From positions 558,001 through 622,000 of the forward strand of contig NZ_PITQ01000001.1 in NCBI RefSeq assembly GCF_002834385.1: DNA of 64,000 nucleotides, in the 5' to 3' direction. Made by a program: the position numbers and the translations under genes. Positions 1 through 64,000 of this stretch are shown here, piece by piece; within the stretch, counting starts at the first letter, position 1; each line of letters starts with the position of its first letter. The notes beneath the pieces are model-generated. The model was not told where the DNA came from. It ran no database searches and worked only from the letters and a program-made list of their open reading frames with translations. Origin of the DNA: Rahnella sp. AA. Its GTDB lineage: Bacteria; Pseudomonadota; Gammaproteobacteria; Enterobacterales; Enterobacteriaceae.

Positions 1-154
1 ACAGCGGTGTGGCGATGGTGGAAATAAAGGTCAGGAAAGCCAGGATCTGGTCATAGTTATAATTGTAATTATCGTACGTGTTATAGACGGTGAAAAATGT
101 CACGGCGGTCAGGCAGCCGAGCGTTTTAATAATGTTCAGTCCCGTTGTGTTCAT
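1..154 (-). CDS. Small membrane protein, N-terminal part only (runs off the window)
   Basis: The ATG at 154 overlaps the stop of the RND pump by four bases (ATGA), so the gene is translationally coupled to the efflux operon. The 51 residues in the window begin MNTTGLNIIK, contain a hydrophobic stretch around residues 8-22, then a Tyr/Asn-rich segment (YNTYDNYNYNYD) and a second hydrophobic stretch that continues past the window edge. This suggests a small inner-membrane protein with at least two helices. I do not recognise the family. An operon partner of an RND pump is a fair inference from the overlap, but no function can be given. Confidence 0.6.
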   Translation of the reverse strand, partial: MNTTGLNIIKTLGCLTAVTFFTVYNTYDNYNYNYDQILAFLTFISTIATPL

Positions 155-3100
155 TGTTGAATTCGTTGTCCTTCACGATGGAAACAGTTGTAAATCACCG
201 GCAGAACCAGAAGCGTCAGCACGGTCGCAAACCCCAGACCGAACATGATAACAACCGCCATGCTCTGGAAAAATACATCAAGTAACAACGGCGCGAGCCC
301 GAGCACGGTGGTAAACGCCGTCAGCAGGATAGGGCGCAGGCGCGATGTGGCCGCGTAGATAATCGCTTCCGTCTGGTTTTTCTCTTTCTTCTGCTGGCCG
401 ATTTCTTCGACCAGCACGATACCGTTGCGGATCAGCATGCCGCTCAGGCTGAGCAGGCCAATCAGCGCCATAAACCCGAACGGAATGCCGGTCAGCAGGA
501 AACCAAACGTCACGCCAATCAGCGCCAGCGGCACGGTCAGCCAGATGGCAATCGCATTTTTCACCGAACTGAACATCAGCACCGTGATGATAAACATCAT
601 CAGGAAACCAATCGGCAGCGTGGTGAACAGCCCCTGTTGCGCCTCGGCGGAATTCTCCGCATCGCCGCCCCATTCAATGCTGTAGCCGTGCGGCAAGGTC
701 AGCGCTTCGACCTGTGGTTTTATCCGCGCGAGCATATCGCCGGACGTTTCGCCGGTGGCCGCATCGGGGTCGGTCTGCACGGTGAGCATGCGGATACGGT
801 CGCGGCGCATGATCAGCGGATCTTCCCATTCCACTTTGAAATCACTGACCACGTTACTCAGCGGAATAAACTGCTGGCGCGTCTGGCTCCACACCATGAT
901 GTTCGCCATGTGATCGACATCCAGCCTTTCAGAGGCGGGCGGACGCAACACGATGGGCATCAGCGTGGAGCCATCGCGATAAATCCCCACTGTACTGCCG
1001 CTGAAATTCATCTGTAATGCGCTGTCGATTTCGCCTTTATCCACGCCCAGTTCGCGGCCCAGATACGGGGAAAATACCGGCCTGACCATTTTGCTGCGAT
1101 CCTGCCAGTCGTTGCGTACGCCGTCGGCCGCGCCGTCATCGAGGATGATTTTATCCACCCGGCTGGCGATGCTGCGCAGCGTATCCGGGTCGGAGCCTTT
1201 AATGCGCACTTCAATGGCGCTGTCGCCGGAAGGCCCGAACATGATGCGTTTGAGCCGCGCGTTGACCTCGGGGTAATTTTTCTGGATATCCTGCTCGGTA
1301 CTGTGAACCAGCCCGGCGATTTTCCGCTGATCGTCCATCCGCACCATAATCTGCGCGTAGTTGGAATACTGTCGCTGGCCGTTGTAAGTCAGGATGAAGC
1401 GCATGCCGCCCTGGCCGATAGTGGTGACGGTGTTTTCCACGCCCTCCTGTTTGCTGATGTTCTGTTCTATTTCGCGGGCGACGCGGGCGGTGTGGTTGAT
1501 ATCGGTGCCGTAAGGCAGCCAGAGATCGACGAAGAAAATCGGCGTGTTGGAAGACGGGAAAAAGTTCTGCCGCACAAAGCCGAATCCCCAGACGGACGCC
1601 GCGAGCAGCGCCGCCAGTATTACCAGCGTGACCGTCTGGCGCACCAGCAGCGCCGACAGCAAACGCCTATAAACGCGGAAAATCCAGCCGCCGTACGGGT
1701 CAGTCTGTTCATCCGGTTTTTTCTCCGGCACCGGCATATTGGCAAACGCCCATTTGACCAGCACCGGCGTGAGGGTCAGCGCCGTCACCCAGCTAAGCAT
1801 CAGCGAAATCAGCAATACCTGGAACAGCGATTTACAGTATTCGCCGGTCGAATCCTGCGACAGCCCGATAGGCGCAAACGCCAGAATGGCGATAACCGTC
1901 GCGCCCAGCAGCGGCAGGGCGGAGCGTTTGATAATGTGAGAAATCGCGCTCATCAGCGGATTGCCCTGCTGCCGGGAAATCAGCACGCCTTCCACCACCA
2001 CAATCGCGTTATCCACCAGCATACTCAGTGCAATGATTAGCGCGCCGAGCGAAATGCGCTGAAGCTCGATGCCAAATAAATACATGATCAGCAACGTGCC
2101 GAGTACGTTCAGCGCCAGCGACACAGCGATGATAATCCCGCTGCGTAATCCCATGAAAATCAGCAAGACGCCGACCACAATCGCCAGCGCCATCAGGAAG
2201 TTAATGATGAAACCGTCAACAGACTTCTTCACTTCGGCAGCCTGATCGTAGAAGACTTTCAGCTCGATCCCTGCCGGTTTGTCGGCGCTGAGCTGCTTCA
2301 TTCTGGCTTCGATGGCGTGACCGATATTCATGACATTCACGCCGGGAATATAGGAGACGCCAATGGTCAGCGCATTGCGGCCATTGGCGTGATAAATATT
2401 GCCGGGATGATCCGTCACGCCCTGTGAGACGGTGGCGATATCGCGCAGATAAACACTGTGTGTGGAACCGGCCGGGCTAATGAGGACATTATTGAGTTCA
2501 TCGATATTCTGAAAACCGCCGGTCGGATGCAGACGGATGGATTCACTGCCGACCGTCATACTGCCCGCGTCGGAAACCATATTTTGCCGGTTCAGCACAT
2601 CGGCCAGACGCGCCAGCGTGACGCCGTAAGCCGCCATTTTCGCCCGTGAAATCTCAATGTAAACCTGCTCGGGAATGACGCCGCCGATCGCGACTTTGCC
2701 CACGCCGGGCACCAGAACCAGTTGCCGGCGAAGCTGCTCGGCATACGCACGCAGTTCGGGGTTGGTAAAACTGTCACCGTAGATAGAGAAAAAATACCCG
2801 TAAACGTCACCGAAATCATCGTTAACGAACGGCGGACTGACGCCGGGCGGGAATTGCAGCGTCGCGTCATTGACCCGGCGGCGCAACTCATCCCAGATTT
2901 GCGGCAGCTCGGAAGAGTGGTAGCGGGCATCGATATTCACGGTGATTTGCGATAAACCGACGGCGGAAATCGACGTGATGTTATCGACGTAAGGCAGGCG
3001 CTGAAGCGCGTTTTCCAGCGGAAGCGTGACTTCTTCTTCCACCTGTTGCGAGGATGCGCCGGGATACTGAACGGAAACCACCGCCGTTTTGATGGTAAAC

Positions 3101-3216
3101 GCCGGATCTTCCAGACGCCCGATATTGAACAATGCAATCAGACCGCCCACGCCGAGCAGCAGGATCACCAGCCAGACGCGCGTCGGATTGCTGATAAAAC
3201 TCTCGTTGATCCCCAT
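151..3216 (-). CDS. RND-family (HAE1-like) efflux pump, inner-membrane subunit
   Basis: A 1021-residue protein of the AcrB/MdtB type, which exports hydrophobic or amphiphilic compounds from inner membrane and periplasm using the proton gradient. It has the expected two-fold repeat: a membrane helix at about residues 14-32, a large periplasmic porter domain, five helices with the proton-relay Asp in LSMLVDNAIVVVEG, a central cytoplasmic linker, then the second half ending in several helices (LIGLLSLSGMLIRNGIVLVEE). Its ATG overlaps the adaptor stop by one base (TAATG), so the two are made together. No outer-membrane channel gene is adjacent in the window; TolC or a similar channel is likely used. 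The substrate cannot be inferred. Confidence 0.93.
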   Translation of the reverse strand: MGINESFISNPTRVWLVILLLGVGGLIALFNIGRLEDPAFTIKTAVVSVQYPGASSQQVEEEVTLPLENALQRLPYVDNITSISAVGLSQITVNIDARYHSSELPQIWDELRRRVNDATLQFPPGVSPPFVNDDFGDVYGYFFSIYGDSFTNPELRAYAEQLRRQLVLVPGVGKVAIGGVIPEQVYIEISRAKMAAYGVTLARLADVLNRQNMVSDAGSMTVGSESIRLHPTGGFQNIDELNNVLISPAGSTHSVYLRDIATVSQGVTDHPGNIYHANGRNALTIGVSYIPGVNVMNIGHAIEARMKQLSADKPAGIELKVFYDQAAEVKKSVDGFIINFLMALAIVVGVLLIFMGLRSGIIIAVSLALNVLGTLLIMYLFGIELQRISLGALIIALSMLVDNAIVVVEGVLISRQQGNPLMSAISHIIKRSALPLLGATVIAILAFAPIGLSQDSTGEYCKSLFQVLLISLMLSWVTALTLTPVLVKWAFANMPVPEKKPDEQTDPYGGWIFRVYRRLLSALLVRQTVTLVILAALLAASVWGFGFVRQNFFPSSNTPIFFVDLWLPYGTDINHTARVAREIEQNISKQEGVENTVTTIGQGGMRFILTYNGQRQYSNYAQIMVRMDDQRKIAGLVHSTEQDIQKNYPEVNARLKRIMFGPSGDSAIEVRIKGSDPDTLRSIASRVDKIILDDGAADGVRNDWQDRSKMVRPVFSPYLGRELGVDKGEIDSALQMNFSGSTVGIYRDGSTLMPIVLRPPASERLDVDHMANIMVWSQTRQQFIPLSNVVSDFKVEWEDPLIMRRDRIRMLTVQTDPDAATGETSGDMLARIKPQVEALTLPHGYSIEWGGDAENSAEAQQGLFTTLPIGFLMMFIITVLMFSSVKNAIAIWLTVPLALIGVTFGFLLTGIPFGFMALIGLLSLSGMLIRNGIVLVEEIGQQKKEKNQTEAIIYAATSRLRPILLTAFTTVLGLAPLLLDVFFQSMAVVIMFGLGFATVLTLLVLPVIYNCFHREGQRIQQ

Positions 3217-4316
3217 TACAGGCCCCGTTCCCGTGTCCAGATGCGAACCGGCTGTTGCGCATGTAATTCACCGACGCCGGCGGCGACAACGCGATCGCCC
3301 TGTTTTAATCCGGCGGTGATTTCAATGCCCTGCGAGGTGAGTTTGCCGACGGTGACTTTGCGATCTTCAACGTGCAAGTTGTCGCCTTCTCCGGCGATCA
3401 CCCAGACGTGCGGGTCGTTGCGCTGCGTGTTGTCCGGGTTAAACACGGCTTCGACCGGAACCACCAGCGTGGAGTCCGGCGTGGCCGTGGCGAGATTGGC
3501 CGGGTTCACCGTGACGGTGCCGCTCAGCCCGGCTACCGCCGGGAAGTTTTCCGGACGCGGCATGGTCAGCGTCACCTGCCAGGTCAGCGTGTTGGCTTCG
3601 CTGCTGGCGGTGTGTTCTTTATAAGTCGCAGTGAATTCGCGGTCGGGAAGCTGGTTGATACGCACCCGCGGGCGATAATCGGCGTTACGCATATCAAGGC
3701 TGGTGAAAAGGTTTTCCGGCACGCTGAAAATAACGTCCAGTACGTCTGAGCGGCTGAGTGTTGCTACCGGCTGACCGGCGGAAACCACCTGATGATTACG
3801 CACATTCAGCCGGGCAATCACGCCGCTGAACGGTGCCACCAGGTTGAGATCGTTGAGTTCTTCCTGCGCGATTTTCAGCGCCGCCGCCGCGGAATCCCGG
3901 CTGGCTTTATGCACTTCGAGTTCGGCCTGAGAAACGACGTTGCGACGGGCGAGGGTCTGATAACGTTCGAACTGGCGTTGGGCGAGTGTCGCGGCGCTGC
4001 GGCGATCGTTGAGACGCTGGCGGGCGTCGTTGTTAGTGAGGCGGGCGAGAACTTGCCCCTGTTTCACAGCTTCGCCTTCGCGCACGTCGAGAGTCTGCAA
4101 CTGACCTGCGCGCTTAAAAGAAATTTCGGTGTTATCGCCTGCAAGAATGCGAGCCGGGAAAACGCGGGTACTTAACGGGCTGGCGGCTTCTGCCGTGGCT
4201 ATTTTGACCTGACGCGGCGGCGCGGGAGTGTCCGCCGTTTTCTGGTCGCAGGCGCTCAACGCTAAAGCGAGGGCCAGAACGAGAGAAAAACGAATCTTCA
4301 AAATACTTCCCCTCAT
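3216..4316 (-). CDS. RND efflux periplasmic adaptor lipoprotein (HlyD/MFP family)
   Basis: A 366-residue adaptor that would link the inner-membrane RND pump to an outer-membrane channel. The N terminus (SLVLALALALSAC) is a lipoprotein signal with Cys as the lipidated residue. It is followed by the barrel-sandwich half-motif (LDVREGEAVKQGQVLARL), a helical hairpin with coiled-coil character (about residues 95-150), the second half of the lipoyl-like domain (NLVAPFSGVIARLNV) and the beta-barrel and membrane-proximal domains. It is the first gene of a three-gene operon (adaptor, pump, small membrane protein). Start chosen at the ATG at 4316 because it places the lipobox at a normal distance. Confidence 0.92.
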   Translation of the reverse strand: MRGSILKIRFSLVLALALALSACDQKTADTPAPPRQVKIATAEAASPLSTRVFPARILAGDNTEISFKRAGQLQTLDVREGEAVKQGQVLARLTNNDARQRLNDRRSAATLAQRQFERYQTLARRNVVSQAELEVHKASRDSAAAALKIAQEELNDLNLVAPFSGVIARLNVRNHQVVSAGQPVATLSRSDVLDVIFSVPENLFTSLDMRNADYRPRVRINQLPDREFTATYKEHTASSEANTLTWQVTLTMPRPENFPAVAGLSGTVTVNPANLATATPDSTLVVPVEAVFNPDNTQRNDPHVWVIAGEGDNLHVEDRKVTVGKLTSQGIEITAGLKQGDRVVAAGVGELHAQQPVRIWTRERGL

Positions 4317-4592
4317 GAAACAACACGCGAAATGATAAATTCCGGCGGAATATATAAGGGCTCTTAAGAAACAGGCGCATCCATATTCTGCCTTAGACGT
4401 ATTTTCAGTGAGACTATTAGTGACTTATTGTTTTTCTTTGTTTAATTGTTTTTTCAGGTAACCCGTTAACACTATTTAACACGGTATATTATAGTTTATA
4501 CAGCTTTAGGTATCTTGCCAGAATCAACATGACAATTAATTCATTATCCGCTTCATTCATGAACCATTTCAGGGATCAAGGAGTCAGGCATC

Positions 4593-7301
4593 ATGAATAA
4601 TCCAGCACCACTTTCCGGGACGAAAACAACGGAAAAACTGTGGTATCAGCAAACCGTCGAAGAGAGCCTGGCCGGGCTGCAGTCCGGACCAGCCGGGTTG
4701 TCACCCGAAGAAGCTAAAAACAAACTGCAGCATTACGGCCCTAATGTTCTGCCGCAAAAAGAAGGTAAGTCTTTATTTATTAAATTTATATCCCATTTTA
4801 AAGATATCCTGATTTATATATTGCTGGCCGCTGCCGTTGTCACAGCAATAATGGGGCATTGGGTCGATACGCTGGTGATATTAGCGGTCGCGGTCATCAA
4901 TGCGCTAATCGGCTTCATCCAGGAAAATAACGCTGAAAAATCATTGAAGAGCATTCAAAATATGCTCTCCAGCGAGGCGCTGGTATTACGCGGCGGGCAG
5001 CAGATCACCGTAGGCACTGATGAAATCGTACCGGGGGATATTGTGTTGTTGCGCCCCGGCGACAAAATCCCTGCCGATTTGCGGCTGATTGACGTGCATA
5101 ACCTGCGCGTTGAAGAAGCAATTCTGACCGGCGAATCCACTGTCGTGTCGAAAAAAACCGATTCGCTGGAAGGCGAGAAATCCATCGGTGACCGTAAAAA
5201 CCTCGCGTTCTCGGGCACCACCGTCAGTTCCGGTACTGCCAGCGGGGTGGTGTTTGCCACCGGTGGTCAGACGGAACTCGGCCATATCAATGAAATGCTC
5301 TCCTCGATTGAAGACAACAAAACGCCGCTGCTGGTGCAGATAGATAAACTGGGTAAATCCATTTTTATCATCATTCTGTTCATGATGGTGGCACTGCTGA
5401 TCTTCGGTTTCCTGCTGCGTGATATTCCGTTTGGCGAACTGCTGCTTTCGGTTATCAGCCTGGCCGTCGCCGCCGTGCCGGAAGGGCTGCCGGCAATTAT
5501 CTCGATCATCTTGTCGCTCGGCGTGCAGGCGATGGCGCGTTCGAAAGCCATTATCCGCAAGCTGCCGACGGTCGAAACGCTTGGCGCGATGTCAGTGATT
5601 TGTTCGGATAAAACCGGCACGCTGACCATGAATGAAATGACCGTGAAAGCGGTGATTCTGGCGGATAACGTCTGGACCGTCGAAGGCAGCAGCTACGAGC
5701 CGATGGGCAGTTTTTCTCTTGCCGGTTCTGCGGCGCAGGTGCCGCCAGATTCCTCGCCGCTGCTGACGCAGTTTCTGCGCACGGTCGATATCTGTAACGA
5801 CAGTACTTTAAAACAGGATGCGCAGGGTCACTGGGGCATTACCGGCGGGCCGACGGAAGGCGCACTGAAAGTGCTGGCGGCGAAGGCGCATTTGCCGGAA
5901 TTGCCGTTTACCCTCAGCAGCAAAATTCCATTCGATTCGCTCTACAAATACATGGCGGTGGCTGGCGATAAAAACGGTGAGGCGCAGATTATGCTCACCG
6001 GCGCGCCGGACGTCTTGCTGAAACTTTGCCAGTTCCAGCAGACGCCGGAAGGTGCCGTTCCGCTGGACCACGCATACTGGGAATCGGCGATTACGCAATA
6101 CGCCAGCGAAGGGTTGCGCATGGTGGCGGCGGCCTGGAAGCCGGTTGATCAGCCAGTGACGGCGCTCGATCACCCGGAACTCAGCCACGGCATGGTGCTG
6201 ATTGGTATTGCGGGCATGATGGATCCGCCGCGTCCGGAAGCGATTGTGGCGATCGGTGAATGTCAGCAGGCGGGGATCCGCGTCAAGATGATCACCGGCG
6301 ACCATCAGGAAACCGCGATGGCGATCGGTAAAATGCTCGGCATCGGCAACAGCGAAAACTCCATCACCGGGTATGAACTGGAACACATGAATGACGATCA
6401 GCTGCGGGTTGCCGCGACGCAGTTTGATATCTTCGCCCGCACCAGCCCGGAGCATAAACTGCGGCTGGTGAAAGCGTTACAGGAAACCGGTGAAATCGTC
6501 GGGATGACCGGCGACGGCGTGAACGATGCGCCTGCGCTGAAACAGGCGAACGTCGGCATTGCCATGGGGATTAAAGGGACGGAAGTGACCAAAGAGTCGG
6601 CGGATATGATCCTGGTGGATGACAACTTTGCCACCATCGCCAACGCGGTCAGGGAAGGGCGGCGGGTTTACGACAACCTGAAAAAAACCATTCTCTTTAT
6701 TATGCCGACCAACCTTGCACAGGGGTTGCTGATTATTATCGCCATCCTGATGGGTAATCTGCTGCCGCTAACGCCGGTACAAATTCTCTGGATGAACATG
6801 GCGACGTCGGCCACGCTGTCGTTCGGGCTGGCGTTTGAAGAGGCAGAAAGCCGCGTAATGCGCCGCCCGCCGCGCAATGTCAGCGCGCACGTCATGGATA
6901 AATACGCCATCTGGCGCGTGGCGTTCGTCGGGTTGCTGATTTCCATCAGCGCCTTCCTGCTGGAAGCGTGGCTGCAACCGCGCGGTTATGAACCGGAATT
7001 TATCCGTACCGTGCTGCTGCAAACGCTGGTAACCGCGCAGTGGGTTTACATGATCAACTGCCGCGATTCGGATAACTTCTCCCTCAGCCGTGGCCTGCTG
7101 GAAAACAAAGGGATCTGGATTGTCACCGTCGTGCTGTTCGGTCTTCAGGCGATCATTATTTATGTGCCGCTGATGAACACGCTGTTCGGCACGCGTCCGC
7201 TGCCGTTCATCTACTGGATCATCGGGCTGCTGATCGGTGTCGCGCTGTTCGTGATTGTGGAGATAGAAAAAGTACTGACACGGAGCTGGCGTAAGAGCTA
7301 G
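4593..7301 (+). CDS. P2-type cation-transporting ATPase (Ca2+/PMR1-like)
   Basis: A 902-residue ion pump that would couple ATP hydrolysis to cation export across the inner membrane. Order of parts: N-terminal cytoplasmic domain, first membrane pair (about 60-100), actuator domain with LTGES (about 178), second membrane pair including VAAVPEGLPAI, phosphorylation site DKTGTLT with D339 as acceptor, nucleotide-binding domain, MITGDH and the TGDGVNDAPALK hinge, and six C-terminal helices. PEGLP and the run through the DKTGT motif resemble SERCA/PMR1-type (P2A) pumps, so Ca2+ or Mn2+ is a likely ion, but Na+ or K+ cannot be excluded. A good RBS (AAGGAG) precedes the ATG. Monocistronic, divergent from the efflux operon. 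Confidence 0.93.
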   Translation: MNNPAPLSGTKTTEKLWYQQTVEESLAGLQSGPAGLSPEEAKNKLQHYGPNVLPQKEGKSLFIKFISHFKDILIYILLAAAVVTAIMGHWVDTLVILAVAVINALIGFIQENNAEKSLKSIQNMLSSEALVLRGGQQITVGTDEIVPGDIVLLRPGDKIPADLRLIDVHNLRVEEAILTGESTVVSKKTDSLEGEKSIGDRKNLAFSGTTVSSGTASGVVFATGGQTELGHINEMLSSIEDNKTPLLVQIDKLGKSIFIIILFMMVALLIFGFLLRDIPFGELLLSVISLAVAAVPEGLPAIISIILSLGVQAMARSKAIIRKLPTVETLGAMSVICSDKTGTLTMNEMTVKAVILADNVWTVEGSSYEPMGSFSLAGSAAQVPPDSSPLLTQFLRTVDICNDSTLKQDAQGHWGITGGPTEGALKVLAAKAHLPELPFTLSSKIPFDSLYKYMAVAGDKNGEAQIMLTGAPDVLLKLCQFQQTPEGAVPLDHAYWESAITQYASEGLRMVAAAWKPVDQPVTALDHPELSHGMVLIGIAGMMDPPRPEAIVAIGECQQAGIRVKMITGDHQETAMAIGKMLGIGNSENSITGYELEHMNDDQLRVAATQFDIFARTSPEHKLRLVKALQETGEIVGMTGDGVNDAPALKQANVGIAMGIKGTEVTKESADMILVDDNFATIANAVREGRRVYDNLKKTILFIMPTNLAQGLLIIIAILMGNLLPLTPVQILWMNMATSATLSFGLAFEEAESRVMRRPPRNVSAHVMDKYAIWRVAFVGLLISISAFLLEAWLQPRGYEPEFIRTVLLQTLVTAQWVYMINCRDSDNFSLSRGLLENKGIWIVTVVLFGLQAIIIYVPLMNTLFGTRPLPFIYWIIGLLIGVALFVIVEIEKVLTRSWRKS

Positions 7302-7313
7302 AGAGACACAAAT

Positions 7314-7343
7314 ATCCTGAACGGCGGGCAGGCCGTTCAGGAT
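7314..7343. terminator. Hairpin between convergent ATPase and chemoreceptor genes
   Basis: An 11-bp perfect inverted repeat (ATCCTGAACGG / CCGTTCAGGAT) with an 8-nt loop sits between the convergent genes. The U-tract is weak on both sides, so a shared intrinsic terminator is likely but not certain. Confidence 0.5.
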
Positions 7344-7368
7344 GGTTTGTTGAAAATCAGATTTCACA

Positions 7369-8901
7369 TTACAGCTTAAATACCGTCACCGTCTGGCGTA
7401 GCTGGTGTGCCTGCTGATCCAAAGAGGCAGCGGCGGCGGCGGCCTGTTCCACCAGCGCGGCGTTTTGCTGTGTTACGCCATCCATCTGCGTTACCGCCAG
7501 ATTGACCTGCTCGATGCCGATGCTTTGCTCTGACGACGCTGAGGCAATCTCATCCATAATATCGTTCACCTGCTGGATCGATTGTACGATTTCGTTCATT
7601 CGTTCTCCGACCAGTGTCACCTGGCTGGAACCTGCGGTGATCCGGGTAACCGACTCGCCAATCAGGTTTTTGATGTCTTTGGCGGCGGTCGCACTGCGCT
7701 GCGCAAGGGTGCGCACTTCGCTGGCCACGACGGCAAAACCGCGCCCGGCTTCACCCGCACGGGCGGCTTCGACGGCGGCATTCAGCGCCAGAATGTTGGT
7801 CTGGAACGCGATGCCTTCAATCACGCTGACGATTTGCACGATGTCCTGTGATTCGGTGGAAATGCGCTGCATGGTGTTCGTCAGCTGGCCCATCGCTTCG
7901 CCACCGTGTTGCGTCGCGGACGTTGCTTTGACTGCCAGCTGGCTGGCCTGACGGGCATTTTCGGCGTTCATTTTGACCGTCGCGGTGATCTCTTCCATGC
8001 TGGCGGCGGTTTCCTGAAGTGACGCTGCCTGCTCTTCGGTGCGCTGCGACAGGTCGGTATTCCCCATTGAGATTTCGCTGGAGCCGGTGGCAATGGCATC
8101 GCTCGAGAGCTGAATTTCCTGTACCAGTTCGCGCAGCTTCTGTTTCATCTCGTTGAGTGTGTACATCAGGCTGGAACGGTCGTTATCCGCGATTTTTACG
8201 TCGATGTTGAGATTGCCGGCGGCAATCTGTGCGGCAATATTGGCCGCGATATCCGGCTCACCGCCCAGCGTGCGGCGGATGCTGCGGGTCATCACCCCGG
8301 CAATAATGCTGACCACCACGAAAATAGCCAGCGAGATCGCCAGCAGTTCCCAGGCCATTTTCCAGAAACTGGCGTTAATGTCGTCGTAGAAAAAGCCGGT
8401 ACCGAGCATCCAGTTCCATTCAGGGATGGAGACCACGCCCTGCAATTTTGGCTGTAACGGCTCATCGGCGCTGCGCTTGACCAGTACATCGACCAGCCCG
8501 AAGTGGTTCTCTTTTACTGCCTGCTTGTAGGCTTCGTTATCTACCAGGCCGGAAGGCGTATGGTTTCCGCCTGAACGTTTGCCGATGAGATCAGGGTTCG
8601 GGTGAACAATCGTTAAATCTTTATCATCGTTGGCCCAGTAGTAACTTTTCGATTCGCTGTTCAGCTCGGAAAGCATTTTCTTCGCGCCTTCCTGTGCTGC
8701 GGCCTGACTCATTTTCCCGGATGTTTGCTGCTGTACATAATAACGGGCGATGTGCTCGGCTTTCGTCAACAAGTTGACGACCTCAGCCTTTCTGCTTTCG
8801 ATCAGGGAATAATTTAATGAATACAATGCTGAGCCCACTACGCAGGAAACTCCAAGCAGGGCCGAGCCAACAAGGACAAATAATCTTGTGGAGATTTTCA
8901 T
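7369..8901 (-). CDS. Methyl-accepting chemotaxis protein with single-Cache sensor
   Basis: A 510-residue chemoreceptor. TM1 at about 7-29, periplasmic sCache-type sensor (motifs around [16 protein letters not shown] and GWVSIPEW-like [14 protein letters not shown]), TM2 at about 188-208, HAMP domain, and the cytoplasmic signalling hairpin with the conserved tip [20 protein letters not shown]. It signals to CheW/CheA; Cache receptors of this type often bind small organic acids, but the ligand is unknown here. It ends in TVTVFKL and has no CheR/CheB-tethering pentapeptide. A FliA-type promoter lies upstream, fitting co-expression with flagella. Confidence 0.93.
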
Positions 8902-8939
8902 AGTTAACCTTTTTATTTATGAGTCATAGCACAAGGGAA

Positions 8940-8967
8940 TTATCGGCATCGGATTGTTATTACTTTA
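8940..8967 (-). promoter_or_regulatory. Predicted sigma-28 (FliA) promoter of the chemoreceptor gene
   Basis: On the minus strand TAAA and a perfect GCCGATAA are separated by 16 nt (consensus 15), about 40 bp upstream of the ATG. Both boxes fit class 3 flagellar promoters; the one-base longer spacer lowers certainty. Confidence 0.6.
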
Positions 8968-9199
8968 ATACGAAGTTGTAAAATTCATTTCCTGTTCATT
9001 TTTAATTTTGGTTAAATGTAATATCGGGGATCTTAAGAGTGGTGATGCCCACTGATTAGTAATGTTTAATTATTAAGATGAGGTGGATGGATCCCGTGGG
9101 GGAAATCTGACTTTATTTACAGATGAATTTGCATCAAATTTGATATTTTATTGGTTTTTTATCAATGCGTTAGGTGTTGTGGTGATGAGTGCTTTTTGA

Positions 9200-9229
9200 T
9201 AAAAAATGCCACTCATTGGCTAGTGGCAT
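9200..9229 (-). terminator. Rho-independent terminator of the tautomerase remnant
   Basis: Read on the minus strand: stem ATGCCACT / AGTGGCAT with an 8-nt loop, followed by TTTTTT. It lies about 30 bp beyond the stop of the tautomerase remnant, showing that a real minus-strand gene once ended here. Confidence 0.75.
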
Positions 9230-9261
9230 CCGGGGGTTAAAATATTCAGAAAATAAATATC

Positions 9262-9393
9262 TCACAGATCTTCGTATGAAATTCCACCGCGGGACTTATT
9301 CGATTCAGGTGTTTCGACCAGCGAAATAATAATGTGGTCTTCAGGTACGGATAACGTGTCTTTAACTGCCTGCGTGAGATTTTTATCCTCATT
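9262..9393 (-). pseudogene. 3' remnant of a tautomerase-family gene
   Basis: The minus strand encodes an open frame ending at a TGA (9262-9264) whose product looks like the C-terminal part of a small tautomerase: AVKDTLSVPEDHIIISLVET then PESNKSRGGISYEDL. The VPE...I.V.I.ET and (R/W)GG(I/V) pattern is typical of 4-oxalocrotonate tautomerase relatives. Immediately upstream there is an in-frame stop (9394-9396) and no start codon or Pro-1 catalytic N terminus, so about one third to one half of the gene is missing. Family assignment is from pattern only. It marks the left edge of the anf island. Confidence 0.45.
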
Positions 9394-9430
9394 TCAACCT
9401 GATGCTTATTGCATTAATCCGGATGCGTGA

Positions 9431-10558
<1,128 letters not shown>

Positions 10559-10565
10559 ATCCGGT

Positions 10566-10589
10566 CCGCCTTGTGTGGCTGCAAGGCGG
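10566..10589 (+). other. Intercistronic stem-loop between anfH and anfD
   Basis: CCGCCTTG / CAAGGCGG form an 8-bp perfect stem with an 8-nt loop just 8 bp after the anfH stop, with no following U-run. By analogy with nifH, such a structure may protect the anfH message and raise AnfH over AnfD/K; that role is inference. Confidence 0.55.
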
Positions 10590-10672
10590 TGGATTAGTTA
10601 AACCAATGGATGTCAGGAAAAAGTCAGTAACCTGAAATATGACGGGTATATACCCATTGAGATGAGGAATAA

Positions 10673-12609
<1,937 letters not shown>

Positions 12610-12619
12610 GGGGCCGGAT

Positions 12620-14008
12620 ATGTCTTGTGAATTAAAAGCCAAAGATCGCGCCGGGGTTATTAACCCGATCTTTACCTGCCAACCGGCCGGGGCGCAGTAC
12701 GCCAGTATTGGCATTAAAGATTGCATCGGCATCGTTCACGGCGGGCAGGGGTGCGTAATGTTCGTCCGCCTGCTTATCTCACAACATCTGAAAGAGAGTT
12801 TTGAGATTGCCTCGTCGTCCGTCCATGAAGATGGTGCGGTATTCGGTGCGCTGGATCGCGTTGAAACGGCGGTCGATGTCCTGCTGATGCGTTACCCACA
12901 CGTCAAGGTGGTGCCGATTATCACCACCTGTTCGACGGAAGTTATCGGGGATGACGTGGACGGGGTGGTGCGCAAGCTGAATGAAGGTTTGCTGAAAGAA
13001 AAATATGCTGACCGCGAAGTGCACCTGATCCCAATCCATACGCCAAGCTTTGTCGGCAGCATGGTAACGGGATATGACCTGACCGTGCGTGACTTCGTGA
13101 AATACTTTGCGAAGAAAACTGAACCGAACGGCAAAATTAATCTGATCACCGGCTGGGCCAACCCGGGTGATGTCACCGCACTGAAAGCCCTGATGGCTGA
13201 AATGGAAGTCGATGCCACGGTATTGTTTGAAATCGAGGATTTCGATTCCCCGCTGATGCCTTCCGGCAATACCGTTTCGCACGGTAACACCACTATTGAA
13301 GATCTGACCGGCACGGCCAACGCTGTCGGGACGATTGCGCTGAACCGCTATGAAGGCGGGAAAGCGGCGCGTTATCTGGAAGAAAAGTTTGATATTCCGA
13401 CGATCATTGGCCCTTCGCCGGTTGGCATCCGAAACACCGATACCTTCCTGCAGAATCTTAAGCAAATGACCGGCAAGCCTATCCCGCCCTCTCTGGTGCG
13501 TCAGCGCGGTATCGCGATCGATGCGTTAACGGATCTGGTACACATGTTCCTGGCCGATAAACGCGTCGCGATTTACGGCAACCCTGATTTAGTCGTCGGG
13601 CTGGCAGAGTTTTGCCTTGATCTGGAAATGAAGCCGGTTCTGCTTTTGCTGGGTGATGACAACTCCACCTATGAAAATGATCCGCGCATTATCAACCTTC
13701 AGCAGAATGTGAAGGATGAGATGGAAATCATTACTAACGCTGATCTGTGGGAGCTGGAGGATCGTATTACCAACCGCGACCTGAAGCTGGACCTGATCCT
13801 CGGACATTCCAAAGGGCGGTTCACGGCGATTGATAACCAGATCCCGATGGTTCGTGTCGGCTTCCCGACCTATGACCGTGCCGGTCATTATCGCCATCCG
13901 GTGGTCGGTTACGCCGGTGCTATCTGGCTGGCAGAACAAATGGCTAACGCACTGTTTACCGATATGGAATACAAGAAAAACAAAGAGTGGTTGCTGAACG
14001 TCTGGTAA
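12620..14008 (+). CDS. anfK: Fe-only nitrogenase beta subunit
   Basis: 462 residues from the ATG at 12620, which matches the standard AnfK length and N terminus (MSCELKAKDRAGVINPIF) and has the RBS AAGGGG at 12608-12613; an upstream in-frame ATG would add 13 unrelated residues. It completes the P-cluster with cysteines in FTCQPAG (C20), HGGQGCVMF (C45) and TTCSTEVIG (C104). The C terminus MEYKKNKEWLLNVW is characteristic. It starts 10 bp after anfG and ends the structural part of the operon. Confidence 0.96.
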   Translation: MSCELKAKDRAGVINPIFTCQPAGAQYASIGIKDCIGIVHGGQGCVMFVRLLISQHLKESFEIASSSVHEDGAVFGALDRVETAVDVLLMRYPHVKVVPIITTCSTEVIGDDVDGVVRKLNEGLLKEKYADREVHLIPIHTPSFVGSMVTGYDLTVRDFVKYFAKKTEPNGKINLITGWANPGDVTALKALMAEMEVDATVLFEIEDFDSPLMPSGNTVSHGNTTIEDLTGTANAVGTIALNRYEGGKAARYLEEKFDIPTIIGPSPVGIRNTDTFLQNLKQMTGKPIPPSLVRQRGIAIDALTDLVHMFLADKRVAIYGNPDLVVGLAEFCLDLEMKPVLLLLGDDNSTYENDPRIINLQQNVKDEMEIITNADLWELEDRITNRDLKLDLILGHSKGRFTAIDNQIPMVRVGFPTYDRAGHYRHPVVGYAGAIWLAEQMANALFTDMEYKKNKEWLLNVW

Positions 14009-14049
14009 CCCCGGTGTGTTTTTTCTGCAAAAGAACGTTCGTTAAGTGG

Positions 14050-14065
14050 CCGGGGATTTCCCCGG
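14050..14065 (+). other. Intercistronic stem-loop after anfK
   Basis: CCGGGG-ATTT-CCCCGG, a tight 6-bp GC stem with a 4-nt loop and only a short TTTA after it. It probably stabilises or partly terminates the structural-gene message before the accessory genes. Confidence 0.45.
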
Positions 14066-14092
14066 TTTACCCACCTGACCGGAGCCGGAAAA

Positions 14093-14491
14093 ATGTCTAA
14101 ACACCTGTTTGAAAGTGACGAGAAAAAGTTTGCCCGCTGTTATCAGGATGCCCTTGGCTACCACCGGCGGGCGCAAATATTTTCTGACCAGCAACAGGCT
14201 GTCAGCCTGGTGTTTAACGTGGCGGCGATTGCGGTGGAAAGTTACCTGATTGCCATCTGTGCGCATTACGCCACCATGCCGTTTAATCACAATTACGCCA
14301 GCCTGCTTTCTTCCGTTGAAGAGGTGATGCCACTAGAGCCGTCACTGAGCGCCAGCATTCTCGCGCTGGACACCATCTTTGGCATTTGCTCCGTCGATGA
14401 CTACCACCACGGCACTCCGGGTGTGTCAGATAAAGAATCGATTCTGACGATTTGTAATCGCCTTTGTGCTCTGACGGAGTCGCTGGCCTGA
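14093..14491 (+). CDS. Uncharacterised 132-aa helical protein of the anf operon
   Basis: Lies 84 bp after anfK and 25 bp before the PNPOx-like gene, in the anfHDGK transcription unit; RBS GGAG is well placed. The product is predicted all-helical and soluble, with a hydrophobic central helix (LVFNVAAIAVESYLIAICAHY) and HEPN-like character, plus His/Asp/Cys residues near DDYHHG and SILTICNRLCAL. No cofactor motif is clear. Known anf operons carry small accessory genes in this place (anfO, anfR; anf1-3 in Rhodobacter), and this may be the equivalent of one of them, but I cannot assign it by sequence. A role in AnfDGK assembly is inference from position only. Confidence 0.8.
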   Translation: MSKHLFESDEKKFARCYQDALGYHRRAQIFSDQQQAVSLVFNVAAIAVESYLIAICAHYATMPFNHNYASLLSSVEEVMPLEPSLSASILALDTIFGICSVDDYHHGTPGVSDKESILTICNRLCALTESLA

Positions 14492-14516
14492 ATTATTTAA
14501 TTTTGAGGATAATCCA

Positions 14517-15020
14517 TTGTTTAGCGCCAAAACTATGCCGCAAGGCCATCCCCACGGCGCGATGCGTCGGGATGAACGGGAAATCACCGATCCGCAGGAA
14601 ATAGAGAAAATTATTCAGGCAGGCAAAGTCATGTATCTGGCGTTATCCAGCGATGACGTGCCTTTTGTCGTGCCGGTGTTTTATGCCTGGGACGGCGAGG
14701 CCTTCTATTTTCACTCTGCAAGAAGCGGCACCAAGATCAACATCCTGAAGAAGAACAATAAGGTGAGTTTTGCGATCTCTCTTGATCACGGCGTCGTTGA
14801 AGATGAAAAAATCTGTGATTTTGAAGCACGCCACCGCACGGTTATCGGGTTTGGCGAAGCTGAATTTATCGAAGATATGCAGGAAAAGTCTGCGGTACTG
14901 GACAGGATCGTGGCAGGTTTTACCGATCAGAAATTTGAATATCCGCAAGCCAATTTAAAAGCGACGCTGGTGACGCGGATTAACGTTCTGTCGATAAAAG
15001 GGAAATCACACGGTTTATGA
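14517..15020 (+). CDS. PNPOx-like split-barrel flavoprotein of the anf operon (NimA/Anf3-like)
   Basis: 167 residues of the pyridoxamine-5'-phosphate-oxidase-like split beta-barrel family. Diagnostic stretches: MRRDEREITD near the N terminus, VPFVVPVFYAWDGEAFYFHS, the flavin-phosphate site SARSGTKINILKKN, and RTVIGFGEAEF. Relatives bind FMN, FAD or heme; a protein named Anf3 with a flavin and heme is linked to Fe-nitrogenase in Rhodobacter and Azotobacter and this could be its counterpart (not certain). Start taken at the TTG at 14517 because TGAGGA lies 6 nt before it; the first in-frame ATG (14535) has no RBS. Located between the 132-aa gene and anfO. Confidence 0.8.
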   Translation: MFSAKTMPQGHPHGAMRRDEREITDPQEIEKIIQAGKVMYLALSSDDVPFVVPVFYAWDGEAFYFHSARSGTKINILKKNNKVSFAISLDHGVVEDEKICDFEARHRTVIGFGEAEFIEDMQEKSAVLDRIVAGFTDQKFEYPQANLKATLVTRINVLSIKGKSHGL

Positions 15021-15050
15021 GGCTTTCAGCCAGCTAAACGGGAGTGACTG

Positions 15051-15674
15051 ATGAAAATTGCGGTATTTATCAATCTGCGTGGGGAGATTGCCACGTTATT
15101 TGAAGCCGGTAATCTCACACTTTTTTCAGATAACAGCGGCGTCTGGCTGCCAGTGAATGAAATTCCTTTTCAGATAAGCGAGGACACCGATCTTCAGCAA
15201 ATCCGCCAGCAAACCTGGCAACTGCGTGAGGCCATCCGCGATTGCCGCCATCTGGTGGTACAGAAAATTCACGGTGCGCAGATCGCCTGGTTTGACGGCC
15301 TTGGCGTCCAGCTCTGGCAGGACAAAGGGACCGTTCAGGCGCTGTCGGGAAGCCTGGATGCTATTCGCGAGCAGGCGCATCGTCAGGAGGTTGAAGCATT
15401 GCCTGCTTTATCAACCGCATTTATTACACCGGGTAAGCAGGCCGGAGAATTTCATGTTGACCTGATCACGGCGCTGAAAAGTGATGTGAAAATGACGTCA
15501 AAGCAGATCCTGTTACCGCTTTTTACCAGCCGGGCGTTTCGTCAGGTCGAGGTTATTTGCGATCATTTGCCTAAATGGTTTGCGCGTGAACTGCCAGCCC
15601 TGCAACTCAGGGTCGCAACGCAAACCGATGACAAGGGGCTCATCAGCGCTGTTGTCTCACCCGCGTCGTCCTGA
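15051..15674 (+). CDS. anfO: Fe-only nitrogenase accessory protein AnfO
   Basis: 207 residues matching the AnfO family, which is found only with anf operons and is needed for full Fe-nitrogenase activity, probably by keeping the wrong cofactor out of AnfDGK. Typical features: N terminus MKIAVFINLRGEIATLFE, the block WLPVNEIPFQI, the DCRHLVVQKIHGAQIAWFDG segment and GLGVQLWQ. RBS GGGAGTGA is just upstream. It is the last gene of the structural operon; a new sigma-54 promoter follows before anfA. Confidence 0.9.
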   Translation: MKIAVFINLRGEIATLFEAGNLTLFSDNSGVWLPVNEIPFQISEDTDLQQIRQQTWQLREAIRDCRHLVVQKIHGAQIAWFDGLGVQLWQDKGTVQALSGSLDAIREQAHRQEVEALPALSTAFITPGKQAGEFHVDLITALKSDVKMTSKQILLPLFTSRAFRQVEVICDHLPKWFARELPALQLRVATQTDDKGLISAVVSPASS

Positions 15675-15689
15675 TCGTTTTCCTGGCTT

Positions 15690-15735
15690 TGTTCCAAAAT
15701 GTACAGCGTTGCGCAGCGTTGTTCCTTTTCGTACA
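15690..15735 (+). promoter_or_regulatory. Two perfect activator sites (TGT-N10-ACA) upstream of anfA
   Basis: TGTTCC-N5-GTACA occurs at 15690-15705 and again at 15720-15735, exactly 30 bp apart (about three helical turns). Both satisfy the NifA rule TGT-N10-ACA. They end 82 bp before the anfA sigma-54 promoter. The extended half-sites recur in altered form before anfH, so AnfA autoregulation and NifA control are both possible. Confidence 0.8.
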
Positions 15736-15816
15736 AAATAATCCGTCATGCTTTGACGTGGCGGGTTATTTTATTTTGAATCAGATGGTTAGCTTTATTC
15801 CCCCTTCGTGTCGATC

Positions 15817-15832
15817 TGGCCTTGTTATTGCA
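15817..15832 (+). promoter_or_regulatory. Sigma-54 promoter of anfA
   Basis: TGGCCT-N5-TTGCA with GG and GC at the right separation, 38 bp before the anfA ATG. This makes anfA and the regulator gene behind it dependent on RpoN and on an enhancer-binding protein. Confidence 0.87.
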
Positions 15833-15869
15833 ATAGTTTTTAATCCTCATTGCGACGGAGCTCGGGAAT

Positions 15870-17495
15870 ATGAACAGGATCCACAAGCTGGAGAAAGAAA
15901 AAACCGGCGATTTTGATCACGGGTTATTCGAACCGTTATCATTCACCTGCCGTCTGGGCGAGTGTCGTTCCGAATTGCTGCCTTTATTGTCGGAGGTCAG
16001 CAAAGTCGTCAGCAGCGAAGGTTCGTTGTCCAAAACGCTGAAGCTGGTGCTGGAGCTCACCCAAAAACACCTCCAGGTCACCCGTGCGATCATCTCTTTG
16101 TATGATGCGAGCTGTGATCAGATCTTTATCCATGAGAGTTTTGGCTTATCGAAAGAGGAAGCTGAAAAAGGCGTTTACTACCTGGGCGAAGGTGTCACCG
16201 GGAAAGTCGTGGAAACCTGCCAGCCCATCATTGTGCCGTTAATTGGTGAGAGCCCGTTGTTTCTTAACCGGACCGGCAGTTGGGATAAAACCCGCGATCA
16301 GCATCTTTCATTTATTTGTGTTCCGATCGTTCGTGGCCTGAAAGTTATGGGAACCGTCAGTATTGAGCGACTCTACAATAACGATCAGCTGTTATATCTG
16401 GATCTGGAAGTGCTGCGCATTATTGCGGCCACGATTGCGCAGGCGGTAGAGCTCTATCTGCTGGAAGGTGCGCATAAAAAAGCCCTGAGGGAACAGGATA
16501 AACGTGCGCTCAGCACGCTGCCGGAAAAATTTAAACCCAGCGATATTATCGGTAATTCCCGGGCAATGCAGGCGGTGTACCGGATGATTGAAAAGGTCAG
16601 CCGGGCGCGTACCACGGTTCTGATCCTGGGCGAAAGTGGCGTCGGTAAAGAGCGCGTTGCCAGCGCAATTCATTATCACAGCCATTGTTCGCAAGGGCCT
16701 TTCGTGAAGTTCAACTGTGCTTCTTTGCCGGAAAGCGTCATTGAGAGCGAACTGTTCGGCCATGAACGTGGCGCTTTTACCGGTGCGATTTCACGCCGGG
16801 TCGGGCGCTTTGAAGAGGCCAACGGCGGCACGATATTTTTGGATGAAGTCGGGGAATTGTCGCCTTCCGCACAAGCCAAATTGTTACGTGTTCTACAGGA
16901 GCGTTGTTTTGAGCGCGTTGGCAGCAATGAAACCATCAGTGTGAATGTGCGCATTATTGCCGCGACCCACCGCGATCTGCGCGAAATGGTGTCAAAAGGA
17001 ACCTTTCGTGAAGACTTATTTTACCGCCTGAACGTCTTCCCTCTGCTCATCCCGCCGCTGCGGGATCGTGGCAACGATATTCTGATCCTTGCCGACTATT
17101 TTAATGCCTATTTTGCCCGTGAGCAGAATGTGGATGTACCGACGATTTCCACGCCAGCGTTAAACCTGCTGCTCAGCTACGACTGGCCGGGCAATGTGCG
17201 CGAATTGGAAAACATGATGGAACGCGCCGTCTTGCTGGCGGAGGAAGGGTTTATTCATAGTTATCATTTGCCAATCAATCTGCAGCCGGTTTTTGGTACA
17301 GACGCTGAAGCGATGACCGGCATTGAGGCCCGTCTGGCGAAAATCGAATACGACATCATTGTCGAATCGCTGGTGAGACATCGTGGAAATATCTCCAAAG
17401 CGGCAGCGCAGCTGTGCACTACACGGCGCGCCCTGGGGATCCGAATGTCCAAATATCAGCTGGACTATAAACAGTATCGCGGGGACGGGAATTAA
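15870..17495 (+). CDS. anfA: Sigma-54-dependent activator of the Fe-only nitrogenase genes
   Basis: 541 residues of the NifA/AnfA/VnfA family. Order: N-terminal Cys pair C27-X4-C32 (TCRLGECRSELLP); GAF domain about 45-195; AAA+ domain about 222-455 with Walker A GESGVGKE (254-261), the sigma-54 contact loop GAFTGA (301-306), Walker B IFLDEVG (322-328) and WPGNVRELEN; C-terminal HTH about 505-530. The Cys pair has the spacing known to be needed in Azotobacter AnfA, probably for an Fe-S or metal sensor; the extra upstream Cys of VnfA (C-X-C-X4-C) is replaced by Phe25. RBS ACGGAG precedes the ATG. Expected to act at the anfH sites and perhaps at its own promoter. Confidence 0.93.
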   Translation: MNRIHKLEKEKTGDFDHGLFEPLSFTCRLGECRSELLPLLSEVSKVVSSEGSLSKTLKLVLELTQKHLQVTRAIISLYDASCDQIFIHESFGLSKEEAEKGVYYLGEGVTGKVVETCQPIIVPLIGESPLFLNRTGSWDKTRDQHLSFICVPIVRGLKVMGTVSIERLYNNDQLLYLDLEVLRIIAATIAQAVELYLLEGAHKKALREQDKRALSTLPEKFKPSDIIGNSRAMQAVYRMIEKVSRARTTVLILGESGVGKERVASAIHYHSHCSQGPFVKFNCASLPESVIESELFGHERGAFTGAISRRVGRFEEANGGTIFLDEVGELSPSAQAKLLRVLQERCFERVGSNETISVNVRIIAATHRDLREMVSKGTFREDLFYRLNVFPLLIPPLRDRGNDILILADYFNAYFAREQNVDVPTISTPALNLLLSYDWPGNVRELENMMERAVLLAEEGFIHSYHLPINLQPVFGTDAEAMTGIEARLAKIEYDIIVESLVRHRGNISKAAAQLCTTRRALGIRMSKYQLDYKQYRGDGN

Positions 17496-17498
17496 CCG

Positions 17499-18575
17499 AT
17501 GGCAAGAGATAAGTCTTCCCACAGCAAACATGAGGTCAGCGAAATTGTTGCACATTCGCAGGCAATGCGGCGGGTGATGGAAAAAACGGCGCGTCTGGCC
17601 CCGATGTCATCACCGGTATTGCTGCGGGGCGAGCCGGGGACCGGCAAGGATGTGATTGCGAGGGCGATTCATGCGCAGTCCGCCTGTGCGGCAGGGCCAT
17701 TTATTAAATGGAGCTGCGACTATGCGGCCAGCGAGCAGACGCTGCTAAATTTATTGCAGCAGCAACAGGAAACGGCAGGAATAGCGGAGAAACGCCACGG
17801 AACTCTTTTTCTCAGTGAGATCGGGCATTTTAGCCTCCCGATGCAAAAGTGTTTGCTGCACCTGTTGCTGGAAGACGAATACCGCTCACTGGATGGCCGT
17901 TTCCAGCTTCCGTGTTCCCTGCGCATTGTCTGCGCGACGGAGCGGAATCTGGAGCAAAGTGTGGCAGAGGAAAGCTTCTTGCCGGAACTCTATTACCGCT
18001 TACACGTAGCCACCATTAATCTGCCGTCTTTGCGGGATCGTCATGACGATATTCCGCAACTGGTGGCGAATTTTCTGCAACGTTTTAACCGTAAAAATCA
18101 CCTCAATTTGTCGATCACCCGCGATGCGCTGGCCCCGTTGTATTTATGCCGCTGGCCGGGGAATGTCAGGGATCTGGAAAACTGCCTGGAATATGCCGTG
18201 CTGAACCGGGAAGGGGATGAAATCCAGCAATTGCCGTGTTTAGGTGAGCGGTGCCTGCGTCAGCAACTCAACGATAAAGTCAGCCACTACAGCCGGCAGA
18301 TGAAGGGGTATCCGCAGGGAAAGGGCCATATCATCCCTGTAAAACCTGAACCGGATATGACCTGGGATCCCTGCGCACCATTGCCGCAGGTTCTTTTACC
18401 GGCGGCGGTCACTGAAGGCCGTTTCGCTAACCATGACGCGATCCGCCACCGTTTTATTGTTGCGCTGGAAAAAAGTGGTTGGGTAAAAGCTAAAGCGGCG
18501 CGCCTGCTGAACATCACTCCGCGTCAGCTTTATTACGCTCTGGAAAAACTGCAAATTGAGGTGAAAAAGTTCTGA
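17499..18575 (+). CDS. NifA-like regulator lacking GAF domain and GAFTGA loop (possible anti-activator)
   Basis: 358 residues, starting 3 bp after anfA, so surely co-expressed. It has only the AAA+ and HTH parts of a NifA-type activator. Walker A GEPGTGKD (44-51), sensor I region (LRIVCATERNLE), the YYRL/RDR..DI arginine-finger region and WPGNVRDLENC are present. However, the region that should hold GAFTGA is shortened to LLNLLQQQQETAGIAEKRHG, and Walker B reads LFLSEIG with Ser106 in place of Asp. The C-terminal HTH (SGWVKAKAARLLNITPRQLYYAL) is strongly NifA-like. Cysteines C229-X17-C247-X4-C252 resemble the redox/metal motif of oxygen-sensitive NifA. It is unlikely to activate sigma-54 itself; a DNA-binding competitor or mixed-oligomer modulator is my inference. 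Confidence 0.88.
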   Translation: MARDKSSHSKHEVSEIVAHSQAMRRVMEKTARLAPMSSPVLLRGEPGTGKDVIARAIHAQSACAAGPFIKWSCDYAASEQTLLNLLQQQQETAGIAEKRHGTLFLSEIGHFSLPMQKCLLHLLLEDEYRSLDGRFQLPCSLRIVCATERNLEQSVAEESFLPELYYRLHVATINLPSLRDRHDDIPQLVANFLQRFNRKNHLNLSITRDALAPLYLCRWPGNVRDLENCLEYAVLNREGDEIQQLPCLGERCLRQQLNDKVSHYSRQMKGYPQGKGHIIPVKPEPDMTWDPCAPLPQVLLPAAVTEGRFANHDAIRHRFIVALEKSGWVKAKAARLLNITPRQLYYALEKLQIEVKKF

Positions 18576-18590
18576 AACCGGTGCGGATAA

Positions 18591-18637
18591 TGTCAGCGTA
18601 CCGACAAGTTGCTAACAAAAGTGTGCCGAAGCATTCA
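18591..18637 (+). promoter_or_regulatory. NifA-type upstream activator sites of nifJ
   Basis: A perfect TGT-N10-ACA at 18591-18606 and a near match TGT-N10-TCA at 18622-18637, 31 bp apart. The distal site starts 121 bp and the second ends 74 bp before the nifJ sigma-54 promoter. The sites lack the GTTCC/GTACA extension seen before anfA, suggesting NifA rather than AnfA as the main activator. Confidence 0.7.
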
Positions 18638-18711
18638 ATTCCTACAGACACCTCTCGCAGGATAATCAAATTAATTTAACTAATTCAGCGTATTAGACTG
18701 ATTTTTCAGTC

Positions 18712-18726
18712 TGGCATGTCCCATGC
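18712..18726 (+). promoter_or_regulatory. Sigma-54 promoter of nifJ-nifF
   Basis: TGGCAT-N5-ATGC keeps GG and GC at -24/-12 spacing, 53 bp before the nifJ ATG. An 18-bp palindromic stretch (AGACTGA / TCAGTCT) abuts its upstream side. Confidence 0.8.
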
Positions 18727-18779
18727 TTTTATCCTCACTCAAACCTTGAATTGAGCAACGTCGAGCCGGAGAGTGAGTC

Positions 18780-21700
18780 ATGCCGAGAAAAATGAAAACC
18801 ATGGACGGGAATACGGCAGCAGCCTATGTGTCTTATGCCTTCACGGATGTTACCGCGATTTATCCCATAACCCCTTCGACTCCGATGGCCGAGAGTGTCG
18901 ATGAATGGGCCGCGCAGGGTAAAAAAAACCTGTTTGGCCAGACCGTGAAAATCATGGAGATGCAGTCTGAGTCCGGTGCCGCCGGTGCCATCCACGGTGC
19001 ATTACAGGCCGGTGCTCTGGCGACCACCTATACCGCCTCGCAGGGGCTGCTGTTAATGACGCCTAACATGTACAAAATTGCCGGTGAACTGCTGCCGGCC
19101 GTTTTTCATGTGAGTGCGCGTGCTCTGGCAACCAACTCGTTGAATATCTTCGGGGATCATCAGGATGTCATGGCTGTCCGTCAGACCGGCTGCGCTATGC
19201 TGGCGGAAAGCAGTGTCCAGCAGGTCATGGATCTGGCGGCGGTCGCGCATCTGACGGCCATTAAAGGGCGCATCCCGTTTATCAATTTCTTTGATGGTTT
19301 CCGTACCTCCCACGAAATTCAGAAAATCGAAGTTCTCGATTATGAGGAATTAGGCTCGCTGCTGGACTGGGATGCCGTTGCGCGTTTTCGCCAGAATGCG
19401 CTGCATCCGGATCATCCGGTTATACGCGGCACGGCGCAAAACCCGGATATTTATTTCCAGGAGCGGGAAGCATCAAATAAATTCTATATGGCTCTGCCGG
19501 AAATGGTGGAGTCCTGTATGTCCCAAATCAGTAAACTCACCGGCCGTGAGTACCACCTGTTCAACTATTATGGTGCGCCGGATGCTGACCGGATGATTAT
19601 CGCGATGGGTTCTGTTTGTGAAACCATTCAGGAAACTGTGGATTATCTTAACGCCAGCGGTGAGAAAGTCGGCGTACTGACGGTGCATCTTTACCGGCCA
19701 TTCTCCCTGAAGCATTTTTTCAAATACATTCCCAAAAGTGTCAGCAATATTGCCGTTCTTGACCGGACCAAAGAGCCGGGGGCACTGGCGGAACCGCTGT
19801 ATCTGGACGTGAAAAGCGCGTTTTATAACAGCGACTGGCGTCCGGTGATTGTCGGTGGCCGGTATGCGCTGGGCGGTAAAGATATTCTGCCTTCCCACAT
19901 TATTTCTATCTTCGATAATCTGGCTTCCGAACGCCCTCGTGATGGTTTTACCGTCGGGATCAACGACGACGTAACCTTTACCTCGTTGCCCCGCTCAGCC
20001 CGTGATCTCGACACGTCATCTGCCGGAACGACCGCCTGTAAATTCTGGGGGCTGGGATCTGACGGCACCGTCGGGGCTAATAAAAGTGCCATCAAAATTA
20101 TCGGCGACAAAACCGATATGTATGCGCAGGCCTACTTTGCCTATGACTCTAAAAAGTCCGGCGGCGTTACGATGTCGCATTTGCGCTTTGGTCACAACCC
20201 GATTAAATCCCCGTATCTGATCGACAAGGCCGATTTTATTTCCTGCTCACAACAATCCTACGTCACCAAGTATCACCTGCTGGCAGGGCTGAAACCGGGA
20301 GGAACCTTCCTGCTGAACTGTAGCTGGGATGTGGCGGAGCTGGACGAAAAACTGCCCGTCGCCATGAAACGCTTTATTGCTGAAAACGATATTCAGTTTT
20401 ATATCGTTAATGCCGTCGGGACAGCCCAAAAGCTGGGGCTGGGCGGGCGTTTCAATATGATCATGCAATCCGCTTTCTTTAAGCTGGCTGACATTATTCC
20501 ACCGGCCCGCGCCGTGGAATATCTGAAACAAAGTATTGAGCATGCGTATGGCAATAAAGGCCAGAAGGTTGTGGATATGAACAATCTCGCCGTCGACAGC
20601 GGTATTGAATCGGTGGTGCAGGTCAGCGTACCCGGGGCATGGAAGCATCTGGAAGACAAAGCCGTGTCACCCAGAACCTTGCCTGCCTTTATCAAAGATA
20701 TTCTGATCCCGATGAACCGGCAGGAAGGTGATTCGTTGCCGGTCAGCATGTTTAACGGCATCGAAGACGGGACGTTTCCGTCCGGCACGGCGGCTTACGA
20801 AAAACGCGGTGTGGCGATTAATGTACCCGTGTGGCAGACCGACAAATGTACCCAGTGCAACCAGTGTGCCTTTATCTGCCCGCACGCGGCTATCCGACCT
20901 GTTTTGATTTCTGAAGAAGAAATGCAAAACGCACCGGCAGGTTTCAGCGCCAAACTGGCCAGCGGCGCTGAAAATGCCTGGTATCGCCTCGCGATTTCCC
21001 CGCTCGATTGCTCCGGTTGTGGAAACTGTGCCGATGTCTGCCCGGTAAAAGGCAAAGCGCTGGCGATGCAACCGCTGGAATCGCAGGAACATGAAATTGC
21101 GCTGTGGGAACATGCGCTCAGCCTGGCACCAAAAGCCAATCCGCAAAACAAATTCACTGTGAAGGGCAGCCAGTTTGAACAACCTCTGCTGGAGTTTTCC
21201 GGTGCCTGCGGCGGTTGCGGCGAAACCCCTTACGCCAAGCTGGTGACACAACTGTTTGGCGACAGAATGATGATTGCCAATGCGACCGGATGTTCCTCCA
21301 TCTGGGGCGCGAGCGCGCCTTCTATTCCTTACACCACTAACCATAAAGGGCAGGGGCCAACCTGGGCTAACTCGCTGTTTGAAGATAACGCTGAGTTTGG
21401 CCTCGGGATGCTGCTGGGGGTTGATGCCGTCCGCGATACCCTCGCAACGCATGTTAAAGCAGCACTCGATAATGCATCGGAAGCCCCGCTGGATACGGAA
21501 CTCACCGCTTGCCTGAGTGACTGGCTGGCAAATAAAGATCAGGGCGAAGGCACCCGCGAGCGGGCGGAAAAAGTCGTGGCGCTTCTGGCCGGGCAAACAC
21601 CAGGGAAAAACCCGCATACCGACAGTATTTATGCGCACCGTGATTATCTGGCAAAACGTTCTCACTGGATATTTGGCGGAGACGGCTGGGCCTACGATAT

Positions 21701-22304
21701 CGGCTTCGGGGGGCTGGACCATGTGCTGGCATCAGGCAAGGACGTTAACGTTCTGGTGTTTGATACCGAGGTGTATTCAAACACCGGCGGTCAGTCGTCT
21801 AAATCGACACCGGCTGCCGCCATTGCGCAGTTTGCCGCCAACGGCAAGAAAACCAGGAAGAAAGATCTGGGAATGATGGCGATGAGCTACGGCTATGTTT
21901 ATGTCGCACAAATTGCGATGGGAGCTGACAGGAATCAAACATTACGGGCGATTGCTGAAGCTGAGGCGTATCCGGGGCCTTCACTCATCATCGCCTACGC
22001 GGCCTGTATCAACCACGGTTTGCGTATTGGTATGGGATGCAGCCAGCGTGAAGCCAAACGCGCTGTCGAAGCCGGATACTGGGCAAACTACCGCTATCAC
22101 CCTCAGCTAAAGGAGACGGGTAAAAATCCGTTCATCCTCGATTCAGATGAACCTGAAGAGGATTTCCAGGAGTTTCTGTCTGGCGAAGTGCGCTATTCGT
22201 CGCTTAAAAAACAGTACCCGGAATTTGCCGAATCTTTGTTTAAAAAGACCGAAGACGACGCACGCGAAAGACGCGAGGGCTATAAAAAACTCGCGTCATC
22301 CTGA
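18780..22304 (+). CDS. nifJ: Pyruvate:flavodoxin oxidoreductase
   Basis: 1174 residues, full length. Oxidises pyruvate and CoA to acetyl-CoA and CO2 and reduces flavodoxin for nitrogenase. Order: pyrimidine-binding domain starting MKTMDGNTAAAYVSYAFTD with YPITPSTPMAE; gamma domain around GLGSDGTVGANK; a ferredoxin-like insert with two [4Fe-4S] motifs (CTQCNQCAFICPH and CSGCGNCADVCP); thiamine-diphosphate domain with CGGCGETPYAK, GGDGWAYDIG and the C-terminal EVYSNTGGQSSKSTP. The start at 18780 has RBS GGAGAGTGAG. It has its own sigma-54 promoter and NifA-type sites and is followed by nifF, so the pair forms the electron-supply operon of the island. Confidence 0.97.
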   Translation: MPRKMKTMDGNTAAAYVSYAFTDVTAIYPITPSTPMAESVDEWAAQGKKNLFGQTVKIMEMQSESGAAGAIHGALQAGALATTYTASQGLLLMTPNMYKIAGELLPAVFHVSARALATNSLNIFGDHQDVMAVRQTGCAMLAESSVQQVMDLAAVAHLTAIKGRIPFINFFDGFRTSHEIQKIEVLDYEELGSLLDWDAVARFRQNALHPDHPVIRGTAQNPDIYFQEREASNKFYMALPEMVESCMSQISKLTGREYHLFNYYGAPDADRMIIAMGSVCETIQETVDYLNASGEKVGVLTVHLYRPFSLKHFFKYIPKSVSNIAVLDRTKEPGALAEPLYLDVKSAFYNSDWRPVIVGGRYALGGKDILPSHIISIFDNLASERPRDGFTVGINDDVTFTSLPRSARDLDTSSAGTTACKFWGLGSDGTVGANKSAIKIIGDKTDMYAQAYFAYDSKKSGGVTMSHLRFGHNPIKSPYLIDKADFISCSQQSYVTKYHLLAGLKPGGTFLLNCSWDVAELDEKLPVAMKRFIAENDIQFYIVNAVGTAQKLGLGGRFNMIMQSAFFKLADIIPPARAVEYLKQSIEHAYGNKGQKVVDMNNLAVDSGIESVVQVSVPGAWKHLEDKAVSPRTLPAFIKDILIPMNRQEGDSLPVSMFNGIEDGTFPSGTAAYEKRGVAINVPVWQTDKCTQCNQCAFICPHAAIRPVLISEEEMQNAPAGFSAKLASGAENAWYRLAISPLDCSGCGNCADVCPVKGKALAMQPLESQEHEIALWEHALSLAPKANPQNKFTVKGSQFEQPLLEFSGACGGCGETPYAKLVTQLFGDRMMIANATGCSSIWGASAPSIPYTTNHKGQGPTWANSLFEDNAEFGLGMLLGVDAVRDTLATHVKAALDNASEAPLDTELTACLSDWLANKDQGEGTRERAEKVVALLAGQTPGKNPHTDSIYAHRDYLAKRSHWIFGGDGWAYDIGFGGLDHVLASGKDVNVLVFDTEVYSNTGGQSSKSTPAAAIAQFAANGKKTRKKDLGMMAMSYGYVYVAQIAMGADRNQTLRAIAEAEAYPGPSLIIAYAACINHGLRIGMGCSQREAKRAVEAGYWANYRYHPQLKETGKNPFILDSDEPEEDFQEFLSGEVRYSSLKKQYPEFAESLFKKTEDDARERREGYKKLASS

Positions 22305-22369
22305 GTGGAAACGGCGGGTCGTAATGGCGATAACGTTTTAATAAACCTATGATATATAAGGAGATGATT

Positions 22370-22903
22370 ATGGCTACAATCGGTATTTTTTTTGGGTCTG
22401 ATACCGGACAAACAAGAAAAGTCGCAAAACTTATTCACCAGAAACTGGACGGGATTGCTGATGCTCCTCTGGATGTCAGGCGCGCCACCAGCGAACAGTT
22501 TTTGTCCTACCCGGTTTTACTCTTAGGAACGCCAACGCTGGGGGATGGCGAGCTGCCGGGTGTCGACGCCGGCAGTCAGTATGACTCCTGGCAGGAGTTT
22601 ACAGACACGCTTTCAGAAGCTGACCTGACCGGTAAGACGGTGGCATTATTTGGGCTGGGCGATCAGCTTAACTATTCCAAAAATTTTGTCAGCGCTATGC
22701 GCATCCTGTATGACCTCGTTATTTCGCGTGGTGCCAGCGTGGTCGGTAACTGGCCGCGTGAAGGCTATAAGTTTTCGTTTTCCGCCGCGCTGCTGGAAAG
22801 CAATGAATTTGTCGGCCTGCCGTTGGATCAGGAAAATCAATATGATCTGACGGAAGAGCGCATAGACAGCTGGCTGGAGAAGATTAAGCAAGCTGTACTC
22901 TGA
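22370..22903 (+). CDS. nifF: Nitrogen-fixation flavodoxin
   Basis: 177 residues, a long-chain flavodoxin that carries electrons from NifJ to the nitrogenase Fe protein. The FMN-phosphate loop is FFGSDTGQTRKVAK near the N terminus, and the FMN-stacking loops include LGTPTLGDGELPG and LFGLGDQLNYSKNF. The start at 22370 is chosen because AAGGAG lies at 22358-22363; upstream in-frame codons give an unlikely MIYKEMI extension. It lies 65 bp after nifJ without a promoter of its own and ends before a strong terminator. Confidence 0.95.
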   Translation: MATIGIFFGSDTGQTRKVAKLIHQKLDGIADAPLDVRRATSEQFLSYPVLLLGTPTLGDGELPGVDAGSQYDSWQEFTDTLSEADLTGKTVALFGLGDQLNYSKNFVSAMRILYDLVISRGASVVGNWPREGYKFSFSAALLESNEFVGLPLDQENQYDLTEERIDSWLEKIKQAVL

Positions 22904-22932
22904 CGGAGAAAATAGCATTTGTACGCCATCTG

Positions 22933-22960
22933 AAGACCAGCTAAAAGGCTGGTCTTTTTA
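22933..22960 (+). terminator. Terminator after nifF
   Basis: AAGACCAGC / GCTGGTCTT, 9-bp perfect stem, 6-nt loop, then a T-run. It closes the nitrogen-fixation island. Confidence 0.9.
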
Positions 22961-23859
22961 CAGATCTTTCACACGCCTCTGCGTTTTCAGACTGACATGC
23001 CCGCATTTTTATTCCCTCGTTTTTTATTCGTCAATCAGACTGTTGTCTGCCCGACGTTTTTTATTATTTATCCCTGTTATTTGATAACCTCCTGCAAGTG
23101 AACGCGATAAAGCATGACTTAAGTGAAATATTTAACATTTGGTCTGTGATTATTTAAGATAACTCTTTATAGCTTCAGCCCGTAAAAATCGGATAATTGC
23201 CTTTATTTTATTGAAATATCGGCCATTAGGCTATTAGTCCATCTTATTAAGATATCTCTTAGAGATTTTAAAGATAAAGGAAAAAGTTAATTAAGATACA
23301 TATCTGTGTATAAAAAACCAATAGTTTAGTATTCCTGCGTTATTTTTCAGAAAATAACCTATTTATGGTGTTTTAGTGTTTATTTTTGGTAAAAAATTAA
23401 AGCTAAATTTACTCTCAAAATAGAGTATTCTCCTGTTTTAATGTAAAGATTTAGGTAGATCAGTGTTCAAATGAAACACTGTGAATGAGAGGTATTCTTA
23501 ATGAGATAGTTCTTAGATTTTACCGGATATTAATGTCAAAGCGTCGTATAGCTCACATTTCCGAGGGTGATAACTAGCTTGCATAGGAATTCGCCTAGTA
23601 AAGAGTGATGAATTTAACGATAAGATAGTGTAAATCGATCGGCAAAACCTATTGTTTGGTGTGATTATGAGCGAGAAAAACGATTTGAAGAGTTTCGGCT
23701 GCGTATTACTCTACATACAGTTACTGAAAAGGTTTAAATATGATTTAAGACGAATTTAATGATTCGTTTTTCTTATATTGTTCTGAGAGTGCTTTATTCT
23801 TTCCTGGATTTTCGGGGCAGAGTTTGAGCGTTTTTAAACCCACATGATTAGGCGGCCCA
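22961..23859. other. 900-bp AT-rich gene-free stretch between nifF and the EPS region
   Basis: No credible ORF with an RBS is seen on either strand. The stretch is markedly AT-rich. Two small items stand out: a near-palindrome TAAGATATCTCTTA at 23248-23261 that resembles an RcsAB box, and an inverted repeat CAGTGTT / AACACTG at 23461-23481. The long AT-rich leader suggests a complex, H-NS-type regulated promoter for the LuxR-type gene; this is inference. Confidence 0.5.
23248..23261. promoter_or_regulatory. Possible RcsAB-like box
   Basis: TAAGATATCTCTTA keeps the TAAGA...TC.TA ends of the RcsAB consensus and lies in front of the LuxR-type/EAL/EPS block. It is about 600 bp from the nearest gene, so support is weak. 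Confidence 0.25.
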
Positions 23860-24456
23860 ATGCCTCGGGTAATAATCTGGAGTGAGTGCCAATTTACCAA
23901 ATTGGCGTTGAAAGAAATAATCTCCAAGAAGCTACCTTACGTTAACGGTGTCATCTCGTTTGATCAGGATGATGAGGTAAACTTCTATACAAAAGATTAT
24001 CTGATCATCGACCCATCAGGCGGTGGTTTCCATAAATGCTACGAGTTTTTGAGAGAGAATTTGAATGTTTTAGACCCGGAGAGGATCCTCATTGTATCTT
24101 CTGCGGTCGATGTATTGATGCTGGAACTGTTGCTAAAAAAAGAGTTTAAGTTTCTTAAAAAGAAGAAAACACTTTCTGCAATAGCCGGTGAGGTCGAGCA
24201 GTTTATCCAGCTGCAGGGCATCGCAATTAACAAGGAGTCGTTTAATTACAATATTACGAAAATGGAAGAAAAAGTTTTAGTGATGATGATGTCCGGCCTG
24301 TCAGTCACGAGCATTTCAAATATTTTAAAGCTCAGTGTGAAGACCATAAGCGTTCACAAATGCAATTCATTAAGAAAGATAGGCGTTGATGCGAGCAGCA
24401 GCTCGGCTTTGTTCTTTTTGCATAAACATACTGTGGGAAACAGAATTGTCAGGTAA
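23860..24456 (+). CDS. LuxR-family (RcsA-like layout) transcriptional regulator
   Basis: 198 residues. The N-terminal 130 residues are a small alpha/beta domain without a phospho-acceptor pattern (starts MPRVIIWSECQFTKLALKEI). The C-terminal 60 residues form a GerE-type HTH: KMEEKVLVMMMSGLSVTSIS followed by NILKLSVKTISVHKCNSLRK. Size and layout match RcsA and similar fimbrial or capsule regulators rather than response regulators. RBS AGGCGG lies 5-6 nt before the ATG. The EAL-like gene starts 62 bp later in the same direction, so the two are probably one regulatory pair controlling surface polysaccharide or motility. The target is inference. Confidence 0.8.
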   Translation: MPRVIIWSECQFTKLALKEIISKKLPYVNGVISFDQDDEVNFYTKDYLIIDPSGGGFHKCYEFLRENLNVLDPERILIVSSAVDVLMLELLLKKEFKFLKKKKTLSAIAGEVEQFIQLQGIAINKESFNYNITKMEEKVLVMMMSGLSVTSISNILKLSVKTISVHKCNSLRKIGVDASSSSALFFLHKHTVGNRIVR

Positions 24457-24518
24457 AAAATAATTATTTTCTAAGCGATAATCGCATTTTTTGAATCGCA
24501 TTTTTTCAGGGGGAGTAG

Positions 24519-25205
24519 ATGCATCCGGTGAAGAGGAGTTTTCCAGGCTATATCTATGAACCCATTGTCTCTGTCGCCGGAGTCTTTCTGGGCTTTGAGC
24601 TGGTCAGGAAAATAGAAAGTAATGAAAGCCTAATAAACTCAAGTGATTATGACGATAATCTGGCAACGGAAAAGAGAATAAGGATATTTTATGATCAGCT
24701 AACTATCGCTTGTGTGAATGAAAGAGTGTTTATCGATAATAAATTTTTATTATCGATAAATATCGACTATGAAATCGCTGTTCATATAACCAATAATCAG
24801 GCAATACGAAAAATGCTCCAACAGTATTGCTATATCAGATTGGAGGTTAACGAAGATTTTCCGGAGTTCAGTAACGGAGCCGGGCGGCTGGTGCTTCAGT
24901 CTCTGTCAGCGTGTTGCCCGCTGTGGTTGGATAACTTTGGAGCAGGAAAAACCAACCTCACTCTGGTCATGCAGGAAAGGTTTGAATATATAAAAATTAG
25001 CAAGGTATTTTTTTGGCAACACCAGGGAACCATTTCACTTAGAAAAATGATAGATCATCTCAACCCGTATTGCTCAGGCGTGATAGTCAATGGTGTCGAA
25101 AATTCACAGCATCTTGAGTATTTAAGCGGCAGTAATATCCGGGCAATGCAAGGGGCCTTGTGGAACCCTTATTGTCAGGATGAATTAATACAGTCTTTTT
25201 TTTGA
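24519..25205 (+). CDS. Degenerate EAL-domain protein (YdiV-like, probably not a phosphodiesterase)
   Basis: 228 residues, a stand-alone EAL domain. Conserved landmarks are recognisable but altered: the EAL signature reads GFELVRK (E27 kept), the metal-binding DDFG loop is LDNFGAGK (second Asp to Asn), KID reads KIS, and the AEGVE motif reads VNGVE (catalytic-loop Glu to Asn). With several metal ligands lost, c-di-GMP hydrolysis is unlikely. Such proteins (YdiV/RflP, BluF) act through protein binding, for example on FlhDC. RBS GGGGGAG precedes the ATG. It lies between the LuxR-type gene and the EPS operon, with two FliA-dependent chemoreceptors elsewhere in the window. Confidence 0.82.
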   Translation: MHPVKRSFPGYIYEPIVSVAGVFLGFELVRKIESNESLINSSDYDDNLATEKRIRIFYDQLTIACVNERVFIDNKFLLSINIDYEIAVHITNNQAIRKMLQQYCYIRLEVNEDFPEFSNGAGRLVLQSLSACCPLWLDNFGAGKTNLTLVMQERFEYIKISKVFFWQHQGTISLRKMIDHLNPYCSGVIVNGVENSQHLEYLSGSNIRAMQGALWNPYCQDELIQSFF

Positions 25206-25340
25206 TGACGTAAATATTTATGGTGATGAAATCACTAACATGGTTTGTTAGTGTCTTCGTTATTATAAATTTATGAATATATATCGCCTGAAATATTACG
25301 GCGAGGGGTGATTGCGTTAATTATTATTTGAGTTTGATAG

Positions 25341-25379
25341 GGCATATTGGTGGCCGTAAACCAGGGGCGGTAGCGTAGC
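25341..25379 (+). promoter_or_regulatory. JUMPstart / ops element of the EPS operon
   Basis: GTAAACCAGGGGCGGTAGCG is nearly identical to the E. coli JUMPstart; the RfaH-recruiting ops core GGCGGTAG is at 25366-25373. It lies about 200 bp before wbaP and predicts RfaH-dependent antitermination through the long polysaccharide operon. Confidence 0.9.
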
Positions 25380-25579
25380 AAAATTTAAGGAAGACATCAG
25401 AATGTAAAATAATTACGCATTTCTTCTCGCGACGTAAGTTAATCAGCGATAGTTTTATGTTTTCATTAAAAAGACTGATGCTGAGAACCTTCTCTTCGAC
25501 ATGATATTAATCATCATAAAAATCACTTCCTGCAACTCATGGGGCGGTGATAATTATCGCTAATTACTGTGAGGTGTAT

Positions 25580-27010
25580 ATGACATTTCTCACCAGGAAC
25601 CTTTGGGCGAGCTTATTACTCGCTTTATCCGATTTTCTCAGCTTCACCCTTTCACTGTATCTGGCAAAGTGGATACTCAGTGGCGCGATGACACACTTTG
25701 AACAACGTATTCCCGATGCACAAACTTCAGGATGGATTGCACTGCACAGTGTATTAGCATTTTGTTGTGTAGCGTGGTTCCACTTAAGGTTAAGGCATTA
25801 TTATTATCGCAAGACGTTTTGGTTCGAACTGAAAGAAATACTTCGTACGTTGTTAATTTTTGCTTTGATCGAAATTGCGGTGATCGCGTTTGCTAAATGG
25901 TACTTCTCCCGGTATTTGTGGGTGCTGACCTGGATGCTGGTACTGGTATTGGTACCGCTGGCAAGGATGATGACCAAACGGGCGCTGGACTCCTTTGGCC
26001 TGTGGGAACGGGATGCGATTATCATTGGCAGCGGCAATAACGCCAGAGAGGCTTACAGTGCGATAAAGAGCGACAGGAATCTGGGATTACGTGTCATCAG
26101 ATTCATTTCAAGTGAGCGCGACGACCAGCCCGGCGATACGATTGAGGGCGTGGCGGTTATGCCTTCTGACGAAAACTGGGTACGGACCCGTGTCGATAAA
26201 AAGACCCAGTTTATTGTGGCGGTAGAATCGCATCAAAGCGGCATCCGTAATGCGTGGCTGCGGGTATTTATGATCAACGGCTACCGTTCGGTTTCGGTGA
26301 TACCGACCCTGCGAGGTATGCCGCTGGATAACACGGATATGTCATTCCTCTTCAGTCAGGAGGTGATGATTTTTCGTGTGCACCAGAATCTGGCGAAATG
26401 GTCTTCGCGCGTGACCAAACGGTTGTTTGATATTGTTGCTTCTCTGGCGATTATCGTTTTGCTCTCGCCTTTGCTCATCTATATCAGCCGAAAAGTCAGA
26501 AAGGACGGCGGCCCGGCAATTTACGGGCATGAGCGGATTGGTCAGTCAGGTAAGCCGTTTAAATGCCTGAAGTTCCGTTCGATGGTAATCAACTCGAAAG
26601 AGGTGTTGGAAAACCTGTTAGCCACGAACCCGGAAGCACGCCAGGAGTGGGATCTGACGTTCAAGCTCAAGAGTGACCCGCGCATTACACCTATTGGCAA
26701 TTTCCTGCGCAGAACCAGTCTGGATGAGCTGCCACAGCTATTTAACGTTCTGAAGGGGGAGATGAGCCTGGTCGGCCCACGGCCAATCATTACCGCTGAG
26801 CTTGGGCGGTATTACGATGAGGTGGAGTATTATCTGCTCAGCAAACCGGGTATGACCGGGCTTTGGCAGGTCAGTGGTCGCAGTGAAGTGGATTATTCAA
26901 CGCGAGTCTACCTTGATGCCTGGTATGTAAAAAATTGGTCAATGTGGAATGATATTGCCATTTTATTTAAGACCGTCGGTGTTGTACTGAGAAAAGAGGG
27001 AGCTTACTGA
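25580..27010 (+). CDS. wbaP: Undecaprenyl-phosphate hexose-1-phosphate transferase (WbaP/AmsG type)
   Basis: 476 residues. It starts the repeat unit by moving galactose-1-P (or glucose-1-P) from the UDP-sugar to undecaprenyl phosphate. Four N-terminal membrane helices (to about residue 135), a CoA-binding-like domain with IIGSGNNAREAY, a fifth membrane segment, and the polyprenyl glycosylphosphotransferase domain with FKCLKFRSM, the RRTSLDELPQL loop and LVGPRP. The architecture equals Salmonella WbaP and Erwinia AmsG (which has the same length), so galactose is favoured. Start at 25580 because of RBS GAGGTG; an upstream frame start adds an unlikely leader. First gene of the EPS operon. Confidence 0.93.
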   Translation: MTFLTRNLWASLLLALSDFLSFTLSLYLAKWILSGAMTHFEQRIPDAQTSGWIALHSVLAFCCVAWFHLRLRHYYYRKTFWFELKEILRTLLIFALIEIAVIAFAKWYFSRYLWVLTWMLVLVLVPLARMMTKRALDSFGLWERDAIIIGSGNNAREAYSAIKSDRNLGLRVIRFISSERDDQPGDTIEGVAVMPSDENWVRTRVDKKTQFIVAVESHQSGIRNAWLRVFMINGYRSVSVIPTLRGMPLDNTDMSFLFSQEVMIFRVHQNLAKWSSRVTKRLFDIVASLAIIVLLSPLLIYISRKVRKDGGPAIYGHERIGQSGKPFKCLKFRSMVINSKEVLENLLATNPEARQEWDLTFKLKSDPRITPIGNFLRRTSLDELPQLFNVLKGEMSLVGPRPIITAELGRYYDEVEYYLLSKPGMTGLWQVSGRSEVDYSTRVYLDAWYVKNWSMWNDIAILFKTVGVVLRKEGAY

Positions 27011-27279
27011 TTCATTTTAATCATTTTCTATCATCATATTTTGAAGCCGATATGCCAAGCTTCAGACTATTCATAAGATGACAATCTTTCTCAGTACTAT
27101 TCTCTCCTCGATTTTAATATCTTCATGCCTCAGGTAGGGTTATCTGAATACTGCGGCATGAAAATATTTTAGTTTTTCTTACTATCTACACACAGGAATA
27201 AGAAATTGAGACTGTCGGATTAGAGTGGGGAGAACTCTGACTGGCAGATATTAAACCTGACTATAGATGACGTGATATA

Positions 27280-28413
27280 ATGAAAAATAGTTTTTTGAGT
27301 CTTTCGCTAATGGTATCAACATTGGGATTGTTAAGTGGTTGTACTGTCATTCCTGGACAGCACCTTAATACGACGGGGAAGAACGTCGTAGAACAGCCTG
27401 ATAATAACTACAATATTGATAAGCTAGTCAATATTTATCCCCTGACCCCCTCTCTGGTAGATAGCCTTCGCCCTGAATCGGTCACGGCACGCCCTAACCC
27501 GCAGTTAGACCTTCAGCTAAAAAATTATGAATATCGCATTGGCGTCGGTGATGTATTAATGGTGACGGTATGGGATCACCCGGAGTTAACGACGCCAGCG
27601 GGGCAATACAGAAGTGCAAGCGATACGGGTAACTGGGTTAATTCGGATGGAACAATTTTTTATCCCTATATTGGTAAATTAAAAGTAGCCGGAAAAACGG
27701 TCAGTGAAGTCAGAAGTGAAATTAGCAATCGTCTGGCAACGTATATTGAAAGCCCGCAGGTCGATGTCAGCATAGCGGCTTTCCGGTCTCAGAAAATTTA
27801 TACGACAGGGGAAGTCGTTAAATCGGGCCAGCAACCGATTACGAATATCCCATTGACCATTATCGATGCAATCAATGCCGCAGGGGGGCTGGCGCCGGAT
27901 GCTGACTGGCGTAATGTCGTGCTGAACCACAACGGTAAAGATAGCCAAATCTCGCTGCATGCCCTGATGCAAAAGGGGGACCTGACTCAGAACAGGCTGC
28001 TTTATCCCGGGGATATCCTCTTTGTACCGCGCAATGACGATTTGAAAGTGTTTGTGATGGGCGAGGTGGGTAAACAGAGCACGCTCAAAATGGACCGTAG
28101 CGGTATGACGCTTGCTGAGGCGTTGGGGAGCTCAGAAGGGGTTTCCCAGAGCATGGCCGATGCGACCGGGATATTTGTTATCCGCGCGTTGAAGGGGGAT
28201 AAACAAGGAAAGATCGCCAATGTCTATCAGCTGAATGCGAAAGATGCATCTGCAATGGTGATGGGTACGGAATTCCAATTGCGACCTTACGATATTGTCT
28301 ATGTGACGGCTGCGCCTGTTGTCCGCTGGAACCGTGTTATATCGCAAATCGTGCCGACCATCTCTGGTGTGCATAATACCATTGAGGCCATTCGTTATAT
28401 TAACAACTGGTAA
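27280..28413 (+). CDS. wza: Outer-membrane polysaccharide export lipoprotein
   Basis: 377 residues, the octameric outer-membrane channel through which group 1 capsule or EPS leaves the cell. Lipoprotein signal [21 protein letters not shown] with lipobox LLSGC, then the poly-export domain ([18 protein letters not shown]), two SLBB domains, and the C-terminal amphipathic helix ([13 protein letters not shown]). The RBS is weak. It is preceded by a 270-bp gap after wbaP. With wzb and wzc it forms the export and control module, in the order of the Erwinia ams and E. coli K30 loci. Confidence 0.95.
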
Positions 28414-28428
28414 CAACTGGGATTTAAT

Positions 28429-28863
28429 ATGTTTGACTCTGTCTTGGTGGTGTGCACAGGTAATATTTGTCGCTCGCCGATTGCCGAGAGGATCTTAATT
28501 AGTCACCTGCCAGAGCTGAATGTTAGCTCGGCAGGAATAGAGGCGCTAAAAGGTAAGGATGCGGATGTCTCAGCAATAGCTGTTGCTGAAAAACACGGGC
28601 TATCCTTATGTGGTCATAAGGGAAAACAATTTAACTTCACGCAAATGCAAAAATATGATCTTATTTTAGTCATGGAAAGATTACATATCGAATACATCAC
28701 TAAAAACCACCCAGAGTGCAGAGGGAAAACGATGTTGCTTGGACATTGGATGGATAAAAGAGAAATTCCCGATCCTTACATGAAGGGGCCGGAGGCATTT
28801 GAGTTTGTTTTTCGATTAATTGACCAAGCTTGTCAGTATTGGGTTGATAAACTCAGTACATAA
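28429..28863 (+). CDS. wzb: Low-molecular-weight protein tyrosine phosphatase
   Basis: 144 residues; dephosphorylates the Wzc tyrosine tail and so permits polymer assembly. Active-site loop VCTGNICRSP (nucleophile Cys and Arg of C-X5-R) near the N terminus and the general-acid loop IPDPYMKGPEAFEFV near residue 115. It starts 15 bp after wza and ends 19 bp before wzc. Confidence 0.95.
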   Translation: MFDSVLVVCTGNICRSPIAERILISHLPELNVSSAGIEALKGKDADVSAIAVAEKHGLSLCGHKGKQFNFTQMQKYDLILVMERLHIEYITKNHPECRGKTMLLGHWMDKREIPDPYMKGPEAFEFVFRLIDQACQYWVDKLST

Positions 28864-28882
28864 CTAATCAGGGAATTAACGC

Positions 28883-31045
28883 ATGCGGTCAGCAATTTCA
28901 GTTACTCCACATGATAATGAATCGAAAGAGTTTGATTTAAATCGCTTGTTTGGTGCGCTATTAGACCATTATAAGCTGGTTGTCAGCATTACGGTGACAA
29001 TAACTATACTTGCTGTTATATATACATTATTGGCTACACCAATATACAAAGCTGATGCTTTAATCCAGGTTGAGCAAAAACAAGGTAATGCCATTCTTGA
29101 CAGCATTAGCCAGATTTTGCCCGAGACCCAGCCGCAATCACAACCTGAAATAGCATTGCTACAATCGAGAATGATTCTTGGTGATACAATTGATGATCTT
29201 AATCTTCAAGCTGATGTATCGGAAAAGTATTTTCCGATCTTCGGAAGAGGCATTTCCCGCTTAATGGGTGAAGAAAATCAAAGCATTAAAGTAAGTAAGC
29301 TATTTATACCTAAGCACAGTTCTGCTACACCAGAAGTCACCCTGACAGTCATAGATAAAATGCATTACACAATTAGCGTCGATTCTAATGACTACAATGG
29401 TCAGGTAGGTGTCCTCGTAGATAACCCGCAGGTTTCTATTTTAGTCGACAGAATAGATGCGAAACCTGGTACGAAATTTTCGGCAAAATATTCAAATAAG
29501 CTGGATGTGATTAGTGATCTGCAAAAAAATATATTAGTTGCGGATGAAGGGAAAGATACCGGGATGCTCACACTGACATTGATGGGAAGCGACCCTGCGA
29601 AAATATCCCAGATACTGAACAGCGTGAGTAACAATTATTTAGCTCAGAATATTGCCCGACAAGCAGCACAGAATGAGAAGAGTCTAGATTTCTTACAAAT
29701 CCAATTACCGAAAGTACGTTCAGATCTCGACAATGCCGAGGATAAAATGAACGCATATAGACGCGAAAAGGATTCTATTGACCTTTCTCTGGAAGCCAAA
29801 TCAATACTCGATCAGATTGTTAATGTAGATGATCAACTCAACCAATTAACATTCAGAGAGGCTGAAATTTCTCAATTGTATACAAAAGAGCACCCTATTT
29901 ATAAAGCTCTTTTAGAAAAACGTAAAACACTACAAGATGAGAAAGATAAACTGAGTAAACAGGTATCTGCTATGCCTGTGACCCAGCAGGAAGTTTTGAG
30001 ATTGAGCCGCGATGTTGAATCCGGGCGTGCCGTCTATATGCAACTGCTAAATCGTCAGCAGGAGCTAGAAATAGCTAAATCAAGTGTTATTGGCAACGTC
30101 AGAATCATCGACCATGCAGTGACAGAAACTAAGCCAGTCAAACCGCAAAAAATAATCATTGTCGCAATTGCTTTTATTTTAAGCTTGGTGTTGTCTGTCA
30201 TTATTGTGGTGTTAAAGGAATTCTTGCATAAAGGCGTTGAAACACCTCAGCAACTGGAGAACCTGGGATTAAATGTCTATGCAAGCATCCCTAACTCTGA
30301 TTGGATGATGAAAAATGCCAAAATAATGTTAAGCAAAAAAAATAAAAATGTAATAAATGGGGCTGAAGAAATGTTGGCTATTGATAACCCTACTGATATT
30401 GCCATAGAGGGAATAAGAAGCCTGCGAACAAGTTTGCATTTTGCCATGATGGAATCCGATAATAATGTCGTAATGATTTCCGGGCCAAACCCAAGAGCAG
30501 GAAAATCATTTATCAGTGCCAACCTGGCTGTTGTTATGGGACAGGTCGAGAAAAAAGTCTTATTGATCGATGGTGATATGCGTAAAGGCCTCTTTCATAA
30601 AGTCATGGGTCTCCCAGACAGCATAGGACTCTCGGATCTTCTTGCGAAAGACATTAATTACGAAGATGTCATAAAACCAATTAAAAATTTGAATATTGAT
30701 TTTATAGGGAGAGGAAAGATACCCCCAAACCCTGCGGAACTCCTGATGAGTACCAGATTTGAGAATTTTATCAAATGGGCAACTAAAAATTATGATTTAA
30801 TTATCATTGATACGCCGCCAATACTTGCTGTAACAGATGCTGCAATAATCGGTCGATTTGCTGGAACAAGCTTGATCGTAGCCAGGTTTGAAGAGACAAC
30901 GACGAAAGATATAGAATTAAGCATGAGGCGTTTCGAGCAAAGCGGCGTGAATATATCCGGGTGCGTATTGAATGGTATTATAAAACGGCATAGTAGTTAC
31001 TATAATTATTATGGTTATGAATATACCAGTGCATCTAACAAATAG
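28883..31045 (+). CDS. wzc: Polysaccharide co-polymerase / BY-family tyrosine autokinase
   Basis: 720 residues. Inner-membrane protein that drives chain growth and contacts Wza. TM1 at about 31-51, a long periplasmic domain with coiled coil (about 260-400), TM2 at about 425-445, then the cytoplasmic kinase with Walker A GPNPRAGKSF (534-543), Walker A' LLIDGDMRKG and Walker B-like IIIDTPPILAVTDA. The tail SSYYNYYGYEYTSASNK carries six closely spaced tyrosines as autophosphorylation sites. Third gene of the export module; intact. Confidence 0.95.
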   Translation: MRSAISVTPHDNESKEFDLNRLFGALLDHYKLVVSITVTITILAVIYTLLATPIYKADALIQVEQKQGNAILDSISQILPETQPQSQPEIALLQSRMILGDTIDDLNLQADVSEKYFPIFGRGISRLMGEENQSIKVSKLFIPKHSSATPEVTLTVIDKMHYTISVDSNDYNGQVGVLVDNPQVSILVDRIDAKPGTKFSAKYSNKLDVISDLQKNILVADEGKDTGMLTLTLMGSDPAKISQILNSVSNNYLAQNIARQAAQNEKSLDFLQIQLPKVRSDLDNAEDKMNAYRREKDSIDLSLEAKSILDQIVNVDDQLNQLTFREAEISQLYTKEHPIYKALLEKRKTLQDEKDKLSKQVSAMPVTQQEVLRLSRDVESGRAVYMQLLNRQQELEIAKSSVIGNVRIIDHAVTETKPVKPQKIIIVAIAFILSLVLSVIIVVLKEFLHKGVETPQQLENLGLNVYASIPNSDWMMKNAKIMLSKKNKNVINGAEEMLAIDNPTDIAIEGIRSLRTSLHFAMMESDNNVVMISGPNPRAGKSFISANLAVVMGQVEKKVLLIDGDMRKGLFHKVMGLPDSIGLSDLLAKDINYEDVIKPIKNLNIDFIGRGKIPPNPAELLMSTRFENFIKWATKNYDLIIIDTPPILAVTDAAIIGRFAGTSLIVARFEETTTKDIELSMRRFEQSGVNISGCVLNGIIKRHSSYYNYYGYEYTSASNK

Positions 31046-31094
31046 AATATTATGCATTTAATTCTAAGGGTATTGTAAATTAGAAGGTTAAAAT

Positions 31095-32474
31095 ATGCAT
31101 AGGCGAAGTTTCCTTACCTTAACTTTGCTGACTCTGGGGCTAAAAGGGCGGTTGTCCCTAGCCTCAGAGGAGGGGAAGCCTCTCAATATAACTCAACATT
31201 TACTGGATCTAATTTCCTCAGGTCAATCAGTAAATATCCCTGCAGGGAATTACGTTATTGATGCTGCGTCTATACAACTTCAGTCAAACAGCAGAGTCGC
31301 ATTTTCAAAAGACGCCGTTTTCAAAGTGAATAAAACAGGTAGTGGCGAAGTTTGTATATTTTTAATCGATGGGAAAAGTGATATAGAGGTTAGCGGCGGT
31401 GTTTTTTATTATGATGACGATACTGTGGATGTCATTAAAATAGTAAATCACTCTGCGGATATATCAATAAATGAAATTATCTGCCAGGGGTGCCGATTGG
31501 TTGTGTCAGATGTGATGAAAAGTTATGACTTGATCAGTGACGGTGACCTTAATTCGCGTATTAACATAACAGGATGTAAAGGCTCTTCATCGATAATAAA
31601 CACGAGGAGAGCTTTTATTGAATTGCACTATACCAAAGAATCTGCTTGTGAACATTGCATTATAGATGGTTATTATCATGGAATGATGTTTTGGGGGGGG
31701 GATTCAAATCCGCAACAAAATGGGGCGGTTGGCAACGCAAGAAAAGCATTTCAACTGAGATTCAAAAACAACAACATAAAGAATGTCCAGCTCGGAGGCA
31801 TTTGGGGGTCTATGGGTGACTCTGTTTCAATAGAATCTAACTATCTCGATAATGGCAGAGATGTTGGGATTGATTTTGAAGGTTGCAATAACTCTTTTGC
31901 AATAAACAATGAAGTAAAAGATTTCCGGCATGGGGGATTAGCTACGTTTTTTTTGTGTAATAACATCAGATTTGAAAATAACGTATCAATATCCACTAAA
32001 AAGGAAAATATTGTTGCTGCGATATTTAATTCGACGCTAAAGCAAGAAAATAAAAACATATCATTTATTAATAATAACTTTATCGGTGATGGTGTACTGT
32101 CTTCATTCACTCAGAATGGTTCTGTGAGTGAACTGCTGATCAAAAATAATAAATTCACCAATGTATTGATAACCTTGATAAGTCCAAATAATGGTCGTAT
32201 TGAAATTTCAGGTAATAATTTAGGGTTTACTATATTACCCCGTGAAGGGGATTTTATCGTTAATGTCTCAAATTCGCTAACGACTGAAAGTATGTTAATT
32301 CTACAAGAGAATAACATTCATAGCGACAAGAAATGGTTTTCAGGTGAGCCTGTATTTCATATAAAGACTTTGGAAATGAGAAATACAGGTGTTAGACCTC
32401 TTGTAAAAGACAATCTGATCGAAGAAAAATTACTGCCAAATCCTGCTGTTATATTAAAACTTATTCAGAAGTGA
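31095..32474 (+). CDS. Right-handed beta-helix protein with Tat-like signal (putative EPS-acting enzyme)
   Basis: 459 residues. N terminus MHRRSFLTLTLLTLGLKGRL resembles a twin-arginine signal (RRSFL followed by a hydrophobic stretch and a likely cleavage at LSLASEE). The rest is a pectate-lyase-like beta-helix with many short N-rich strands (for example RFKNNNIKNVQLGGIWG, FAINNEVKDFRHGGLATFF, LIKNNKFTNV). Such proteins in EPS loci are polysaccharide lyases, hydrolases or epimerases that trim or modify the polymer in the periplasm or outside. No specific catalytic set can be assigned from sequence alone. It starts 49 bp after wzc and overlaps or abuts the polymerase frame. Confidence 0.8.
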   Translation: MHRRSFLTLTLLTLGLKGRLSLASEEGKPLNITQHLLDLISSGQSVNIPAGNYVIDAASIQLQSNSRVAFSKDAVFKVNKTGSGEVCIFLIDGKSDIEVSGGVFYYDDDTVDVIKIVNHSADISINEIICQGCRLVVSDVMKSYDLISDGDLNSRINITGCKGSSSIINTRRAFIELHYTKESACEHCIIDGYYHGMMFWGGDSNPQQNGAVGNARKAFQLRFKNNNIKNVQLGGIWGSMGDSVSIESNYLDNGRDVGIDFEGCNNSFAINNEVKDFRHGGLATFFLCNNIRFENNVSISTKKENIVAAIFNSTLKQENKNISFINNNFIGDGVLSSFTQNGSVSELLIKNNKFTNVLITLISPNNGRIEISGNNLGFTILPREGDFIVNVSNSLTTESMLILQENNIHSDKKWFSGEPVFHIKTLEMRNTGVRPLVKDNLIEEKLLPNPAVILKLIQK

Positions 32475-32503
32475 ATGTATATATTATCTCTTCAGGGTAC
32501 AAG

Positions 32504-33721
32504 ATGATAAAATTAAGAAATTTTTTACTTTTCATAACATTCGCCTTACCTAAGGCGGGTGCGAAAATAGGTGGATTCCCTCTCTATGTCTCGTTGATTA
32601 GTAGCCTTTATTTCATGGTCTCTGGTCTGCCCTATGTCTTTAAGAGGAAAGCAGAGCTTGTATTTGTGCTCGTTCCCGTCATCCTTGTCCTGATTATGTT
32701 TTTATTTAATCAGCTATCATTTACGGGGAGTGAATATTATGGTGGTGGATACTTGGGCTTTGCTTCAGTCATTGCCTATATTACATCATTTTTCTCATTT
32801 CTTTGTTACTACGGTGCGTTGAAAATAAGGAGGCCTGAAGAGTGGAAAAGAAATATTTTATTCATATTTTACATTCTGGTTGTTTATGCACTCATGCAAA
32901 AGATATTCGGTGATTACAATGTTACAATTCCGGGTATAACAGCAAACTATCAAGATGCTATAACTCCTGATTTCTTAGCAGGCAAGAATAATATGATTTG
33001 GGGGATCGGGTATTTAAAAGCTACGTCGACTTATCAAAATGGGAATTTATTCGGTGCAAACTTATTACTAATCGGATTCACCGTTATAGCCAACAGCCGG
33101 GTAGATGGCAAAAAAACAATAATCCCTCTGTCTTTTCTTTGCATTGTTGTGTTGCTTACCGCCTCCGTTTCAATTTATCTTGGTCTTATTATTGGTTTGC
33201 TGTGGATGTTTTTTACATCAAAAAACAACTCAGGCGGTACAGTAATAATTTTCCTGTTTGGGATGCTTTTCCTTACTGCCGTGTTATTGGTTGTGTTTAG
33301 TACGGATAATATATTTTCTGAGATAATTAGAGAGAGAATATTTAACCGCGATCTCTCACAAGGTAGTGGGAGAATAGAAAAAATAAATGAATATCTCGAT
33401 TTGGTTGGGGATAATTTTTGGCTCCTGATTAATGGTATGCTCTTTTTCAATAGGAAATTTGATGAGATATACGAAGTTTTACCTGTGGCGATATTACAAA
33501 TATTTGGTCTTCCTTTGCTTGTTTTTTACACGTGCTTTCTATTTTCTAAGTTAAAATTAATAATCAAATCTCCTTATATACTCCCGTTTGTGGCTTATTT
33601 TTCTGCATCACTCTCTGACGGTGCATATTGGCTTCCGCCTACGGCAACCAATCTGTTTATTCTTTTAGGACTCTGTACCGCCTGGAGCATTAAGGGGAAT
33701 CCTGTACCACTTAATAATTAA
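32504..33721 (+). CDS. wzy: EPS repeat-unit polymerase
   Basis: About 405 residues with roughly ten to twelve hydrophobic helices and one large loop, the layout of Wzy polymerases that join lipid-linked repeat units in the periplasm. Sequence identity in this family is low, so the call rests on topology and on its place between wzc and the glycosyltransferases. Start uncertain: the frame opens with a GTG at 32471 overlapping the upstream stop (GTGA) but without RBS; the ATG at 32504 has AGGG seven bases before it and is preferred. Confidence 0.75.
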   Translation: MIKLRNFLLFITFALPKAGAKIGGFPLYVSLISSLYFMVSGLPYVFKRKAELVFVLVPVILVLIMFLFNQLSFTGSEYYGGGYLGFASVIAYITSFFSFLCYYGALKIRRPEEWKRNILFIFYILVVYALMQKIFGDYNVTIPGITANYQDAITPDFLAGKNNMIWGIGYLKATSTYQNGNLFGANLLLIGFTVIANSRVDGKKTIIPLSFLCIVVLLTASVSIYLGLIIGLLWMFFTSKNNSGGTVIIFLFGMLFLTAVLLVVFSTDNIFSEIIRERIFNRDLSQGSGRIEKINEYLDLVGDNFWLLINGMLFFNRKFDEIYEVLPVAILQIFGLPLLVFYTCFLFSKLKLIIKSPYILPFVAYFSASLSDGAYWLPPTATNLFILLGLCTAWSIKGNPVPLNN

Positions 33722-33764
33722 AGTACGGTATTCATAGCATAAATTTTTCTACTTTGAGATTAAT

Positions 33765-34829
33765 ATGCTCAAAAATTTAAGAATAGCAGTTTTATTTGTG
33801 TCTCCTATTTTAGGAGGGCATGAGTTAATGGCAGTTAACCATCTTAAAAAATTGAATGGCAAAGGGGTGAAAATATCTTCTTTTGTTCCTTCTAATAATG
33901 AGAAGCTGATTGAATTAATGCAGATTTCATCATTGGACTATAAGTTACATAACGTCCTTCACAGGAAAGTTGAAATTATTCACTCGTTTGTTAATGCTAA
34001 ATATTTAGCACAGTCTTCTGCTCTTTTGAGAAAGATAAGTCATCTCTTTGATTTTATCGTTGTAGTACAAGGTGATATCGAACTGGGTGCAGGATTAATA
34101 AATACAGCTAAACGATTGTCTTTAGATAATATCGTTAGTTATATTCCATATACACATAGTTTTGAAACAATGGGTAGTAAATTTTCTAAAGTGAAAGATG
34201 TGCTGGCAAAATATGTTTATAAAAATTGTGATAAATACATAACAATATGTAATCAGTTTTCAGATGATCTGAAGATAAAAAACCCAAATGCTCAAGTGAA
34301 AGTTTTGAGAAATTTTGTTGATAGGCCTAAAGATTCAGGTACAAAGTTTACGGAAGTTAGCGATTATGCATCAACTGATGTCATTACTATTCTTATGGCA
34401 GGAAGAATATCCTTTCGACAGAAAGGTCAGGATACGCTTATCCAGGCACTAAAAATGATCAATAGAAGTGTCCAGATTAAGCTTAATATAATCGGTGATG
34501 GACCCGATTATGATAAATTGGTTGAGTTATCCTCTGGGTTGAAAAAAAATGTTGTTGTTACGTTCTTTGGGTGGAAGAAGGATGTATGGAAACATGCCCG
34601 GCATGTCGATTTGTTAGTTATACCATCAAATTATGAAGGTGTACCATTAATAATGCTTGAGGCACTTAAACGGAATATACCTATAATTGCCCCAGCACGT
34701 GATGGCATGCTTGATTATCTTGATGGGAAATCGTTATATCCTGTTGGTGGCGTAGAATATAGCGCTCTTGCGGATAAAATTAATGAGTTCATTGATAACC
34801 AGTCTGTCATATTGAAAGCAAAATATTGA
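33765..34829 (+). CDS. GT4-family glycosyltransferase
   Basis: 354 residues with the GT-B fold of retaining GT4 enzymes. The N-terminal half has LGGHELMAVNHLKKL as acceptor-binding region; the C-terminal half has ILMAGRISFRQKGQDTLIQA, NIIGDGPDYDKL and the E-X7-E motif in PSNYEGVPLIMLEAL. It adds one sugar to the lipid-linked repeat on the cytoplasmic side; the sugar is unknown. AT-rich like its neighbours. The end (NQSVILKAKY) is a little short for the family. Confidence 0.85.
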   Translation: MLKNLRIAVLFVSPILGGHELMAVNHLKKLNGKGVKISSFVPSNNEKLIELMQISSLDYKLHNVLHRKVEIIHSFVNAKYLAQSSALLRKISHLFDFIVVVQGDIELGAGLINTAKRLSLDNIVSYIPYTHSFETMGSKFSKVKDVLAKYVYKNCDKYITICNQFSDDLKIKNPNAQVKVLRNFVDRPKDSGTKFTEVSDYASTDVITILMAGRISFRQKGQDTLIQALKMINRSVQIKLNIIGDGPDYDKLVELSSGLKKNVVVTFFGWKKDVWKHARHVDLLVIPSNYEGVPLIMLEALKRNIPIIAPARDGMLDYLDGKSLYPVGGVEYSALADKINEFIDNQSVILKAKY

Positions 34830-34855
34830 TTTCAATTCAACATGGTGTGTTTTTT

Positions 34856-35839
34856 ATGAAGAAAATATTGATTGATAACAGGTGGAATGGTTCTGGTGGT
34901 ATAGGAACTTTTGCTTGTGAAACAAATAAAATAAATTGTTATGAAGATGCAGGATTCAAAGGCAAGCCTTTTAGCCCTTTAGACTCTTTAAAACTAACGA
35001 TAAAAACAATTTTTATTAGAAATAAAGTATTATTCTTTCCGGGATATATTCCTCCATTCTTTTCTCGTTCCCCTTATGTGATCACGCTTCATGATTTAAA
35101 TCATCTGGATCGGCCAGAAAATTCTAGTTTGTCAAAAAGGTTATTTTATAGGTTTGTAATTCTCAGAGGATGTAAAAAGGCTAAATACATCTTTACAGTT
35201 TCTGAGTTTTCGAAAAAAAGAATTTTGGAATGGTCGGGTGTTCCGGAAGAAAAAGTAGTCAACGTAGGTAATGGCGTGTCCAGAGATTTTTACCCCCATG
35301 GAGATAATATGGGGTATTCATTTGAATATTTTCTATGTGTAAGTAATAGAAAGACTCATAAAAATGAAGTAGGTACATTAGAAGCATTCAAGAAAGCCAT
35401 GATTCCCCACACAACAAAGTTAGTTTTCACAGGGGTAGAAAATGATTTCATGAAAAATAAAATAAAAGCGTTAGGGCTTTCAGATAGAGTGATATTTACG
35501 GGGTTCATCAAAAATGAGGAACTACCCAACGTTTATCGAGGGGCGAAAGCACTTATTTTTGTTTCTTTTTATGAAGGATTTGGGTTGCCCGTTCTCGAGG
35601 CCATGGCGAGCGGTGTTCCTGTGATTACATCTTTGACAACTTCTTTAGGAGAAATTGCGGGAAATGCAGCCTTATTGGTTGATCCTGAAAATATCGATGA
35701 AATCTCAGATGCTATTTATCGGGTCAACAATGATGAAAGATTAAGAACTGATTTAATCAATAAAGGTTTACTGCATGTAAATAGTTATTCATGGGAAAAG
35801 ACGGCTCACGAAATAAATTCGCATTTAGAATTGATATAA
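34856..35839 (+). CDS. GT4-family glycosyltransferase
   Basis: About 327 residues from ATG 34856 (MKKILIDNRWNGSGGIGTFA). The frame also opens with a TTG at 34826 that overlaps the previous stop, but the family N terminus and the ATG favour 34856. Features: ITLHDLNHL, FTVSEFSKKRILEW, LCVSNRKTHKNE and E-X7-E in YEGFGLPVLEAMASGVPVI, typical of mannosyl- or related GT4 transferases of the WbnK/MtfB sort. Expected to extend the repeat unit; donor sugar not determined, though GDP-mannose is made in this locus. Confidence 0.85.
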   Translation: MKKILIDNRWNGSGGIGTFACETNKINCYEDAGFKGKPFSPLDSLKLTIKTIFIRNKVLFFPGYIPPFFSRSPYVITLHDLNHLDRPENSSLSKRLFYRFVILRGCKKAKYIFTVSEFSKKRILEWSGVPEEKVVNVGNGVSRDFYPHGDNMGYSFEYFLCVSNRKTHKNEVGTLEAFKKAMIPHTTKLVFTGVENDFMKNKIKALGLSDRVIFTGFIKNEELPNVYRGAKALIFVSFYEGFGLPVLEAMASGVPVITSLTTSLGEIAGNAALLVDPENIDEISDAIYRVNNDERLRTDLINKGLLHVNSYSWEKTAHEINSHLELI

Positions 35840-35911
35840 ATATATTAGCTCTGCTAAAAATCACCTAAATGATTTATTGTTCATTGAACCACTAACACAA
35901 GAGACTATTAC

Positions 35912-37429
35912 GTGGTTGATAAAAAGTTGATGGCCAAAAATACACTGATGCTGTATATAAGAATGTTGCTTATTATGTTTGTGACATTCTATACATCACG
36001 TATGGTTTTGAAAGCGTTGGGGGTCTATGACTTTGGCTTATACAGTGTCATTGGCAGTATCATTATTCTTTTCTCATTCATCCAAAATGTCTCTGCTTTG
36101 GCAACACAAAGGTTTTTATCTGTCGGGCTAGGGCGCGAGGATTATGAATGGAGCAACAACGTTTTTAACACCAGTATTATTGTGCATTTAATGATATGTC
36201 TTTTAATCCTGGCGGTCGCGGAAACCTTCGGATTGTGGTTTCTCATTCATAAGCTGACCGTTCCTGCGAATAGAATGACGGAAGTTTTTTGGGTATATCA
36301 GATATCGGTTGTTTCTCTTCTTTTCCAGATAATGCAGACGCCTTTCATGGCCGCATTGATTGCTTGTGAAAAAATGGATCTTTTTGCAAAGATAGGTGTT
36401 TTTGATGCTTTTCAGCGCTGGTTTATGGTTTTTGTTTTTACACTTCTGAGCTTTGAAAGCAAAATTGTAAGCTACGCACTATTTCTTCTGGCAGGATACT
36501 TTTTAGTTTTTATTACGTACTTTATTTTATGCATTAGAAGATTAGAAATCTGTAAAATTAACCTAAAAGTAAAAGGCAACTCAGCGTTAATTAAAGAGAT
36601 ATTTTCATTCTCCGGGTGGTCCATGATAGGTTCACTGAGCGTCGTGGGGCTATCACAAGGGATCGCACTGCTTACTTACCATTTCGTTGGCGTCGTTGCA
36701 AATGGTTCAATTTGGCTGGCTGAGCAAATTCTCATCGCCTTTAATCGTATTATTGGCACATTGCAAACAGCGATCAACCCTCAAATAATTAAGCAGCACT
36801 CAATTGGTCATATACATGAAGTGTCTTCACTTCTGTCATTATCCTGTAAACTAACGGCATTTGTTGTTCTGATATCGGCAATACCCGTATTCATTGATGC
36901 TGACGTGATTGTGAAGATCTGGCTGAACCAGGCTCCACCTTATCTGGTTGAACTGATAAAAATCGTGGTTATTTATATATTGATTGACTCTTTGTCTGGT
37001 CCGTACATAACCGCTATATATGCAATAGGTCGCCTTAAAACGTATCAGGTTACAGTATCATCCATTATGATCGCCTCTCTGGTACTCTCTTTTTTATTAT
37101 ACGCAGCCGGATTTTCTATTTACGTATCGTATTCTTCCAGGATAGCGTGTGCTGCATTTCTTCTTCTTTTTCGGGTCATGTTTGTCAGCAGAGCGACCGG
37201 GATAAGTATTAAAGTATTTTTATTCAATGATTTTCCACGTCTTGCTTTTGTTGCTTTGATTTCAATTGTCGTTAGTCACTATGTTAATTATTACCTGGCA
37301 AGGGATCTCTGGGGGCTAATTATTCTTACTGCGTTTAATTTTATCTTTGTTACCGTTATGCTTGCTATTTTTTCTATAAACTCTGTTGAACGACAGGGAA
37401 TATCGGCATTAATAAAAAAACGATTTTAA
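35912..37429 (+). CDS. wzx: Repeat-unit flippase
   Basis: 505 residues with about twelve to fourteen hydrophobic segments and the polysaccharide-exporter N terminus (TSRMVLKALGVYDFGLYSVI, ATQRFLSVGLG). It would flip the undecaprenyl-linked repeat unit to the periplasm for Wzy. Start GTG at 35912; an ATG six codons later (35930) is an alternative and changes nothing essential. It follows the two GT4 genes in the same direction. Confidence 0.9.
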   Translation: MVDKKLMAKNTLMLYIRMLLIMFVTFYTSRMVLKALGVYDFGLYSVIGSIIILFSFIQNVSALATQRFLSVGLGREDYEWSNNVFNTSIIVHLMICLLILAVAETFGLWFLIHKLTVPANRMTEVFWVYQISVVSLLFQIMQTPFMAALIACEKMDLFAKIGVFDAFQRWFMVFVFTLLSFESKIVSYALFLLAGYFLVFITYFILCIRRLEICKINLKVKGNSALIKEIFSFSGWSMIGSLSVVGLSQGIALLTYHFVGVVANGSIWLAEQILIAFNRIIGTLQTAINPQIIKQHSIGHIHEVSSLLSLSCKLTAFVVLISAIPVFIDADVIVKIWLNQAPPYLVELIKIVVIYILIDSLSGPYITAIYAIGRLKTYQVTVSSIMIASLVLSFLLYAAGFSIYVSYSSRIACAAFLLLFRVMFVSRATGISIKVFLFNDFPRLAFVALISIVVSHYVNYYLARDLWGLIILTAFNFIFVTVMLAIFSINSVERQGISALIKKRF

Positions 37430-37462
37430 TTTCAATCGTTATTGCTTTTAAAAAGGTGGGGT

Positions 37463-38446
37463 ATGAATAATAAGTTTGGGGTTCTGACATATGAGAGTGA
37501 TATCTATGTCAAGCGTAACTGGATTAATCTTGGTGATTATGTTCAGAGTATCGCTGCAAGGCAGTTTTTACCTTCTGTAAATTATTTTGTTCCTCGTGAC
37601 CATTTAAACTCATATCAAGGTGACGATGTTAAGATTATTATGAATGCCTGGTATATGGACATACCACAAAACTTCCCTCCGTCAAGTAAGGTTAGCCCGC
37701 TGTATGTTTCTATACATATAAACTCTACAATTGCTGATGAATTTTTCACCCCGGCGACAATTGAGCACTTTAAACAAAATGAACCTATCGGGTGCCGGGA
37801 TTTCTACACCCGGGATTTACTCATTAAAAAAGGTGTAGATGCTTATTATTCCGGGTGTATGACGTTGACGCTTGGCGAAACATATAAGCGAGATAACGTC
37901 ACTGACGATATTTATTTTATTGATGTAATGTACGATTCGATGACCTTGCCTGAGCTCATTAGAAAACCGTTGCGGTTTGCGAAAAGAATATTAAATGGCA
38001 GGGCTTTTGAGTTCAGGCACAGGAATAAAGTGTTGAGGAAGTATTTCACAGATGAACTGCTCAGCAAGGCAAAGTTTGAAACTCAGATTATAAAATATAT
38101 ATCGGCCAATGAAGGATTTGAGCTTGCTGATAATTTTCTAAAGCGCTTAGCCAATGCAAAACTGGTCGTGACCTCCCGCATTCACACCGCATTACCTTGT
38201 CTTGCTATGGGAACGCCCGTTATTTTTGTTAATGGTGGTTTTAAAAATAAAGTTGATAACTGTCGTTTTGACGGGCTTTTTGATTTCTTCAATAGAATTG
38301 ACGTTGATAATCATGCGAATTCCAGCGTGAATTTTAAATATTCTGATGGGAGAATTGGAATAAACACGTCGATAAAGAACAAGGATCTTCATGCCGAATT
38401 TGCAGAGAAATTAATAAATACGTGTGATGTTTTTTCAAAGAATTAA
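37463..38446 (+). CDS. Polysaccharide pyruvyltransferase
   Basis: About 327 residues, family of CsaB/WcaK-type enzymes that add a ketal-linked pyruvate from PEP to a sugar of the repeat unit, giving the polymer negative charge. Visible: N-terminal NLGDYVQSIAARQFL, the central IGCRDFYTRDLLIKKGVDAYYSGCMTLTL, and the typical KLVVTSRIHTALPCLAMGTPVIFV. Start at 37463, where AAGGTGGGG precedes the ATG; an upstream frame start at 37442 has none. It matches the pyruvylated sugars known in amylovoran and colanic-acid-like polymers. Confidence 0.87.
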   Translation: MNNKFGVLTYESDIYVKRNWINLGDYVQSIAARQFLPSVNYFVPRDHLNSYQGDDVKIIMNAWYMDIPQNFPPSSKVSPLYVSIHINSTIADEFFTPATIEHFKQNEPIGCRDFYTRDLLIKKGVDAYYSGCMTLTLGETYKRDNVTDDIYFIDVMYDSMTLPELIRKPLRFAKRILNGRAFEFRHRNKVLRKYFTDELLSKAKFETQIIKYISANEGFELADNFLKRLANAKLVVTSRIHTALPCLAMGTPVIFVNGGFKNKVDNCRFDGLFDFFNRIDVDNHANSSVNFKYSDGRIGINTSIKNKDLHAEFAEKLINTCDVFSKN

Positions 38447-38569
38447 TTCACTTTAATCTTTACGCTTTTGCGTCATACCGGCTTTTCCCGCTATTGAATA
38501 ATGGAATTCTTAATAGCCCATCAATTCCGGTTTTTCTGTAGAGGTAAGCCATTATATAAGAGGGTAATC

Positions 38570-39991
38570 ATGATCCTTCCAGTCATTATGGCCGGTGGCA
38601 CGGGCAGTCGTTTATGGCCGATGTCCCGTGAGCTTTATCCAAAACAGTTCCTTCGCCTTTATGGCGAACAATCAATGTTGCAGGAAACAGTAAGCCGATT
38701 AAAAGGTTTTGAGGTATCTGAACCTCTGGTTATTTGTAACGAAGAACACCGTTTCCTGGTTGCCGAACAATTAAGACAGATTAACCAACTTTCAAATAAT
38801 ATTATTCTCGAACCCGTTGGCCGCAATACAGCTCCCGCCATTACGCTTGCTGCGCTCAGTGCTATCGATAACGGTTATGATCCGTTATTGCTCGTACTGG
38901 CTGCTGATCATGTAATCGAGAACCCTGCGGCCTTCCACCAGGCCGTTCAGAATGCGATTCCTTTTGCCGACCAGGGCAAGCTGGTGACTTTTGGTATCGT
39001 GCCTTCAGGGCCGGAAACCGGATACGGGTATATACAGCGAGGTACAGAATTCAGCGGCGGTTCCGGACCTGCTTTTCAGGTTCGGCGGTTTGTCGAGAAG
39101 CCTGATTTACCAACGGCACTGCAATATCTGGAGAGCGGCGAGTATTACTGGAACAGCGGCATGTTTTTATTCCGTGCCAAACGTTTTCTCGAAGAAATGG
39201 CTACTTACCGGCCCGATATACTCGAAGCTTGTCTGAAAGCGATCGAGGCATCTCATTCTGATGAACAGCAAGATTTTATCCGTGTGGATAAAGAGGCTTT
39301 TATTGCCTGCCCGGATGAGTCGGTTGATTACGCTGTGATGGAGAAAACAACGGATGCGATTGTTGTTCCTTTAGACGCGGGTTGGAATGACGTGGGGTCT
39401 TGGGCGGCACTGTGGGAAGTGAACAATAAAACGGCGGAAGGAAATGCCGTGTCCGGCGATGTATTTACTCATAATGCAAGCAATTGCTATATCAATACGG
39501 ATGAAAAATTAGTTGCCGCTATTGGTGTAGATAATCTGGTTATTGTAAATACTAAAGATGCTGTCTTAGTTATCGATAAATCACAGGTTCAGGACGTTAA
39601 GAAAGTCGTCGAATATTTAAAATCCAGCCAGCGCCGGGAATATCGTTTGCATCGTGAATCATACCGACCCTGGGGACGCAATGATAATGTGGTGAATACT
39701 GCCCGTTATCACGTTAACCGGATAACGGTTAAACCAGGTGGCCAGTTTTCTCTGCAAATGCATCATCACCGCGCAGAGCATTGGGTCATACTCTCTGGTA
39801 CCGCCAGGGTTATTCTGGAAGATAAAAACTATCTGCTTACTGAAAATCAATCGACTTTTATTCCTATTGGTACCCAGCACATGCTGGAGAACCCGGGGAA
39901 AATTCCTCTGGAGCTTTTGGAAATTCAGTCAGGCTCATATCTGGAAGATGACGATATTATCCGTATAAAAGATCATTATGGTCGCTGTTAA
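38570..39991 (+). CDS. manC: Mannose-1-phosphate guanylyltransferase / mannose-6-phosphate isomerase
   Basis: 473 residues. Makes GDP-mannose; the type II bifunctional form. N-terminal nucleotidyltransferase with [31 protein letters not shown] and [13 protein letters not shown]-terminal cupin isomerase with [21 protein letters not shown]. Start at 38570 on RBS AGAGGG; the preceding in-frame codons are an artefact. From here on the DNA is visibly richer in GC than the glycosyltransferase genes, as usual for the conserved flank of a polymer-specific region. Confidence 0.95.
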
Positions 39992-40005
39992 TCTGAGGAT
40001 GGAAT

Positions 40006-41385
40006 ATGTCAGATAAATTGACTTGCTTTAAAGCGTACGATATTCGCGGTGAATTAGGTGCCGAACTCAATGAAGATATTGCTTACAGAATTGGTCGGGC
40101 TTACGGCGAATATTTGAAACCCAAAAAGATGGTGTTAGGTGGCGATGTGCGTTTAACCAGCGAAGCACTGAAACTGGCACTGGCAAAAGGTCTGCAGGAT
40201 GCGGGCACTGATGTCGTCGATATCGGCATGACGGGAACAGAGGAAATTTATTTTGCCACATCCCACCTGGCTCTGGATGGCGGAATAGAAGTCACGGCCA
40301 GCCATAATCCGATGAATTACAACGGTATGAAGCTGGTTCGGGAAGCATCCAAACCTATCAGCGGAGATACAGGGCTTCACGATATTCAGCTTTTGGCTGA
40401 AGCTGATAATTTCGACACTGCTGAGCCGGAAAAACGAGGGAGTTATGAGCAAACCTCGGTATTGGAAGCCTATATCGATAAGCTGCTCAGTTTTGTCGAT
40501 TTAAAGAATTTTACGCGTCCGCTGAAGCTGGTATTTAATTCTGGTAATGGTGCTGCCGGACATGTGATTGATGCCATTGAACAACGGTTTATTCAGGCCG
40601 GAGCGCACGTCGAGTTCATTAAAGTCCACCATAGCCCTGATGGTACCTTTCCGCATGGCATCCCTAACCCGCTGTTACCTGAGTGCCGGCAGGATACGAC
40701 TGACGCAATCATTAAACATAAAGCCGATATGGGCATCGCGTTTGATGGCGATTTTGACCGGTGTTTCCTGTTCGATGATGCGGGCAATTTTATTGAAGGC
40801 TACTATATCGTTGGTTTGCTGGCTGATGCTTTTTTGGAAAAAAATCCCGGCTCCCGGATTATTCATGATCCACGCTTAAGCTGGAATACTATTGATATAG
40901 TGACTGGCGCGGGCGGTATTCCTGTTATGTCGAAAACCGGGCACGCATTTATTAAAGAACGTATGCGTCAGGAAAACGCCGTCTATGGCGGAGAGATGAG
41001 TGCCCATCATTATTTTCGCGATTTTTATTATTGCGACAGTGGAATGATCCCGTGGTTGTTGGTTGCTGAACTATTGCATGTCAAAGGGAAGTCTCTACGG
41101 CAGTTAATTAATGATCGGATCACCGCATACCCCGCTTCGGGCGAAATTAACAGTTACCTTCCGCAACCGGGCGAATCGATTGCCAGAGTACTGGCTATGT
41201 ATGAAAATGAAGCGCTTAACGTTGATCACACAGACGGTATCAGCCTGGAGTTTGATGAGTGGCGTTTTAATCTTCGCAGCTCTAATACTGAACCCGTTGT
41301 CAGGCTCAATGTAGAATCAAGGGCGAACAGTAAGTTAATGCAGGAACAAACCAGACGGATCCTTTCTATACTTCGTAGTATGTAA
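40006..41385 (+). CDS. manB: Phosphomannomutase
   Basis: 459 residues; converts mannose-6-P to mannose-1-P for ManC. N terminus [20 protein letters not shown], phosphoserine loop [14 protein letters not shown], metal loop [13 protein letters not shown], sugar-specific loop [11 protein letters not shown] and C-terminal phosphate site [12 protein letters not shown]. All active-site parts are intact. Starts 14 bp after manC with RBS GAGG; clearly an operon pair. Confidence 0.95.
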
Positions 41386-41517
41386 TTATCGGGCTTTTGT
41401 CTAAGTGGGCAATATTCCTTTTTCACTAGAGGTATGTTGCTCATTTTTAATCACTCGATTTTTTATTGCTTTATTTTTATAAATACAATCAAAATCATAT
41501 TCATGGGGTTTTAAATT

Positions 41518-42672
41518 ATGTCACGTGACGTAAGTGTAGGGATTATTGCTGACTGGCTGGTGACATATGCAGGGGCTGAGAAAGTGATTGCGGAATTTAT
41601 CCGGTTATATCCGGAGTCTGACATTTATTCTGTTGTTGACTTTCTTTCAGATGACTCACGAAAATTATTTTATGGCAAAGAGTCCCAAACCTCTTTTATT
41701 CAACGATTACCTTTTGCCAAAACAAAATACCAACAGTATCTGCCTTTAATGCCCCTGGCGATTGAGCAGCTTGATGTGACGAGGCACGATATTATCCTTT
41801 CCAGCAGTCATGCGGTCGCAAAAGGCGTTCTTACCGGTCCTGACCAGTTGCATATCAGCTATGTTCACTCGCCGATCCGTTATGCATGGGATTTTCAGCA
41901 TCAGTATCTGAAGGAGACCGGGCTGAACAAAGGGCTAAAAGGCAAGCTCGCACGCTGGTTTTTACATAAAATCAGGATGTGGGATTACCGGACTGCCAAC
42001 GGCGTTGATCACTTTATTGCAAATTCCCATTTCATTGCCCGCAGAATAAAAAAGGTCTATGGGCGTGATGCCGATGTGATTTATCCCCCTGTTGATGTTG
42101 AACGATTTACTTTGCAGGAAAATAAAGAAGATTTCTATTTTACGGCTTCCCGCATGGTGCCTTATAAGCGGATAGATCTCATCGTTGAGGCGTTCAGCCA
42201 AATGCCAGATAAAAAGCTGGTAGTGATCGGTGATGGGTCCGAAATGGCTAAAATAAAATCGAAGGCGGGTAAAAATATCGAAATACTCGGCTATCAGCCT
42301 GATGATGTGATGCAAGATTACATGCGCCGGACAAAAGCATTTGTTTTTGCGGCAGAAGAAGATTTTGGTATTACGCCGGTAGAAGCTCAGGCCAGCGGGA
42401 CGCCGGTTATTGCGTTTGGTAAAGGAGGCGTTCTTGAAACTATCAGGCCTTACGGTGAGTCTAACCCTACCGGCGTTTTCTTCACTGAACAGACTGTCGC
42501 TTCGTTGTTACAGGCTGTACGCCAGTTTGAAATGGTTAAGGATTCCATCCTGCCGTCTAATTGCCGTGAGAATGCATTAAAATTCTCTGCGCAAAGATTC
42601 CATCAGGAGTTAGATGTGTACATCAAAACGAAGTGGCAAGATTTTAACGAGCATAAAAAAGTTGTTTATTAA
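41518..42672 (+). CDS. GT4-family mannosyltransferase (WbaZ-like)
   Basis: 384 residues. N terminus VGIIADWLVTYAGAEKVIAE, then YVHSPIRYAWDFQHQYL, IANSHFIARRIKKVYGRDAD, YPPVDVERF, FTASRMVPYKRIDLIVEAF and the E-X7-E motif in AAEEDFGITPVEAQASGTPV. This pattern is shared with WbaZ-type GDP-mannose-dependent transferases, which fits its place right behind manC-manB. It would add a mannose to the repeat unit. The exact linkage cannot be read from sequence. Preceded by a 130-bp AT-rich gap. Confidence 0.87.
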   Translation: MSRDVSVGIIADWLVTYAGAEKVIAEFIRLYPESDIYSVVDFLSDDSRKLFYGKESQTSFIQRLPFAKTKYQQYLPLMPLAIEQLDVTRHDIILSSSHAVAKGVLTGPDQLHISYVHSPIRYAWDFQHQYLKETGLNKGLKGKLARWFLHKIRMWDYRTANGVDHFIANSHFIARRIKKVYGRDADVIYPPVDVERFTLQENKEDFYFTASRMVPYKRIDLIVEAFSQMPDKKLVVIGDGSEMAKIKSKAGKNIEILGYQPDDVMQDYMRRTKAFVFAAEEDFGITPVEAQASGTPVIAFGKGGVLETIRPYGESNPTGVFFTEQTVASLLQAVRQFEMVKDSILPSNCRENALKFSAQRFHQELDVYIKTKWQDFNEHKKVVY

Positions 42673-42805
42673 TCTTCATTTAAAAAAATTTATTTAAGGT
42701 TATCTCGTCTTTGCATTTTTAACTCATCTTATACTCAATGACTTTGCAATTATAATCGGGCATTCAGTTTGATGCGGATGTTAAATTGTAATCAAAGGAC
42801 TTTAT

Positions 42806-43888
42806 ATGTCTAAAGTTGCACTCATTACCAACATAACCGGGCAGGATGGGTCGTATCTGACTGAGCTTTTATTAAAAAAAGGCTATAAAGTTCACGGCGT
42901 CAATCTGCATTATACGCAATCTGCGGAATCTGTCGGCGAGGTTCAGCGCCCGCACAATCCTCATTTATCGTTTCATGACTGCCACGGAGAAAATGCGCAA
43001 GGGCTGGATGATTTACTTGCCACTCTCCGGCCCGATGAAATTTATAATCTGGATGTTGCGGAGCCTGTGATTATCGAACCTGCATTTTCGGAACACCCGG
43101 CTCATGGTGCGGGGATCAGCGCATTGAGAATGCTGGAAGCAATCCGTGCACAAGGGCTTGAACACAGTACCCGCTATTATCATGCTTCATCTTCCGAATT
43201 ATGCGGTCTGGTTAAGGGAATGACGATAAACGAAATGGTGACGTTCAATCCTCCGTCATCGGCTGCCGTGGCGCAAATATGCGATTTTTGGGCGGCCGTG
43301 AATTATCGGGAGACTTTCGGTATGTATGCCTGCAATGGCATTCTCTTTAATCATGAATCTCCCCGCCGTAGTGAAAATTTTGTCACCCGTAAAATTACCC
43401 GTGGTTTAGCGAATATTACGCAGGGGCTCGAAGGGTGTCTCTATCTTGGCAATCTGAATGCCCTGCGCGACTGGGGGCATGCCAGGGATTACGTCAAAAC
43501 GCAGTGGCTGATGCTGCAACAGGCTAAACCCGAGGATTTTGTCATTGCGACGGGCGTGCAATATACGGTGCGTCAGTTTGTCACTTTCGCCGCGCTGGCG
43601 TTAGGGATAAAGTTGCGGTTTGTCGGTAAAGGGCTGGAAGAAAAAGGTGTGATTGCCGCCATCATCAGCCCGGTTGCTGCCGCGCTGAAAGTCGGAGATG
43701 TGGTTGTGGCGATTGATCCTCGTTTCATCCGCCCTGAAGAAATCAGCCAGGTTTCAGCGAACCCAACCAAAGCCCGTCGGCAGCTGGGCTGGGTGCCGGA
43801 AACGTCATTGCGGGATTTAGTCATCGAGATGGTGCAGGCGGATCTTACCACCGCCAAAGAGGCTGCCCGGCTGAAATTGTATGGATGA
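42806..43888 (+). CDS. GDP-mannose 4,6-dehydratase homologue with lost catalytic residues
   Basis: 360 residues, plainly derived from Gmd: ITNITGQDGSYLTELLLKKG, YACNGILFNHESPRRSENF, CLYLGNLNALRDWGHARDYV and DFVIATGVQYTVRQF are close to the E. coli enzyme. But the SDR catalytic Tyr-X3-Lys segment, SPYAVAK in Gmd, reads SSAAVAQ: Tyr to Ala and Lys to Gln. The first Gly of the nucleotide motif G-X2-G-X2-G is Asn, and the region after strand 2 is shortened. The frame is open, with RBS and a terminator behind it, so it is expressed but cannot be a normal dehydratase. No fcl or other GDP-fucose/rhamnose gene is adjacent. It may be a pseudoenzyme or decaying gene. Confidence 0.85.
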   Translation: MSKVALITNITGQDGSYLTELLLKKGYKVHGVNLHYTQSAESVGEVQRPHNPHLSFHDCHGENAQGLDDLLATLRPDEIYNLDVAEPVIIEPAFSEHPAHGAGISALRMLEAIRAQGLEHSTRYYHASSSELCGLVKGMTINEMVTFNPPSSAAVAQICDFWAAVNYRETFGMYACNGILFNHESPRRSENFVTRKITRGLANITQGLEGCLYLGNLNALRDWGHARDYVKTQWLMLQQAKPEDFVIATGVQYTVRQFVTFAALALGIKLRFVGKGLEEKGVIAAIISPVAAALKVGDVVVAIDPRFIRPEEISQVSANPTKARRQLGWVPETSLRDLVIEMVQADLTTAKEAARLKLYG

Positions 43889-43922
43889 CGTCTTTTGATC
43901 CCACCGAATCACCGGATATAAG

Positions 43923-43959
43923 AAGCCGAAGAATGCACACACATTCTTCGGCTTTTTTT
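43923..43959 (+). terminator. Terminator at the end of the EPS locus
   Basis: AAGCCGAAGAATG / CATTCTTCGGCTT, 13-bp perfect stem with 6-nt loop, then TTTTT. It ends the rightward EPS transcripts and faces the leftward PTS gene. Confidence 0.92.
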
Positions 43960-43985
43960 ATCTCAATTTTTAGTGCAACGGGAGG

Positions 43986-45368
43986 TCAGACGGTCGGAGA
44001 CAGCTCTGTTTGAACCGCGGGTTTTAACGCCGCATACATAATTCCTGTCATGGCAGTCCCGGCAATAATTGCCAGCAGGTACATCAGCACATGCCCCACC
44101 GCATGCGGGATAGCCAGAACAAATAATCCGCCATGCGGGGCCATCAGCGTGCAACCAAAGAACATGGATAATCCACCGGCCAGCGCGCCCCCGGCCATCG
44201 TTGAAGGGATCACCCGCATGGGATCGCGTGCCGCAAACGGGATTGCTCCTTCAGAAATAAAGCACAACCCGAGGACAAAAGAAGCCTTACCCGCCTCGCG
44301 CTCCTGCTGTGAAAATTTCGATTTTGCTATCCAGGTGGCGACGCCCATACCCAGTGCGGGCACCATCCCTGCGGCCATGATGGCTGCCATTGGCTGGTAG
44401 GATTGTGAGGCCAGCAGCCCGACGCCAAATGTATACGCCGCTTTATTTACCGGTCCACCCAGGTCAAAACACTGCATCGCCCCCAGAAGGATCCCCAGTA
44501 ATACCGCGTTGGCTGTCGTCATGCCCGCCAGGAAATTAGTCAGCCCCGTCATGACCGCGGCCACCGGGCCGCCAACGACATATATCATAACCAGCCCGGT
44601 GACCAGAGACGCCAGCAGCGGGATCACCAGCACCGGTTTTAATGCCTCCATCGACTGAGGCAGAGTGATGGCCCGGGCAATATATCGGGCAACGTAGCCT
44701 GCGAGAAAACCGGCCACTATGCCTCCTAAAAAACCGGCTCCGCTGGTTGTGGCCAACATCCCTCCAATCAGGCCGGGTGCAAGACCGGGGCGGTCAGCAA
44801 TCGAAAAGGCAATAAAACCGGCTAATACGGGCACCATCAGGGCAAATGCCGCTTTGCCACCGATTTGCATCAAAGCCGCCGCCAGAGTGCCTGGCTCTTT
44901 AAATGCCTGAATGCCAAAAACAAATGACAGCGCGATGCACAGCCCGCCTGCGACAACCAGGGGGAGCATATGGGATACTCCCGTCATCAGATGCTTATAA
45001 ACGCCGGGTAATTCTGATCTGGCTGATGCCCCGGAATGAGAACCTGCGGCCTCAAAAAGTGTGGCAGATTCAAACGCGCGGGCAATCTCCTGAGCCGGTT
45101 TTTTTAACGCCGCACCGGTGCTGGTCCGGTAAACCTTCTTTCCATGAAAACGGGATAAATCCAGCTCAATATCCGCCGCAATGATGACCACATCAGCGTC
45201 CTGTATTTCCGCTTCCGTGAGTGCATTTTTGGCTCCAACGGAGCCCCGTGTTTCGACTTTGATCCAGTCGCCTTGTTGAGTTGCTGCGATCTGGAGGGCT
45301 TCAGCAGCCATAAAAGTATGCGCCACACCGGTAGGACAAGCAGTGACGGCAATAATACGTTTGCTCAT
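43986..45368 (-). CDS. PTS fructose-family EIIBC permease
   Basis: 460 residues from ATG 45368 (MSKRIIAVTACPTGVAHTFM); the frame extends 81 codons further upstream but that part is low-complexity and lacks an RBS. EIIB domain with phospho-Cys in ACPTGVAHT (about 1-105), linker, then EIIC with about nine helices and motifs HMLPLVVAGG, FDLGGPVNKAAYTFG, FISEGAIPFAARDP and APHGG. It imports and phosphorylates a fructose-like sugar or polyol. No EIIA or HPr-like domain is attached or adjacent, so EIIA must come from elsewhere. Lies about 100 bp downstream of the shikimate-dehydrogenase-like gene, likely the same operon. Confidence 0.9.
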   Translation of the reverse strand: MSKRIIAVTACPTGVAHTFMAAEALQIAATQQGDWIKVETRGSVGAKNALTEAEIQDADVVIIAADIELDLSRFHGKKVYRTSTGAALKKPAQEIARAFESATLFEAAGSHSGASARSELPGVYKHLMTGVSHMLPLVVAGGLCIALSFVFGIQAFKEPGTLAAALMQIGGKAAFALMVPVLAGFIAFSIADRPGLAPGLIGGMLATTSGAGFLGGIVAGFLAGYVARYIARAITLPQSMEALKPVLVIPLLASLVTGLVMIYVVGGPVAAVMTGLTNFLAGMTTANAVLLGILLGAMQCFDLGGPVNKAAYTFGVGLLASQSYQPMAAIMAAGMVPALGMGVATWIAKSKFSQQEREAGKASFVLGLCFISEGAIPFAARDPMRVIPSTMAGGALAGGLSMFFGCTLMAPHGGLFVLAIPHAVGHVLMYLLAIIAGTAMTGIMYAALKPAVQTELSPTV

Positions 45369-45471
45369 AGGGTACGCCTTATATTTTAATAAAGTTTGTG
45401 GGTAAGGCTGGTTTTTATTTTTCTGAATAAGATGTTTTATCTTTTTTATGGGTCTTAATTTATCTCCGTTT

Positions 45472-46290
45472 TTATTGTCTGGAATACGCTGCCGCCTTTT
45501 TAAAGAGTTCTTCTGAAGGTCTGGCACCGGTATAAAGAGCAAACTGTTCAACAGCCTGAATAGCAAAAACCTCAGAGCCGGTGATGACTTTTTTATTTTT
45601 TTCTCTGGCATAGCAAATCAGCGGTGTTTGTTCCGGCAGGGCAACAACATCGAAGATGACTTTGGCAATATCAACTTCCTGTGGCGTAAACGATAATTTA
45701 TCGGCGTCTTCGCCGCCCGCCATGCCGATAGGGGTTGCATTAATTAATAACTCAGGCTGTAAGCCTTCCATGTCCGGACGCCATTCATAACCGCAGAACT
45801 CCGCCAGATTGCGCCCGCTGAGTTCATCTATCGCGATAATATAGCCTCGTTTAAAACCGGCATCTTTTAGCGCACACGCCACCGCTTTTGCCATGCCGCC
45901 GCTGCCACGTAAAGCGAAGCTCAGCTCAGGTGAGACCTGATATTGTTTTAGCAAAGTCGCGATGGCGATATAATCAGTATTATAAGCTTTCAGATGTCCG
46001 CCGGTATTAACAATAGTATTGACTGAATTAATTGCCTTTGCCGACGCATCCAGTTCATCAACCAGTGCAATACATTCTTGTTTAAAAGGCATTGAAATTG
46101 CACAACCCCGGATCCCTAATGCCCTGACCCCCTGAATGGCCGCGGATAAATCCGTGGTGGTAAAGGCTTTATAAAGAAAGTCCAGATCCAGGGCGTCGTA
46201 AAGGTAATTATGAAAACGGGTGCCAAAATTACTTGGCCGTGCCGCAAGTGACATACAGATTGTGGTGTCTTTATTAAGATGTTGTGTCAT
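45472..46290 (-). CDS. Shikimate-dehydrogenase-like oxidoreductase (SDH-L type)
   Basis: 272 residues of the AroE/YdiB superfamily. The catalytic Lys is in ISMPFKQECI, the Asn/Asp pair in NTDYIAI (NTDY, where housekeeping AroE has NTDG), and the cofactor loop is RGSGGMAKAV. NTDY and the short length point to the SDH-L branch (for example Haemophilus HI0607), whose natural substrate is unclear and whose activity on shikimate is low. Its pairing with a PTS EIIBC and an SgrR-type regulator suggests a role in use of a polyol- or cyclitol-like compound; this is inference. Divergent from the regulator gene, 182 bp apart. Confidence 0.85.
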   Translation of the reverse strand: MTQHLNKDTTICMSLAARPSNFGTRFHNYLYDALDLDFLYKAFTTTDLSAAIQGVRALGIRGCAISMPFKQECIALVDELDASAKAINSVNTIVNTGGHLKAYNTDYIAIATLLKQYQVSPELSFALRGSGGMAKAVACALKDAGFKRGYIIAIDELSGRNLAEFCGYEWRPDMEGLQPELLINATPIGMAGGEDADKLSFTPQEVDIAKVIFDVVALPEQTPLICYAREKNKKVITGSEVFAIQAVEQFALYTGARPSEELFKKAAAYSRQ

Positions 46291-46472
46291 GGCTTTATCC
46301 GGAAATAATAATGTTATCCAATAGCGACATTCACCGGTCGGGTGGGGAAATATCGCTGCAGTGATGCTCCGTTATCTGCTTTCAGCGCGTTAGATCTTGC
46401 CGTCCCCAAAATAATGGACTAAAAAGATGAGATTAAAAACTGCTGAGTTTTTTCTCTGAAGGTTCCTCTTTT

Positions 46473-48245
46473 ATGAACGGGCGACGACTCGAACAACATT
46501 ACCGGCGGCTGCTGGCGCTCTATCCGCAGCGGGATGCCATCACAACTTTGCAGGTGCTTGCCGACGCGCTTTGTTGCAGCAAGCGCCATATGCGGGCAAT
46601 GCTGGTGAAGATGCAGGAAGCAGGGTGGCTGGAATGGCACGCCAGCCCGGGGCGTGGCCATAAGGCCCGGCTTATTTTGCTGAGCAATGAGCACCAGCTG
46701 CTACTGGGAAAAGCGGAACATTTGCTGGATATCGGTGATTTAAGCGGTGCCGCCAGCTTGCTGGGTAATGAAAAAAATCTGGTCGCATCCTTGTTGCGTG
46801 CCAGGCTGGGCTACAACGTGCGTGATGATTATCAGTCGTTGCGGGTTCCTTATTACCGCACGATGCTTAATCTCTATCCCGGCACTCCGCTGCGCCGCTC
46901 AGAGCTTCACCTGGTCAGGCAGCTGTTTAATGGCCTGACCCGCATCAGTGAAGAAAGCGGAAATGTTGAAAAAGATCTGGCGCACTACTGGCATAACATT
47001 GACCCCCTTCACTGGCGCTTTTACCTGCGCCCCGGAGTGCAGTTTCACGACGGACGGGGACTGACCAGCCAGGATGTTGTGGTCTCATTAATGCGCAGTG
47101 CGCGTCTGCCGCTGTTTTCGCATATCAGGCAGGTGACTGAGCAAGGGACGCTGAGCGTTCTGATTGAACTGACTCAGCCTGATGAGCTTTTACCCCAGTT
47201 ACTGACGGATGCTGCCGCGATGATCCTGCCTGCCGACCATGGTTCGCGGGTTGATTTCTCCTCGCATCCGGTGGGAACCGGGCCTTACCGGGTATGTGAT
47301 AACGATGAGTGGCATTTGCGGATGTGCGCATTTGATAACTACTTCGGTTTCAGAGGATTGCTTGACGAAGTGGAAGTGATTATCTGGCCCGATCTGGCAC
47401 CTGATCATCACGATTTACGCAAACCTGATCTCCCTGTTCCCTCTGCGTGGTTAAGCTCCAGCCTCAGCGATATCGATTATGCCTCCGGGCTGGCGGCAAG
47501 CCTGAGTGGCAAACCTTCAGATTTTTCACAAGAGATGTTCCTTGAACAAGGCGGCTATTTTTTGCTGTGTGACGCCCGTTCACCCCGCTGGCAGACGATT
47601 GAATGCCGGCGATGGATCCGCGAAAAACTGAATCCATATTTGCTGGTACAGCATTTTATCGAGCCTGTCCGGCCATTTTGGGTTCCCGCAATCAGCCTGT
47701 TGCCGGGCTGGTTCCATAGCCTGGAAAGCGGAGATGTTGTACATCCGTTCAGCCATGAAGCGCCCGGGAACCTTCCGGCAGTGCTCCGGCTGGCTTACCA
47801 CCGCCAACATCCTGAATATCCGATGCTCGTCGAACAAATGCAAAAAATCCTCGGAGGGGAAGGGGTTCACCTGGAGATTGTGCAACTCGACTATGAACAG
47901 TGGGCCAAAGGGGAGGGCGAGGCCGATCTCTGGCTGGGCACGGTTAATTTCCCGGTGCCTGAGGCGTGGAATGTCGGCGCATGGCTGTCAGGAATGCCGC
48001 TGTTGCAGCATTCTATTTCCGGCGGTAATCCGGACATTTTCAACGCATGGCAAAAACAGTGGCGTGAAGGCTCCCTCAGCGCGAATCAGCTAACACAAAA
48101 CGTTATCGGGCAAGGGTGGTTACAACCGTTATTTCATCACTGGATGCGCCTCAAAGGGCCGGAGCAGGCGCAGGGTATCCATCTGAACAATCTGGGATGG
48201 TTTGATTTTAAAAGCACCTGGATGGAACCCGGACCCGGGCAGTAA
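46473..48245 (+). CDS. SgrR-family transcriptional regulator
   Basis: 590 residues. N-terminal winged-helix domain (about 1-110, RLEQHYRRLLALYPQRD and LADALCCSKRHMRAMLVKMQ) followed by a solute-binding-protein-like domain of SBP_bac_5 type (PYYRTMLNLYPGTPLRRSEL, WRFYLRPGVQFHDGRGLTSQD, HPVGTGPYRV). E. coli SgrR senses glucose-phosphate stress; this is a paralogue or relative, and no SgrS-like RNA is visible beside it. It is divergent from the aroE-like/PTS operon and probably regulates it in response to a sugar phosphate. The ATG has weak RBS support (GGTTCC). Confidence 0.85.
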   Translation: MNGRRLEQHYRRLLALYPQRDAITTLQVLADALCCSKRHMRAMLVKMQEAGWLEWHASPGRGHKARLILLSNEHQLLLGKAEHLLDIGDLSGAASLLGNEKNLVASLLRARLGYNVRDDYQSLRVPYYRTMLNLYPGTPLRRSELHLVRQLFNGLTRISEESGNVEKDLAHYWHNIDPLHWRFYLRPGVQFHDGRGLTSQDVVVSLMRSARLPLFSHIRQVTEQGTLSVLIELTQPDELLPQLLTDAAAMILPADHGSRVDFSSHPVGTGPYRVCDNDEWHLRMCAFDNYFGFRGLLDEVEVIIWPDLAPDHHDLRKPDLPVPSAWLSSSLSDIDYASGLAASLSGKPSDFSQEMFLEQGGYFLLCDARSPRWQTIECRRWIREKLNPYLLVQHFIEPVRPFWVPAISLLPGWFHSLESGDVVHPFSHEAPGNLPAVLRLAYHRQHPEYPMLVEQMQKILGGEGVHLEIVQLDYEQWAKGEGEADLWLGTVNFPVPEAWNVGAWLSGMPLLQHSISGGNPDIFNAWQKQWREGSLSANQLTQNVIGQGWLQPLFHHWMRLKGPEQAQGIHLNNLGWFDFKSTWMEPGPGQ

Positions 48246-48620
48246 TACGCGACCTGATATGGCGAAAGGTATTTTGAATCTGGCCGGATGGCCGTTGTGT
48301 ATGCTGATGCTGCCATACCCGTTTTTCCTCAATACATTCATCTTCCTTATCGAGTTTGCACTGTGCCTGTAAAAAAGGCCTTTGCGAGCTTGTCTTTGAA
48401 AGCTCAGATTGCCCGTTACGTGACGCCCCGCTAACCCAATCCTGCACGGCGATGCCGGATCAGCGCGTAAAACTGACTCCGGTAATTCAGTGCGGCTATT
48501 TGCCGGGAAATATTAATTTCTGAAGAGTAAGAATGAGCAGGTTTTCTTGAGTAGTTGAGATTACTTGAAACTAAAGTTATATGGATTTTAACGTAAATTA
48601 TTGAATTAGATCAGTTTAAT
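48246..48620. other. Gene-free stretch after the SgrR-type gene
   Basis: About 375 bp between the regulator and the FliA promoter of the next chemoreceptor. No credible ORF, clear terminator or RNA gene is seen on either strand; the minus-strand frames here lack an RBS and resemble no family. Confidence 0.4.
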
Positions 48621-48647
48621 TAACGTTTGTCCAAAGTTTGCCGATAT
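48621..48647 (+). promoter_or_regulatory. Predicted sigma-28 (FliA) promoter
   Basis: TAACGTTT-N11-GCCGATAT matches the consensus TAAAGTTT-N11-GCCGATAA at 14 of 16 positions with ideal spacing, 61 bp before the chemoreceptor ATG. Confidence 0.85.
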
Positions 48648-48707
48648 TCTCATTTCACCATCTGCCTCATTTTTTATATGAGTACTTCTTACAATTCAGG
48701 AGAAAAA

Positions 48708-50360
48708 ATGAACATAACCCAGCGTCTTTTGCTGACGTTCACACTGTTATCTGCGGCACTCATTGCTTTGGGCATTGCTGCCATCTTGCTCATTTCGGGT
48801 TTTCAATCCCGCTTTGAGGAGGTACAGGTCAACGCGATCCCTTCCATAAAACATCTCAGCCAGCTCATCGATCAAAGCAACAAACTTTCACTCACGCTTT
48901 ACAAACACCAAAGCCAGACTGACAACAGCAAAATGCCGCCGGTTGAAGCACTCATCCAGCAAAACATCGAGGGAATAAAATCCCAGACGCAGTATTACCT
49001 GGAGCACGATATTTCGAGTAATGAAGACGAGAGGCTGACCCATGTGGCTTCTGATTACATTCGCAAAGTTGAGGACAATCTCCCGGCGTTTCTGGCCGCT
49101 TCCCGCGCGCATGAGGACGATGTGACGCTGGGCCTGATAGAAGGAGATAAGGGCATTGGCGAGGCAATCCGCAAGATGGTTGAGAATTATCAAAAGCAGC
49201 TGACCCTTAACATTAATATCGGAGAAGGCCTGCGGATGACCAACCGTTCTATTTTCCACGAAACAATGTGGGGTGTTGGGGCTGGCGTGACCGTCGCCAT
49301 CTTGTTGCTGGGCATTCTGGGGCTGACCACTATCTTACGGGTGCGTAAAAGCCTTCTGGCTATTGGCGATATCATGAAGAGTGCCAGTGATAATCTTGAT
49401 CTCACCGTCAGTGCTGATGCCAGCCGACATGATGAAGTGGGAAATATGGCTCACGCATTCAACTCTCTCATGCAGCGCGTTTCCGCTGCGCTGTTGTCAG
49501 TGGGGGGCGCTTCTCAGTCGGTCAGCAGTGCTTCCGCGCAAATTGCTGCCGGAAATGAGGATCTTTCCTCGCGAACCGAACAGCAGGCGGCTTCTCTGGA
49601 AGAAACGGCAGCCAGCATGACACAGCTCAGCGAAACCGTACGTCAGACTGCTGATAACACGCGTCAGGCCAGCCAGTTAGCCGGTAACATGAACACCTTG
49701 TCGGAAAAAAGTGCGTCATCATTGCAAAAAATGCTGACGACGATGGGTGATATCCGCAGCAGCTCCCGCAAGGTGACTGAAATTATCACGCTGATTGAGG
49801 GCATTGCTTTCCAGACCAATATTCTGGCGTTAAACGCTGCTGTTGAAGCGGCCCGTGCGGGTGAACATGGTAAAGGTTTTGCCGTCGTCGCCGGCGAGGT
49901 CAGAAATCTTTCGCAACGTTCCACCAGCGCGGCACGGGAAATCAAAGAACTGCTTGATGTTTCCTACACCCTTATAGAAGCAGGTGCCGTTCAGGCAGGG
50001 GATGTCGGGGATAATATGACGGGTATGGGAAATGCCATCAGACAGGTCACTGATTTGGTGAACGAGATCGCCGCAGCCGCTATGGAGCAAAGCCAGGGGA
50101 TCTCACAGGTCCATCAGGCCGTAAACCAGATGGATGACGTCACTCAGCAAAACGCCTCCCTGGTTGAAGAAGCGTCTGCAGCCTCCCGTTCATTACAGGA
50201 GCAGGCGGACAGTCTTGCAAGGCTTGTCGCAGAATTCAGGGTCAGGGAAGCAGGTCAGGGCTCGCATGCCTCTGCCCGTCAGGCTCAGCCTTCACTTGCG
50301 GGACTTGGGCAAAAAACGCGACAACCCGTAACGGATACTCCTGACTGGCAAAGCTTCTGA
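48708..50360 (+). CDS. Methyl-accepting chemotaxis protein with four-helix-bundle sensor
   Basis: 550 residues from ATG 48708 (RBS CAGGAGAA; the frame start at 48627 lies inside the untranslated leader). TM1 at about 8-30, helical periplasmic sensor (4HB_MCP-like, about 31-185), TM2 at about 188-212, HAMP, and signalling domain with [22 protein letters not shown]. The C terminus DWQSF is an xWxxF pentapeptide comparable to NWETF of Tar/Tsr, which tethers CheR and CheB, so this is likely a high-abundance receptor. The ligand is unknown. A FliA promoter precedes it and a small gene follows after 48 bp. Confidence 0.93.
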   Translation: MNITQRLLLTFTLLSAALIALGIAAILLISGFQSRFEEVQVNAIPSIKHLSQLIDQSNKLSLTLYKHQSQTDNSKMPPVEALIQQNIEGIKSQTQYYLEHDISSNEDERLTHVASDYIRKVEDNLPAFLAASRAHEDDVTLGLIEGDKGIGEAIRKMVENYQKQLTLNINIGEGLRMTNRSIFHETMWGVGAGVTVAILLLGILGLTTILRVRKSLLAIGDIMKSASDNLDLTVSADASRHDEVGNMAHAFNSLMQRVSAALLSVGGASQSVSSASAQIAAGNEDLSSRTEQQAASLEETAASMTQLSETVRQTADNTRQASQLAGNMNTLSEKSASSLQKMLTTMGDIRSSSRKVTEIITLIEGIAFQTNILALNAAVEAARAGEHGKGFAVVAGEVRNLSQRSTSAAREIKELLDVSYTLIEAGAVQAGDVGDNMTGMGNAIRQVTDLVNEIAAAAMEQSQGISQVHQAVNQMDDVTQQNASLVEEASAASRSLQEQADSLARLVAEFRVREAGQGSHASARQAQPSLAGLGQKTRQPVTDTPDWQSF

Positions 50361-50408
50361 CAGAATTTACTGGCAGAAGTAAAACAGTCTGAAACAGGGA
50401 GAATCTCG

Positions 50409-50729
50409 ATGGAAATGGCTCAGCAACCGTCAGAACATCTTGTCAAACATGAAGTCCTGATTGAGACATTTGAACAAATGGTGGCTTTAATGAACCAGCT
50501 CGCCACCGGTGAATATCATTCGATGGAGCTGTATCTCAATAATTGCAGGCATTTTAGTCAAAGCAGCCAGGAGGCCCAAAAAATACTGGCGGATCCGTCT
50601 TTCAGAGAATATCTCATGAGGAATGACGTTGTTCTTTTTTACAGTATCAATAGTGTCAATATGGCATTCGGAATGATGAAAAATCTTCTCGATAATATAA
50701 ACCGGCTGGTTTCTTTCGAAGGGGATTAG
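50409..50729 (+). CDS. Uncharacterised 106-aa helical protein downstream of the chemoreceptor
   Basis: RBS CAGGGAGA lies 10 nt before the ATG, and the gene starts 48 bp after the receptor, so it is probably in the FliA-controlled operon. The product is all-helical with no membrane segment or signal peptide (EHLVKHEVLIETFEQMVALM, NAFGMM-like NMAFGMMKNLLDNINRL). I do not recognise the family. Co-expression suggests an accessory to chemotaxis signalling or receptor-array assembly; this is inference. Confidence 0.75.
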   Translation: MEMAQQPSEHLVKHEVLIETFEQMVALMNQLATGEYHSMELYLNNCRHFSQSSQEAQKILADPSFREYLMRNDVVLFYSINSVNMAFGMMKNLLDNINRLVSFEGD

Positions 50730-50752
50730 AAATACCTGCCCTGTCTGATGAT

Positions 50753-50786
50753 TTACAGGCTCACCTCTGGCCCGGTGAGCCTGTAA
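50753..50786. repeat. 13-bp inverted repeat after the small chemotaxis-linked gene
   Basis: TTACAGGCTCACC / GGTGAGCCTGTAA with an 8-nt loop, 23 bp after the stop. No U-run follows, so it is either a weak terminator or an mRNA-stabilising hairpin. Confidence 0.6.
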
Positions 50787-50924
50787 GGATGATGTCCTGA
50801 GCCACTATTTTGGAAGTCCCATTCCAGGATGTGGCCGGAAACGTACCATCGTCTTTCGGGTTGAAGGTACTGCCGGGCGGGGGACGTTCCGGTGTCAGCT
50901 GTTCGGTAAGCTGACAGAAACGAT

Positions 50925-50954
50925 TGTAGTGGCCAATGAAAATTGGCCACTACA
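50925..50954. repeat. Perfect 13-bp hairpin with GAAA loop
   Basis: TGTAGTGGCCAAT-GAAA-ATTGGCCACTACA is perfect, with a GAAA tetraloop. It lies about 290 bp left of the IS element in a gene-free 516-bp stretch (50730-51245). It may be a palindromic repeat unit or the trace of a lost mobile element; no ORF of the stretch is convincing. Confidence 0.65.
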
Positions 50955-51331
50955 GATCTACCTTTTAGAGTTGGCTTGAGTCGTATGAAAAAGTATTTGT
51001 TGTATCGTTTAATAAATATATCTCGGTTGGACCAGGTAAGAGTTTGTTATAAATTGTTTTAAAGTAATGCCAATAATGTATTGTTATTACTATAAATAAC
51101 TGTTGACTTAATTTCACCCCAGTAAAAATGGAGTTAATAGGAGGATTTGAAGTGCAAAGAGATAATTGTTCATTTTTGTCATTTTACGGAAATTAAATCT
51201 TAATCAAATCGTAATAATTACAAACTAATTTCATTTAACTATTACTGCAAGTGTAAGTATCCCGATAAAACGGCCCATTCACTTTTAGAGATCTTCCGAC
51301 ATACTGATTATGTCCACCTGAGGAGATCGCT

Positions 51332-51598
51332 ATGCGTAAAATCCGATTCACCGAGCACCAGATCATTGCCGTCCTGAAATCAGTCGAAGCGGGCAGGACC
51401 GTCAAAGATGTGTGTCGCGAGGCCGCTATTTCCGAAGCCAGCTACTACAACTGGAAGGCGAAATATGGCGGGATGGAAGCCGCTGATATCAAAAAGATCA
51501 AAGATCTTGAGGACGAGAATCGTCGCCTCAAACAGATGTTTGCCGATATCAGTCTGGAATGCCGGGCGCTGAAAGACGTTATTGAAAAAAAGCTTTAA
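51332..51598 (+). CDS. IS3-family transposase OrfA
   Basis: 88 residues. N-terminal HTH (MRKIRFTEHQIIAVLKSVEA, then VCREAAISEASYYNWKAKYG) and a leucine-zipper-like tail (LEDENRRLKQMFADISLECR) as in IS407/IS51-type OrfA proteins. It binds the element ends and ends at the slippery sequence; RBS GAGGAGA is just upstream. It is made alone or as the N-terminal part of the OrfAB fusion. Confidence 0.9.
   Translation: MRKIRFTEHQIIAVLKSVEAGRTVKDVCREAAISEASYYNWKAKYGGMEAADIKKIKDLEDENRRLKQMFADISLECRALKDVIEKKL
51585..51592 (+). promoter_or_regulatory. Programmed -1 frameshift site of the IS
   Basis: AAAAAAAG just before the OrfA stop contains the classic A-AAA-AAG heptamer. The -1 frame is open from here into OrfB without a stop, so slipping gives the OrfAB transposase. 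Confidence 0.8.
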
Positions 51599-51648
51599 AA
51601 CCAGCGATAAAGCGTGAGCTTGTCAGCTATCTGACAGCACAATTTGCC

Positions 51649-52443
51649 ATGAGCTTACGCCAGGCGTGCAGGACGTTATCGCTGAGCAGGACGGTGTTTC
51701 GTTATCAACCGGATATGCGACGTGATGAAGCGGTGATCCAGAGGCTGACTGAGGCGGCTGAACGCTACCCCCGCTACGGATTTAAGAAGCTTTTTCATGT
51801 GCTTCGCAGGCAGGGCCACGTCTGGAACCACAAGCGTGTACACCGGATTTACTGTCTGCTAAAACTGAATTTTCGTCGCAAGGGTAAACAACGCCTTCCG
51901 GTGCGCAATCCAGCCCCGCTGGCAACGCCGGAAGCGCTCAACCAAAGCTGGTCGATTGATTTTATGCACGATGCGCTGACATGTGGCCGACGTTTTCGGA
52001 CTTTCAACGTCGTTGATGATTTTAACCGTGAAGCGCTGGCTATTGAAATTGACCTGAATATCCCGGCGCAGCGCGTCGTCCGGGTGCTGGACAGGATAGT
52101 GGCAAACCGTGGATATCCGATGAAGATGCATATGGATAACGGGCCAGAACTGGTTTCACTGGCACTGGCGCGATGGGCCGAAGAACATGGTGTGTTGCTG
52201 GAATTTATCAAGCCGGGAAAACCGACGCAGAATGCGTTTATCGAGCGTTTTAACCGGACATACCGGACGGAGATACTGGATTTTTATCTGTTCAGAACCC
52301 TGAATGAGGCGCGGGAAATTACGGAGCGCTGGCTGACTGAATATAACGGCGAGCGGCCTCATGAATCCCTGAACAACCTGACGCCGGAAGAGTACCGGCT
52401 GATGGCTGAAACCCCGGAAATCTCAAAAAGTGCGTGGGACTAA
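51649..52443 (+). CDS. IS3-family transposase OrfB (DDE catalytic part)
   Basis: 264 residues from the first ATG; the natural product is the OrfAB fusion, since the frame is open back to 51592. N-terminal HTH_21-like region (YPRYGFKKLFHVLRRQGHVW), then the rve integrase core with D in SIDFMHDALTCG, D in MHMDNGPELVS and E in NAFIERFNRTYR, and the family ending NGERPHESLNNLTPEEY. All three acidic residues are present. Confidence 0.92.
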   Translation: MSLRQACRTLSLSRTVFRYQPDMRRDEAVIQRLTEAAERYPRYGFKKLFHVLRRQGHVWNHKRVHRIYCLLKLNFRRKGKQRLPVRNPAPLATPEALNQSWSIDFMHDALTCGRRFRTFNVVDDFNREALAIEIDLNIPAQRVVRVLDRIVANRGYPMKMHMDNGPELVSLALARWAEEHGVLLEFIKPGKPTQNAFIERFNRTYRTEILDFYLFRTLNEAREITERWLTEYNGERPHESLNNLTPEEYRLMAETPEISKSAWD

Positions 52444-52567
52444 AACGGGTGCGCTTGCAACTATACCCACAGTTGTACCCTCGCAAGGTACTTGATGTGG
52501 GTTGAAGTTGATTGAGTTGGGTGGAATTAACATATTGTAGACGTGCTGATTTCGGCGGGCTCAGAAC

Positions 52568-52595
52568 GCAAAAACGGACCTCCGTGGAGGTCCGT
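52568..52595 (-). terminator. Terminator after the duplicated tRNA-Phe end
   Basis: Minus-strand reading: CGGACCTC / GAGGTCCG stem with 4-nt loop followed by TTTTTGC. It lies just downstream of the extra copy of the tRNA 3' end. Confidence 0.8.
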
Positions 52596-52602
52596 TGATA
52601 TG

Positions 52603-52623
52603 AATTTGGTGCCCGGACTCGGA
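52603..52623 (-). repeat. Duplicated tRNA-Phe 3' end (possible att remnant)
   Basis: A 21-bp exact copy of the tRNA-Phe 3' end and its flank (present in the true gene at 52766-52786) lies 163 bp downstream of it. Only the terminal part ending in ACCAAATT is repeated. This is the usual footprint of site-specific integration at a tRNA gene. Confidence 0.75.
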
Positions 52624-52731
52624 CAATGCTGCGAAGCGGCTTTGTACAGCGCTTGCGCTGGCCCCGAAGAGGTGAGTCTCAGTATGAGACGAATAATCGA
52701 ACGGAGTTCGATGGAGAGTCCGTACCTCAGA

Positions 52732-52759
52732 AAGCAAAAAACCAGCCGTTAAGCTGGTT
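52732..52759 (-). terminator. tRNA-Phe terminator
   Basis: Minus-strand stem AACCAGC / GCTGGTT with 6-nt loop followed by TTTTGC, about 10 bp after the tRNA. Confidence 0.8.
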
Positions 52760-52769
52760 TCTTTAAATT

Positions 52770-52845
52770 TGGTGCCCGGACTCGGAATCGAACCAAGGAC
52801 ACAGGGATTTTCAATCCCTTGCTCTACCGACTGAGCTATCCGGGC
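52770..52845 (-). tRNA. pheV: tRNA-Phe (GAA)
   Basis: 76 nt with encoded CCA. Acceptor GCCCGGA / TCCGGGC, D-arm with AGCTCAGTCGGTAGAGC, anticodon stem GGGAT / ATCCC around loop TTGAAAA (anticodon GAA), T-arm with GGTTCGATTCC. Almost identical to E. coli tRNA-Phe. Confidence 0.98.
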
Positions 52846-52855
52846 AACGGGGCGC

Positions 52856-52884
52856 ATTAAACCGTATTGGGCATGTGTCGTCAA
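52856..52884 (-). promoter_or_regulatory. Sigma-70 promoter of tRNA-Phe
   Basis: Minus strand: TTGACG, 17-bp spacer, TTTAAT, then the GC-rich discriminator GCGCCCCGT, as in stringently controlled tRNA promoters of enterics. Confidence 0.88.
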
Positions 52885-53539
52885 CGGCTTTTTGTGACAA
52901 CAGTGGGGTTCATCATCTGAATGATGCTTTTTACGTCGATTTGTCGATTTAACTGACAGAACCCGTCAGTTGACCTGAAACCGTGTGTACAGAGATGAAT
53001 TTTTTGCGGCGGATATTGACGCATTCTGTAAGAAATTCGCGCAACGTTCAGGGTTGAACAGGGGGGGAAAAGATGCCATTATTGCGCCGATTTATTAAAC
53101 AACTCTGATCCCGTTTTCACGCGACAGCTCAAGAGGGTTGCGGCATGGCTGGTTTATCACATCGCACTGTTTGTCAGTGCAAAAATACTCTGATGTTGAT
53201 CTCCGGGTGCTGTAAACACCACGATTTCAGTTTTCCTCCTTTTGCAGATCCTTTCATGCGGTAAGGCTACCGTTTGCTCGCTGTTAGACATTATTAAAAA
53301 CAGAGAATTAACACAGAGCAGTCCTCTGATTTTACTGTTGTCTATCAGACGTGGCCGGGCCTGAAACTCGATTTGTTACCGCTTTGCCCTCACGGCATTG
53401 TTCCGTCACACTCGATATCTTGCTCTTGCCAACGTCATTTGCCGGGCTGGACTCTGCGCACTCTGTTTTTAAGACGTATGAACCAGCCTATTGCCGTGCC
53501 CTCTGGCACACCCTCTTACTTAACCGTTTGAGAGTCTCA
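52885..53539 (+). other. 655-bp leader region of ornithine decarboxylase
   Basis: No protein gene of normal size. It holds a short ORF of 11 codons (53073-53108) behind a very strong Shine-Dalgarno run, and further pyrimidine-rich stretches (TTTTCCTCC around 53230) that could pair with it. The frame that continues upstream of speC to 53351 does not resemble the family. A translation-sensing leader like that of speF in E. coli is possible but not shown. Confidence 0.45.
53073..53108 (+). CDS. Candidate leader peptide (11 aa) upstream of speC
   Basis: ATG at 53073, product MPLLRRFIKQL, stop TGA. A run of seven G and AAAAG precedes the start, giving an excellent ribosome site for such a short frame. 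It shares with the ornithine-sensing SpeFL peptide only the basic pair and the position far upstream of an ornithine decarboxylase gene. Could be chance. Confidence 0.3.
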   Translation: MPLLRRFIKQL

Positions 53540-55702
53540 ATGAAACACTTAAAACTTGCAGCCAGCGCTTCCGTCGCCCCTTATCTCCAGACCGCGCGTC
53601 TGGTCGTTGACTTGCGTCGTGCGGATTACGCCGATGTGGCAGCCATCATTATTTCTGTTGGTGATCTGAATCATGGCCGGTTGGCGGAGATAGAAACTCT
53701 GGGGTTTGGGATCCCCGCGTTTGTTGCCGTGCAGGGAACTGAGCAGGTTTCGCCGGAGTTTTTACCGGTGCTCAAAGGCGTGATCACCCTATCTGACGCT
53801 AATCAGGCATTTTATGCCGCGCAGATTGAATCGGCTGCGCAGGCTTATGAAGAAGCGCTGTTTCCACCGTTTTTCGATACGTTGAAAAAGTACGTCGAAA
53901 TGGAAAACGCCACCTTCGCATGTCCCGGGCATCAGGGTGGGGAGTTTTTCCGTCGCCATCCGGCAGGGCGCCAGTTTTATGATTTCTACGGCCCGAATAT
54001 TTTCCGTTCTGACATGTGCAATGCAGACGTCAAGCTGGGCGATTTACTGATCCACGAAGGTTCGGCTAAAGATGCTCAAAAGTATGCGGCCAAAGTGTTC
54101 AATGCAGATAAAACCTATTTCGTGCTGAACGGCACGTCTGCTGCCAATAAAGTTGTGACGAATGCATTGCTGACCCGTGATGATCTGGTGCTGTTTGACC
54201 GCAACAACCACAAATCCAATCATCATGGTGCGCTGTTACAAGCGGGGGCAACGCCGGTATATCTCGAAACGGCGCGTAACCCGTTTGGCTTTATTGGCGG
54301 TATTGATGCGGCCTGTTTTGATGAAACCTATCTGCGTAAGCAAATTAAAGATGTCGCGCCACACCGGGCGGGTGAGAAACGTCCGTTCCGCCTGGCGATT
54401 ATCCAGCTCGGCACGTATGACGGTACCGTATATAACGCGCGCCAGGTGGTCGATAAAATTGGTCATTTGTGTGATTACATCTTGTTTGATTCCGCATGGG
54501 TAGGCTACGAGCAATTCATCCCAATGATGAAAGAGTGCTCACCGCTGTTGCTGGAACTTAACGAGAATGATCCCGGTATTATCGTCACACAGTCAGTTCA
54601 CAAACAGCAGGCAGGTTTTTCACAAACCTCGCAGATCCATAAAAAAGACAATCACATCAAAGGCCAGAAGCGCCATTGCAGCCATAAAAAGCTCAACAAT
54701 GCCTTTATGATGCACGCTTCTACCAGTCCGTTTTATCCGCTGTTTGCCGCACTGGACGTTAATGCGCGTATCCACGCCGGTGGCAGTGGAAAACATATGT
54801 GGATGGAATGCGTGAAGCTTGGCATAGAAACCCGCAAAATGCTGCTCGACCAATGCTCCATGATTTTGCCGTTCGTTCCGCCGGTTGTGGGCGGCAGGCG
54901 CTGGCAGGATCATGAAACCAATGAGATGGCTAACGACGTCAGTTTCTTCGATTTTGTGCCGGGTGAAAGCTGGCATGCCTTCTCCGGTTATGCTGAGAAG
55001 CAGTATTTTGTCGACCCGTGCAAATTGCTGCTGACTACGCCGGGGATCGATGCTTCCAGTGGCAAATATACGGAGTTCGGCATACCGGCGACCATTTTGG
55101 CGAACTATTTACGCGAAAACGGTATCGTGCCGGAGAAATGCGATCTGAACTCGATTCTGTTTTTGCTGACGCCAGCCGAAACGCCGGCCAAAATGCAGTT
55201 GCTGGTGGAGGAGTTGGTGCGCTTTGAGCAGTACATCGAAGAAGATGCCCCGCTCAGTGAAGTGCTGCCAACGGTTTATCGTAAAAACGAAGACCGGTAC
55301 CGCAATTACACGATCCGCCAGCTTTGTCAGGAAATGCATAATCTGTACGTCAGCTTCGATGTGAAGGAGCTGCAAAAAGAGATGTTCCGCGAGAAAAGCT
55401 TCCCAAAAGTGGTGATGAACGCACAGGACGCGCACAACGAGTTTATCCGCGACAACATCGAGCTTGTGGCCATTGGTGATGCTGAAGGCCGTATCGCAGC
55501 AGAAGGAGCATTACCTTATCCGCCGGGCGTACTGTGCGTGGTGCCTGGCGAGCTGTGGGGTGGGGCTGTGCAGCGCTATTTTATGGCGCTGGAAGAGGGC
55601 ATCAATCTGCTGCCGGGCTTCTCCCCTGAACTTCAGGGGGTCTATATCGAGAAAAAACCGGTCGGCTGGAAGCGGGTTATGGGATACGTACTCGCTGAAT
55701 AA
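53540..55702 (+). CDS. speC: Ornithine decarboxylase
   Basis: 720 residues from ATG 53540 (MKHLKLAASASVAPYLQTAR); the frame is open 63 codons further back but those residues do not fit the family. PLP enzyme converting ornithine to putrescine. N-terminal wing domain, ATFACPGHQGGEFFRRHPAG, the PLP-lysine segment TQSVHKQQAGFSQTSQIHKK, and the C-terminal domain ending PGFSPELQGVYIE. It combines traits of the biosynthetic SpeC and inducible SpeF; no potE antiporter follows, which favours SpeC. A terminator follows directly. Confidence 0.9.
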   Translation: MKHLKLAASASVAPYLQTARLVVDLRRADYADVAAIIISVGDLNHGRLAEIETLGFGIPAFVAVQGTEQVSPEFLPVLKGVITLSDANQAFYAAQIESAAQAYEEALFPPFFDTLKKYVEMENATFACPGHQGGEFFRRHPAGRQFYDFYGPNIFRSDMCNADVKLGDLLIHEGSAKDAQKYAAKVFNADKTYFVLNGTSAANKVVTNALLTRDDLVLFDRNNHKSNHHGALLQAGATPVYLETARNPFGFIGGIDAACFDETYLRKQIKDVAPHRAGEKRPFRLAIIQLGTYDGTVYNARQVVDKIGHLCDYILFDSAWVGYEQFIPMMKECSPLLLELNENDPGIIVTQSVHKQQAGFSQTSQIHKKDNHIKGQKRHCSHKKLNNAFMMHASTSPFYPLFAALDVNARIHAGGSGKHMWMECVKLGIETRKMLLDQCSMILPFVPPVVGGRRWQDHETNEMANDVSFFDFVPGESWHAFSGYAEKQYFVDPCKLLLTTPGIDASSGKYTEFGIPATILANYLRENGIVPEKCDLNSILFLLTPAETPAKMQLLVEELVRFEQYIEEDAPLSEVLPTVYRKNEDRYRNYTIRQLCQEMHNLYVSFDVKELQKEMFREKSFPKVVMNAQDAHNEFIRDNIELVAIGDAEGRIAAEGALPYPPGVLCVVPGELWGGAVQRYFMALEEGINLLPGFSPELQGVYIEKKPVGWKRVMGYVLAE

Positions 55703-55712
55703 AAATAAGGAG

Positions 55713-55737
55713 TGCCCGTCTTGTGACGGGCATTTTT
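55713..55737 (+). terminator. Terminator after speC
   Basis: TGCCCGTC / GACGGGCA stem with TTGT loop, then TTTTT. Confidence 0.92.
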
Positions 55738-55914
55738 CTCAGGCAGTGAAATATTGTGATATAGCTCGAATATATGTGAAACGAGCCGCTGCATTAGAGA
55801 TACCTGCGTCACAGTTGATTAAAAGCATAAAACATAAGTGAGAAATCAGAATACTCAGAGTGGTTTTGAAGAATTATAACTAATGCAGGACTCTCTTTTA
55901 ATAAAGGTGACTGC

Positions 55915-57279
55915 ATGTCAGCATTAACTGAAAAGATCACTGTCAGAGAAAAACTGGGGTTTGGATTAGGTGATGCAGCCAGTCACATTGTTTTTGATTC
56001 CTCTGTTGCTATTCTGGCTTACTTCTATACAAATATTTATGGTCTGCCTCCCGCAGTAATGGGAACGCTTTTCTTACTGGTCAGAATTCTGGATGCTATT
56101 ACTGACCCTATTATGGGGGCTATTGCCGACCAGACTAAAAGCCGTTGGGGGAGATTCCGTCCCTGGTTACTGATCATTTGTATCCCCTTTGCCGTAAGTT
56201 GTGTACTGGTTTATTCAACGCCTGACTTTGAACAAACCGGTAAAATCGTTTATGCGGTGTTTGCTTATATTTTTATGACAATAATGTACACCGCAATCAA
56301 TATTCCATATTGCTCGTTAGGTGCTGCGATTACGGCGGATCCGCAAGACAATCTTTCCCTGCAATCCTGGCGTTTTGCCATTGCGCCTATTGGTGGCGCC
56401 ATGGGCACGGCGCTGATCTTACCGTTAGCCGATTTTATCTCACCGGCAGACCGGGCGAGCGGCATGCAGTGGGCGATGGGCATCTTCGGTGCCATTGGCT
56501 GCCTGATGTTTTTCGTTTGTTTCCTGACAACGCGTGAACGTATTACTCCCGTGAAAGAAGAAAATATGAATATTCTGCGGGATGTTCGTGTTCTTTTACA
56601 AAATGACCAGTGGCGAATTCTTTCCGTTTATAATCTTGCCATGTTGTGCGGTGTTGTCGTTCGCGGCAGTTTATTAGTTTACTTTGTGCAATATGTTCTT
56701 CATCAGGGCAGCGGGATTATTTCAATATTCATGATTGCGACAACGATCGCTGCTGTTGTGGGAAGTTTATTTGCCAAAAAATTGGGAACATGGATGTGCA
56801 AAATACGTGCATCTGTGTGGGTTAATATATTAAGTGCACTGGCAGGATTACTTTTCTTTATTTTACCAACAGACTATTGGATCCCGGCATTTATCGTGCA
56901 TATCGTTCTCAATTTATTGCAGGGGATCAATGCCCCGTTGCAATGGTCAATGATTACCGATGCAAACAATTATGGAGAATGGAAAACACAGCGCCGTATT
57001 ACGGGGATGAACATCGCCGCTAATATCTTTGTGATCAAGCTGGGTGTGGCGATTGGCGGTGCACTGACGGGATGGGGATTGGCATGGTTTGGTTATCAGG
57101 CCGGTGTGGAGCAACAAACACCTGAAGCGGTGCGGGGCGTACTGATTTTATTTACTGTTTTACCGGCAATTTTTTATCTGATTACTGCATTCTCTATCCG
57201 TTATTATCATCTGACAGAGGACCGGATGAACAATATTATCGATGACCTTGGAAACGGAAAATTCCAGGCTCAGAACTAA
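55915..57279 (+). CDS. GPH-family sugar:cation symporter
   Basis: 454 residues with twelve predicted helices. N-terminal KLGFGLGDAASHIVFDSSVA and the loop motif SRWGRFRPWLL are hallmarks of the glycoside-pentoside-hexuronide family (MelB, GusB, YicJ). It would import a glycoside or hexuronide with H+ or Na+. No glycosidase gene stands beside it, so the substrate is open. RBS AAAGGTG lies before the ATG. The region ahead (55740-55914) has a possible CRP half-site (TGTGA at about 55751). Confidence 0.88.
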   Translation: MSALTEKITVREKLGFGLGDAASHIVFDSSVAILAYFYTNIYGLPPAVMGTLFLLVRILDAITDPIMGAIADQTKSRWGRFRPWLLIICIPFAVSCVLVYSTPDFEQTGKIVYAVFAYIFMTIMYTAINIPYCSLGAAITADPQDNLSLQSWRFAIAPIGGAMGTALILPLADFISPADRASGMQWAMGIFGAIGCLMFFVCFLTTRERITPVKEENMNILRDVRVLLQNDQWRILSVYNLAMLCGVVVRGSLLVYFVQYVLHQGSGIISIFMIATTIAAVVGSLFAKKLGTWMCKIRASVWVNILSALAGLLFFILPTDYWIPAFIVHIVLNLLQGINAPLQWSMITDANNYGEWKTQRRITGMNIAANIFVIKLGVAIGGALTGWGLAWFGYQAGVEQQTPEAVRGVLILFTVLPAIFYLITAFSIRYYHLTEDRMNNIIDDLGNGKFQAQN

Positions 57280-57287
57280 GTGATCGT

Positions 57288-57318
57288 CTGCCGCTCCCCG
57301 TTTCACGAGGAGCGGCAG
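57288..57318. terminator. Hairpin between convergent symporter and mltC genes
   Basis: CTGCCGCTCC / GGAGCGGCAG, 10-bp perfect stem with an 11-nt loop between convergent genes; weak U-tracts on both sides. Confidence 0.55.
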
Positions 57319-57329
57319 TACTCTGAACG

Positions 57330-58409
57330 TTAGTCTACGCGACGGTAGCTGCGCTGAGTATTGTTCACTTTGTACAGATAGCGGCGTGATTCGGCGGACG
57401 GATGTCGGGTCGTTAATGTATCGTACACGTCACCCGGTGCCATATTGTTGATGATATTAAACGCCTGCGTTTTATTGCTGGAGAAGACCCGTAATACGCT
57501 GCCAGCACCGCCATTGTACGCGGTAATTACCGCATAACGGCGTGACGTCGGGTTACTGATGTTCCCCAGATAAGTCGTTTGCAGCATGGCCAGATATGCC
57601 GTACCGGTATTAATATTATTTTGTGGATCAAACAGATAGCTTCGGCTCGGTTTACCCCATTTCCCTTCGGCTTTAAAGACATCAGCCCCGGCAGAGTGTT
57701 GCACAACCTGCATTAATCCCAGTGCATCGGCGTTACTCACTGCATACGGGTTGAATGCGGATTCGGTCTGCATAATCGCAAGTATTAATGACTGGTCGAC
57801 ACCATATTTAGCTGATGCTTCACGGATCATCGGCAGATATTTGTGCGCACGCTGATTCAGGTGGTTTGGCACCATCTGGATTGTCACGGAGTAAATCACA
57901 TGCATGCCAGACTGACGGCGCATCAGCTTATTCTGGATCAGGTAATCGGCAAAGCTGGACGCACGGCCTTCCCAGCGGATTGGCTGACCAGTATTGTCGA
58001 GGACCTGTCCGTAAAGCATGGGTTCACGGCTGATCTGAATGTCATTGGCGTCAGAATAAAGGTCTACGTTACCCGGATCATCGCCGACCAGTAAGGTGCT
58101 GACGATCGCCTGACGCAGGCTGGTGGCCGGATCTGTGCCAGAAATGGTTTCGATAGTAATGGTACCCGCATCAAAGTTGATGTGGCTGCGGGTATAGTAC
58201 TGATCGCTATATTTCACGTAGTCCTTCGGACCGGCGATCAGTACCTCGTTCATACCCCAGATATTCTCGATGTTATGGGCAAACTGACCCATCAGAATAT
58301 CGAATCCGTTGGTGTCTTTTACGTAAGCTTCGTTGAACTGGTCTTTCTTACTGCCGGAACAGGAAATCAGCATCGGTGCGATAACCAGCAAAGCTAAAAT
58401 TTTCTTCAT
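57330..58409 (-). CDS. mltC: Membrane-bound lytic murein transglycosylase C
   Basis: About 359 residues. Outer-membrane lipoprotein that cleaves peptidoglycan glycan strands with formation of 1,6-anhydro-MurNAc. Lipobox [11 protein letters not shown] (Cys lipidated), N-terminal MltC-specific domain, then the SLT catalytic domain with the active-site Glu in [30 protein letters not shown] and [16 protein letters not shown]. Start set at MKKILALL (58409), the family N terminus; an ATG four codons earlier (58421) is possible. Part of the conserved mutY-yggX-mltC cluster. Confidence 0.95.
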
Positions 58410-58485
58410 CTTAAAAGCCATTTCTGATGAAAAAAGCAGGCGCCCGGAGCACCTGCCTTAATAATTAATCATTGATTTTTAATGA

Positions 58486-58758
58486 TTATTTTGATGGCGG
58501 GGTATAGCCTTCAATATGAACATCCTGACCTTCAAACAGGAAGTTCACCATTTCCTGTTCAAGCAGTTTACGGTCATCGGGGTTCATCATGCTGAGTTTC
58601 TTTTCGTTGATCAGCATGGTCTGTTTCGTCATCCACTGTGACCAGGCTTCTTTAGAGATTTCGTTGAAAATACGTTTACCAATCTCGCCAGGGTATAGCT
58701 GAAAGTCTTGCCCTTCGGCATCGCGCTTGAGAAAAGTGCAAAAAATCGTTCTGCTCAT
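58486..58758 (-). CDS. yggX: Fe(II) trafficking / oxidative-damage protection protein
   Basis: 90 residues, the full YggX family length. Small cytosolic protein that protects Fe-S clusters; typical sequence [20 protein letters not shown] with Cys7, [14 protein letters not shown] and [18 protein letters not shown]. It starts 9 bp after mutY on the minus strand, forming an operon with mutY and mltC as in other enterics. Confidence 0.96.
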
Positions 58759-58767
58759 GCTAATTCC

Positions 58768-59835
58768 TTATCGATCGTTCTTTTGGGTCGGTTCTTTTGC
58801 CAGTTGTGTCAGTAAACGCTCAACCGGCGCGGCCAGCCCGACGGATTGCGGTTGCGCTAAGTTATACCAGAGACCCGCACCTTCATCCATGCAACCCGCA
58901 GCAGAACGCAGATTTAACCACATCGGGACAATATCCAGATGGAAATGGCTGAAAGTGTGACGAAAAGCGGTCTGCTGCTGCAACTGGTTTTGCGTAACAC
59001 CGTATTTTTTTAGCCCGACCGACAGCTCGTCTTCGGTTGCGAATTGCGGAAAGCAAAACAGCCCGCCCCACAGGCCGACTGGCGGTCGTTGCTCCAGCCA
59101 GACTTTGTCTTCCTGCTGGATCATCAGCATAAAAGCCGTTTTTTCCGGCAGAGTAACTTTCGGTTTTTTGCCGGGATATTTTGCCCAGCTGTGGTGTGCA
59201 TAGGCTTCACAACCCGATTTCACCGGGCACAGTTCGCATTTCGGCTTGCTGCGGGTGCAGACCATCGCCCCTAAATCCATCATCGCCTGATTAAACTGCG
59301 CAACGCCTTCTGCGGGCGTGACGTCTTCGCTAATTGCCCACAAACGGTTTTCGGTTTTCTTTTCGCCCGGCCAGCCGTCAACGGCGTAACAACGGGCCAG
59401 CACGCGCTTCACATTACCGTCTAAAATGGGATAGTGCTGGTTTAACGCCAGTGACAGCACTGCGCCTGCGGTCGAACGACCAATGCCCGGCAGCGCGAGA
59501 ATTTCATCAAAAGTCGTCGGGAACGCGCCATTGTGCTGAGTGGCAATAGTTTGCGCCGCTTTATGTAAGTTACGCGCACGGGCGTAATAACCCAGGCCTG
59601 TCCACAGGTGCAGTACCTCATCGAGCGGTGCGGCAGCGAGATCGGACACTGTCGGAAACCGTTCCATAAACCGTTCGAAATAAGGAATAACGGTAGCGAC
59701 CTGGGTTTGCTGCAACATCACTTCGGAAAGCCAGACTTTATACGGTGTTTTTGCGATTTGCCATGGCAGCGTTTTGCGGCCATAGCGCTGATACCAGTCG
59801 AGCACCAGCGGCGAGAAACTCTTGGCTTCCATCAT
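58768..59835 (-). CDS. mutY: A/G-specific adenine DNA glycosylase
   Basis: 355 residues; removes adenine mispaired with 8-oxoG. HhH motif [16 protein letters not shown] with catalytic Asp downstream ([11 protein letters not shown]), [4Fe-4S] loop C-X6-C-X2-C-X5-C in [18 protein letters not shown], and a C-terminal NUDIX-like domain (about 235-355) for 8-oxoG recognition. Two adjacent ATGs open the frame. Divergent from trmB. Confidence 0.96.
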
Positions 59836-60058
59836 GGGTGAATAACAGTCCGGCAGGGTTAAAAGACGGGGCTGATCACATCACAGTTCCCGTCTGGCTG
59901 TAAACCGGAACTTTCCGCACTGTAATGACGGATTTCCTGCCCGCAAGCCTTGCTAATCGGGAGTAAGTTTGGATAATGCGCCTTTCCTTATATTTAGTGA
60001 CCAAAGCACAGGCATCCGCGCGCGGGTACCGCGTCTTGCCAATCGGAGTGGAAACACC

Positions 60059-60778
60059 ATGAAAAACGACGTCATTTCACCGGAGTTCGATGAGAGCGGT
60101 CGCGCGATGCGCCGTATCCGCAGTTTTGTCCGCCGTCAGGGCCGTCTGACTAAAGGTCAGCAATATGCGCTGGACAACTTCTGGCCGGTGATGGGCGTGG
60201 AGTTTCAGACTGAAACATTGGCAATTGACACCTTATTTGGCCGCTCAGCCCCTGTCGTGTTGGAAATCGGTTTCGGAATGGGCACTTCGCTGGTCACGAT
60301 GGCGAAACAGAATCCTGACCAGAACTTTATTGGTATTGAAGTTCACTCCCCGGGCGTGGGCGCTTGTCTGGCTACGGCGCACGAAGAGGGGGTCAGCAAC
60401 CTGCGTGTAATGTGCCATGATGCCGTCGAAGTGCTGGAAAAAATGATTCCGGATGGTTCACTTGATATGGTGCAGCTATTCTTTCCTGACCCGTGGCATA
60501 AAGCGCGTCATAATAAGCGCCGTATCGTGCAGCCTGAGTTCGTCGAGAAGCTACGTAAGAAATTGAAAGTGGGCGGCGTATTCCACATGGCAACCGACTG
60601 GGAGCCCTATGCCGAACATATGCTTGAAGTAATGACCAGTTTAGAAAGCTGGGTGAACTTGTCGCAGGAAAATAACTATGTTCCGCGCCCTGAATCACGC
60701 CCGGTAACCAAGTTCGAAATGCGTGGCCAGCGTTTAGGCCACGGCGTGTGGGATCTGATGTTTGAGAGGAAGCAATAA
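60059..60778 (+). CDS. trmB: tRNA (guanine-N7)-methyltransferase
   Basis: 239 residues from ATG 60059 (RBS GGAGTGG), the standard length; the 30 codons before are not family sequence. Methylates G46 of tRNAs using SAM. SAM site [17 protein letters not shown], then [14 protein letters not shown] and the conserved [17 protein letters not shown]. Its stop overlaps the yggL start (TAATG). Confidence 0.97.
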
Positions 60779-61104
60779 TGGCTAAGAATCGCAGTCGTCG
60801 TTTACGTAAGAAGTTACACATTGCCGAGTTCCAGGAACTGGGCTTCTCTGTAAAATGGCGTTTCCCGGAAGGCACCACGGTTGAAACCATTGATGAATCA
60901 CTGGATAAATTCATCGACGGTGTGATCGAGCCAAACAAACTGGCGTTTGACGGCAGTGGTTATCTGCAATGGGAAGGCCTGATTTGCCTGCAAGACATCG
61001 GTCACTGCACTGATGAGCATCGCGCTCAGGTCAAAAAATGGTTGGAAGACCATAAAATGGAAGACGTTGAAGTCAGCGATTTATTTGATATCTGGTGGGA
61101 CTAA
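60778..61104 (+). CDS. yggL: YggL family protein (DUF469)
   Basis: 108 residues, coupled to trmB by a one-base overlap. Typical sequence: N-terminal [31 protein letters not shown] and the end HKMEDVEVSDLFDIWWD. A 50S-ribosome-associated role has been reported for the E. coli protein. Followed by a terminator. Confidence 0.95.
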   Translation: MAKNRSRRLRKKLHIAEFQELGFSVKWRFPEGTTVETIDESLDKFIDGVIEPNKLAFDGSGYLQWEGLICLQDIGHCTDEHRAQVKKWLEDHKMEDVEVSDLFDIWWD

Positions 61105-61135
61105 CTCCCGCAGATTCATAAAGATTTCTGAAATT

Positions 61136-61160
61136 AAAGGTGCCTTTCTGGCACCTTTGT
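61136..61160 (+). terminator. Terminator after yggL
   Basis: AAAGGTGCC / GGCACCTTT stem with 5-nt loop and a short T-run. Confidence 0.75.
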
Positions 61161-61179
61161 TACATCTGGAGGAAGGACG

Positions 61180-62106
61180 TTGGGCACCGAACTTGATAAC
61201 AGTTTGCTGGAAGATATTCTTGCACAGGTCAGGCCGCTGATTGGCCGGGGTAAAGTGGCTGATTACATCCCTGCGCTGGCGGAAGTCAGCCCCGATCATT
61301 TAGGGATCGCCGTGTGTACCACGAAAGGCGAAATCTTTCGTGCCGGTGATGCTAATACCCGGTTCTCCATCCAGTCGATCTCTAAAGTGCTCAGCCTGAC
61401 GCTGGCGCTGACCCGCTATCAGGAAGGTGAAATCTGGCAGCGGGTCGGCAAAGAGCCTTCTGGCCAGCCGTTTAATTCATTGGTACAGCTGGAGCTGGAG
61501 CAGGGGAAACCGCGCAATCCGTTTATCAACCCCGGTGCGCTGGTGGTCTGTGACATGCTGCAAACTCGCCTGACCGCGCCGAAGCAGAGAATGCTGGAAG
61601 TCGTGCGTCAGCTGGCCGGATCGGCAGATCTCAACTACGATCGGCACGTCGCACGTTCAGAGTTCGAACATTCCGATCGAAATGCAGCAATTGCTTATCT
61701 GATGAAGTCTTTTGGCAATTTTGATAACGACGTCATCACGGTTCTGCATACTTATTTCCACTACTGTGCATTGCGCATGAGCTGTGAAGAACTGGCGAGG
61801 ACGTTTGTTTATCTTGCCAACAAGGGGCACCCCCTCGGTAATGAACAACCGTTGATCGATGCCCGCCAGGCAAGGCAAATTAACGCGCTGATGGTGACCA
61901 GCGGGATGTACGACGGTGCTGGTGAATTCGCTTATCGCGTGGGTATGCCGGGCAAATCGGGCGTTGGGGGTGGCATCATTGCGATCATACCCGGCGAGAT
62001 GTGTATTTCGGTCTGGTCGCCGGAACTTGATGCAGCGGGGAACTCTTTGGCTGGTATTGCTGCCTTAGAATTACTGGCGCAACGTATTGGCCGTTCAATT
62101 TTTTGA
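61180..62106 (+). CDS. glsB: Glutaminase
   Basis: 308 residues of the beta-lactamase-like glutaminase family; hydrolyses glutamine to glutamate and ammonia. Active-site Ser-X2-Lys in [12 protein letters not shown], Tyr/Asn motifs [26 protein letters not shown], and [13 protein letters not shown]. The start is TTG at 61180 with RBS GGAGGA 6 nt away; no ATG fits the conserved N terminus ([18 protein letters not shown]). Confidence 0.95.
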
Positions 62107-62130
62107 GTTTGTTGTCTTAAGGGAGAGTAC

Positions 62131-62865
62131 ATGTTAGTAAAAAGTGGAGTGGTAAAAACCGGTTTGGCTGCGTTGCTGGCGCTGAGCGCGTGGAGCGCAC
62201 AGGCCGACTATCAGTGTGCCGTACAACCTAAAGATGATGTCGTCATCAAACCGCAGACCGTGCAGGTTGTAGGTAACAGCGGCGATTTGCTGATCACGCC
62301 AAACGGCAACGTGACTCTCAATGGTAAAGATATCACTCTGAGCGCTAAACAGCGCCAGGAAGCAATTGATTACCAGGCTGCGCTGCGGCGTGACCTGCCG
62401 TGGATCGACCAGGGGGCTACAGCGCATCTGGAAAAAGGCCGCGTCGCCGTGGACCGTGTGATCGTGAACAAACTGGGCAGCGACAGCAACGTACGTAACC
62501 GTCTGGTGACGCTCGACAAACAGCTTAAAGAGCAAATGAATCTGATTATCGAGCATCGCACTGATGGCCTGACGTTCCACCATAAAGCCGTTGAACAGGT
62601 GAAACAGAACGGCCAGAAACTGGTGGAACAAACCATGGGCGGCGTGATGCAAGACAGTATCAATGAGATGGGCCTGAAACAAGCCACCAGCGGCGGCAAC
62701 CCGCTACAGGCGATGATGGGCAATCTCGGCGGTCTGCAACAGGCCGTGCAGGAAGAGTGGAACAAACAGGAAAAAGAATTCAAAGCTTTCGGCGATGACG
62801 TCTGCAAGCGCGTGACGAATCTGGATACTCAACACAAAGCCTTGCTGGCGGATTTGAAGCAGTAA
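62131..62865 (+). CDS. yggN: Periplasmic YggN family protein (DUF2884)
   Basis: 244 residues. Signal peptide with cleavage after WSAQA (GLAALLALSAWSAQA), mature start DYQCAVQPKDDVVIKPQTVQ. The rest is a soluble domain with helical C-terminal part (GGLQQAVQEEWNKQEKEFKA). Function unknown in all relatives. Follows glsB by 24 bp with RBS GGGAG. Confidence 0.92.
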   Translation: MLVKSGVVKTGLAALLALSAWSAQADYQCAVQPKDDVVIKPQTVQVVGNSGDLLITPNGNVTLNGKDITLSAKQRQEAIDYQAALRRDLPWIDQGATAHLEKGRVAVDRVIVNKLGSDSNVRNRLVTLDKQLKEQMNLIIEHRTDGLTFHHKAVEQVKQNGQKLVEQTMGGVMQDSINEMGLKQATSGGNPLQAMMGNLGGLQQAVQEEWNKQEKEFKAFGDDVCKRVTNLDTQHKALLADLKQ

Positions 62866-62887
62866 TTCCTCACCTCAAAGTCCAGAA

Positions 62888-62918
62888 ACAAAAAAACCGC
62901 AATTAAGCGGTTTTTTTG
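62888..62918. terminator. Terminator after yggN
   Basis: AAAAAACCGC / GCGGTTTTTT with AATTAA loop; A-run before and T-run after make it work in both directions. Confidence 0.9.
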
Positions 62919-62970
62919 TTGGGAAAGGCAGTTAGCGCTACATCTCCCAGGATTCTACTTTCGTGAATAT

Positions 62971-63265
62971 CGCGAAAGCCAGCACTCCAACAGCGGCGAT
63001 ATTATACTCAATTTAGCCTCGCTGCAATCTGAAACATAGGTTGATTCTTCAGGATTAGTATAAATTTTTCATGCGGTACAATTAAGTTACGCAATGATAT
63101 TGCGGGTGATAATATCCTGTCGGGACTAATTCATTCGTTTAGCGACGGACCACCGGGCTCAGGGATTGGAACTGTCACACCGCGAAAGTCAGCACTCCGA
63201 CAAATGCTGGCTATTTGCCACGTTATCCCGGCGTGATTTGGTGAAACGCGGTTTCTTCAGGAAAC
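62971..63265. repeat. Diverged duplication upstream of the 39-codon gene
   Basis: CGCGAAAG(C/T)CAGCACTCC occurs at 62971 and again at 63181 (210 bp apart), and each copy is followed 72-74 bp later by TTCTTCAGGA (63045 and 63253). This indicates an old duplication of about 90 bp. The second copy leads directly into the small gene; the first leads to no ORF. Confidence 0.6.
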
Positions 63266-63272
63266 TGCAAAT

Positions 63273-63392
63273 ATGAAGAAGTGCATTTATGCGCTACTCA
63301 TAGTGCTCGGTTCTATGATGATGTCTGGCGGTGATGGGTTGAACGTTAACGTTTCGCACGTCAATTTCAGCGTCAATATAGGCCAGCACTGA
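63273..63392 (+). CDS. 39-residue hydrophobic small protein
   Basis: ATG at 63273, product beginning MKKCIYALLIVLGSMMMSGG and ending in NVSHVNFSVNIGQH. It looks like a signal peptide or single membrane anchor (positive start, hydrophobic core 4-17, small residues) followed by a short polar beta-like tail. A strong terminator lies 10 bp after the stop. RBS (GGAA, 11 nt upstream) is modest. No known family recognised; a small envelope peptide is likely. Confidence 0.6.
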   Translation: MKKCIYALLIVLGSMMMSGGDGLNVNVSHVNFSVNIGQH

Positions 63393-63402
63393 GCACTTCA
63401 GG

Positions 63403-63426
63403 AGCCGCCCTTAGGGGCGGCTTTTT
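63403..63426 (+). terminator. Terminator after the 39-codon gene
   Basis: AGCCGCCC / GGGCGGCT stem, TTAG loop, then TTTT; also faces the convergent hemW end. Confidence 0.92.
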
Positions 63427-63436
63427 GCTATCCGAT

Positions 63437-64000
63437 TTACTCACCCAAAAACAGTTCCAGCAGTGAGTTCAGGAACAGTTTTCCTTTGCGGGTGATCTGC
63501 CAGTGCGTTTCGGTTTCCAGCAGATATTCTTTGCTGATGGCTTCATCGAGCTGTGCGCGTATCACCGATTCATCCAGTCCGGTATACAACCCAAATTCTT
63601 CGCGCGGTGCGGCTTCGAGCAGACGGAAGCGGTTCATGAAGAATTCAAATGGCAGATCTTCGGTTTCCACCGGATGCTGTTTGTCCATGTAACGTCCCTG
63701 CATATAACCCCGTGGATGTTTGGTTTTAACCGTCCGCAGGATTTGCCCGTCGGGCTGCGTCAGCTTGCCGTGCGCACCGCAACCGATGCCGAGGTAATCT
63801 CCGAAGCGCCAGTAGTTGAGATTGTGCTGGCACTGATAGCCAGGTTTTGCGTAGGCAGACGTTTCGTATTGCTGATAACCGGCGGCCGTCAGCAGCCGAT
63901 CGCCTTGCTCAAAGATATCCCACAGGGCGTCGTCATCCGGCAACGTTGGCGGGCGCGAGGCATACATCGTATTGGGCTCGATGGTCAGCTGATACCACGA
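63437..64000 (-). CDS. hemW: Heme chaperone HemW, C-terminal part (runs off the window)
   Basis: 187 residues at the C-terminal end of the radical-SAM protein HemW (YggW), formerly called oxygen-independent coproporphyrinogen oxidase-like. The reading frame is open to the window edge (SWYQLTIEPNT before the first in-window Met). Typical sequence: DDDALWDIFEQGDRLLTAAG, YQQYETSAYAKPGYQC, HNLNYWRFGDYLGIGCGAHG and the end KLFLNSLLELFL. The N-terminal CxxxCxxC cluster lies outside the window. Confidence 0.95.
   Translation of the reverse strand, partial: SWYQLTIEPNTMYASRPPTLPDDDALWDIFEQGDRLLTAAGYQQYETSAYAKPGYQCQHNLNYWRFGDYLGIGCGAHGKLTQPDGQILRTVKTKHPRGYMQGRYMDKQHPVETEDLPFEFFMNRFRLLEAAPREEFGLYTGLDESVIRAQLDEAISKEYLLETETHWQITRKGKLFLNSLLELFLGE

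Follow-up and report, generated by a model that had tools for sequence, protein, structure and literature searches.

What can a NifA-derived protein without an activating loop do in a gene cluster for Fe-nitrogenase? The question is raised by a gene of Rahnella sp. AA, here called X, which encodes a protein of 358 aa (17499-18575, + strand; all positions are those of the window, by which we mean the whole stretch of 64,000 nucleotides that was analysed) with an AAA+ domain lacking GAFTGA, a cysteine linker and a NifA-type helix-turn-helix (HTH). As the first-pass annotation of this DNA had it, X lies directly behind anfA (15870-17495, +), the gene for the activator of the Fe-nitrogenase genes, which has a GAF domain, GAFTGA and an HTH unlike that of X. 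The ATG of X stands 3 bp 3' of the anfA stop and the two genes probably form one operon. The gene order in the window is anfH-D-G-K-orf132-anfR-anfO-anfA-X, followed by nifJ- and nifF-like genes. The anfD gene was confirmed by TIGR01861 and anfO (15051-15674, +) by Pfam PF09582; the names anfH, anfG, anfK, anfR, nifJ and nifF are our own presumptive assignments from the sequence. What we take to be anfH (9731-10558, +, start inferred) is the first gene of anfHDGK-orf132-anfR-anfO, and the next gene after X (18780-22304, +) is presumably nifJ, judged by similarity, encoding a pyruvate:flavodoxin oxidoreductase. The nifJ- and nifF-like genes (18591-22903) adjoin the anf cluster, and nifA, nifB and nifD of the same genome are found on contig C28. 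The ORF of 132 aa between anfK and anfR (14093-14491) had no Pfam or NCBIfam match at E up to 1 and is present in all 15 other Enterobacterales anf clusters examined, with 51-70% identity.

Pfam recognises three domains in X, namely a sigma-54 AAA+ domain (PF00158), an AAA lid (PF25601) and a Fis-type HTH (PF02954), and gives no match to a GAF domain, the absence of which had been noticed from the letters alone. The AAA+ match starts at residue 16, only about 14 residues precede the domain, and there is no N-terminal domain with conserved cysteines as in the VnfA2/VnfA3 type. The best NCBIfam model is nifA (TIGR01817), with 289 bits, below its cut-off of 528.85, and it covers profile positions 190-534 only. 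The AlphaFold model of X is moderate (mean pLDDT 68.8) and is low at residues 89-98 (under 50) and 126-139, stretches that would lie at about the places of loops L1 and L2. The best PDB matches of this model are ZraR, NtrX, FleQ, PspF and NtrC1; NifA, as present in its complex with NifL (9qq6), follows at rank 16.

The residues kept and lost in the AAA+ domain were read from an alignment of ten X proteins with 43 activators (24 NifA, 11 AnfA and 8 others), of which 39 had been chosen by a GAFTG-like string, so that the occurrence of GAFTGA among them is by selection; three NifA rows were omitted before counting, L156 being cut, L158 having given no frame and L180 having no GAFTG frame of at least 300 aa. 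Walker A, which is GEPGTGK at residues 44-50 of X (17628-17648, +), is kept as GxPGTGK in all ten members, as is the sensor-II Arg224. The stretch where the GAFTGA loop L1 is expected (residues 82-98; 17742-17792, +) is intact in none of the ten, and several residues of L1 and L2 are gone. In Walker B (F-L-S106-E107; the Ser-Glu pair at 17814-17819, +) the Asp found in 43/43 comparison activators is replaced by Ser in 10/10 members with the Glu retained, and in the arginine-finger stretch (residues 161-167; 17979-17999, +) the first Arg has become Leu161, a residue found in none of the 43 at this place, and the second, Arg167, is kept, both in 10/10. The switch Asn (residue 72) is kept in 0/10. 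Moreover, the Glu after Walker A is Asp in all ten, unlike in any of the 43 comparison activators, and residue 163 is Glu in all ten and Asp in all 43. Altogether 74 of the 231 positions of the domain are invariant among the members. The intact Walker A, the missing GAFTGA and the change of the Walker-B Asp to Ser106 had already been described for the Rahnella protein and prove to be family traits; the losses at residues 161 and 72 and in the two loops go beyond that description and are equally strict.

According to the available text of two reviews, GAFTGA contacts region I of sigma-54, E108 and N64 form a glutamate switch to L1/L2, and R299 of NtrC1, analogous to R168 of PspF, touches the ATP of the neighbouring subunit (PMC7057263, PMC7175178). 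When the losses and retentions in X are set beside these published roles, through our own correspondence of its residues to PspF numbering, the firing mechanism appears to be gone and the nucleotide pocket to be kept. The earlier claim that X cannot activate alone is, at the level of sequence, well grounded. Nevertheless the loss of GAFTGA is not an absolute proof against sigma-54 activation, since the NtrC of Caulobacter, which lacks GAFTGA, was reported in the available text to raise sigma-54 genes once its DNA-binding domain is mutated (PMC12421884).

The C-X17-C-X4-C motif that had been noted is real but is only the end of a longer one, C217-X11-C229-X17-C247-X4-C252 (18147-18254, +), which is present in all ten members with the spacing counted from the alignment. 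In the same alignment the NifA of Cupriavidus has C-X11-C-X19-C-X4-C. Compared with the linker of the oxygen-sensitive NifA, X has all four cysteines and a middle spacer of 17, not 19, in 10/10 members, and their assignment to the metal/oxygen type looks well grounded. The C-terminal HTH of the Fis/NifA type (18444-18572, +) was recognised by Pfam and by alignment. For residues 314-358 the median identity is highest with oxygen-sensitive NifA (56-58%), followed by enterobacterial NifA (54%), the eight other activators (53%) and, far behind, AnfA (27%); for the core (residues 328-350) the corresponding values are 70%, 59%, 61% and 35%. These figures bear out that an HTH of NifA type has been retained (54-58% to NifA against 27% to AnfA) and make NifA-type DNA binding by X likely, while the 53% identity to other activators indicates that the likeness is not exclusive to NifA. 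The recognition helix departs from NifA at one position, which is Tyr in eight of the ten members and Ser or Gly in the other two.

After removal of overlaps the family consists of nine members from Enterobacterales and one from a Tolumonas metagenome-assembled genome (MAG). They come from the window, Brenneria roseae, Brenneria 4F2, Acerihabitans, Serratia marcescens 1001295B as titled (G035), bin_27, Martelella alba BGMRC 2031 as titled, Sodalis dw_96, G412 and the Tolumonas MAG. X stands directly behind anfA in the same anf order in all nine Enterobacterales members, with 1-3 bp between the anfA stop and the X start in eight and an overlap in Martelella. Whether orthologues behind anfA share the GAFTGA loss and the Asp-to-Ser change was a check proposed in the first-pass annotation, and they do (9/9 in Enterobacterales, 10/10 in the family). 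Of 392 genomes of the window's family, seven gave X in a protein search (E up to 1e-55, at most five candidates per genome being scored); anfD was above cut-off in 14 of the 392, including all seven with X (up to three candidates scored per genome). In a contig scan with two peptide patterns eight strong relatives had 48-62% identity in the best segment and the next by rank had 36%. When 369 genomes of the class were searched, that of the window among them and with at most five candidates scored in each, no protein but the X of the window was at family level (618 bits); it was followed by seven longer frames of 546-564 aa with 333-360 bits, six of them with GAFTG and the cysteine motif, as in NifA. 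In the order to which the Tolumonas MAG belongs, 247 genomes were searched (the MAG included; up to seven candidates each), and X was found only in the MAG, at E up to 1e-95.

Since X is absent from seven of the 14 anfD-bearing genomes of the family sample, it is a modifier and not an essential part of the system. A Brenneria genome without X (G398) aligns on both sides of the X position, with a gap where X sits, and no replacement regulator was recognised by eye among the ORFs of four loci without X. In two genomes without X from the same genus as G035, an ORF of 943 aa on the other strand stands behind anfA where G035 has X (L134, 11289-14120, and L133, 10642-13473, both in oriented copies). 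L133, which belongs to a 100% complete genome of one contig (G218), carries a whole-looking anfHDGK-R-O-A cluster; neither NifA nor NifD above cut-off was found in this genome, nor any NifB at E up to 1e-30. Either the cluster is stranded or it encodes an unusual Fe-nitrogenase that has no Mo system beside it. In a draft genome anfD (G423:C23:89414-90943) has one in-frame TGA, and that anf cluster is possibly decaying unless the TGA is a sequencing error. A tie between X and the presence of Mo-nif was considered and rejected, NifD being above cut-off in 9/9 genomes with X and 6/7 without it among those searched (Brenneria 4F2 was outside this search). The idea that X rescues a host NifA without HTH, which short profile matches in G035 and G439 had brought up, was also rejected, as the NifA of G035 is whole and the frame in G439 is cut only by the end of the locus.

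In a tree of 53 rows, from AAA+ to HTH, in which the AnfA of five of the 16 genomes was left out, X forms one clade (100/100) on a long stem (1.07). X and the NifA proteins with the cysteine motif, together with row L184, lie on one side of a branch supported by 99/93, and enterobacterial NifA (100/97) and AnfA (100/100) are separate. Row L184, entered as another activator, falls among the NifA with the cysteine motif and is probably a NifA itself. X may be either sister to the NifA with the cysteine motif or derived from within them, and its origin as a truncated copy of the host's NifA or AnfA is ruled out by the tree.

Could X be a decaying or neutral remnant of a former nifA? Its amino acid sequence does change faster than that of its neighbour. 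In the closest pair, Sodalis dw_96 and G412, X has dN 0.045 and dS 0.33 and AnfA dN 0.008 and dS 0.30, the AnfA rate being approximate as the dw_96 AnfA used was extended past its stop codon; in the two Brenneria the values are 0.185 and 1.31 for X and 0.052 and 1.22 for AnfA. Pair by pair, the dN of X exceeds that of AnfA by a factor of about two to six, which, like the lack of X in seven of 14 anf genomes, is what a remnant would show. Against this, the frame is open in 10/10 genomes from two orders, the same residues have been changed and then fixed in all ten, and dN is well under dS wherever dS could be measured (23 of the 45 X pairs had no computable dS owing to saturation, and most of the others were above 1). 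X is under purifying selection, as the first-pass annotation had proposed to check, and is constrained less than AnfA. The same annotation had named a decaying copy with GAFTGA-bearing orthologues as the outcome that would overturn it; what was found is ten members without GAFTGA under purifying selection, which rules out a pseudogene, and even a remnant in a wider sense is hardly credible to us.

The Tolumonas member stands in a vanadium-nitrogenase cluster (VnfD 955 bits with a cut-off of 823, VnfG 142 with a cut-off of 141.7, and VnfK 853, just under 874), so X is tied to alternative nitrogenases in general and not to anf alone. The same contig encodes a divergent activator that is 74% identical to the AnfA of the window. 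Here the genes in front of X, as judged by eye from their ORFs, are fixA-fixB-fixCX-like, and X has the place that nifA has in R. tropici. It has its own sigma-54-like site (L174, 15347) with a ModE-like box just behind it (15369, two mismatches), no exact TGT-N10-ACA was found just above it, and two more ModE-like boxes, with two mismatches, are on the same stretch of 20 kb. Besides the vnf genes, the AnfA-like activator, the fix-like genes and X, this stretch (L174, 1-20000) has nifE-type and nifN-like genes and an ABC transporter, possibly for an oxyanion, several of these names having been given by eye.

The promoters of the Enterobacterales clusters suggest by what X might be switched on and where it might bind. 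NifA binds TGT-N10-ACA and alphaproteobacterial AnfA binds TAC-N6-GTA, according to the available text of PMC7294313. The motif search placed two NifA-type sites in the anfA-X promoter of the window, TGTTCCAAAATGTACA (15690-15705, +) and TGTTCCTTTTCGTACA (15720-15735, +), the second of them 97 bp above a predicted sigma-54-type promoter, TGGCCTTGTTATTGC (15817-15831, +). A further NifA-type site, TGTCAGCGTACCGACA (18591-18606, +), was predicted between X and nifJ, with a sigma-54-type promoter of nifJ, TGGCATGTCCCATGC (18712-18726, +). TGT-N10-ACA is found in the anfO-anfA gap of all 16 clusters (nine with and seven without X), and in 15 of them the distance from it down to a TGG-N9-TGC sigma-54 site is 96-98 or 116-128 bp; only in L138 does the NifA site stand alone, without a paired sigma-54 site. 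Chance would give 0.08 such pairs per mononucleotide-shuffled strand of 20 kb, and elsewhere in the real sequence, besides nifJ, there are four in 15 loci. As the site is equally present in the clusters without X (7/7), it was not made for X. A targeting of anfH by X through NifA sites was rejected, as an exact TGT-N10-ACA within 450 bp above anfH was found in 1/8 clusters with X and 0/7 without, and this sole site overlaps a TAC-N6-GTA.

A palindrome that we take to be ModE-like, from the consensus CGTTATAT-N8-ATATAACG, was found with at most two mismatches in the anfA promoter of 5/9 clusters with X and 0/7 without. All five belong to a Sodalis-like group, and the box is absent from the anfA promoters of the window, both Brenneria and G035. 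With up to three mismatches there are ten such sites in 343 kb, five of them in these anfA promoters and five elsewhere, of which two are in loci without X. In Azotobacter vinelandii ModE represses vnfA1 and anfA and NifA is apparently not regulated by Mo (PMC9542535), and in Rhodobacter capsulatus anfA is activated instead by NtrC with RpoD (PMC6925177), both as far as the available text of these reports goes.

Taken together, these features lead us to propose, tentatively and falling just short of an even balance, that X is a disarmed NifA paralogue for alternative nitrogenases, which would bind NifA sites without activating and enter mixed rings as a subunit that damps NifA or AnfA. NifA would turn on the anfA-X operon through its TGT-N10-ACA/sigma-54 promoter; in the clusters with a ModE-like box it would do so only under a shortage of Mo. 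X would then occupy NifA-type sites, that of its own promoter first and afterwards those above nif genes, for example nifJ or nifHDK, and the retained AAA+ domain would put it into rings with NifA or AnfA as a non-firing subunit. In consequence the expression of anfA would be limited and, once a cell has gone over to its Fe (or V) nitrogenase, that of NifA-driven genes would be lowered; through the cysteines the brake could respond to iron or to the redox state. There would be a use for it if NifA is as indifferent to Mo as it seems to be in A. vinelandii, where ModE acts on vnfA1 and anfA (PMC9542535, available text). Mixed rings seem more likely than pure competition for sites, because the conserved nucleotide pocket implies that the AAA+ domain still does something. 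The anti-activator role first suggested for X can be reasonably inferred, yet a brake also has points against it. The Fe-nitrogenase in its turn depends on NifA-driven genes, nifB for one, and a strong brake would do it harm, and ModE-like boxes are not confined to anfA promoters of clusters with X, the promoter of the window being without one. The presence of the NifA site in clusters without X, an HTH that is not exclusive to NifA, the deviating position in the recognition helix and the case of the Caulobacter NtrC weigh on the same side. Competition for DNA alone would not call for so conserved an AAA+ domain (74 of 231 positions), so that ring formation or the binding of nucleotide must count; this would suit a co-activator no less than a poison. 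A broader wording, possible but doubtful, is that X is a catalytically dead subunit of sigma-54 activator rings, a metal- or redox-sensing pseudo-activator linked to alternative nitrogenases and induced by Mo starvation in some lineages; by retargeting or poisoning mixed AAA+ rings with AnfA/VnfA or NifA it might bring to NifA-driven genes the control by Mo status that NifA lacks.

The same rings can be imagined with the opposite sign. X might give NifA-type DNA binding and a cysteine sensor to mixed rings in which AnfA (or VnfA) provides the ATPase and GAFTGA, so that the pair acts at TGT-N10-ACA, for instance in auto-activation of anfA-X without the NifL-controlled NifA. The start of X 1-3 bp from the anfA stop in 8/9 members, the two different and perhaps complementary HTHs and the kept nucleotide pocket with Arg167 are in keeping with such a partnership. 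It also has precedents in the available text of PMC9542535, where one class of promoters is co-activated by mixed oligomers of VnfA1 and VnfA3, and VnfA2 has VnfA1, not itself, as its partner; N-terminal regulatory domains are missing from HrpR-HrpS and FleQ-FleT, as they are from X. However, the Walker-B Asp and the first arginine finger, which would be the share of X in the ring, are lost in 10/10 members, the anfA promoters look alike in genomes without X, and the Azotobacter partners keep their N-terminal domains (the word GAFTGA occurs 0 times in PMC9542535); we regard co-activation as rather unlikely. More improbable still, by analogy with the Caulobacter NtrC, is a stand-alone regulator, activator or repressor, of sigma-70 promoters: activator-like proteins without GAFTGA do exist at such promoters (available text of PMC12421884), but the NifA-type sites found here stand above sigma-54-type promoters, and X is also without the Walker-B Asp, the arginine finger and the switch Asn. 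If a disarmed partner of NifA or AnfA is what X is, it would be a new regulatory device, as sigma-54 activator rings are mostly treated as homo-hexamers and not as having a conserved dedicated dead subunit or decoy. It would also be relevant to the question how a cell that has two or three nitrogenases avoids the useless expression of the Mo-enzyme genes when Mo is missing, since NifA turns these on whatever the Mo supply.

No description of X was found among the papers listed from the openly licensed literature, although several known systems resemble parts of it. The oxygen-sensitive NifA of rhizobia, Cupriavidus and Methylococcus shares with X the HTH and the lid and has a cysteine linker of similar layout, whereas it has the GAF domain, GAFTGA, the Walker-B Asp and the arginine finger that X is without. 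AnfA differs from X in its GAF domain, its AnfA-type HTH and its separate clade. FleQ and FleT of Rhodobacter sphaeroides, like AnfA and X, are two unequal activator-like partners, one of them incomplete and the second being made from an operon that the first activates (PMC7277832, available text); FleT, however, is described as being without regulatory and DNA-binding domains (PMC7175178), whereas X keeps its DNA-binding domain and is without the activating loop. The Caulobacter NtrC is activator-like and lacks GAFTGA, as X does, but the available text gives it a receiver domain and an action at sigma-70 promoters, with many sites (PMC12421884). The first-pass annotation knew of no described system of this kind, which is too strong a statement, because according to the available text of PMC9542535 paralogous activators assemble into mixed oligomers in A. 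vinelandii, by which some promoters are co-activated and vnfDGK may be repressed; the authors consider it possible that such oligomers act as negative regulators. The likeness to X that we propose lies in VnfA2 and VnfA3, which with VnfZ are paralogous activators devoted to alternative nitrogenases and form mixed oligomers with the master activator; by their descriptions there (PMC9542535) they are set apart by keeping N-terminal GAF/Cys domains and VnfA-type DNA binding, X being NifA-like and without GAF and GAFTGA. NifA2 of A. vinelandii, which is named in the same report, could be related to X. The Azotobacter VnfA1-VnfA3 system is the nearest measured case to X.
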